Shown here: piece after piece, positions 1-35,162 of the stretch
Layout of the letters: every line of letters starts with the position of its first letter
How positions within the stretch are numbered: position 1 is the first letter of the stretch
Source of the DNA: Flavobacteriales bacterium
GTDB taxonomy: Bacteria; Bacteroidota; Bacteroidia; Flavobacteriales; Flavobacteriaceae
Length of the DNA stretch: 35,162 bases
Assembly (NCBI GenBank): GCA_004214175.1
Contig: SGZH01000010.1
Location: 1 to 35,162, forward strand
Reading direction: 5' to 3'
Position numbers and translations under genes: made by a program
Notes under the pieces: model-generated
What the model was told of the DNA's origin: nothing
Database searches by the model: none
The model's input: only the letters and a program-made list of their open reading frames with translations

Positions 1-1636
1 AACTGGAAGGATTGGTAAATGTTCCATCCCCAGAGCTAGTCCATAAAACAGAATCTTCATTGGAGGCCGTAGCTGAGTTTAATAAATAACCGGTTTCACA
101 AATAGCTCCATCAGATCCTGCAGTAACAGATACTAGCGCTTCAATAGTTATCGTGCCACTTAAAGAGGTATTATTACAAGTACCAACAGTAGTTATTGTA
201 TAAGGATATATCTGAACCGCGTTGATAGCTGCCGGTGGTGTTCCTGATATGGTTATATCATTACCTGTAACTAAAGCATTAACTCCAGCTGGTAATCCAC
301 TTACGTTTGCATCGGTAGCTCCTTCACTAAATTGATAAACAATAGTATCTAAAGATTCTCCATCACAAAGTTCTTGTGAATTAGTTCCTACTGCTGAGGT
401 CAAGGCTAATGCATCGTCCGGATTTACGGTAATGGTTCCCAATAATTCAACACTCGTACAAGGACCCGAAGTTGTAACTGTATAGGAATATGTCTGTGTG
501 GTAGTAATCCCTGCCGATGGAGTTCCTGATATGGTTAATTGATTACTTGTAATTGCAGCATTAACACCGTTTGGTAGGCCTGTAACTGTTGCATTCGTAG
601 CTCCACCACTTAAATCATAAATAATGGGTGTTAGTGATTCAGTTTCACAAAGTACTTGCGAATCAGTTCCTACTGCTGATAATAAGGATAATTCATCGTT
701 TGAATTTACAGTTAATGTAATTTGATCAGTAATAGTATCACAATTTCCTGGATTTGGACTATTTACTGCACTTAGCGTTAATGTAATAGAGCCTAATCCA
801 GCATCAGCTGGACCTATCGTATAAATTGGGTTTAATAAATTTGGATTACTAAAAGTTCCGTTTCCGCTTGAAGTCCAAGAGTAACTAACCCCTGAAGGAG
901 GTCCGCTTGCAAAAATAAGACTGTAATCTATTGCATTTTCACAAATAGTTTCATTGCTACCTGCGTTGATAACTGGTAATTGCTCTACAAATACTTCCAC
1001 TTCATCACTAGACGAACAGTTTAAAGTTAAACTTGTTTTTGTTAAGGTGTAAATGGTATTTTGTGTTGGAGAAACCGAAGGGTTTGCAATTGAGGGGTTT
1101 AGACTAAGATCATTTGGTGATGAAGTCCATGAATAAGAATATCCAGAATCAGGAGTTTCTCCAATATTAGTAAAATCACCCCCACAAATAGTTGCATCAC
1201 TTCCTGCATCTATTGGAACTTCTATAATGGATATCGTAACACTGTCTGTGTCAGTATCTCCTGTAGAAATTTCTTCAACCGTTAGCGTATAGGTAGTAGT
1301 TATATTTGGAAATACTGTTGGATTAGGGATATCATCATCAAAATTAATATCTAAAGGAGATGAGGTCCAAGTATATGTATATAAATTTTGGTCACCAGGT
1401 GCTCCTATTTGGTAGGATTCACCAAAACAAATATCTGCATCAATACCTGCATTAGCAGGAAATGTAAGTTTGTTGTTTTTAGAATTTTCATAGACTTTAT
1501 TGGTATACGTTTTTTCAGAAAAAGGGATACCTATATTAAGGTCATTATTATTATCAAAACTGAAGGCATTTATTTGTGATGAAAACAAATAAAGCGTCAC
1601 TAAAAGATAGTGCATATTTTTCTTAAAATATTTCAT
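1..1636 (-). CDS. Secreted PKD/Ig-like repeat surface protein, N-terminal part (C-terminus beyond window)
   Basis: An open frame runs without a stop from the ATG at 1636 to the window edge, giving 545 residues. The first ~26 residues (MKYFKKNMHYLLVTLYLFSS onward) form a signal peptide; a second ATG at residue 8 is an alternative start. After ~40 linker residues come repeated beta-sandwich-like blocks: three PKD-like blocks with the recurring YxWTSS core and DAGSxxTIC boundary (about residues 70-310), then two clear copies of a ~95-residue block starting SAVGT (about 316-410 and 411-503), then a new DAGS-type block cut by the window edge. Such repeat proteins in Flavobacteriia usually end in a type IX secretion sorting domain and act as surface adhesins or gliding-associated proteins, but that end is not visible, so T9SS export is inferred. 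Paired Cys per block may form disulfides. Confidence 0.85.
   Translation of the reverse strand, partial: MKYFKKNMHYLLVTLYLFSSQINAFSFDNNNDLNIGIPFSEKTYTNKVYENSKNNKLTFPANAGIDADICFGESYQIGAPGDQNLYTYTWTSSPLDINFDDDIPNPTVFPNITTTYTLTVEEISTGDTDTDSVTISIIEVPIDAGSDATICGGDFTNIGETPDSGYSYSWTSSPNDLSLNPSIANPSVSPTQNTIYTLTKTSLTLNCSSSDEVEVFVEQLPVINAGSNETICENAIDYSLIFASGPPSGVSYSWTSSGNGTFSNPNLLNPIYTIGPADAGLGSITLTLSAVNSPNPGNCDTITDQITLTVNSNDELSLLSAVGTDSQVLCETESLTPIIYDLSGGATNATVTGLPNGVNAAITSNQLTISGTPSAGITTTQTYSYTVTTSGPCTSVELLGTITVNPDDALALTSAVGTNSQELCDGESLDTIVYQFSEGATDANVSGLPAGVNALVTGNDITISGTPPAAINAVQIYPYTITTVGTCNNTSLSGTITIEALVSVTAGSDGAICETGYLLNSATASNEDSVLWTSSGDGTFTNPSS
130..690 (-). repeat. Two tandem ~95-residue Ig/PKD-like coding repeats
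   Basis: Two diverged in-frame copies of about 280 bases, read on the minus strand from about 690 to 408 and 407 to 130. Both encode SAVGTxSQ, LCxxESL, a GLPxGVNA segment and TISGTPxA followed by YxYTxTTxGxC. These are protein-domain repeats within the adhesin gene, not mobile or CRISPR repeats. Confidence 0.8.
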
Positions 1637-1685
1637 AAGGATAATTTTTATTTTATAGTGATCTTACCTGAGTAAGAAAATTATT

Positions 1686-1693
1686 CAAAATTA
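1686..1693 (-). promoter_or_regulatory. Predicted -7 box (TAATTTTG) of the adhesin gene
   Basis: Minus-strand TAATTTTG fits the Bacteroidota TAnnTTTG -7 consensus. It predicts a transcript start near 1679 and a leader of about 43 bases before the ATG at 1636. No clear -33 TTTG was seen. Confidence 0.45.
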
Positions 1694-1703
1694 GTTTATT
1701 TAG

Positions 1704-1729
1704 TTGATAACTTTGATACATAGTTGATA
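1704..1729 (-). promoter_or_regulatory. Three phased TTGATA (TATCAA) direct repeats, possible regulator site
   Basis: TTGATA occurs at 1704-1709, 1713-1718 and 1724-1729 (start-to-start 9 and 11 bases), directly upstream of the predicted -7 box of the adhesin gene. Same-face spacing suits a direct-repeat-binding activator such as a LytTR protein; the binder is unknown. Confidence 0.35.
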
Positions 1730-2231
1730 CTTCTGTTTATTTTCGATAAAAAAAATTGAAGCAAAATGCCTCCCAAAATAAAGTTATTAACAATGATATC
1801 AAAGAAACTTCTTCTTTTTTTACTCTTTTTAAAGGCTATAATCTTTATTATTAACACATTATAATTTAAAATAAATATGTTAATAATTAAAAAAAAAGAC
1901 CATTTTATCGATGATATTGATTTTTAAATGAATCCATTTTTTGCACGATTATTTAAAAAAAACATTTTTTTTGTTTCAATTTTTTTAATAATAATTTATT
2001 GTGGTTTTCACATAAATAGTATGTTATTATCATATAACAATTAAATGATATAAAACCCTACTAATTAGATGTTTATTTATATTCATTCTAGTTCAAAAAA
2101 TAATTTTAATAAATTAGCTACAACTAAAAAACTATATCTGCTTCATAATATTTAGATAAAAGTTTTTTGTTTTTTTTATGAACCTTGATGAGCCAATCCT
2201 ACAAGTAGGTTAATTATACTGGCTTTTTTTG

Positions 2232-2239
2232 TAGATTTG
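2232..2239 (+). promoter_or_regulatory. Predicted -7 box (TAGATTTG) of icmF
   Basis: TAGATTTG is an exact TAnnTTTG match, 27 bases upstream of the icmF ATG, giving a leader of about 20 bases. Confidence 0.55.
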
Positions 2240-2265
2240 CAACCGAAAATAAAATACTATTTTAC

Positions 2266-5200
2266 ATGCAAAAAACTCCTGCATATCAGCCTAAAAATAA
2301 AGTACGCATCGTAACAGCTGCCTCTTTATTTGATGGTCATGACGCTTCCATAAATATTATGAGACGAATTATCCAGGCAACTGGTGTTGAGGTTATTCAC
2401 CTAGGTCATGATCGAAGTGTTGAAGAAGTAGTCAATACTGCTATACAAGAGGATGCCAATGCGATTGCTCTTACTTCCTACCAAGGAGGACATAATGAGT
2501 ATTTTAAATATATGTTTGATTTACTTGAAGAGCGAGGTGCCAGCCATATTAAAATTTTTGGTGGTGGTGGTGGTGTAATTCTCCCATCAGAAATTGAAGA
2601 TTTACATCATTATGGTATTGAAAGAATTTACTCGCCAGATGATGGGAGGGAATTAGGTTTGCAAGGAATGATCAATGATTTAGTAGAAAAATCTGACTTT
2701 CCAATAGGAAATTTATTAACTAATGAGTTAAGTTTATTAGAAAAAAAAGAAACTGGCGCAATAGCAAGAATTATATCGGCTGCCGAAAATTTTCCCACAA
2801 TTGCAAAAGATACCTTACAATTAATTCATAAAAAAAATGAGAACTCTAAGATTCCAGTCCTTGGTATTACTGGAACTGGAGGAGCTGGAAAATCCTCATT
2901 GGTAGATGAATTGGTAAGACGCTTTTTAATTGATTTTCCTAAAAAAACAATTGGATTGATATCTGTAGATCCCTCCAAAAGAAAAACAGGAGGTGCATTA
3001 CTTGGAGATCGAATCCGAATGAATGCTATCAATTCGGATCGAGTTTACATGAGGTCTTTAGCTACCAGACAGAGTAATTTAGCGCTGTCTAAATATGTGT
3101 CTGAAGCTATTCAAGTTTTAAAAGCAGCAAAATTTGATCTCATTGTTTTAGAAACTTCTGGTATCGGCCAAAGTGATACAGAAATATTAGAACATAGCGA
3201 TGTCTCTCTTTATGTAATGACTCCTGAATTTGGTGCAGCAACTCAATTAGAAAAAATAGATATGTTGGATTTTGCCGATTTAGTGGCTATAAATAAATTT
3301 GATAAGAGAGGTTCTCTTGACGCTTTACGTGATGTTAAAAAACAATACATGCGTAACAATAATTTATGGGATATTCCACAAAGTCAATTACCAGTATACG
3401 GAACCATAGCTTCTCAGTTTAATGATCCAGGAATGAATCAGCTTTACAAGTCTGTCATGGATAAATTGGTAGAGAAAACAACAACATCTTTAAAATCTGG
3501 TTATAAAATATCGGAGGAAATGTCTGAAAAGATATTTGTGATTCCTCCTTCAAGAGTTCGGTATTTATCGGAAATTTCAGAAAATAATAGAAACTACGAT
3601 ACTAAGGTTATTGAACAAGTAGAAGTAGCACAAAAATTATATGGAATTTATAAAACAATAACTTCTATACTTGGAATTAATAACAGCTATAAACATCTAG
3701 GAAAAAATGGGTTAAACGAGAAAGTTTTAACTAGTGAGTCTACTGACGCAACAGATCAAAACCTATTGGAGCTATTAATCAAAGAATTTGATCGAACTAA
3801 AATGGATTTTGATCCTCATAATTGGGAAATTATTTTGGGATGGAACGAAAAAGTAAAACGATATAAAGAACCTCTGTATTCTTTTAAAGTAAGGTCCAAA
3901 GAAATAAATATTCAGACCCATACAGAATCTTTATCGCATTTACAAATACCAAAAGTAGCCCTGCCAAAATATAAAGCCTGGGGAGACCTATTAAAATGGG
4001 TTTTACAAGAAAATGTTCCCGGAGAGTTTCCATTTACCGCTGGACTATATCCCTTTAAAAGAACGGAAGAAGATCCTACCCGAATGTTTGCCGGTGAAGG
4101 AGGTCCAGAACGAACCAATAGACGTTTTCATTATGTAAGTCTTGGAATGCCAGCTAAAAGATTATCCACAGCATTTGATAGCGTTACCCTTTACGGAAAT
4201 GATCCTGATAAGCGCCCAGATATTTATGGAAAAATAGGAAATGCGGGTGTTTCAATTTGTTGCCTAGATGATGCAAAAAAATTATACTCGGGTTTTGATT
4301 TAAGTAACCCTATGACTTCAGTAAGTATGACAATAAACGGCCCTGCTCCAATGCTCTTAGGGTTTTTTATGAATGCTGCCATTGATCAAAATTGTGAGAA
4401 ATACATTAAAGAAAATAATCTTGAAAATAAAGTAGCAAAAAAGATTACAGAAATATATAAAGAAAAAGGTGTTGAAAGACCAAAATACCAAGGAGCTATT
4501 CCTGAAGGAAATGATGGTTTAGGTCTAATGTTGTTAGGAGTTACCGGCGATCAAGTTTTACCTAAATCCGTTTATAATAAAATAAAATTTGACACGCTAA
4601 AACAAGTTAGAGGGACTGTTCAAGCAGATATTTTAAAAGAAGATCAAGCACAAAATACCTGTATTTTTTCAACTGAATTTGCCTTGCGTTTAATGGGGGA
4701 TGTTCAAGAGTATTTTATTGAAAAAGAGATTCGTAATTTTTATTCAGTCTCAATTTCTGGATATCATATAGCGGAGGCAGGGGCAAATCCAATTACACAA
4801 TTAGCTTTTACACTGGCAAACGGATTTACTTACGTTGAATATTATTTGTCAAGAGGAATGGATATCAATAAGTTTGGTCCAAATCTTTCATTCTTTTTTA
4901 GTAACGGAATAGATCCTGAATACTCCGTGATAGGAAGGGTTGCTCGTAAAATTTGGTCCAAAGCATTAAAATATAAATACGGAGCAAATTCGAGAGCGCA
5001 AATGTTAAAATATCATATACAAACCTCAGGAAGATCATTACATGCTCAAGAAATTGATTTTAACGATATTAGAACTTCACTACAAGCATTGTACGCGATC
5101 AATGATAATTGCAATTCGTTACATACCAATGCATATGATGAGGCCATAACAACGCCAACAGAGGAAAGTGTTAGAAGAGCCATGGCCATTCAATTAATTA

Positions 5201-5709
5201 TTAATAAAGAATTAGGTTTAACAAAAAACGAAAATCCGATTCAAGGCTCCTTTATTATTGAAGAATTAACAGATCTAGTTGAGGAAGCAGTTTTAAATGA
5301 ATTTGATCGGATAACAGAAAGAGGAGGTGTTCTTGGTGCAATGGAGACCATGTACCAGCGGAGTATGATACAAGAGGAAAGCCTCTACTATGAAACCTTA
5401 AAGCATAATGGAGAATTCCCCATAATTGGTGTCAATACCTTTTTAAGTAGCAAAGGTTCCCCCACGATTATTCCGGGAGAGGTTATAAGAGCTTCAGAGG
5501 AGGAGAAAAAATATCAGATTAAAGTAATTAAAAATTTACATAAATCTTCAAAGAAGGATACTTTAGGGCTTTTAAAGCAATTACAAAATGCAGCCATAAC
5601 TAATGAAAATATCTTTGAATCCTTAATGGAAGTATGTAAAACTTGTACTCTTGGACAGATTACAAAAGCTTTGTTTGAAGTAGGAGGACAGTATAGAAGA
5701 AATATGTAA
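2266..5709 (+). CDS. icmF: Fused isobutyryl-CoA mutase (B12 domain, G-protein chaperone, mutase)
   Basis: Cytosolic adenosylcobalamin enzyme that interconverts isobutyryl-CoA and butyryl-CoA, with its own GTPase chaperone. Domain order matches IcmF: B12-binding domain (about 1-145) with the DGHDAS motif holding cobalt-ligand His25; a MeaB/ArgK-like G domain with Walker [10 protein letters not shown] (Lys209); and a C-terminal TIM-barrel mutase (about 560-1147) with SGYHIAEAG (His834). Aligned by eye with methylmalonyl-CoA mutase (MCM), the position of the MCM substrate arginine (10 residues after the Gln of GTVQ) is Gln796, and Phe597 in YPFKRT sits where MCM has its active-site Tyr. Both changes are those known for isobutyryl-CoA mutases, so methylmalonyl-CoA is unlikely to be the substrate. 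Length (1147) fits the family. It converges on the next gene with only 9 bases between stops. Confidence 0.93.
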
Positions 5710-5718
5710 AAATTATTT

Positions 5719-6114
5719 TTAAAGAGTCAGCATCCAAACATGTTGTAACTTTCTAAACTTTTTGATCTCATCTCTTAAAATTGGTAGAAAATCTTTTCCG
5801 TTACTATTAATAGATTCTAAACGCTCACAGTTTTTGTCAATAACACTAGTTAAACGAGAAATTGAAAGAAGATGTTCTTGACGATCTTCTGAAAAAGATT
5901 TTCTTTCCGCCTCTACTATCTCAGGAACTAGTGAGTTTGATTGTTGAATAATATCTCCTGTGAAATAAATATTTGGATCTTCAAATCCGTCGGATTCCAA
6001 TTTTGCTAGATCTGGAAGTATATATCTTGTAATTTGAATAGAAAGTGTAAAAATATCAAGCGCCTTTCTGTGTATAGGTGAAATTTTATGATTATTTGAC
6101 GAATATTGCTCCAT
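5719..6114 (-). CDS. Small helical protein of unknown function
   Basis: 131 residues, no signal peptide or membrane segment, rich in charged residues and predicted by eye to be almost all helical, with long amphipathic segments at about 12-40, 55-95 and 105-130. I do not recognise a named family; a four-helix-bundle protein is a guess from the pattern only. It is probably a real gene because it has its own TAATTTTG box 23 bases upstream and coding-like composition. It is divergent from the Lrp-type regulator gene and could be controlled by it, which is inference. Confidence 0.7.
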   Translation of the reverse strand: MEQYSSNNHKISPIHRKALDIFTLSIQITRYILPDLAKLESDGFEDPNIYFTGDIIQQSNSLVPEIVEAERKSFSEDRQEHLLSISRLTSVIDKNCERLESINSNGKDFLPILRDEIKKFRKLQHVWMLTL

Positions 6115-6136
6115 TTTTTATGAAAGGTTATTGTTA

Positions 6137-6144
6137 CAAAATTA
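6137..6144 (-). promoter_or_regulatory. Predicted -7 box (TAATTTTG) of the 131-residue unknown
   Basis: Exact TAnnTTTG match on the minus strand; predicted start near 6130, leader about 16 bases to the ATG at 6114. Confidence 0.45.
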
Positions 6145-6188
6145 GAAACTAAATATCTTTGTTAGATTTAAAATCGAAACTTATATGG

Positions 6189-6196
6189 TATATTTG
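6189..6196 (+). promoter_or_regulatory. Predicted -7 box (TATATTTG) of the Lrp/AsnC gene
   Basis: Exact TAnnTTTG match with a TTTG at 6158-6161 upstream (27-base gap, longer than usual). Predicted leader about 38 bases. With 6137-6144 it forms a divergent promoter region, a common place for Lrp-type autoregulation. Confidence 0.5.
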
Positions 6197-6240
6197 CTTT
6201 AGAAAAAATGTTTTTTTAATAAAAAATCTTTAATATATAC

Positions 6241-6678
6241 ATGGATGCTTTGAATTGGAAAATATTAAAATGTTTGCAAGATAATGCTAGGCAAACAAAT
6301 GCAGCGATTGGAAGAAAAGTAGGTATAAGTTCACCAGCAGTTTCAGAAAGAATAAAAAAAATGGAAGATATTGGAATTATTGAAGGCTATAAAACAGTTG
6401 TTTCTTCCTACAAGGTAGGTTATGAATTAAAAGCAATCATTACAATTAGAGCTTTTATGGGAAAATTAAAACCTTTTTTAATAAAAGTTAAAACATTTAA
6501 AGAGGTTCTTAATTGTTATAGAATTACCGGTAATGAGAATATTGTACTAGAAGTAATGCTTAAGAATCAAAAACATTTGGAGCAATTTATTGATCAGTTA
6601 ATCAGTTACGGCGAAACTAAAACACAGATAGTTCTTTCCAATGTGATTGAAAACGCACCGATTACTAAAAACAAATAA
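6241..6678 (+). CDS. Lrp/AsnC family transcriptional regulator
   Basis: 145 residues, the usual family length. The N-terminal winged helix-turn-helix (about 1-60) shows the family pattern LNWKILKCLQDNAR and ISSPAVSERIKKMEDIGIIEGY; the C-terminal RAM ligand-binding/oligomerisation domain (about 65-138) includes GNENIVLEVM. Members sense amino acids or other small molecules. The gene lies divergent from the small helical unknown and between icmF and ilvE, so a role in branched-chain amino acid metabolism is possible but not shown. A secreted DUF1684 protein follows after 6 bases, so the two are likely cotranscribed. Confidence 0.9.
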   Translation: MDALNWKILKCLQDNARQTNAAIGRKVGISSPAVSERIKKMEDIGIIEGYKTVVSSYKVGYELKAIITIRAFMGKLKPFLIKVKTFKEVLNCYRITGNENIVLEVMLKNQKHLEQFIDQLISYGETKTQIVLSNVIENAPITKNK

Positions 6679-6684
6679 CAACAT

Positions 6685-7293
6685 ATGAAGTCTATACTAA
6701 TTATTATTTTTCTTTTTTTTACTCTAATTGGTAATGCGCAATCCAACAAAAAAATTTTACGTAAAATAAATAAATTTCAGAAAGAGTTGAATTTAAAATT
6801 TTTAGATCCAAAAACAACCATTCTAGATTCCTTAGATCAACTATCGTTTAAAGGTTTAGAGTTTTATACAGCATCTTCTAAATATTATATAAAAGCCCGT
6901 TTTAAAAGGACTCCAAATGAAATACCTTTTTTGATGAAAACATCTACAGATCGTCTTCCAGAGTACGTAAAGTACGGGGAAGCTCATTTTGAAATGGAAA
7001 ACAAAAAAATTGTTTTAAATATTTATCAAAATATTAAATATTCTAAAATTGACGAGTTTAAAAATGATTTGTTTTTACCATTTACTGATTTTACAAGTGG
7101 TGATGGTTCCTATGGAGGAGGAAGATATATTGATTTAAAAATTCCTAACGATGGTTTTATTGTTATTGATTTTAATAAATCGTACAATCCTTATTGTGCT
7201 TACAGCCAAAGATTCTCCTGTCCTATACCACCTGAAGAAAATGATATTAGTTTACGAATTGAGGCAGGGATTAAAAATTTTAAAGAGCATTAA
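6685..7293 (+). CDS. DUF1684 domain secreted protein
   Basis: 202 residues with a signal peptide (first ~19, ending NAQS). The rest fits DUF1684: the signature LPFTDFTSGDGSYGGGRYID (about 128-147), then FNKSYNPYCAYSQRFSCPIP with its two conserved Cys, then an acidic stretch and IEAGIKNF near the end. Function of the family is not established. Six bases separate it from the Lrp-type regulator gene, so one transcript is likely. Its stop is 2 bases from the convergent crcB stop. Confidence 0.85.
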   Translation: MKSILIIIFLFFTLIGNAQSNKKILRKINKFQKELNLKFLDPKTTILDSLDQLSFKGLEFYTASSKYYIKARFKRTPNEIPFLMKTSTDRLPEYVKYGEAHFEMENKKIVLNIYQNIKYSKIDEFKNDLFLPFTDFTSGDGSYGGGRYIDLKIPNDGFIVIDFNKSYNPYCAYSQRFSCPIPPEENDISLRIEAGIKNFKEH

Positions 7294-7295
7294 AA

Positions 7296-7661
7296 TTATT
7301 TAACCATCCACATTCCAAAGAATACAGCTGCAAATCCAATTACAAAACTCGCTAGTGTGTATGTGGCAAAACTCATAAAATCACCATTTTTTAAAAATAA
7401 ATGATTTTCATATGCAAATGATGAAAACGTAGTAAACCCTCCACAAAACCCAGTGGCTATGAATAAGATAGTATTATTTGACAGCAAATTATTTTTATAT
7501 GAATAGCCTAAAATAATTCCGATGATCAAACTTCCAAGAATATTTGCAGTAAAGGTTCCGTAAGGAATACCTGTTTTATGACTGTTTAGGTAAAATCCCA
7601 TTAAATAACGTAGCGAACTACCAATACCACCTCCAATAAATACCAATAAAAATTGTTTCAT
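7296..7661 (-). CDS. crcB: Fluoride ion channel CrcB/Fluc
   Basis: 121 residues, four hydrophobic segments, the size of a single-domain Fluc that works as an antiparallel dimer exporting fluoride across the inner membrane. Family marks are visible: GGGIGSSLRYLMG at the N-terminus, GTFTANILGSLIIGI with the conserved Asn in helix 2, and GFCGGFTTFSSFAYE (central Gly/Thr-Thr and Phe box residues) in helix 3. The ATG at 7661 is the only good start. No crcB-type fluoride riboswitch was recognised upstream; a perfect 12-base palindrome lies at 7690-7701. It stands alone on this strand. Confidence 0.93.
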   Translation of the reverse strand: MKQFLLVFIGGGIGSSLRYLMGFYLNSHKTGIPYGTFTANILGSLIIGIILGYSYKNNLLSNNTILFIATGFCGGFTTFSSFAYENHLFLKNGDFMSFATYTLASFVIGFAAVFFGMWMVK

Positions 7662-7689
7662 CTAGCGAATATAAAAAAACATGAGTATG

Positions 7690-7701
7690 TATATCGATAT
7701 A
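7690..7701. promoter_or_regulatory. 12-base perfect palindrome upstream of crcB
   Basis: TATATCGATATA is self-complementary and sits 29 bases upstream of the crcB ATG. It may be an operator, but the low-complexity composition makes chance plausible. Confidence 0.2.
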
Positions 7702-7804
7702 TTTTAATTTAACTAAACCAAACAGTTCATCTTAGTAAAAATAAACAAATTGATAGTTATGATGACCTCCCATTGAATACAAGGTATTATATCTTTTTAT
7801 TTAT

Positions 7805-7812
7805 TATGTTTG
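7805..7812 (+). promoter_or_regulatory. Predicted -7 box (TATGTTTG) of the DPP III gene
   Basis: Exact TAnnTTTG match 30 bases before the ATG at 7842; predicted leader about 23 bases. Confidence 0.5.
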
Positions 7813-7841
7813 CATACTTCAAATAATTTAAAACTTTCTAA

Positions 7842-9869
7842 ATGAAAACAAAATATTTAATTGGATTGGTTCTTTCTAGTGTCATTTTTTTCTCTTGTAT
7901 AGATCAAAAAAAATCAGAAAATACAGTTAACAAAGCAAATAATTTTGACTATAATGTAGAACAATTTGCAGACATTAAAGTCTTGCGTTATCAAATTCCT
8001 GGTTGGGAGAATTTAACCTTAAAAGAACAAAAGTTAGTATATTATCTTACAAAAGCTGGCTTATCTGGTAGAGATATTATCTGGGATCAAAATTACCGTC
8101 ATAACCTTACGATAAGAAAAGCACTTGAAAATATTTATTCGAACTATGAAGGTGATAGGAACAATGAAGATTGGAATAATTTTGAGGTATATCTAAAAAG
8201 AGTTTGGTTTTCAAATGGTATTCACCACCATTATTCCAATGCTAAATTTACAGCTAACTTCTCATCAGAATATTTGAGCGGTTTGTTAGCTCAAACCAAC
8301 ACGAAATTAGAAGGTGAAGCATTTGATGTAATCTTTAATGATAAAGATGCAAAAAAAGTAAATCTATCAAAGGGTGTAGATAATGTATTATTATCAGCAG
8401 TAAATCTTTACGGACCTGATGTTACTACTGCGGATGTAGAGAGTTTTTATAGTGATAAAGAATCTCCTAACAAGGATAAACCGTTATCGTTTGGTTTAAA
8501 TTCTCAGCTTGTTAAATTAAATGGAGAATTAACAGAAAGAGTATATAAATCTGGAGGATTGTATGGAACTGCAATCGATGAAATCATAAAGTGGTTAGAA
8601 TTAGCTCAAGGAGTAGCAGAAAATAAAGCACAAGGAGAAGCCTTAGGCTTATTAATTGAATATTATAAAACTGGTGATCTCCAAGTTTGGGATGATTATA
8701 ATGTTGCTTGGACGGCAGCTACAGAGGGAAATATTGATTATATAAACAGTTTTATTGAAGTTTATAATGATCCTGTTGGCTATACAGGTTCCTATGAAAC
8801 TATCGTACAAGTTAAAGATTTTGATATGTCTCAAAAAATGGCTGTTTTATCTGAAAATGCACAATGGTTTGAGGATAATTCTCCCTTGATGGATGCGCAT
8901 AAAAAGAAAAATGTAGTAGGAGTAAGTTATAAGGTAGTAAATGTAGCTGGAGAGGCTGGTGATGCTTCCCCAAGTACTCCAATTGGAGTTAATTTGCCAA
9001 ATGCAAATTGGATTCGTGCAGCAGTAGGATCTAAATCGGTATCTCTTGGAAATATTATTCACTCCTATAACAATGCAGGAAGCTCAGGACGTTTAAAAGA
9101 ATATGTAAATGACAATGAAGAGTACGAATTGGAGAAGAAACATGGACAATTAGCTGATAAATTACATACCGCTTTACATGAGGTTATAGGACATGCATCA
9201 GGTCAATTAAATCCTGGAGTTGGAGAAACTAAACAAACATTAAAAAAATATGCATCAACATTGGAAGAAGGTCGAGCAGATCTTGTAGGCTTGTACTTTT
9301 TATACCATCCAAAACTACAAGACTTAGGTTTGGTTCAGAATTGGAAAGAAGTTGGAGTAGCTGCTTATGATGGTTATATTAGAAATGGTTTAATGACTCA
9401 GTTAATTAGGCTTGAATTGGGAGATGACGTTGAAGAAGCACACATGGTAAATAGACAATGGGTGTCTGCGTGGGCTTTTGAAAAAGGAGCAGCAGATCAT
9501 GTAATTGAAAAAGTATCTAGAGATGGAAAGACCTACTTTCAAATTAATGATTATGATAAATTACATGATTTGTTTGGTCAATTATTAAGAGAAACTCAAC
9601 GAATAAAATCTGAAGGAGATTTTAAAGCAGCTGAGGCATTGGTAGAAGGTTATGGGGTTAAAGTAGACCAAGACTTACATGTAGAAGTACTAGAAAGAAA
9701 CAAACAGTTTACCTCTGCACCTTACAGCGGTTTTGTAAATCCGGTAATTGTTCCAAAAATGAACGACCTAGGAGAAATTGAAAGTTTTAGAATTACCCAA
9801 CCAAAAACCTTTAAGGATCAAATGCTTTATTATTCAACTGAATATAATTTCTTGCCCGAGGTTAACTAG
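7842..9869 (+). CDS. Dipeptidyl peptidase III lipoprotein (peptidase family M49)
   Basis: Zinc exopeptidase that removes dipeptides from peptide N-termini. The zinc motif HEVIGH is at 446-451 (His446, His451 ligands, Glu447 catalytic) and the second motif EEGRAD at 475-480 supplies Glu476. The short spacing between motifs and the total of 675 residues match the Bacteroides-type enzyme rather than the longer human form. The N-terminus has a lipoprotein signal with lipobox FFSC (Cys19), so the enzyme is anchored to a membrane facing the periplasm or the outside. It is monocistronic: it has its own -7 box and a good terminator directly behind it. It probably feeds on imported peptides. Confidence 0.95.
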   Translation: MKTKYLIGLVLSSVIFFSCIDQKKSENTVNKANNFDYNVEQFADIKVLRYQIPGWENLTLKEQKLVYYLTKAGLSGRDIIWDQNYRHNLTIRKALENIYSNYEGDRNNEDWNNFEVYLKRVWFSNGIHHHYSNAKFTANFSSEYLSGLLAQTNTKLEGEAFDVIFNDKDAKKVNLSKGVDNVLLSAVNLYGPDVTTADVESFYSDKESPNKDKPLSFGLNSQLVKLNGELTERVYKSGGLYGTAIDEIIKWLELAQGVAENKAQGEALGLLIEYYKTGDLQVWDDYNVAWTAATEGNIDYINSFIEVYNDPVGYTGSYETIVQVKDFDMSQKMAVLSENAQWFEDNSPLMDAHKKKNVVGVSYKVVNVAGEAGDASPSTPIGVNLPNANWIRAAVGSKSVSLGNIIHSYNNAGSSGRLKEYVNDNEEYELEKKHGQLADKLHTALHEVIGHASGQLNPGVGETKQTLKKYASTLEEGRADLVGLYFLYHPKLQDLGLVQNWKEVGVAAYDGYIRNGLMTQLIRLELGDDVEEAHMVNRQWVSAWAFEKGAADHVIEKVSRDGKTYFQINDYDKLHDLFGQLLRETQRIKSEGDFKAAEALVEGYGVKVDQDLHVEVLERNKQFTSAPYSGFVNPVIVPKMNDLGEIESFRITQPKTFKDQMLYYSTEYNFLPEVN

Positions 9870-9896
9870 TTTGGTAAAATATTTGTTTTACAGAAA

Positions 9897-9926
9897 AGCT
9901 TTTTGTTCTGCAAAGAGCTTTTTTTA
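9897..9926 (+). terminator. Rho-independent terminator of the DPP III gene
   Basis: AGCTTTTTG (9897-9905) pairs with CAAAGAGCT (9911-9919), nine pairs including one G-U, 5-base loop, followed by seven T (9920-9926). It overlaps the last bases of the opposing small gene. Confidence 0.8.
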
Positions 9927-10112
9927 TTGTTTTAGATAGTTTTTTAAGAGAATTAAGAGAACTACAAAAGAAACAAAGCCTATTAAAATCCAATAGGAAC
10001 CCCGATAGTATTTTTTATGTAATAACTTATCTTTTTTATAACTAAGAGTGATTAAAATTATAAAAGTAATAACAAAAAAAATTACAAAAGTCCATTGTCC
10101 AGAACTAAACAT
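9924..10112 (-). CDS. Small two-helix membrane protein, unknown function
   Basis: 62 residues with two hydrophobic segments (about 8-24 and 41-58) separated by a basic loop containing KKDKLLHKKYYRGSYW. By the positive-inside rule the loop faces the cytoplasm and both ends face the periplasm. Similar short proteins with a HKKYYxGSYW loop occur in other Flavobacteriaceae to my recollection, which supports a real gene, but I know no assigned function. Its stop codon region overlaps the T-tract of the opposite-strand terminator. Confidence 0.65.
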   Translation of the reverse strand: MFSSGQWTFVIFFVITFIILITLSYKKDKLLHKKYYRGSYWILIGFVSFVVLLILLKNYLKQ

Positions 10113-10200
10113 ATTTATGTAGATTTATATCCGTAAAAATAATCAATAAATTTCTTACGATTTATATTTTTTCTTAAAAGAAATACTTAAACAAAAAAAA

Positions 10201-10587
10201 ATGAAAAATAAAATAAAAGCAGTATACGAATTTCATAAAGCTTTTGGATTGGGAATACAAAATTCTCCCACGGCCAAATTAGATACCCATAGAAATTTAT
10301 TGCGTTATAAATTGATGCGAGAAGAAAATGAAGAATATTTAGATGCTGCGAATAATAGAGATTTGGTTGAGGTTGCAGATGCATTGGGAGATATGTTGTA
10401 TATCTTGTGTGGAACGATTATAGAACATGGTATGCAACACAAAATTGAAGAAGTATTTGATGAAATTCAAAAAAGCAATATGAGTAAACTTGGGACTGAT
10501 GGTAAACCGATTTATAGAGAAGACGGTAAGGTTTTAAAAGGTCCTAATTACTTTAAACCTGATATAAATTCAATACTAAATAAATAA
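10201..10587 (+). CDS. MazG-like/all-alpha NTP pyrophosphohydrolase
   Basis: 128 residues, cytosolic. The core EENEEYLDAANNRDLVEVADALGDMLY (about 40-66, shown here only as its EExxE and ExxD elements: EENEE and EVADALGD) is the magnesium-binding pattern of the MazG/HisE superfamily, enzymes that cleave nucleoside triphosphates to monophosphate and pyrophosphate. A C-terminal tail with SKLGTDGKPIYREDGKVLKG is typical of the phage/bacterial pyrophosphohydrolase-domain subgroup. The substrate, perhaps a non-canonical dNTP, cannot be told from sequence. Its TAA abuts the opposing ilvE stop with no base between. Confidence 0.85.
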   Translation: MKNKIKAVYEFHKAFGLGIQNSPTAKLDTHRNLLRYKLMREENEEYLDAANNRDLVEVADALGDMLYILCGTIIEHGMQHKIEEVFDEIQKSNMSKLGTDGKPIYREDGKVLKGPNYFKPDINSILNK

Positions 10588-11664
10588 TTATTGGACAGGA
10601 TATCTCCACCCAAAACTATCTTCAGATGTGTTGTGTTGAATATTCAATAATTTTGATTTGAAGATACTGGCATAACTCTCTTTGATTTTTGGTAGGTGAT
10701 ACACTTGATTTTTGTGGCTAAAGTCACTTACAGGACTTATTACCGCAGCGGTACCTGCACCAAAAATTTCTTTTAAGGTGTTATTATTGGACGCTTCTTT
10801 TAGCTCCTCAACTGTAATTTTTCTTTCTTCGACTTCTATTCCATCTCTTTTTGCTAGTGCAATTAAACTATTTCTAGTTACTCCATCCAATATTCGATCG
10901 CTAACCGGAGCGGTGATTAAGGTATCGTTTATCCTAAAGAAAACATTCATTGTTCCAGCTTCTTCCAAATACTTATGTTCTTTAGAGTCAGTCCAAATTA
11001 TTTGTTGAAACCCTTTTTCCTTTGCAAGGTTCGTAGGGTAAAATTGTGCTGCATAATTGCCAGCTGCTTTTGCAGCTCCAACACCTCCATCAGCAGATCT
11101 GCTGTAGTGTTCTGCAATAACGACCTTTACATCTCCAGCATAGTAGGCTTGTGCAGGAGAGAATAAAATTAAAAATTTATACTCGTTTGAAGGCGACGCA
11201 GAAACCTCAGCTTGGGTGGCTATTACAAATGGTCGAATGTATAATGAATTTCCAATTCCAGGCTTTATCCAATCTTTATCAAGTACTAGCATTTTTTCTA
11301 ATGCTTCGAAAAATAAGTCTTTTGGGAATTCAGGTATAGCTAATCTTTTAGAAGATTTGTTTATTCTTTTAAAATTTTCTTCGGGTCTAAATAACCATAT
11401 TTTTCCTTGATCATCTTTATAAGCTTTCATTCCCTCAAAAACTGCTTGACCATAATGAAAGACTTTAGAAGCAGGAGATATGGATAAATTTCCAAAAGGT
11501 TTTATGATTGGATTTACCCATGATCCATCAGTATAATCACATTCAAACATGTAATCTGTAAAAACATGACCAAATTTTAAGTTTTTAAAATCTACGCTGT
11601 TTATTTTTGAGTTTACTATGTTTTCTATGGTCAAAGGTGAAGATTTTTGATAGATCATAAACAT
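10588..11664 (-). CDS. ilvE: Branched-chain-amino-acid aminotransferase
   Basis: Class IV PLP enzyme that reversibly transfers amino groups between glutamate and leucine, isoleucine or valine. The family marks are GQAVFEGMKAY near residue 80, the PLP lysine in GGVGAAKAAGNYAAQFY (about Lys199), EEAGTMNVFF, LDGVTRNSLI and GAGTAAVISPV. Full length (~358) for the BCAT2-like subgroup. Start choice: a TTG three bases upstream (11667) extends the frame but is unlikely; ATG at 11664 or ATG at 11658 (MIYQKSS) are the real options, and a TACTTTTG box at 11678-11685 leaves a very short leader for either. It is divergent from the DUF4920 gene and ends back-to-back with the pyrophosphohydrolase gene. Confidence 0.95.
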   Translation of the reverse strand: MFMIYQKSSPLTIENIVNSKINSVDFKNLKFGHVFTDYMFECDYTDGSWVNPIIKPFGNLSISPASKVFHYGQAVFEGMKAYKDDQGKIWLFRPEENFKRINKSSKRLAIPEFPKDLFFEALEKMLVLDKDWIKPGIGNSLYIRPFVIATQAEVSASPSNEYKFLILFSPAQAYYAGDVKVVIAEHYSRSADGGVGAAKAAGNYAAQFYPTNLAKEKGFQQIIWTDSKEHKYLEEAGTMNVFFRINDTLITAPVSDRILDGVTRNSLIALAKRDGIEVEERKITVEELKEASNNNTLKEIFGAGTAAVISPVSDFSHKNQVYHLPKIKESYASIFKSKLLNIQHNTSEDSFGWRYPVQ

Positions 11665-11677
11665 CAATTTTCAAGCC

Positions 11678-11685
11678 CAAAAGTA
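11678..11685 (-). promoter_or_regulatory. Predicted -7 box (TACTTTTG) of ilvE
   Basis: Exact TAnnTTTG match on the minus strand; predicted start near 11671, only 6 to 12 bases before the candidate ATGs, so ilvE mRNA may be nearly leaderless. Confidence 0.5.
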
Positions 11686-11719
11686 ATTAATTTAAGCCTA
11701 TTTTTACTTAAAATTATAT

Positions 11720-11727
11720 TAATTTTG
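11720..11727 (+). promoter_or_regulatory. Predicted -7 box (TAATTTTG) of the DUF4920 gene
   Basis: Exact TAnnTTTG match 24 bases before the ATG at 11751; predicted leader about 17 bases. Confidence 0.45.
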
Positions 11728-11750
11728 TAATAAATTAAAATATTTGAAAC

Positions 11751-12224
11751 ATGAAAAAACGAATCTTGCTATTATCGATATTTACACTATTATTTGCTTG
11801 TAAAACTGAACATAAAAAAGAACTTTCTTATTTATCGTTTGGTAGGGAAATTTCCAATAAAGAAATACTTTCAAACGATCAAGTTGTTGAAACTTATAAA
11901 AATCTTAAAGTAGGTGATACAATAAATATGAAATTTTCAGCCACTGTAAATGAAGTTTGCCAAGTAAAAGGATGTTGGATGCTCCTTGATATTGGTGCTG
12001 AGGAAGCTATGGTCAAATTTAAAGATTATGGTTTTTTTATGCCTAAAAACATTGTTAACAAAGAAGTTATTGTGAATGGTAAGGCTTTTGTATCTGAAAT
12101 TTCAGTTGATGAACAACGCCATTATGCAGAGGATGCAGGAAAAAGTGATGATGAAATAGCAAAAATTATTGAGGTTAAAAAAACATTGTCACTAGAGGCC
12201 GACGGAGTCCTCCTAATTGAGTGA
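11751..12224 (+). CDS. DUF4920 domain lipoprotein
   Basis: 157 residues. The N-terminus (MKKRILLLSIFTLLFAC) is a lipoprotein signal with lipobox LFAC, Cys17. The body fits DUF4920: a small OB-like beta domain with the conserved EVCQVKGCWMLLD segment (about 68-80) and KFKDYGFFMPKN. The two Cys of CQVKGC could bind metal or form a disulfide. Family function is unknown. A possible 28-codon frame and then mnmD follow closely, so cotranscription with mnmD is plausible although the functions are unrelated. Confidence 0.85.
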   Translation: MKKRILLLSIFTLLFACKTEHKKELSYLSFGREISNKEILSNDQVVETYKNLKVGDTINMKFSATVNEVCQVKGCWMLLDIGAEEAMVKFKDYGFFMPKNIVNKEVIVNGKAFVSEISVDEQRHYAEDAGKSDDEIAKIIEVKKTLSLEADGVLLIE

Positions 12225-12226
12225 GG

Positions 12227-12313
12227 ATGAACTATTACACTTACCTCAGTGTCCTATTGTTCTTTGAAGCTTGGTTAAGGAACGATTTCGAGCATTTAAA
12301 AGTTATTAATTGA
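12227..12313 (+). CDS. Candidate 28-codon small ORF between the DUF4920 gene and mnmD
   Basis: ATG at 12227 lies 2 bases after the DUF4920 stop, and the frame ends in TGA at 12311-12313, overlapping the TTG start proposed for mnmD at 12310. The product would begin MNYYTYLSVLLFFEAWL: an aromatic, hydrophobic first half and a charged second half. It might act as a translational-coupling leader for mnmD. A 28-codon frame can easily be chance, so this is tentative. Confidence 0.25.
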   Translation: MNYYTYLSVLLFFEAWLRNDFEHLKVIN

Positions 12314-12990
12314 GTAATATTTTGAAACGAGAAATAATCATTACAAAGGATGGTTCTTCAACTATTCATATTCCAGAATGGAATGAGCAATATCATTCTA
12401 AACATGGAGCAATACAAGAATCGAAACATGTATTTATTGAAAAGGGTCTCTATTATTACCTTCAGAATAATACCACTTCAGCCCTAAATATCTTAGAAGT
12501 TGGATTTGGAACAGGTTTAAATGCAATAATTACTTTATTAGAATCTAATAGACTTCAACAATCTATTCATTACACTGGTGTAGAGGCTTATCCGGTCGAA
12601 ATGTCCGAAATTAAAAAATTAAACTATTCGGTTGAGCTAAATTGTTCAAAAAAAGATTATAATAATTTACATCAAAGTCAATGGGAAAAAAAAATAGTTT
12701 TCGATCAATTTTTCTCTCTTGAAAAACGAAAACAATTGTTTTCTGAAATTGTAGATAAGAATAGATATCATATCATTTATTTTGATGCCTTTGGAGCGAG
12801 GGTTCAACCAGATTTATGGACAAAATATATTTTTATAAAAATGTATGATGCTCTGATTCTGGGAGGAGTTCTCGTCACTTATTCTGCCAAGGGAAGCGTA
12901 AGAAGAGCAATGCAATCTTCAGGGTTTTTAGTAGAAAGACTTCCAGGTCCCCGAGGAAAAAGAGAGATGTTGAGAGCAACTAAAGTATAA
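12310..12990 (+). CDS. mnmD: tRNA (mnm5s2U34) methyltransferase MnmD
   Basis: SAM-dependent methyltransferase (DUF752) that completes mnm5s2U at tRNA wobble position 34; in many bacteria it is separate from the MnmC oxidase domain, as here. Visible marks: PEWNEQYHSKHGAIQES near the N-terminus, the SAM loop LEVGFGTGLNA (about 62-72), YFDAFGARVQPDLW as the catalytic D-A-F region, VTYSAKGSVRRAMQ, and the C-terminal LPGPRGKREMLRA. There is no usable ATG. An in-frame stop at 12307-12309 limits the start to TTG at 12310, or TTG at 12322, which would give MKREII and resembles orthologue N-termini as I recall them. Either way it uses a TTG start. Confidence 0.92.
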   Translation: MSNILKREIIITKDGSSTIHIPEWNEQYHSKHGAIQESKHVFIEKGLYYYLQNNTTSALNILEVGFGTGLNAIITLLESNRLQQSIHYTGVEAYPVEMSEIKKLNYSVELNCSKKDYNNLHQSQWEKKIVFDQFFSLEKRKQLFSEIVDKNRYHIIYFDAFGARVQPDLWTKYIFIKMYDALILGGVLVTYSAKGSVRRAMQSSGFLVERLPGPRGKREMLRATKV

Positions 12991-13029
12991 GTATTAAGAT
13001 TATAATTAAATTATTGTTGAAAAAAATTA

Positions 13030-13070
13030 ATGACATTATGACATTTAAATACAAATGGCAGTACTTTTGC
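13030..13070 (+). promoter_or_regulatory. grpE-dnaJ control region: sigma-54-like site overlapping a TAnnTTTG box
   Basis: TGGCAGTACTTTTGCT (13056-13071) fits the sigma-54 consensus TGGCACGnnnnTTGCW at all but two fixed positions, with the exact GG-N10-GC spacing (13057-58 and 13069-70). TACTTTTG inside it (13062-13069) also fits the primary-sigma -7 box. Just upstream ATGACATT occurs twice in tandem (13030-13037, 13038-13045). Which polymerase is used cannot be decided from sequence alone. Predicted start about 13076 (primary sigma) or 13082 (sigma-54). Confidence 0.55.
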
Positions 13071-13103
13071 TCTAAGGTAAATTATATATAAAATAACTCA
13101 TTT

Positions 13104-13649
13104 ATGAGCAAAAAAAATAAGAAAGAGAAGGATTTGGTCGAGGATGAAATTCTAACTGCAGAAAAAGACTCAACTCCCGAAGAAGATTTGAATAAAAAAG
13201 ATCCGTTAGCGGTTTTGAAATCAGATTTGGAGAAAGAAAAAGATAAAAATTTAAGACTCTTCGCAGAATTTGAAAATTTTAGAAAACGGACTAGTAAAGA
13301 ACGTATCGAATTATTTTCAACAGCAAGTGAAAGTGTAATGAGTTCATTACTTCCTGTACTCGATGATTTTGATAGAGCTTTACAGGAAATTGAAAAGTCT
13401 GATGAATCTGGGCATCTCAAAGGGATTCTTTTGATTAGTAACAAACTGCGTGAGACACTCAAAATAAAGGGTTTAAAACCTGTTGGTACTGAAAAAGGTG
13501 ATGTTTTTAATGCTGATATCCATGAAGCAATTACCCAAATACCTGCTCCAACAGATGATCTTAAAGGGAAAGTAATAGATATCATTGAAAAAGGTTATTT
13601 ATTAGGCGATAAAATTATACGTTTCCCTAAGGTAGTTATCGGTCAATAA
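13104..13649 (+). CDS. grpE: Nucleotide exchange factor GrpE
   Basis: 181 residues, cytosolic dimer that releases ADP from DnaK. A charged disordered N-terminus (about 1-45) is followed by the long coiled-coil helix (about 46-80, with [16 protein letters not shown]) and the C-terminal beta domain ending with [17 protein letters not shown], the standard GrpE signature. ATG at 13104 follows a plausible heat-shock control region. dnaJ follows after 32 bases, so grpE-dnaJ form one operon; dnaK is not in the window. Confidence 0.96.
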
Positions 13650-13681
13650 AAAAATATAAATATTCAAATAGCGAAGTCAAA

Positions 13682-14791
13682 TTGAAAGAAGATTTTTATA
13701 GCATATTAGGAGTTTCAAAAGGAGCTTCGGCCTCTGAAATAAAAAAAGCATACCGCAAAAAAGCAATTGAATTTCATCCGGATAAAAATCCGGGTGATAC
13801 TAAAGCTGAAGAAAAATTTAAACAAGCAGCTGAGGCCTATGAGGTTCTGAGTGATGCTGATAAAAAAGCCAAATACGACCGTTTTGGTCATCAAGCTTTC
13901 GAAGGTGGTAGTGGTTTTGGTGGATTTGGCGGAGGTGGCATGAATATGGAAGATATATTTAGCCAATTTGGTGATATTTTTGGCGGAGGTGGCTTCGGTG
14001 GTTTTGGCGGTGGTCGAAGAGCACAAACCAAGGGCAGTAACTTAAGGATAAGAGTAAAACTAACTCTAGAAGAGATAGCTAATGGAGTTGAAAAAAAAAT
14101 CAAAGTAAAACGAAAAAAAGTTGCAAAAGGTACTACCTATAAAACTTGTGCGACTTGTAATGGTAGTGGCCAAGTAACCCGAATCCAAAACACTATATTA
14201 GGTAGAATGCAAACTTCTGCACCTTGTAATTCTTGTAATGGTTCAGGACAAACTATTGATAGAAAACCATCCAATGCTGATTTGCATGGAATGTTACAAA
14301 CTGAAGAAACGGTTTCAATAAAAATACCAGCCGGAGTTGTAGAAGGTATGCAGCTGAAGGTGTCTGGAAAAGGAAATGAAGCACCTGGAAATAGTATATC
14401 AGGTGATTTGCTGGTTGCTATAGAAGAACTTCCTCACGCCACTTTGCAGCGGGAAGGTGATAATTTACACCACGATTTATACATTAGTTTTTCAGATGCT
14501 GTTTTAGGAAGTTCAAAAGAAATAGATACGGTAAATGGAAAGGTAAGAATTAAGATAGAACAAGGTGTACAAAGTGGTAAAATTCTTCGACTCCGAAATA
14601 AAGGAATCCCTAGTATTAACAACTATGGTTCAGGTGATTTACTTGTTCATATAAATGTATGGACACCAAAAACATTAAATAAAGAGCAAAAGGAATTTTT
14701 TAAAAAAATGAGTGTAGACGATAACTTTCAACCTAACCCAGAGAAAGGGGAAAAATCTTTTTTTGAAAAAGTTAAAGATATGTTTTCGTGA
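13682..14791 (+). CDS. dnaJ: Chaperone DnaJ with a two-motif (half) zinc domain
   Basis: 369 residues. J domain (about 2-68) with HPD at 32-34 that stimulates DnaK ATPase; Gly/Phe-rich linker (about 72-112); zinc region; then C-terminal substrate-binding domains. Instead of the four CxxCxGxG motifs of E. coli DnaJ only two remain: CATCNGSG (Cys156, Cys159) and CNSCNGSG (Cys182, Cys185), which correspond to motifs 2 and 3 and can form one zinc centre. Where motifs 1 and 4 should be there are no cysteines (AKGTTYKT and KPSNADLH). I recall the same in other Flavobacteriia, so it is likely lineage-wide rather than decay. The start is TTG at 13682: the J domain begins at residue 2 and no ATG lies upstream in range. 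Confidence 0.95.
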
Positions 14792-14815
14792 CCATAAGAT
14801 TTAAAAAAAAATTAC

Positions 14816-14823
14816 TATATTTG
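14816..14823 (+). promoter_or_regulatory. TATATTTG box ahead of the hairpin pair behind dnaJ
   Basis: Exact TAnnTTTG match 25 bases after the dnaJ stop. The predicted start (about 14830) falls at the base of the first hairpin, which suggests a separate short transcript. Confidence 0.4.
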
Positions 14824-14828
14824 ATTTT

Positions 14829-14855
14829 CACTACTTCGGTAGTGTAATTTTTCTT
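14829..14855 (+). terminator. Hairpin with C(UUCG)G tetraloop and T-rich tail
   Basis: CACTAC (14829-14834) and GTAGTG (14839-14844) pair perfectly around a TTCG loop closed by C-G, one of the most stable RNA tetraloops. A T-rich tail follows. It could end the dnaJ transcript, or be the 5' hairpin of a small RNA. Confidence 0.65.
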
Positions 14856-14910
14856 TTTCATAGCAATTTTTTCCCATCCTTTATTAAATTAAAGGGTGGG
14901 TTTTGTTTTT
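14830..14910 (+). ncRNA. Candidate small RNA of about 80 nt between dnaJ and the sigma-54 activator gene
   Basis: A TATATTTG promoter box, a predicted start at the foot of a UUCG hairpin, a U-rich single-stranded middle and a strong terminator hairpin together have the layout of an independent small RNA. No open frame of note is present. I did not identify the family; the Flavo-1 RNA of Flavobacteria should be compared. The alternative is simply a double terminator for dnaJ. Confidence 0.35.
14873..14910 (+). terminator. Strong 11-pair rho-independent terminator
   Basis: CCCATCCTTTA (14873-14883) pairs with TAAAGGGTGGG (14890-14900), eleven pairs with one G-U, 6-base loop, followed by TTTTGTTTTTT. 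No T-run on the other side for minus-strand use, so it acts on plus-strand transcripts. Confidence 0.85.
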
Positions 14911-15003
14911 TAGGTGTTTTTTAAAAGTTCCTTTGTGAATATAAATTCTGCTATTATTATATTATTTGTTACATTTATGAAATTCTAAATTTCGTTATAT
15001 TTT

Positions 15004-16167
15004 ATGTCAAAAATTTTAATCATTGAGGATGAGGCTGCTATTAGAAGGGTGCTGTTAAGGATACTTTCTGAGGAAAATTCACATTACAAGGTTTCCGAAA
15101 CCGAGGATGGTATCCAAGGAATTAATCTTGTAAAAAATGAAAATTTTGATCTTATTTTATGCGATATTAAAATGCCTAAAATGGATGGTATTGAGGTTCT
15201 TACTCAAATAAAAAAAATAAAACCAGAAATTCCCGTAGTTATGATCTCTGGACATGGAGATTTAGATACAGCAGTTCATTCTATGCGATTAGGAGCCTTT
15301 GATTACATTTCTAAACCACCAGATTTAAATCGATTATTGAATACAGTTCGAATTGCATTAGATAGCAAGCAACTATTTGTTGAAAATAAACGTCTCAAGA
15401 AAAAAGTTCAAAAAAAATATGAAATGATAGGAAAATCTCCTTCTATCAATCGTATTAAAGAAATGATTGAAAAAGTTGCTCCTAGTGATGCAAGAGTTTT
15501 GATTACAGGTGCCAATGGATCAGGTAAAGAGCTTGTTGCGCATTGGTTGCATGAAAAAAGTTTGAGAAATAAAGGTCCTTTAATTGAAGTAAATTGTGCT
15601 GCCATACCAAGTGAACTTATAGAAAGTGAATTATTTGGTCATAAAAAAGGAAGTTTTACTGGAGCCTATAAAGATCGAGCTGGAAAGTTTGAAACGGCTA
15701 ATAATGGAACATTATTTCTTGATGAAATTGGAGATATGAGTTTATCTGCTCAGGCAAAAGTTTTAAGAGCACTTCAAGAAAATGTAATAAGTAGAGTTGG
15801 AAGTGATCAAAATATAAAAGTAAATGTAAGAGTTATAGCAGCAACTAATAAAAACCTCCAAAAAGAAATTTCTGAAGGAAATTTTAGAGAAGATTTGTAT
15901 CATCGTTTGGCAGTAATCCTAATAAAAGTCCCATTATTAAATGAAAGACGGGAAGATATTCCTCTGTTAATCCAGCATTTTAGTAAAAAAATTTCTGAGG
16001 AACAAGGTACTATTCGTAAAGAATTTTCAAAAAATGCAGTTACTATGTTACAAAAATACGATTGGACAGGAAATATAAGAGAATTAAGAAATGTAATTGA
16101 AAGATTAATTATTTTGAGTGGTGAACAGGTTTCTGAAAATGACGTGAAATTATTTGCAAGTAAATAA
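15004..16167 (+). CDS. Sigma-54 activator, receiver plus AAA+ domains, no DNA-binding domain
   Basis: 387 residues. Receiver domain (about 1-120) with acidic pocket IIEDE and phosphoacceptor Asp54 in CDIKMPKMDG. The AAA+ domain (about 145-370) has Walker A GANGSGKE (Lys175), the sigma-54 contact loop as GSFTGA (216-221, Ala to Ser variant of GAFTGA), Walker B LFLDEIGD (Asp240, Glu241) and WTGNIRELRN. The protein stops at DVKLFASK, just after the AAA+ lid, so the usual Fis-type helix-turn-helix is absent. The frame ends naturally with no HTH coding sequence visible after the stop, so this looks like a real family variant. It would activate RpoN polymerase from solution or with a DNA-binding partner. 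No sensor kinase is adjacent. Confidence 0.92.
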   Translation: MSKILIIEDEAAIRRVLLRILSEENSHYKVSETEDGIQGINLVKNENFDLILCDIKMPKMDGIEVLTQIKKIKPEIPVVMISGHGDLDTAVHSMRLGAFDYISKPPDLNRLLNTVRIALDSKQLFVENKRLKKKVQKKYEMIGKSPSINRIKEMIEKVAPSDARVLITGANGSGKELVAHWLHEKSLRNKGPLIEVNCAAIPSELIESELFGHKKGSFTGAYKDRAGKFETANNGTLFLDEIGDMSLSAQAKVLRALQENVISRVGSDQNIKVNVRVIAATNKNLQKEISEGNFREDLYHRLAVILIKVPLLNERREDIPLLIQHFSKKISEEQGTIRKEFSKNAVTMLQKYDWTGNIRELRNVIERLIILSGEQVSENDVKLFASK

Positions 16168-16198
16168 GTCGGTTAATATGTTTTTAAATAACATCAAA

Positions 16199-17617
16199 AT
16201 GAACAAACATTTTTTCAAAGAAATTATCTTTTTAACATTTCTTATTTTTCTATATAATTCTGGCTTTTCTCAAAAAATTAATCAGGAAGATTCTACAGTG
16301 ATTAAGCAAGTGTTTAATACTTCATTAAATGAGGGTCAGAGCTATCAATGGTTAGATTATTTATCAAATAATATAGGAAGTAGACTATCTGGTTCGTTGG
16401 GAGCAGAACTAGCTGTCGATTACACCAAAGAACAAATGCAGGAATTAGGTTTGGATAATGTTTGGCTTCAGCCAGTGATGGTTCCAAAATGGACTCGTGG
16501 AGCCAAGGAGTATTCTTACATAGAAACTTCTCCTGGTGTTACGTCAATCGCTAATATATGTGCGCTTGGAGGTTCTGTTCCAACACCATACGGAGGATTA
16601 AAGGCAAAGGTGATAGAGGTTAAAAATTTTGATGAATTGAAAGAAATTGGTAGAGATAAAATAGAAGGAAATATTGTTTTTTTTAATCGACCAATGCAGG
16701 ATAATATAATCCAAACGATGCATGCCTATGGAGGTGCAGTTAATCAAAGGTACTCAGGTGCTTCTGAAGCGGCAAAATATGGTGCCGTAGGCGTTGTAGT
16801 TAGGTCTATGAGTTTGAGTCAAGATGATTTTCCACATACAGGAGCAATGAGCTACGGAGACACACCTAAGCATCTTAAAATTCCTGCCTGTGCCATTAGT
16901 ACTAATGGAGCAAATTATTTGAGTGCTACTTTAAAATTACAACCTAACTTACTATTTTATTTTAACCAAAATTGTAAATCACATCCAGATGTTCAATCTT
17001 ACAATGTTATTGGAGAAATTACAGGTAGAGAATACCCAAATAGATATATTGTTGTTGGGGGACATCTAGATTCTTGGGACTTGGGCGATGGTTCACATGA
17101 TGATGGAGCAGGTTGTGTACAATCAATAGAGGTGTTAAGACTTTTAAAAAAAATAGGGTACCAACCTAAACATACAATTAGGGTAGTAATGTTTATGAAT
17201 GAAGAAAATGGTTTGAGAGGAGGTAATAAATATGCGGCTGAGGCGAAAAGAAAAGGCGAACAACATATTTTTGCGCTAGAAAGTGATGCAGGAGGATTTA
17301 CTCCAAGAGGATTTTCTTTTGATACTAATGAGAGTAATTTTGATCAAATTAAGAGTTGGGAGACTTTATTTGAACCTTATTTAGTTAACAGATTTGTAAA
17401 AGGAGGGAGTGGAGCAGATATTACTCCTTTGAAAAATCAAGGTATAATTAAAGTTTTAGCTGGATTAAGCCCCGATTCTCAACGTTATTTTGATTATCAT
17501 CATGCAGCAAATGATACGTTTGATAAAGTAAATAAAAGAGAATTAGAACTTGGAGCAGCAGCGATGACAGGAATAATTTACCTAATGGATAAATATGCAC
17601 ATGATTTTAAGGAATAG
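16199..17617 (+). CDS. Secreted M28 family zinc metallopeptidase
   Basis: About 472 residues from ATG 16199, whose product begins with a typical signal peptide (MNKHFFKEIIFLTFLIFLYN, cut after GFSQ). Upstream ATG 16178 and a TTG at 16154 that overlaps the previous gene are less likely. A PA-like insert (about 130-240) precedes the dizinc peptidase core: GGHLDSWDLGDGSHDDGAG (His and bridging Asp), MNEENGLRGG (catalytic Glu and ligand), LESDAGGF (Asp) and DYHHAANDTFD (last His). This layout resembles carboxypeptidase Q-like aminopeptidases that hydrolyse short peptides outside the cytoplasm. It lies 31 bases after the activator gene and 225 bases before susC, suggesting a role in peptide use together with the SusCD pair. 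Confidence 0.92.
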   Translation: MNKHFFKEIIFLTFLIFLYNSGFSQKINQEDSTVIKQVFNTSLNEGQSYQWLDYLSNNIGSRLSGSLGAELAVDYTKEQMQELGLDNVWLQPVMVPKWTRGAKEYSYIETSPGVTSIANICALGGSVPTPYGGLKAKVIEVKNFDELKEIGRDKIEGNIVFFNRPMQDNIIQTMHAYGGAVNQRYSGASEAAKYGAVGVVVRSMSLSQDDFPHTGAMSYGDTPKHLKIPACAISTNGANYLSATLKLQPNLLFYFNQNCKSHPDVQSYNVIGEITGREYPNRYIVVGGHLDSWDLGDGSHDDGAGCVQSIEVLRLLKKIGYQPKHTIRVVMFMNEENGLRGGNKYAAEAKRKGEQHIFALESDAGGFTPRGFSFDTNESNFDQIKSWETLFEPYLVNRFVKGGSGADITPLKNQGIIKVLAGLSPDSQRYFDYHHAANDTFDKVNKRELELGAAAMTGIIYLMDKYAHDFKE

Positions 17618-17647
17618 TTTGTTTAATTTTTAAATAGACAAATATTT

Positions 17648-17655
17648 TACTTTTG
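17648..17655 (+). promoter_or_regulatory. Predicted -7 box (TACTTTTG) for susC with a long leader
   Basis: Exact TAnnTTTG match. A start near 17662 would give susC a leader of about 180 bases containing the hairpin at 17738-17785. Confidence 0.4.
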
Positions 17656-17737
17656 TTTTAAGTCAGTTTAAAAAAATTGTATATTTAACTTCTTTATAAT
17701 AAAAATCTAATTCTATTTATGAATTCAATACTAAATT

Positions 17738-17785
17738 AGTCATGTTTAATATTATTATAAAATTATTAAACTTACGTTCATGACT
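17738..17785 (+). promoter_or_regulatory. Bulged long hairpin in the susC upstream region
   Basis: AGTCATG plus TTTAATA (17738-17751) can pair with TATTAAA (17764-17770) and CATGACT (17779-17785), 14 pairs in all, with a 12-base loop and an 8-base bulge (CTTACGTT) on the right arm. It lies 58 bases before the susC ATG: either an mRNA leader structure or a protein-binding inverted repeat (outer arms AGTCATG/CATGACT). No T-run follows, so it is not a terminator. Confidence 0.45.
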
Positions 17786-17842
17786 TGTTATAATTTTTAT
17801 TGATCCAATAGATAAATTTATTACTAATTTAAATTTAAAAAT

Positions 17843-20800
17843 ATGAAAAAAAATTATTTTAAGTGGTTGGTGTTTATGTTCTTTAGCATAACTACTGTAT
17901 TAGCTCAAGAAAATTCTATTTCTGGAGTAGTTACTGATATCACTGGTGAACCCCTAATAGGAGTGAATATTATCGAAAAAGGTACAAATAACGGTACTCA
18001 AACAGATTTTGATGGTAATTTTACGCTTAATGTTGATAATGAAAAAACAATTATTTTTAGTTTTATTGGTTACATTTCAGTTGAGCGAAAAATATCAGAT
18101 TCTAACACTAGTTATAATGTTCAACTTCAGGAAGATGCCTCTAAATTAGAAGAGGTTGTTGTAACTGGTTATTCACGCAGAAATAAAACAGTACAAACAT
18201 CAGCAGTAGTTTCTATTTCTGCCTCCGAAATAGCTGAGTTAACACCCTCAACAAGTATCGATAACTTGATACAAGGTAAAGCTGCTGGGGTTCAGGTTAC
18301 CGCTGCCAACGGAAAACCAGGAGAAGGTGCTTTTGTAAGAATTAGAGGAGTCGGTTCATTAAGTGCCGGCGCATCATCTCCACTATATATTGTCGATGGT
18401 TCTGTAGTTAGGGAACAAGATTTAGGAACCATTTCAAATCAAGATATTGAAAACTTATCTGTTTTAAAAGATGCAGCAACTACTGCAAGATATGGTTCTA
18501 GAGGAGCTAATGGAGTTGTTGTTATTACAACAAAAAGTGGTAGCAGAAGTAAAGACGCAGAAATTCGATTTAGTTCTAGGTTTGGCTATTCAGAAAGAAT
18601 ACAACCAAATTTTGACATTATGAATGCTTCTCAAAAAATGCAATATGAAGCTGAATTATATTCTCTAGGAATTTCAGCAGCAAGTAATTTACCCGGTGTA
18701 ACTACTCTACCCGGAAGTCCGGAAAGACAATTTTTGCTAGACTATCAAACAGATTGGCAAGATTTGATGTTAAAAGATGGTTACATTCAAAGTAATAATG
18801 TTTCTATGTCTGGTGGAATGGAAAATATGGATTATTATTTTTCTGTTGGATATGATAAGAATGGGGGAATTATCGATCAGTTAGATGGTTTTGAAAGAAT
18901 TAATACACGATTGAATTTAAATTTTGATGCTAAGGATTGGTTGAAAGTTGGTGTAAATGTTGGTTATTCTAGATCGACTAGTGATGAGCCTCGTGATAGA
19001 AATAATGTTCAAAATCCATTTAGAGCAATGTATGATTATAATGCTTATGAAACAGAATTTGAGTTAGACGAAAATGGCATTCCTATTTTAGATGAAAATG
19101 GAAATCCTATTTATACACCAACTCATACTACATTTAATGTTAGAGGAGCCCTATTGTCAGAACCTTCATTTGAGATTAAAAATAACTTTTTATCAAGTGT
19201 CGATGCGGAGATTTTGTTTTCTGATAGTTTTAGTTATGGCTTCAATACATCTATCAACAGCTTAAACAGAAGAACAGAAAGTTACTCAAAACCTGGTGGT
19301 ATTCTTGACAGTATAATTGGTGATCCAGATAATCCTGGTAATAAATTAGATACCGGTAATTATTATTTCGATATGACCATGAGCAACCGTTTAAATTATA
19401 ATTATTTGAGTGATACACATAATTTAAATGTAATGGGATTGTTTGAGTATAATTATAACGAAAACAATGGTTATAATTTAAGAAGTATTGGTTTTCCTTC
19501 AGAATTATTAACAACACAAATTAATGCTGCTCAAGTAACATCAGCGAGTACTACAAAAAATATTTTAACATTGGTTTCTTATGGCTTGTTTGCTGACTAT
19601 GATTTTGAACAAAAGTATTTAGCATCTGCTTCTGTAAGGTATGATGGATCTTCAAATTTTGGTAAGGATACACGATGGGGATTGTTTTATAGCGGATCTT
19701 TGGGGTGGAACATAGCAAAGGAGGATTTTTTTAATGTTGATAAAATTAACGATTTAAAATTAAGAGCATCTTATGGAACCGTTGGTAATAGAAATGGAAT
19801 TTCACGTTACGCTGCTCAAGATAATGTTTCTTTTGGCTCTTATCCAGGAGGTTCAGCCACGATACCATCTAATATTGGAAATCCCGAATTAAAATGGGAG
19901 ACAACAGCTACTATGAACATCGGATTAGAATTTAATTTATTTGATAGAAGAATAAGAGGTGTTGCTGATTATTTTGAAAGAAATACGACCGATTTATTAT
20001 TTGCTATTCCTACTTCAGATGAAGCAGGAGTTGGTTCTATATTTGGAAATTTAGGTGAAATTCAAAATAAAGGATTTGAATTATCATTGCAAGGAGATAT
20101 TGTTAGGAATAATGATTGGAAATGGACTTTAGGTGGTAATATTTTCTTTTTAGATCATGAGATTGTAGAATTGCCAGATGGAGAAGATGTGATACCGGAT
20201 AATGCATTTAATATCTTATTTAGAGAAGGAGCTATGATAAATGAACATTATTTGGTAAGATATGCTGGGGTAGATCCAAACAATGGAGCACCATTATTTT
20301 ATGGAGCTGACAACGAAGTTTATAGAGCTGGGGATCTTCCAGAGGGAGAAAATAGAGTGCTTCAAGGAAAATCGACTATTGCTGATAAAGAAGGTGGATT
20401 CTTTACAGATTTGAATTACAAAGGTTGGGGCTTAAGAGCTGATTTTGTTTTTAAATCTGGAAATTGGATTAATAATTTTGTTCGATCTAATTTAAACTCA
20501 GATGGAATCAATATTGATGACAACCAAGCTTTAAGTGCTTTTAATTATTGGCAAGAACCGGGGGATACCAACGTGCAACCAAGTCCAATTTATCGAAATG
20601 AAGCAAATTCAGTGAATTCTGATAGGTTTCTTGAAAAAGGAGATTACATACGTATGAGAAATATTACTTTTTCGTATTCATTTCCAAGTCAACTACTTGA
20701 TAAAATTCCATTTAATTCGATGCGATTATATGTTCAAGGTCAAAATTTGCTGACTTTTACTGAGTTTTATGGAGACCCTGAGGTGGGTATATCTTCTGGT

Positions 20801-20902
20801 GAAACAATTAATTTTGCTAACACAGTTGCTCCTGGAGAAGCTACTTTATATAGTTATCCAAATACAAAATCAGTTAATTTTGGAATTGACATAAGTTTCT
20901 AA
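17843..20902 (+). CDS. SusC/RagA family TonB-linked outer membrane transporter
   Basis: 1019 residues. Signal peptide (first ~21, ending VLAQ), then a carboxypeptidase-D regulatory-like beta domain (about 25-105) with SGVVTDITGEPLIGVN and DFDGNFTL, a TonB-box-like stretch EEVVVTGYSRR, the plug (about 120-235, with SIDNLIQGKAAGVQV, RIRGVGS, PLYIVDG and SRGANGVVVITTKSG), and a 22-strand barrel ending in the aromatic strand VNFGIDISF. It imports oligomers across the outer membrane with its SusD lid, energised by TonB. No glycoside hydrolase or polysaccharide lyase is near; the neighbour is a peptidase, so a peptide-type RagAB-like role is the better guess. susD follows after 17 bases. Confidence 0.96.
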   Translation: MKKNYFKWLVFMFFSITTVLAQENSISGVVTDITGEPLIGVNIIEKGTNNGTQTDFDGNFTLNVDNEKTIIFSFIGYISVERKISDSNTSYNVQLQEDASKLEEVVVTGYSRRNKTVQTSAVVSISASEIAELTPSTSIDNLIQGKAAGVQVTAANGKPGEGAFVRIRGVGSLSAGASSPLYIVDGSVVREQDLGTISNQDIENLSVLKDAATTARYGSRGANGVVVITTKSGSRSKDAEIRFSSRFGYSERIQPNFDIMNASQKMQYEAELYSLGISAASNLPGVTTLPGSPERQFLLDYQTDWQDLMLKDGYIQSNNVSMSGGMENMDYYFSVGYDKNGGIIDQLDGFERINTRLNLNFDAKDWLKVGVNVGYSRSTSDEPRDRNNVQNPFRAMYDYNAYETEFELDENGIPILDENGNPIYTPTHTTFNVRGALLSEPSFEIKNNFLSSVDAEILFSDSFSYGFNTSINSLNRRTESYSKPGGILDSIIGDPDNPGNKLDTGNYYFDMTMSNRLNYNYLSDTHNLNVMGLFEYNYNENNGYNLRSIGFPSELLTTQINAAQVTSASTTKNILTLVSYGLFADYDFEQKYLASASVRYDGSSNFGKDTRWGLFYSGSLGWNIAKEDFFNVDKINDLKLRASYGTVGNRNGISRYAAQDNVSFGSYPGGSATIPSNIGNPELKWETTATMNIGLEFNLFDRRIRGVADYFERNTTDLLFAIPTSDEAGVGSIFGNLGEIQNKGFELSLQGDIVRNNDWKWTLGGNIFFLDHEIVELPDGEDVIPDNAFNILFREGAMINEHYLVRYAGVDPNNGAPLFYGADNEVYRAGDLPEGENRVLQGKSTIADKEGGFFTDLNYKGWGLRADFVFKSGNWINNFVRSNLNSDGINIDDNQALSAFNYWQEPGDTNVQPSPIYRNEANSVNSDRFLEKGDYIRMRNITFSYSFPSQLLDKIPFNSMRLYVQGQNLLTFTEFYGDPEVGISSGETINFANTVAPGEATLYSYPNTKSVNFGIDISF

Positions 20903-20919
20903 TCATAAAATTTTTAAAA

Positions 20920-22347
20920 ATGAAATATATATATAAAATATTTATACCAACATTAATTTTTGCAGGATTATTTTTATCCTGTGACGATGAACTAAACCAG
21001 TTGCCTTATGATGAGTTTGCAACTGAAAATGCCTATGTTACTGCTCAAGATTTTGAAAATGGTTTACGTGGAGTCTATTCTGCTTTAACAAGAGGTGGTT
21101 TATATGGAAGTAGTGATGCAGGATCTCTATTAAGTGCTCCTGATATCTTAGCTGATAATGTAACACTTTCCCAAAGAGGTCGTTTTTCAAAAAGAACCTT
21201 ACACGATTATGAATACAATTCTAATTCTACTCTGGGAGGGACTTATTCTGATGCTTATGCTCTAATTTTTAGAGCTAACCAAATTCTATATTATGTTCAG
21301 AACTTCGAAGGCGAGAGTAAAAATAATGTGATTGCAGAAGCAAAAGCACTCAGAGCATTAGCTCATTTTAATCTAGTTACATTTTTTGGAAAAATACCAA
21401 CTCAATCTGGAGATGCAAATTCTAGCCTAGGAGTTGCATACGTCCAAGAACCAGATCCTAATATTGAACCTTCTAGGCTTTCAGTTTCTGAATCTTATAA
21501 TAAAATTTTAGAAGATTTACTCGATGCTAAATCAAAAATTAATCCCTCTAATCCAGTTGGAAGAATGAATCAAGATGCAGTCAATGTATTATTATCTAGA
21601 GTATATCTTTACATGGGAGAATGGCAAAACTCGATTGATGCTGCAAACCAAGTTGATTATCAAATAGCTTCGAGAGATAATGTGGTTGGTGTATGGGAAG
21701 ATACCAATCAAGATGGTTTGATTTTTTACATTCCTAATGTAGATCCAATATTAGGTAATAGTATTGGTGTTACATGGAGCCAAGGAAGTATGACTTCTTT
21801 AATTCCTGAGTATGTAACTTCATTTCAGTTGAACAATTTATTTGCTGGGGATGATATTCGAAAAGAGGCCTATACTTTTGAGGGACTTAGTGGAGGTAAT
21901 GCCTACAACGGTATTAAAAAGCTATTTGGAAGACCTGGTCAAACAAATGGAGAAGTCGACTATAAAATATTTCGCGCAGCAGAAGTTTATTTAAATAAAG
22001 CCGAAGCTTATTATAATTTAGGCAATGAATCTTCTGCTAGAAGTGCACTAGATGAGTTAAGAAACAGAAGGTATTTAAACCCACCAAATGGTGAAACTGC
22101 AACAGATTTAAGAGATGCTATACGATTAGAAAGAAGATTAGAATTTGCATTTGAATATCAAAGATTTTTTGATCTTAAAAGATGGGGGCTTTCAGTAAAC
22201 AGAACCAACGCTGGAGATCAAGCTGACGGTTCTGGAACTCCCTCAGACGTTCTAAATTTAGCATCTGGAAGTACGTTGTTTCAGTTACCTCTGTCACAAC
22301 AATCCTTAGATGTAAACCCTAATTTACAACAAAATCCAGGCTATTAA
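20920..22347 (+). CDS. SusD/RagB family substrate-binding lipoprotein
   Basis: 475 residues, lipoprotein signal with lipobox FLSC (about Cys21). The SusD pattern is clear: LNQLPYDEFATENAYVTAQD near the N-terminus, ALRALAHFNLVTFFGKIP (about 143-160, TPR-like helix pair), LLSRVYLYMGEW, then YKIFRAAEVYLNKAEAYYN and IRLERRLEFAFEYQRFFDLKRWG near the C-terminus. It caps the SusC barrel from outside the cell and binds substrate. At 475 residues it is on the small side for the family, closer to glycan- or peptide-type RagB proteins; the substrate is not decidable here. Same operon as susC and the next lipoprotein. Confidence 0.95.
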   Translation: MKYIYKIFIPTLIFAGLFLSCDDELNQLPYDEFATENAYVTAQDFENGLRGVYSALTRGGLYGSSDAGSLLSAPDILADNVTLSQRGRFSKRTLHDYEYNSNSTLGGTYSDAYALIFRANQILYYVQNFEGESKNNVIAEAKALRALAHFNLVTFFGKIPTQSGDANSSLGVAYVQEPDPNIEPSRLSVSESYNKILEDLLDAKSKINPSNPVGRMNQDAVNVLLSRVYLYMGEWQNSIDAANQVDYQIASRDNVVGVWEDTNQDGLIFYIPNVDPILGNSIGVTWSQGSMTSLIPEYVTSFQLNNLFAGDDIRKEAYTFEGLSGGNAYNGIKKLFGRPGQTNGEVDYKIFRAAEVYLNKAEAYYNLGNESSARSALDELRNRRYLNPPNGETATDLRDAIRLERRLEFAFEYQRFFDLKRWGLSVNRTNAGDQADGSGTPSDVLNLASGSTLFQLPLSQQSLDVNPNLQQNPGY

Positions 22348-22364
22348 TTAATAATACAAGACTT

Positions 22365-22802
22365 ATGAAAAATATAACTAAATTAATTACCCTATTAGCA
22401 ATTATAATGTTTGTAACCTCATGTTCAACAAATTATGATGATTTTAATTCTGTTCGAAACGATACCATTGGATTTACTATTTCGGCTACATTAGAACTTC
22501 CACTGTCACAAAATACTCCTGAGATTAATTTCCCTTTATCTTATTTTGTTTCAACGAGTTCTTCAGAAGAAAGAACTTTCAATGTTGTTGTTGTGGAGGA
22601 AGATTCGGATTTACCCCCAGAAAGTTATTCATTTGATGCATCAGTTGTAGTTCCTGCAAATGAACGTTCAGGAGTATTAGTGTTTTCTGCATATAATATA
22701 AACCTGACCAATGAATATAGACCTTTGGTTCTTGAATTTGAATCATCATCAGAAGTAACTTCTGGAAACCGAATGAATATTGCTTTAAAAACGAATGATT
22801 AA
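22365..22802 (+). CDS. Small SusE-like surface lipoprotein, unknown function
   Basis: 145 residues with lipobox VTSC (about Cys20) and a serine/asparagine-rich anchor segment. The remainder is beta-rich, with alternating pattern and a Calx-beta-like flavour (EERTFNVVVVEEDSDLPPESY, given here only as EERTFNVVVV and DLPPESY), suggesting one Ig-like domain. It follows susD by 17 bases and ends the operon at a strong terminator. By position it may be an auxiliary binding protein like SusE, but it is much shorter and no family is firmly recognised. Confidence 0.8.
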   Translation: MKNITKLITLLAIIMFVTSCSTNYDDFNSVRNDTIGFTISATLELPLSQNTPEINFPLSYFVSTSSSEERTFNVVVVEEDSDLPPESYSFDASVVVPANERSGVLVFSAYNINLTNEYRPLVLEFESSSEVTSGNRMNIALKTND

Positions 22803-22821
22803 AAATAATTATAAGTAATAT

Positions 22822-22853
22822 AAAAACTGACCGATTTATCGGTCAGTTTTTTT
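22822..22853. terminator. Perfect 13-pair terminator after the SusCD operon
   Basis: AAAAACTGACCGA (22822-22834) and TCGGTCAGTTTTT (22839-22851) pair perfectly around a TTTA loop, with two more T after. The A-run on the left makes it usable in both directions. It separates the susC operon from the MATE gene. Confidence 0.92.
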
Positions 22854-22870
22854 CTTTCAATAATAGTTAA

Positions 22871-22895
22871 TTTATCAGTTTGTATAGCTGATAAA
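22871..22895. promoter_or_regulatory. Inverted repeat just upstream of the MATE start
   Basis: TTTATCAG (22871-22878) and CTGATAAA (22888-22895) are perfect inverted copies separated by 9 bases, ending 4 bases before the proposed TTG start at 22900. It could be an operator or a hairpin that masks translation initiation. Confidence 0.4.
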
Positions 22896-22899
22896 TACT

Positions 22900-24294
22900 T
22901 TGGCTTTGGTTTTATCAAATTACACAAAAGAATTTAATTATAATCTAAAACTTGCATATCCTGTTATACTTGGTATGTTAGGCCACACCTTAGTGGCTTT
23001 TGTTGATAATGTAATGGTGGGTCAGCTAGGGACTGCAGAGCTTGCTGCAGTTTCTTTAGCGAATAGTTTTATGTTTATTGCAATGTCTTTGGGTATTGGT
23101 TTTTCAACTGCAATTACTCCTTTAGTTGCAAAAGCAGATGGAGAAGGAAATTTCGAAAATGGCAAATTGATATTTAAACATGGGCTTTATTTATGTACTT
23201 TTATTAGTATTCTTTTATTTTTTGGAGTCTTTTTAGCAAAACCAATTTTACATTTAATGAAACAACCTCAAGAAGTTGTTGAATTGGCTATTCCTTACTT
23301 AAATCTTGTAGCTGCATCGTTAATTCCTCTTATTATTTTTCAATCATTCAAACAATTTAGTGATGGTATGTCTATGACAAAATATCCTATGACAGCTACT
23401 TTGATTGCAAATATTATTAATATTATATTAAATTATATTTTCATATTTGGAAAATTTGGATTCCCTGAATTAGGTATAGTTGGAGCTGCAATTGGAACTC
23501 TTGTTTCTCGGATAATTATGTTGTTTCATCTCTGGTATTTATTATTACAACATAAAAAAACAAGAGCTTATCTTTTGGATATTAATTTTTTAAATCTTTC
23601 AAAAAATATGATCAATAAGCTCTTCAATCTAGGTTTTCCATCTGCTATGCAGATGTTTTTTGAAGTTGCTATTTTTACCGCTGCAATTTGGTTGTCAGGA
23701 ATTTTAGGAAAAAACCCTCAAGCTGCTAATCAAATTGCTTTAAATTTATCCTCTATGACTTTTATGGTAGCTATGGGTCTAAGTGTTGTGGCTATGATAC
23801 GAGTTGGAAATCAAATGGGATTAAATAAATATGCTGAATTGAGACGTATAGCTTTTTCAATATTTATGATTGCTATTTTATTTGCAATTATTTTTGCATC
23901 TCTATTTTTGATATTTAATGACTTACTTCCAAAATTATATTTAGATTTTGATCATCCTTCAAAAATATTTGATAGTTATGAAGTATTAGGAATAGCAAAA
24001 AACTTGTTATTAATAGCTGCTGTTTTTCAAATTTCAGACACTATTCAAGTAATAGCATTAGGAGCTCTGAGGGGAATGCAAGATGTGTTAATACCTACAT
24101 TAATTACATTTATTTCCTACTGGATTATAGGTTTTCCAATTTCTTTTTATCTGAGTATGTATACCGAGTATAAGAGTGCTGGAATTTGGATAGGTTTATT
24201 AGCTGGACTTACCGCTTCGGGTGTATTGCTATTTATTAGATTTAATCATTTATCTAATAAAATGATTTTAACTAAAAGTATATCAAAAAATTAA
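22900..24294 (+). CDS. MATE family multidrug/cation exporter
   Basis: 464 residues, about 12 membrane helices, inner membrane drug/Na+ or H+ antiporter of the NorM-like branch. Characteristic segments: LAYPVILGMLGHTLVAFVDN and MVGQLGTAELAAVSLANS at the N-terminus, and in the second half QAANQIALNLSSMTFMVAMG with GALRGMQDVLIPT. The only starts are TTG at 22900 or TTG at 22906; no ATG occurs before conserved residues, so this gene uses a TTG start. It stands alone between the SusCD terminator and a gene with its own promoter box. Confidence 0.93.
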   Translation: MALVLSNYTKEFNYNLKLAYPVILGMLGHTLVAFVDNVMVGQLGTAELAAVSLANSFMFIAMSLGIGFSTAITPLVAKADGEGNFENGKLIFKHGLYLCTFISILLFFGVFLAKPILHLMKQPQEVVELAIPYLNLVAASLIPLIIFQSFKQFSDGMSMTKYPMTATLIANIINIILNYIFIFGKFGFPELGIVGAAIGTLVSRIIMLFHLWYLLLQHKKTRAYLLDINFLNLSKNMINKLFNLGFPSAMQMFFEVAIFTAAIWLSGILGKNPQAANQIALNLSSMTFMVAMGLSVVAMIRVGNQMGLNKYAELRRIAFSIFMIAILFAIIFASLFLIFNDLLPKLYLDFDHPSKIFDSYEVLGIAKNLLLIAAVFQISDTIQVIALGALRGMQDVLIPTLITFISYWIIGFPISFYLSMYTEYKSAGIWIGLLAGLTASGVLLFIRFNHLSNKMILTKSISKN

Positions 24295-24314
24295 TTTAAA
24301 GACTTTTAATTTAC

Positions 24315-24337
24315 AGATTAGCGAAACAATCTTTTTA
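24315..24337 (+). terminator. Weak terminator-like hairpin after the MATE gene
   Basis: AGATT (24315-24319) pairs with AATCT (24328-24332) over an 8-base loop, followed by TTTTA. The five-pair AT-rich stem is weak. Confidence 0.3.
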
Positions 24338-24385
24338 TTTAATATTAATACTCATGAGCTATGTAATGACTCAAAATTTAATTTG

Positions 24386-24393
24386 TAGATTTG
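24386..24393 (+). promoter_or_regulatory. Predicted -7 box (TAGATTTG) of the small acidic protein/PAP2 operon
   Basis: Exact TAnnTTTG match 22 bases before the ATG at 24415; predicted leader about 15 bases. Confidence 0.55.
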
Positions 24394-24414
24394 TACTTAA
24401 CTTAAATAAGTAAT

Positions 24415-24645
24415 ATGACACTTCCAAAATTTATATTAGGTGATAACACTAAATTCCCTAAAGCTATTTTTGTTGTTCATACTGAATTTCCACGTTTTAT
24501 AATTAATCTTGAAAATGATGAGGTAGAGTGGTTAGAAGAGTTTGAAAAAGAGGATCAGAAGGAATTGGAAAAAGAAACAGAAACAGCAATAAGAGAGGCC
24601 AGTGAATTTTACGATAAAGAAGTAGCTTCCTACGAAAATGATTGA
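24415..24645 (+). CDS. Small acidic conserved protein, unknown function
   Basis: 76 residues, no signal or membrane segment. The N-terminal half is beta-like (KFILGDNTKFPKAIFVVHTE and FPRFIINL); the C-terminal half (about 42-70) is a highly acidic helix rich in Glu and Lys. It has a promoter box and its last 8 bases overlap the PAP2 gene start, so translation of the two is likely coupled. I believe similar proteins exist across Flavobacteriia but know no function. Confidence 0.75.
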   Translation: MTLPKFILGDNTKFPKAIFVVHTEFPRFIINLENDEVEWLEEFEKEDQKELEKETETAIREASEFYDKEVASYEND

Positions 24646-25198
24646 GGAAATAATTAAATATGATATCGAGCTTTTCCTATTTCTTAACAATTTAGGAAGT
24701 GAGTCTTGGGATGCATTTTGGAGGGTAATTACTAATAAACTTACATTTATTCCTCTATACTTATTTCTTTTGTATTTAGTATATCAACATTATGGCTTAA
24801 AAAAAACTATAATTATATTGGTAGTTGCTGGATTGATGATAGCGACCACAGATCAATTAGCAAATTTATTTAAAAATGGATTTCAGAGATTACGCCCTTG
24901 GGCAAATCAAGATTTAGAAGGACTAATGAGAATAGTTGTTGAGAAAAGGGGCGTTTATAGTTTCTTCTCGGGACATGCAGTAAATTCAATGGTTATAGCA
25001 GTATATATAGGTTTAATCCTTCGTAAAAAATACTATTACCTGCCATTTATATTGTTATTATGGTCTTTTTTAGTTGGTTATAGTAGAATTTATGTAGGTG
25101 TTCATTATCCTTTAGATGTATTAACTGGATTTTTATTTGGTGGCTTAATTGGTTGGGGTTTTTACAAACTTCTTTTTATCGTTCAAAAAAAAATTTAA
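24638..25198 (+). CDS. PAP2 superfamily membrane phosphatase
   Basis: 186 residues, about five or six membrane helices. The three active-site motifs of lipid phosphatases are present: KNGFQRLRPW (KX6RP), SFFSGHA (PSGH variant with Phe for Pro, His nucleophile partner) and SRIYVGVHYPLD (SRX5HX3D). Likely substrates are undecaprenyl pyrophosphate or phosphatidyl phosphate species on the periplasmic face of the inner membrane. The start overlaps the acidic protein gene. Its TAA shares the four-base TTAA with the opposing LAB_N gene stop. Confidence 0.92.
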   Translation: MIEEIIKYDIELFLFLNNLGSESWDAFWRVITNKLTFIPLYLFLLYLVYQHYGLKKTIIILVVAGLMIATTDQLANLFKNGFQRLRPWANQDLEGLMRIVVEKRGVYSFFSGHAVNSMVIAVYIGLILRKKYYYLPFILLLWSFLVGYSRIYVGVHYPLDVLTGFLFGGLIGWGFYKLLFIVQKKI

Positions 25199-25815
25199 TT
25201 GTGCTTTTTTAAAATTATTAAATTTCTACTATAAATTATTATTCCAAAGGTATGTCCGATAAATAAAATAGGATCTTTTCTGAAAAGAGAATAAATTAAA
25301 ATTAATATAGACCCTACTAAACTTAAAACCCAAAATGTCTCTGGTAATTGTGAAAATTTATTTTTCTCTGAAATTATCCATTGAAATATAAACCGTAACG
25401 TGAATATTAGTTGTGAAATAATTCCTAATGATAACAGCCAAATGGGAATAAAATCCTGATTAAAGAGTTGTGAAAAATCAAATTCTCCTCTAAGAAGTGT
25501 AATTAATAAAACTATTAATGGAAAATTAATAAATACTATTTGGATCCCTTTTTGTAATCTATTCCATTGATTTTGCAGTTGTAAATTCCTAATGTAAATA
25601 TAATAGGTAATAAACTGACCTAGCATAATTGCAAAATCATTTCTAAGGTAACCGTACATAAAAAAGAGGAAAGATGCTATTAAACTTACTATCCAAAAAA
25701 ATGTAGGAGTAACTACTTTATTTTCTTTTTCTGAAAATAGCCATTGTATTATTAGTCTAAGTGAAAAAAGGAATTGTGCAATTAAACCAATAAAATAAAT
25801 AAAGTAATCGTTCAT
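25195..25815 (-). CDS. Membrane protein with two tandem LAB_N domains
   Basis: 206 residues, about seven membrane helices. Two copies of the LAB_N domain (first described at the N-terminus of some lipid-A-disaccharide synthases) are visible at about 8-80 and 129-202: LRLIIQWLFSEK / LRFIFQWIISEK, TFFWIVSL / TFWVLSLVGS and YIYIRNLQL / IIYSRNLIIL. Between them lies one extra hydrophobic segment (about 93-112). No catalytic domain is attached. The start codon overlaps the stop of the upstream GT2 gene as ATGA, so the two are translationally coupled and probably act together on a polyprenyl-linked sugar or lipid A. Confidence 0.88.
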   Translation of the reverse strand: MNDYFIYFIGLIAQFLFSLRLIIQWLFSEKENKVVTPTFFWIVSLIASFLFFMYGYLRNDFAIMLGQFITYYIYIRNLQLQNQWNRLQKGIQIVFINFPLIVLLITLLRGEFDFSQLFNQDFIPIWLLSLGIISQLIFTLRFIFQWIISEKNKFSQLPETFWVLSLVGSILILIYSLFRKDPILFIGHTFGIIIYSRNLIILKKHN

Positions 25816-26522
25816 CCTTTTTTTATCACTTCATAATGTATATACTTTTTTTTCATCCATAAAAAAGCAAAGCAATCGGTAATAGGACCTAATAATCTAT
25901 TTCTTATTCCAAATTTTGTTTTACCTGCTATTCTCGGAAAATGTTGAATAGGAATTTCTAAAACGGTCCCTTTCTGCAATAATACCATTGCCGGTAAGAA
26001 ACGATGAAGTCCCTTAAACATTGGAATTTTTTTTGCGCAATCTGTTTTAATAATTTTTAATGGACAACAAGAATCTTTTATGCCATCTTTTGTAAAAATA
26101 ATTCTAATTTTATTGGATATTTTTGAAGATATTTTTTTAATAAGAGAGTCCTTCCTTTGAGTACGCATACCTGTCACTAAATCATAATGTTCTGTGTGAT
26201 TTAAAAGAATATTAAAATCTTTAGGTGAGGTTTGAAGATCTGCATCAATATAACCTAATAAAGGGGTGTCAACATCATCAAACCCAGCTTTTAGAGCTGC
26301 ACTTAATCCCTTATTTTTTTTAAAATGTATGAATCTAAATTCTATATTTTTTTGGCAAATGTCTTCAATTATTTGTTGACTATTATCCGTGGAACCATCA
26401 TTTATAAATAATATGGTTGTTTCTTTTTTGGAAATTTTAATAAATGATAGTAATTCTTTTTCAACTCGTTTTAAGTTTAATTCTTCATTGTATACAGGAA
26501 CAATTATGGTAAACTCAAACAT
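25812..26522 (-). CDS. Glycosyltransferase family 2, dolichyl/polyprenyl-phosphate sugar synthase-like
   Basis: 236 residues. GT-A fold marks: IIVPVYNEELNLKRV at the N-terminus, INDGSTDNSQ, KNKGLSAALKAGFD, and the metal/nucleotide site YIDADLQTSP (DxD), followed by GMRTQRKDS. This DPMS-like pattern indicates transfer of a sugar from a nucleotide donor to polyprenyl phosphate at the cytoplasmic side of the membrane. No C-terminal membrane helices, unlike ArnC. It precedes the tandem LAB_N gene with a 4-base overlap and follows meaB by 3 bases. The sugar is unknown. Confidence 0.9.
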   Translation of the reverse strand: MFEFTIIVPVYNEELNLKRVEKELLSFIKISKKETTILFINDGSTDNSQQIIEDICQKNIEFRFIHFKKNKGLSAALKAGFDDVDTPLLGYIDADLQTSPKDFNILLNHTEHYDLVTGMRTQRKDSLIKKISSKISNKIRIIFTKDGIKDSCCPLKIIKTDCAKKIPMFKGLHRFLPAMVLLQKGTVLEIPIQHFPRIAGKTKFGIRNRLLGPITDCFAFLWMKKKYIHYEVIKKG

Positions 26523-26525
26523 TTT

Positions 26526-27608
26526 TTAATCATTTATAGTTAATAAATAATTTGCAGCTTCAAAAGGAGTTAGCTTATTATCTTCCATAAGAGTTAGTTG
26601 TTTTTTTAATTCTTTTTTAATTTTTGGATGATTATAAAAATCACTTTTTATTGCGTTTTCAATGGTTTGGAGCATCCAATATTTATTTTGCTCTTTTCTC
26701 TTTTGCTGAAAATATCCATTAGCTTTTGTAATAGAAATATATTTTTGAATTAATTCCCATATGTTCGAAATTCCTTCATTGTTTAAGGCACTGCAAGTTA
26801 AAGTTTTTGGAACCCAATTATTACCTTTATTTGGATATAAGTGAAGTGCTCTATTAAATTCAGTTTTTGCTATTTTTGCAGCAGTTATATTACCTCCATC
26901 TGCTTTATTTATGATAATACTGTCGGCCATTTCTATAATTCCTCTTTTAATACCCTGTAATTCATCACCAGCGCCAGCTAGTTTTAATAATAAAAAAAAA
27001 TCAGTCATAGAATGAACAACTGTTTCACTTTGACCAACACCAACAGTTTCTATTAAAATGACATTGTATCCAGCTGCTTCACACAATAGGATAGCTTCTC
27101 TTGTATTTTTAGCTACTCCACCCAAGGAGTCGCCTGATGCTGAAGGTCTAATAAAAGCGTTAGATTCTTTTACTAAATCTTCCATTCGAGTTTTATCACC
27201 CATAATACTTCCTCCACTAATAGAACTACTAGGATCAACTGCTAATACTGCTACTCTTAAGTTGTTTTGAACAATTAATTTTCCAAACTGTTCAATAAAC
27301 GTACTCTTGCCTACTCCAGGTACACCAGTTATTCCAATCCTAATAGATTTGTTTGCATGAGGTAAGCAAGCTTCTATTATTTTTCTTGCCTGTTTTTGGT
27401 GATTTTTGTTGGTACTTTCTACTAAAGTTATCGCACGACTCAATGAAGTTTTGTCTTTTTTTAAAACACCCTTTATTAAATCGTTAGTAGAAGGTACTTT
27501 TTTTCTTCTTTTCTTTAAGGTAGAAGCTACTTTTTCACTCAAGGATTTAGGTTGTGATACCCCTTCTTTTTCATTTAAAGCAGTAATTTTTGCTTTCTTT
27601 TTAGTCAT
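26526..27608 (-). CDS. meaB: MeaB/ArgK-type GTPase, methylmalonyl-CoA mutase chaperone
   Basis: 360 residues, cytosolic G3E GTPase that loads and protects the B12 cofactor of methylmalonyl-CoA mutase. Walker A GITGVPGVGKSTF (about 94-106), the VDPSSSISGGSIMGDKTRM switch/Mg region, ETVGVGQSE (switch II) and NKADGGN (base recognition NKAD) are present. A basic, low-complexity N-terminal tail (about 1-45, with LKKRRKKVPS) precedes the family core. IcmF in this window has its own G domain, so this protein probably serves a canonical mutase elsewhere in the genome. It sits 1 base after the DUF2911 gene and 3 bases before the GT2 gene, unrelated functions in one apparent operon. Confidence 0.94.
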   Translation of the reverse strand: MTKKKAKITALNEKEGVSQPKSLSEKVASTLKKRRKKVPSTNDLIKGVLKKDKTSLSRAITLVESTNKNHQKQARKIIEACLPHANKSIRIGITGVPGVGKSTFIEQFGKLIVQNNLRVAVLAVDPSSSISGGSIMGDKTRMEDLVKESNAFIRPSASGDSLGGVAKNTREAILLCEAAGYNVILIETVGVGQSETVVHSMTDFFLLLKLAGAGDELQGIKRGIIEMADSIIINKADGGNITAAKIAKTEFNRALHLYPNKGNNWVPKTLTCSALNNEGISNIWELIQKYISITKANGYFQQKRKEQNKYWMLQTIENAIKSDFYNHPKIKKELKKQLTLMEDNKLTPFEAANYLLTIND

Positions 27609-27609
27609 T

Positions 27610-28182
27610 TTATTTTTTTTGTAATAATACCGGAACTACAGTAGTGTCCCACGCTAACATCATAAGTATATTGTTATTAGATTCCGAAAAAGAAATTGTA
27701 AAATTTTCGGTAACCGTTAAGCTTTTTGAAGGAATAACGGTTGTTATCAACACATCATACTTAGGATCTCGGTTGGCAGTTTGATCAGAAAACTTAACAC
27801 CCCAATGATTCATTTCTGAATTGAAGATTATATCCCAGGATGTTTCTCTGGGTATAGTCCACAGTGAGTATGTACCTTTTGGCAAACCCTTATTATCGAT
27901 AACCAAATCTTTATTTGTAGTAAACGCTGTAGGTTCGTTAGCGCCTGTTCTCCATACAACATCATAAGGTACTAATTTGCCGAAAATGATTCTACCTTTT
28001 TTACCAGGACTACTGTATAAAGTGCTGATCTCAATATCTTCTTGAGTATAACTAACAATCTGTTCTGGACTATTTTTTTTGGTTTGAGATTTTAGTATTG
28101 GCCAACCTATAAAAATTAATAAAAGAGCCAAGCCTATTAATATACCAAAAATCCAAAAGAATATTTTATTAATTTTTTGCAT
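27610..28182 (-). CDS. DUF2911 domain membrane-anchored protein
   Basis: About 190 residues from ATG 28182 (MQKINKIFFW); the frame can be extended to a TTG at 28215 but a normal ATG followed by a membrane anchor (about 6-28) is more convincing. The rest fits DUF2911: SPGKKGRIIFGKLVPYDVVWRTGANE, here visible as GRIIFGKLVPYDVVWRTG and ANEPTAFTT, then LPKGTYSLWTIP and a C-terminal beta region. The domain lies outside the cytoplasm. Function of the family is not established. First gene of the minus-strand run 28182-25195. Confidence 0.85.
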   Translation of the reverse strand: MQKINKIFFWIFGILIGLALLLIFIGWPILKSQTKKNSPEQIVSYTQEDIEISTLYSSPGKKGRIIFGKLVPYDVVWRTGANEPTAFTTNKDLVIDNKGLPKGTYSLWTIPRETSWDIIFNSEMNHWGVKFSDQTANRDPKYDVLITTVIPSKSLTVTENFTISFSESNNNILMMLAWDTTVVPVLLQKK

Positions 28183-28275
28183 AACTAAACATAAAGAATA
28201 GTTAAAGGTACTCAAATCAGATGTAATTAGTAAATAATATAAAAAAGATGTTATTTTGTATATTATTAGATTTAA

Positions 28276-30213
28276 ATGGAATCAATTTTTAGAGTACAAG
28301 AATACAAAGCACTTTTTTATAGGTTGTTTTTAGTTTACCTATTTTATTTTATTGCTAGAGTACTTTTTTTATTTTATAATTACTCTTTTTTGGGGGTAGA
28401 AACTACCTATGAATTTTTTAGATTGTATTATTATGGTCTTGCTTTTGATACAACAGCCATTCTTTATGTAAATTCACTTTTTATTTTATTTTCTTTACTG
28501 CCTTTTAGATTTAGTAAAACTAACACTTATCAACGATTTCTTTTTTACATATATTTTATAAGTAATCTCATTGCCTATTCTTTAAATTTTGTAGATTTTA
28601 TCTATTATAAATATAATTTTAGTCGAACTACGATTTCAGTAATAAATGTACTAAAGGATGAAAATAATGTAGCAGGAATGTTGTTAAGATTCTTAATCAC
28701 TTACTGGCACGTTCTGTTTTTATTTATTTTAATTTCCTTTTTCTGGATATATCTCTACAAGAAATATAATATTATCAGTAAATCGATTATTATTAGACCT
28801 ATTTACTATTACGGGTCATCTGTTTTGATGATTATTTTAATCACAGTATTGAGTATTGGTGGTATTAGGGGAGGAGATTTTAAAAAAAGTACAAGGCCTA
28901 TCAATTTAGTCGATGCCAATCGTCATGTAACTCAAATCAAACAAGCAGATTTTGTTTTAAATACCCCTTTTGCATTTATAAGAACCTTATTTAAAAATAC
29001 TTTTAAAAAAGTAAATTACCAGATAGATGAAGCTATAATAAATCAACTTATTAAGCCAATTAAAAAGTACAGTGTTAATCAAAAAACCACCCCGAATATT
29101 ATAGTAATTATTACGGAAAGTTTTGACAGGGAGTATTCAGGAGCCTTTAATAAAGACATGGATATTAAAGATTTTATCAGTTACACTCCATTCATTGATT
29201 CTTTAGCGAATCATAGTCTTATATTTCCAAATGCATTTGCTAACGGTTATAAATCTATTCATGGAATGTCGTCCGTATTAGCAGGAATTCCATCATTTAA
29301 AGATGCATTTACTTCATCACCTTTTTCAAAACAAGAAATTGAATCAATCGTTTCAATTTTAAATGATACCGGTTATGATACTTCATTTTTTCATGGCGCA
29401 GCTAATGGATCTATGGGCTTTCTTGGATTCGGTAATATTTTAGGCTTTGATCATTATTACGGAAGGACTGAATATGCTAATGACGATGACTTTGATGGCA
29501 CGTGGGGTATATGGGATGAAAAGTTTTTAGAGTTTACAAAAGGTGTACTTGACAAGAAGAAAGAACCTTTTTTTAGTACCATTTTTACGGTAAGTTCTCA
29601 TGAACCCTATAAAATACCTAAAGAGTATGAAGGGAAATTTCCATCAGAAAATAATCAAATGCATCAATGTATAGGTTATACCGATTTTTCAATTAAAAAG
29701 TTTTTTGAAGCTTCTAAAGAAGAAGATTGGTTTGATAACACCATATTTGTAATAACTGGTGATCATGGAAATATTACAACTTATGAAGTTTACAATAAAA
29801 CTGTTAATAGAACTGCAATTCCAATTTTATTTTATAAACCTGACAACAGCTTAAAAGGAGTTAAGAAACAATTAGCTCAGCAAATAGATATTTATCCAAC
29901 CTTAGTAGATTTGGTTGGGTATGATCAACCTTTTAGAAGTTGGGGTAGGAGTTTATTAAACGATACTATCATTAAACCATTTACAATAAATTACAGTTCT
30001 TCTGGATATATCATGCAGCAAGAAGATTATATATGTTATTTTGATGGAGAAAAAGCAACAGGGTTTTATGATATACGTGATAAAAATCTCGAAAATAATT
30101 TAATTGATCAATCAAACGAACAAATGGATTCTTTGGAGCTAAAAACAAAATCTTTTATTGCAGATTTTTTTGATAGAATAATCAATAGAAAACTTGGAAA
30201 CCCAAATAAATAA
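28276..30213 (+). CDS. LtaS-like sulfatase-fold membrane transferase
   Basis: 645 residues. Five hydrophobic segments in the first ~210 residues, then a large extracytoplasmic alkaline-phosphatase-superfamily domain. Metal-site residues are visible: ITESFD (Glu281), the nucleophile region GYKSIHG with Ser327 where LtaS has Thr, FFHGAANGSMG, FSTIFTVSSHEPY and TGDHGN (Asp496, His497). Gram-negative homologues transfer phosphoglycerol or phosphoethanolamine to glycans or lipids; Flavobacteriia do not make teichoic acid, so lipid or glycan decoration is inferred. The next two genes follow within 11 and 6 bases, forming a three-gene operon. Confidence 0.9.
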   Translation: MESIFRVQEYKALFYRLFLVYLFYFIARVLFLFYNYSFLGVETTYEFFRLYYYGLAFDTTAILYVNSLFILFSLLPFRFSKTNTYQRFLFYIYFISNLIAYSLNFVDFIYYKYNFSRTTISVINVLKDENNVAGMLLRFLITYWHVLFLFILISFFWIYLYKKYNIISKSIIIRPIYYYGSSVLMIILITVLSIGGIRGGDFKKSTRPINLVDANRHVTQIKQADFVLNTPFAFIRTLFKNTFKKVNYQIDEAIINQLIKPIKKYSVNQKTTPNIIVIITESFDREYSGAFNKDMDIKDFISYTPFIDSLANHSLIFPNAFANGYKSIHGMSSVLAGIPSFKDAFTSSPFSKQEIESIVSILNDTGYDTSFFHGAANGSMGFLGFGNILGFDHYYGRTEYANDDDFDGTWGIWDEKFLEFTKGVLDKKKEPFFSTIFTVSSHEPYKIPKEYEGKFPSENNQMHQCIGYTDFSIKKFFEASKEEDWFDNTIFVITGDHGNITTYEVYNKTVNRTAIPILFYKPDNSLKGVKKQLAQQIDIYPTLVDLVGYDQPFRSWGRSLLNDTIIKPFTINYSSSGYIMQQEDYICYFDGEKATGFYDIRDKNLENNLIDQSNEQMDSLELKTKSFIADFFDRIINRKLGNPNK

Positions 30214-30224
30214 TTATTTTAATT

Positions 30225-30788
30225 ATGAAAAAAAAAATAATAGGAGTTGTATTTGTAGTCATAATAGTTCTTGTTGGAAAGTATGTTTACGATGTGAATA
30301 TCAATTATAATTTCAAAGAAATAACAGAAAATAAAGTTTATAAATCTGGAGTTATACCTCCAAATAAAATAGAAGATTATACTAAAAAACATCATATAAA
30401 AAGTATAATTGATTTAAGATTTCCTGGAACTAAGGATACTATCAATAATCCTGAGATACCAGAAGAGTTACTCGCTGAAAAAAAAGCTGTAGAAAATATA
30501 GATGGAGTTGATTACTTTAACGTGGGTTCTCATCAAGTACCAAGTCAAGAAACAATTGACTCGTTTTTAGAAATTATGGATAATCCAGATAATTACCCGG
30601 TACTAATACACTGCTATCATGGTGCCGGCAGAGCTCATTTATTTAGCGCTGTTTACCGCATAGAATATGAAGATATGAGTAACGAAGATGCAAGAAACAA
30701 AACAAGATTTCTTTTGAAAGGGAGTTCATTTGATGAAGGAACTCCAAAAGGAGAGTTTTTAAAAAATTATAAAAAAAGAGCTAATTAG
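30225..30788 (+). CDS. Membrane-anchored PTP/dual-specificity-type phosphatase
   Basis: 187 residues. One N-terminal anchor (about 4-24) is preceded by four Lys, so the catalytic domain should lie on the periplasmic side. The Cys-phosphatase loop HCYHGAGR (129-136; Cys130, Arg136) is complete, and KVYKSGVIPPNKIEDY with SIIDLRFPG match the dual-specificity/PTP fold. Substrate could be phosphotyrosine, another phospho-protein, or a lipid or inositol phosphate; the location next to an LtaS-like enzyme favours an envelope phosphate ester. It is 11 bases after the LtaS-like gene and 6 bases before the DUF808 gene. Confidence 0.87.
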   Translation: MKKKIIGVVFVVIIVLVGKYVYDVNINYNFKEITENKVYKSGVIPPNKIEDYTKKHHIKSIIDLRFPGTKDTINNPEIPEELLAEKKAVENIDGVDYFNVGSHQVPSQETIDSFLEIMDNPDNYPVLIHCYHGAGRAHLFSAVYRIEYEDMSNEDARNKTRFLLKGSSFDEGTPKGEFLKNYKKRAN

Positions 30789-30794
30789 TATTAT

Positions 30795-31685
30795 ATGTCT
30801 GGATTTTTTGCGCTTTTAGATGATATAGCATTTTTAATGGACGATATTGCAGCAATGACTAAGGTTGCCACTAAAAAGACTGCAGGAATTTTAGGTGATG
30901 ATCTAGCAGTTGGAGCTGAAAAAGCTTCTGACTTTAGACCCTCAAGAGAATTGCCGGTTATATGGGCTATCACAAAAGGTTCTTTTATTAACAAATTAAT
31001 TATTCTTCCATTTGCTTTTTTATTAAGCGCATTTATACCTCAGTTAATTGTTCCGATATTATTGATAGGTGGGGTATATTTAAGTTTTGAGGGTGTCGAA
31101 AAGATTATTCATACTTTTTTTTATAAAGAAAGACATCGTATTGATTTTAATGAAGATAAAACAGATAATGAATTATTAAAAGTTGAAAAAGAAAAAGTAA
31201 AATCAGCTATTCTCACAGATTTTATCTTATCTCTTGAAATTATTATGCTAGCTCTAGGGGAGGTGGTAGGTTCTAATTTAATAACTCAGATTGCTGTAGT
31301 AACATTTATATCGATTCTTGCAACATTGGGAGTTTACGGACTTGTTGCTTTATTGGTCAGGATAGACGACGCAGGTTTTTATTTGATAAAAATTTCAGAA
31401 GAACTTAAAGGAGTTAAAAAAATATTTTACTTAAAAACAGGAAAAGGATTAGTTTGGGTTTTACCAAAAATAATCAAGGTAATAGGAATCATTGGAACGC
31501 TTGCAATGTTATTAGTGGGTGGGGGTATTTTTGTTCATAATATTCATCAAATTCATGATTTTTTTCATCTAATTCCAACTATAGCCACAGAGTTATTAGC
31601 AGGTTTTTTTGTTGGTTTAATCGCTTTTCTATTTTACATGCTAGTAGTTAAATTACGATCGATCTCAAAAAAGGATAAAAAATAA
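30795..31685 (+). CDS. DUF808 (YedI-like) inner membrane protein
   Basis: 296 residues, multi-span inner membrane protein with the unmistakable family N-terminus SGFFALLDDIAFLMDDIAAM, followed by TKKTAGILGDDLAVGAEK and RELPVIWAITKGS. Roughly six hydrophobic segments (about 65-100, 130-150, 158-175, 205-235, 255-285). Family function is unknown. Last gene of the LtaS-like operon; a terminator shared with secA follows. Confidence 0.92.
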   Translation: MSGFFALLDDIAFLMDDIAAMTKVATKKTAGILGDDLAVGAEKASDFRPSRELPVIWAITKGSFINKLIILPFAFLLSAFIPQLIVPILLIGGVYLSFEGVEKIIHTFFYKERHRIDFNEDKTDNELLKVEKEKVKSAILTDFILSLEIIMLALGEVVGSNLITQIAVVTFISILATLGVYGLVALLVRIDDAGFYLIKISEELKGVKKIFYLKTGKGLVWVLPKIIKVIGIIGTLAMLLVGGGIFVHNIHQIHDFFHLIPTIATELLAGFFVGLIAFLFYMLVVKLRSISKKDKK

Positions 31686-31699
31686 ACGAATAGATCAAA

Positions 31700-31733
31700 A
31701 AAAAAGGAAACACATTTCTGAGATTCCTTTTTT
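31700..31733. terminator. Bidirectional terminator between DUF808 gene and secA
   Basis: AAAAAAGGAA (31700-31709) pairs with TTCCTTTTTT (31724-31733), ten pairs with a 14-base loop, A-run on one side and T-run on the other, placed between two convergent genes. Confidence 0.8.
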
Positions 31734-31750
31734 ATAGAAAATGAAATAAA

Positions 31751-34700
31751 TTAATCAACTAAGACCCATTCCCCTTTATTAATTAATGGAATAGCTTGTT
31801 TGTACTTCAGTGTTTTATTTTCTCCACTCATAACATTTTTGATGGTAACTTTATCATTTCTGCCAATCTTTGGTTGTTCTCTTACAAAAGTTTCTGTTAC
31901 CTGTTGTTGCTGACGTTGGGTTTGTCCAGCAGCTCTAGAAATAGAAGCTCGTTCATCTAGATTTTGTATTTCATCCTTTTGTTCTTTTAAACTTCGGTTA
32001 GATTTTACTTGACGAGCTTCTCTAATTTGTTGTTGGTTTTTTTGAGGTAATTCTCCTTTAAACAAGAAAGAGATCACATCTTTATTTACCTTCACAATCA
32101 TTTCTTTAAATAATTCAAAAGCTTCAAACTTATAAATTAGTAAGGGATCTTTTTGCTCATGAACAGCAAGTTGTACGGATTGTTTCAATTCATCCATTTT
32201 ACGTAAATGTGTTTTCCAAGCATCATCTATAATTGCTAGTGAAATATTTTTCTCAAAATCTTGAATTAATTGTTTTCCTTCTGTTGTATAGGCTTTCTCT
32301 AAATCGGTAGCAACATTTAAGTTTTTAACACCATCAGTAAATGGGACTAAAATACGTTTGTATTGGTCTTTTTGTGTTTCATAAACATTTTTGATTACTG
32401 GAAATGCAATTTCAGCATTTTTAATCATTTTCTCCTGATAATGTTTGAGTGCAGATTTGTAAACAATACCTGCAATTTCTTGCGGATTCATGTTTTCAAA
32501 TTCACTTGGATTTACCGGTGAGCTGATTGAAAAATACCGTATTAATTCAAATTCAAAATTTTTATAATCCTGGGCTGCTTTATTGTCTTCCGTAATTACT
32601 TCAGCGGTATCAAATATCATATTTGCAATATCAACACTTAATCTTTCTCCAAATAAGGCATTGTAACGTCTTTTGTAAACAACTTCTCTTTGAGCATTCA
32701 TCACATCATCGTATTCTAATAATCGCTTACGAATACCAAAATTATTTTCTTCAACTTTTTTCTGAGCTCGCTCAATAGATTTAGAAATCATGGAATGCTG
32801 AATAACTTCTCCTTCTTTCAAACCCATTTTATCCATCATTTTAGCAATACGTTCACTACCAAAAAGGCGCATTAAATTGTCATCTAGCGCTACATAAAAT
32901 TGTGAGCTTCCAGGATCACCTTGACGACCACTACGACCACGTAATTGTCTGTCAACACGACGGGAGTCATGTCGCTCTGTACCAACAATAGCTAGACCTC
33001 CAGCGTTTTTAACTTCATCAGATAGTTTAATATCGGTACCACGTCCAGCCATATTGGTTGCTATAGTTACCATGCCAGCCTGTCCAGCCTCCTGAACAAT
33101 ATCTGCTTCCTTTTTGTGAAGCTTTGCATTTAATACGTTATGCTTCACATTTCGGATACTTAACATACGACTAAGGAGCTCTGAAATTTCAACCGATGTA
33201 GTACCAATTAAAACAGGTCGTTTAGCTTCTGTAAGCTGGGTTACTTCATCAATTACTGCATTGTATTTTTCACGTTTTGTTTTATAGATCTTGTCTTCAC
33301 GATCATCTCTTAAAATAGGTCTATTTGTTGGTATTTCAACAACATCTAATTGATAAATTTCCCAAAGTTCTCCCGCTTCAGTAACTGCCGTTCCAGTCAT
33401 ACCAGATAACTTACGATACATTCTAAAGTAGTTTTGAAGTGTTATGGTGGCAAAGGTTTGAGTAGCAGCTTCAATTTTAACATTTTCTTTCGCCTCAATA
33501 GCTTGATGCAATCCATCACTGTATCTTCTTCCGTCCATGATTCTTCCAGTAGACTCGTCTACAATCATGACTTTGTTATCCATGACCACATATTGGGTAT
33601 CTTTTTCGAACAATGAATACGCTTTTAAAAGTTGATTCATAGTATGAATTCGCTCACTTTTTACACCAAAATCACGAAATAACTCTTCTTTTAAATTAGC
33701 TTCTTCTTCAGGAGGTAGATTTTTTTCTTCAATTTGAGCAATTTCTACTCCAATTTCAGGCATCACAAAGAAGTCTGGGTCATCTTTTCCTGAAAGATAA
33801 TCAACACCTTTATCTGTTAATTCTATTTGATTATTTTTTTCGTCAATTACGTAATATAATTCCGCGTCAATTTTAGGCATTTCACGGTTATTATCAGACA
33901 TGTACTGGTTTTCGGTTTTTTGAAGAATTTGTCGCACACCTTCTTCTGATAAAAACTTAATTAAAGCTTTGTTTTTAGGAATACCTCTATAAACTCTCAG
34001 TAATTGAAAACCACCCTCTTTTTCATCTCCTTCATTGATTAGCTTTTTAGCTTCTGCCAGTACCCCTGTTAAATATTTTTTTTGAACAGAGACTATATCT
34101 GCAATTCTTGGCTTTAAATCATTAAATTCATGGCGATCACCTTGAGGAACTGGACCAGAGATAATTAGTGGTGTACGAGCATCGTCGATTAATACCGAAT
34201 CTACCTCATCAACAATGGAATAATGATGTGGTCGTTGTACTAAATCTTCAGGTGCGTGTGCCATATTATCTCTGAGGTAATCAAAACCAAATTCATTATT
34301 AGTTCCATAGGTAATATCTGCATTGTATGCCTTACGACGAGCTTCTGAATTAGGTTGGTGATGATCGATGCAGTCAACGGTTAACCCATGAAATTCAAAC
34401 AAAGGCGCCATCCAAGCACTATCACGTTTTGCCAAGTAGTCGTTTACAGTAACCAAGTGTACTCCATTTCCTGCCAGGGCATTTAGATACATGGGTAGTG
34501 TAGCAACAAGTGTTTTACCTTCTCCAGTTTGCATTTCTGCAACTTTTCCCTGATGTAAAGCAATACCCCCGATTAATTGCACATCGTAATGTACCATGTC
34601 CCATGTAACTTCTTTACCCGCAGCATCCCAAGAGTTTTTCCAAATTGCTTTTTCACCTTCAAGAATTACATAATCATTCGTTGCTGAAATCTCTCTGTCA

Positions 34701-35107
34701 AAAGGAGTAGCATTAACTGAAAGTGTTTCATTATCTTTAAATCGTTTTGCAGTTTCTTTCATCACCGCAAAGGCTTCTGGTAAAATATTTTCTAAAGTTT
34801 TAACTTCAATTTCATAGCGATCATCTTTTAAAGTATCAATCTCTTTATATAGATCTTCTTTTTTATTGATATCTTCAATTTCAAGAGATTTTAGCTCCAG
34901 CGCATCAATTTGATCTTGTATTTCTTTTTGATCAGCCTTAATTTTATTTTTTAATTCGACTGTTTTATATCTTAATTCATCAATTGTTAGACTAGCAATT
35001 TCTGCTTCTTTATTTTTTATAAGTGCTACTATTGGTTGTATTTCACCTATATCTTTTTTGGATTTATCCCCAACAAAGAGCTTTAGAACGTTATCTAATA
35101 TTCCCAT
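31751..35107 (-). CDS. secA: Preprotein translocase ATPase SecA
   Basis: 1118 residues, longer than the ~900 of E. coli SecA. It drives proteins through SecYEG. Walker A is MQTGEGKTL (Lys198), Walker B IVDEVDSVLIDDARTPLIISG (seen as VDEVDSVLIDDAR), then GTNNEFGFDYLRDN, the second motor domain with GTTSVEISELLS, TNMAGRGTDIKL, and RQLRGRSGRQGDPGSSQF. The extra length includes a charged coiled-coil-like insert at about 55-105, between the ELRYKT and LPEAFAVMKE segments. The C-terminus keeps only GRND of the SEC-C motif and continues KVTIKNVMSGENK to GEWVLVD, so the Cys zinc site that binds SecB is missing. I recall both traits in other Flavobacteriia. Start ATG 35107; complete in the window. Confidence 0.97.
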   Translation of the reverse strand: MGILDNVLKLFVGDKSKKDIGEIQPIVALIKNKEAEIASLTIDELRYKTVELKNKIKADQKEIQDQIDALELKSLEIEDINKKEDLYKEIDTLKDDRYEIEVKTLENILPEAFAVMKETAKRFKDNETLSVNATPFDREISATNDYVILEGEKAIWKNSWDAAGKEVTWDMVHYDVQLIGGIALHQGKVAEMQTGEGKTLVATLPMYLNALAGNGVHLVTVNDYLAKRDSAWMAPLFEFHGLTVDCIDHHQPNSEARRKAYNADITYGTNNEFGFDYLRDNMAHAPEDLVQRPHHYSIVDEVDSVLIDDARTPLIISGPVPQGDRHEFNDLKPRIADIVSVQKKYLTGVLAEAKKLINEGDEKEGGFQLLRVYRGIPKNKALIKFLSEEGVRQILQKTENQYMSDNNREMPKIDAELYYVIDEKNNQIELTDKGVDYLSGKDDPDFFVMPEIGVEIAQIEEKNLPPEEEANLKEELFRDFGVKSERIHTMNQLLKAYSLFEKDTQYVVMDNKVMIVDESTGRIMDGRRYSDGLHQAIEAKENVKIEAATQTFATITLQNYFRMYRKLSGMTGTAVTEAGELWEIYQLDVVEIPTNRPILRDDREDKIYKTKREKYNAVIDEVTQLTEAKRPVLIGTTSVEISELLSRMLSIRNVKHNVLNAKLHKKEADIVQEAGQAGMVTIATNMAGRGTDIKLSDEVKNAGGLAIVGTERHDSRRVDRQLRGRSGRQGDPGSSQFYVALDDNLMRLFGSERIAKMMDKMGLKEGEVIQHSMISKSIERAQKKVEENNFGIRKRLLEYDDVMNAQREVVYKRRYNALFGERLSVDIANMIFDTAEVITEDNKAAQDYKNFEFELIRYFSISSPVNPSEFENMNPQEIAGIVYKSALKHYQEKMIKNAEIAFPVIKNVYETQKDQYKRILVPFTDGVKNLNVATDLEKAYTTEGKQLIQDFEKNISLAIIDDAWKTHLRKMDELKQSVQLAVHEQKDPLLIYKFEAFELFKEMIVKVNKDVISFLFKGELPQKNQQQIREARQVKSNRSLKEQKDEIQNLDERASISRAAGQTQRQQQQVTETFVREQPKIGRNDKVTIKNVMSGENKTLKYKQAIPLINKGEWVLVD

Positions 35108-35132
35108 TTTGTATTGTGTATTATTTACTCAA

Positions 35133-35158
35133 ATTGAAAAGTAAAATTACTTTTCAAT
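35133..35158. promoter_or_regulatory. Perfect 12-base inverted repeat upstream of secA
   Basis: ATTGAAAAGTAA (35133-35144) and TTACTTTTCAAT (35147-35158) are perfect inverted copies with 2 bases between, 25 bases upstream of the secA ATG. No T-run follows toward secA, so a DNA operator is more likely than a terminator. A near-consensus TCAATTTG box overlaps its secA-proximal arm on the minus strand. Confidence 0.45.
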
Positions 35159-35162
35159 ATTT

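Follow-up and report, generated by a model that had tools for sequence, protein, structure and literature searches.

The analysed window is the entire contig C2 (35,162 bases) of genome G000, a 1.33-Mb assembly of 69.6% completeness. Its forward strand carries grpE (13104–13649; Pfam PF01025, E 4.1e-35) followed by dnaJ, which begins with a TTG codon (13682–14791; PF00226, PF01556, and PF00684), and the two genes are judged by their position to share a transcription unit. Downstream of dnaJ, on the same strand, a pattern scan found two terminator-like hairpins (14829–14844 and 14873–14900), hairpins of this type numbering four against 1.2 expected over the 2.2 kb scanned. A TATATTTG box lies directly 5' of these hairpins (14829–14900), where a short RNA could be encoded. 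The next protein gene on the forward strand (15004–16167) encodes a response regulator-type sigma-54 activator composed of receiver, AAA+, and lid domains (PF00072, PF00158, and PF25601, respectively), as the original prediction had stated for the gene after dnaJ. RpoN itself is encoded on another contig of G000 (C20:9940–10416; E 2.4e-51).

Immediately upstream of grpE, also on the forward strand, an activator-type upstream site, TGACATTATGACA (13031–13043; consensus TGWCA-N3-TGWCA), is enclosed by tandem ATGACATT copies (13030–13037 and 13038–13045) and separated by a 12-nt spacer of conserved length (13044–13055) from a predicted sigma-54 promoter, TGGCAGTACTTTTGCT (13056–13071; -24 TGGCA, -12 TTGC), which is conserved across families. 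The upstream site is conserved at grpE in the order and the class and also occurs before dnaK, htpG, and groES. The RpoN consensus is TGGCACG-N4-TTGCW, and TGGCAGTACTTTTGCT departs from it at two fixed positions while keeping the GG-N10-GC spacing, exactly as had been described. Taking C13070 as -12, the predicted start falls at about 13082, which puts the tandem copies at the expected position of about -52 to -37, and the TTG lies 34 nt from the grpE ATG at 13104. RpoN sites with two or fewer mismatches number three on both strands of the window, for which 60 first-order Markov samples give an expectation of 1.98, and the two-mismatch match was rejected as stand-alone evidence because it is at chance level. 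The composite TGWCANNNTGWCA-N12-TGGCA-N6-TTG occurs once in the window as an exact match, and the next best match has five mismatches. On the comparisons that follow, the stretch at 13030–13071 looks like a real sigma-54 promoter of grpE-dnaJ with an activator-type site directly upstream.

Conservation was assessed in 59 genomes sampled from the genus, family, and order, of which 55 possess GrpE; all 55 upstream regions were examined, and 33 of them come from one family, so that agreement among these is not independent. The best match to TGWCANNNTGWCA-N12-TGGYA-N6-TTG at grpE had no mismatch in 33 genomes, one in seven, two in four, and three in one, and the poorer matches had five (three genomes), six (five genomes), seven (one genome), or ten mismatches (one genome, G017, whose upstream region is cut by a contig end). 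The composite element was therefore present with two or fewer mismatches in 44/55 genomes, and none of 1,100 mononucleotide shuffles contained it with three or fewer. Across whole genomes, the composite pattern at up to two mismatches gave matches in 56/59 genomes, and the reversed pattern, used as a control, gave six matches in 5/59 genomes; over the class, the reversed pattern gave one match in 1/247 genomes among the matches listed. A chance resemblance, which the frequency of the RpoN match alone in the window would allow, has a virtually negligible probability against the shuffle and reversed-pattern controls. The grpE upstream region of G046 lacks a good element (seven mismatches), although one match with a single mismatch occurs elsewhere in this genome, and the -24 elements of both grpE and dnaK are degenerate in G050.

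Among the 22 grpE promoters from other families, 13 lie within two mismatches at fixed spacing and nine lie beyond; when the spacing was left free, 17 could be called and five gave no call. All 17 callable promoters carry an upstream site matching at least 8/10 positions, compared with about 10% of shuffles. The best upstream site stands at a spacing of 12 or 13 in all 32 usable promoters of the same family, and the 17 callable promoters of other families show spacings of 12 (nine), 13 (three), 11 (one), 32 (two), 2 (one), and 4 (one), of which those at 2 and 4 are doubtful calls. The last C of the -12 element varies in other families (TTGA, TTGT), and an exact GG-N10-GC was rejected as a promoter requirement because this C is not retained there.

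These comparisons bear on whether the housekeeping sigma-A transcribes grpE through TACTTTTG, the RpoN match being a by-product. The caveat attached to the original prediction was sound in that TACTTTTG fits the sigma-A -7 box TAnnTTTG, which stands in register in 30/33 grpE promoters of the same family, and the chance-level frequency of a lone RpoN match also suits this explanation. The box stands in register in only 1/17 grpE promoters of other families and in none of the 13 callable groES promoters, at which both TGGYA and the upstream site persist; these promoters were called via TGGYA, which makes the conservation of TGGYA partly built in, and the upstream site lies outside the call. The -7 box is thus not conserved at orthologous promoters beyond the family, and TGGCA and the tandem element are kept across families, which is the reverse of the pattern (TAnnTTTG kept, TGGC and repeats lost) that had been named as speaking against sigma-54. 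In F. psychrophilum, moreover, the starts of grpE, dnaK, groES, and htpG carry the sigma-54 motif SM4 and not the TAnnTTTG motifs SM1–3 in the passages of the report concerned (PMC9723704). Transcription of grpE by sigma-A with a fortuitous RpoN match is accordingly very unlikely. Since TAnnTTTG is limited to the family and TGGYA and the upstream site extend more widely, the part shared with a housekeeping promoter is, by these alignments, a feature of grpE in this family, within which a dual sigma-A/sigma-54 promoter may exist.

Twenty non-grpE matches were taken from the 59-genome scan, and the genes behind them were identified by reading the proteins, one of each kind being confirmed by Pfam. 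Sixteen of the 20 precede htpG (six), groES-groEL (five), dnaK (four), or Hsp20 (one), and the other four, which carry one or two mismatches, precede unrelated genes, whose products are LemA, a protein with MORN repeats, an SRP54-type GTPase, and one protein assigned to no family. In G000, the element stands before grpE (no mismatch) and dnaK (one mismatch), and htpG was not found in this incomplete genome. An exact scan of named genomes returned at least 120 matches, and the 80 listed are all from Bacteroidota by title and by the placement of their genera, that of Scybalousia having been checked. Among these 80 listed matches, 69 precede GrpE (32), DnaK (25), HtpG (10), GroES (1), or Hsp20 (1), where the count for grpE is partly built in because the pattern was derived from grpE and the counts for the other genes are not; the remaining 11 precede ClpB-type (two), Lon (one), thioredoxin (three), and SMODS nucleotidyltransferase (one) genes or a gene without a family (one), or are cut off (three). 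The three thioredoxin genes, checked by Pfam, follow exact copies of the element in three records (L219, L232, and L241) from Mucilaginibacter and Pedobacter. The SMODS (CBASS-type) nucleotidyltransferase gene lies directly behind an exact copy on the minus strand of a Taibaiella MAG (L178:2050–2996), and it may represent a defence gene subject to chaperone control or else a chance match. Over the class, the element at no more than one mismatch is present in 148/247 genomes, that is, not in all of them. RpoN-controlled cochaperones had been proposed for this lineage; the promoter comparisons support the control by RpoN, and the arrangement extends beyond the lineage, as the element recurs in many genomes of the class.

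Sigma-54 starts at chaperone genes are already known from F. psychrophilum, in which 5'-end mapping placed the SM4 motif at groES-groEL, lon, dnaK, grpE-dnaJ, htpG, clpB, and a gene for a thioredoxin family protein, among others, according to passages of the report (PMC9723704). The same passages describe three PF00158 proteins, none of which is assigned as the SM4 activator, and they give blood agar as the strongest inducing condition, heat not being among the conditions named (PMC9723704). The SM4 promoters thus precede the same chaperone genes as the element described here, and no upstream site is named for them in those passages (PMC9723704). Class-wise predictions of sigma-54 regulons likewise report GroEL, GroES, GrpE, DnaJ, and DnaK as enriched in Bacteroidota, most strongly in Flavobacteriia, and, as far as the relevant passages go, these predictions use -24/-12 matrices, in contrast to the upstream sites described here (PMC12316311). 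For the sigma-54 dependence of grpE in B. thetaiotaomicron and F. psychrophilum, a passage of the latter paper cites its reference 80, a paper on nitrogen recycling in Blattabacterium, and this citation looks misplaced (PMC12316311). In the open-licence literature searched, the upstream site, its phasing, and its activator were not found, nor do those papers settle which regulator governs the chaperones of Bacteroidota.

It is established that sigma-54 requires an AAA+ activator. rpoN is present in 57/59 genomes of the genus, family, and order sample and in 233/247 genomes of the class. Besides the response regulator in the window, G000 encodes a second AAA+ protein (C23:13568–14860), which possesses AAA+ (PF00158, E 9.2e-68), lid, and Fis-type HTH domains and in which no receiver was detected by Pfam. 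Its HTH belongs to PF02954 (HTH_8; E 2.6e-11 in G000 and 5.1e-12 in G050). Among 30 activator proteins, all of one family, the GAFTGA loop is present in 30/30 and the motif LG.SERTLYRK.K in 29/30, the match to the remaining protein ending at residue 364 of 431. Orthologues of this receiver-less AAA+/Fis-HTH protein score at least 405 bits in 57/59 genomes, the next match among those listed having 250.6 bits, and the two genomes without one, G002 and G010, are both 87% complete; over the class, 239/247 genomes have it at a threshold of 1e-80, one copy each. In G000, the gene stands in the order miaB (read by eye), activator, lptE, a gene for an unnamed protein, secG, groES, and groEL. groES was found in 58/60 class genomes searched, and the activator gene lies within 5 kb of it (2.1–3.9 kb) in 29 of the 39 genomes for which both could be placed among the matches listed; the linkage fails in the other ten, in one of which groES is at a contig end.

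The neighbouring response regulator (15004–16167) had been hinted at as the regulator of grpE-dnaJ, and it could in principle act from solution without binding DNA, as is known for activators such as FlgR and CtcC. In 34 selected genomes, a second AAA+ activator match is located 2.0–9.5 kb from grpE, which would suit such a role, with the reservation that the types of these proteins may differ. No HTH family was detected by Pfam in the response regulator, and a protein lacking a DNA-binding domain would leave the conservation of the upstream site without explanation; terminator-like hairpins, furthermore, separate its gene from dnaJ. Of 11 genomes examined, five (G042, G045, G050, G055, and G057) contain one strong PF00158 match only (>200 bits, all others <40), which in each is the receiver-less AAA+/Fis-HTH type, and all five have the upstream site before grpE. 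Promoters of this kind therefore probably do not need the window-type response regulator. G046 is a sixth genome with one activator match, yet it lacks a good grpE element. The hint at the neighbouring gene is probably wrong, and activation by this response regulator from solution is regarded as quite unlikely. The receiver-less protein is the likelier activator of the grpE promoter from these genome comparisons, and its binding to TGWCA-N3-TGWCA is what we infer from the co-occurrence, from the linkage to groES, and from the five genomes in which no other strong activator is encoded. The 345-kb genome G050 provides a compact example, in which secG (199210) and then groES (199525) come after the gene for the only strong sigma-54 activator (198004–199194), and both groES and grpE have palindromic sites upstream.

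With an N-terminal AAA+ domain, a C-terminal Fis-type HTH, and no receiver, the G000 protein resembles PspF and other receiver-less NtrC-type activators. Among solved chains, it is closest to those of NtrC-family regulators (4l4u, 249.6 bits) and FleQ, the PspF chains score about 204 bits, and the curated NCBIfam PspF threshold is not reached (279.6 vs 443.55 bits). Unlike PspF, the G000 activator has a long linker bearing a conserved segment, and its proposed targets are chaperone genes. This segment, at residues 281–307 between AAA+ and HTH (L384), is conserved as ERE[IL]LYKVLFDM..DLND.KKLT.ELM, and a shorter motif from it is present in 29/30 activators of the same family. No Pfam family was found at these residues, and the segment is a candidate for the signal-input part of the protein.

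The position of the upstream site relative to the promoter was examined at groES in 30 genomes from 27 families of the class, 27 promoters being callable with TGGYA-N8-G; a stricter -12 pattern called 13 of the 30 promoters and none in the other 17. Upstream sites matching at least 7/10 positions cluster at 12–14, 22–24, 31–34, 43–45, and 51–55 bp, with fewer matches between the clusters (e.g., four at 20–21 bp). The best period is 10.5 bp, with a power of 23.0 for all hits against a 99% null value of 6.3. When one best site per promoter was taken (n = 27), the power was 16.1, compared with 5.7 at the 99% point of a first-order Markov null and 6.9 for the highest of its 300 values, and seven control motifs did not exceed 4.7; in the all-hits analysis, one control motif reached 7.7 at 10.5 bp. 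With hairpins masked, the power remained 12.8 for the best site and 20.2 for all hits (12.3–20.2 over the masked runs). Class-wide, the best site stands at 11–13 bp in 19/22 callable htpG promoters and in 22/24 callable grpE promoters (30 loci each). The best periods of 8.0–8.5 at htpG and grpE were not accepted as phasing and were taken to reflect the half-sites, which themselves repeat every 8 bp, and the phasing claim therefore rests on groES. The two grpE promoters with a spacing of 32 and the G050 groES promoter with a spacing of 23 (counted by hand) are roughly in phase. Confinement of the activator to one face of the helix would be the simplest reading of the groES phase, and an array of sites is the alternative.

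In G000 itself, the best groES site, at a spacing of 33 with one mismatch, lies inside a terminator-like hairpin (read by eye), and groES of this genome is therefore a weak case. Hairpins 5' of groES at four loci (L384, G062, G106, and G111) have stems that consist of TGCCA or of letters resembling TGTCA/TGACA and are trailed by runs of T, and a terminator and an activator-type site may overlap there.

To our knowledge, an enhancer so near the -24 element is unusual for sigma-54 activators, and this nearness would suit another regulator on TGWCA-N3-TGWCA, e.g., a repressor inactivated by heat, with the groESL-linked AAA+ protein acting elsewhere; inverted or direct half-sites, moreover, suit many HTH dimers. 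The groES phase fits an activator facing the polymerase and fits a simple repressor less well, and the AAA+ activator that sigma-54 needs has, in the five single-activator genomes, one strong candidate, which is equipped with a DNA-binding HTH. Occupation of the site by a different regulator is thus rather unlikely. The NorR enhancer, GTCA-N3-TGAC, shares its half-sites, and the 8 bp between their centres, with the palindromic variants (TGTCA-N3-TGACA) found here. NorR possesses a sensor domain and uses several distal sites; unlike those, the site here is mostly 12 bp from -24. A phased promoter-proximal enhancer, if true, would be an uncommon arrangement among sigma-54-dependent promoters.

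Taken together, it is probable on genomic evidence that RpoN and an upstream-bound, receiver-less AAA+/Fis-HTH activator drive grpE-dnaJ within one chaperone regulon across Bacteroidia. In the proposed mechanism, RNA polymerase containing sigma-54 (RpoN) would bind the -24/-12 elements (TGGCA/TTGC) of grpE-dnaJ and wait. The hexameric activator, presumably the G000:C23:13568–14860 protein clustered with lptE, secG, groES, and groEL, could then use its Fis-type HTH domains to bind TGWCA-N3-TGWCA, which lies some 45 bp before the start. Held there on one constant side of the helix, it would open the complex upon chaperone need. The regulon may comprise dnaK, grpE-dnaJ, groESL, htpG, and further proteostasis genes across Bacteroidia. 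The signal may be protein misfolding, perhaps perceived as chaperone titration from the conserved linker segment of the activator. The conserved element, the genes that it precedes, the groES phase, and the occurrence of the activator gene together with its linkage can be read directly from the genomes; we infer heat or misfolded protein as the signal and the linker as the sensor. As in the sigma-32 and HrcA/CIRCE systems, in each of which one regulator governs the cytosolic chaperones, a single regulator would suffice; the proposed system would differ from both in using another sigma factor and depending on an activator, relying on neither a heat-shock factor of the sigma-70 family nor a repressor. 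For chaperone control in Bacteroidota, this defines a testable set of genes together with a binding site and a candidate for the activator.

A broader proposal, which we consider somewhat more plausible than its negation, is that this activator was inherited together with RpoN since the ancestor of Bacteroidia and acts throughout the class as master regulator of the heat-shock response from promoter-proximal, helically phased sites, and that chaperone control explains the retention of RpoN by several flavobacterial endosymbionts with reduced genomes. Walczuchella, Uzinura, and Blattabacterium retain RpoN, a feature described as "unusual in insect endosymbiont genomes" (PMC3971599), and chaperone regulation is offered here as an answer to this oddity. 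In the passages concerned, a use in nitrogen metabolism was guessed for the RpoN of Walczuchella, and Sulcia is not named among the keepers (PMC3971599). No paper linking Sulcia with rpoN and heat shock was found in the open-licence literature. In the dnaK promoter region of G050 (C1:277300–277520), a GGCATGATGATTG stretch occurs in duplicate, and about 100 bp upstream lies TGACT-N3-TGTCA, a possible more distant enhancer.
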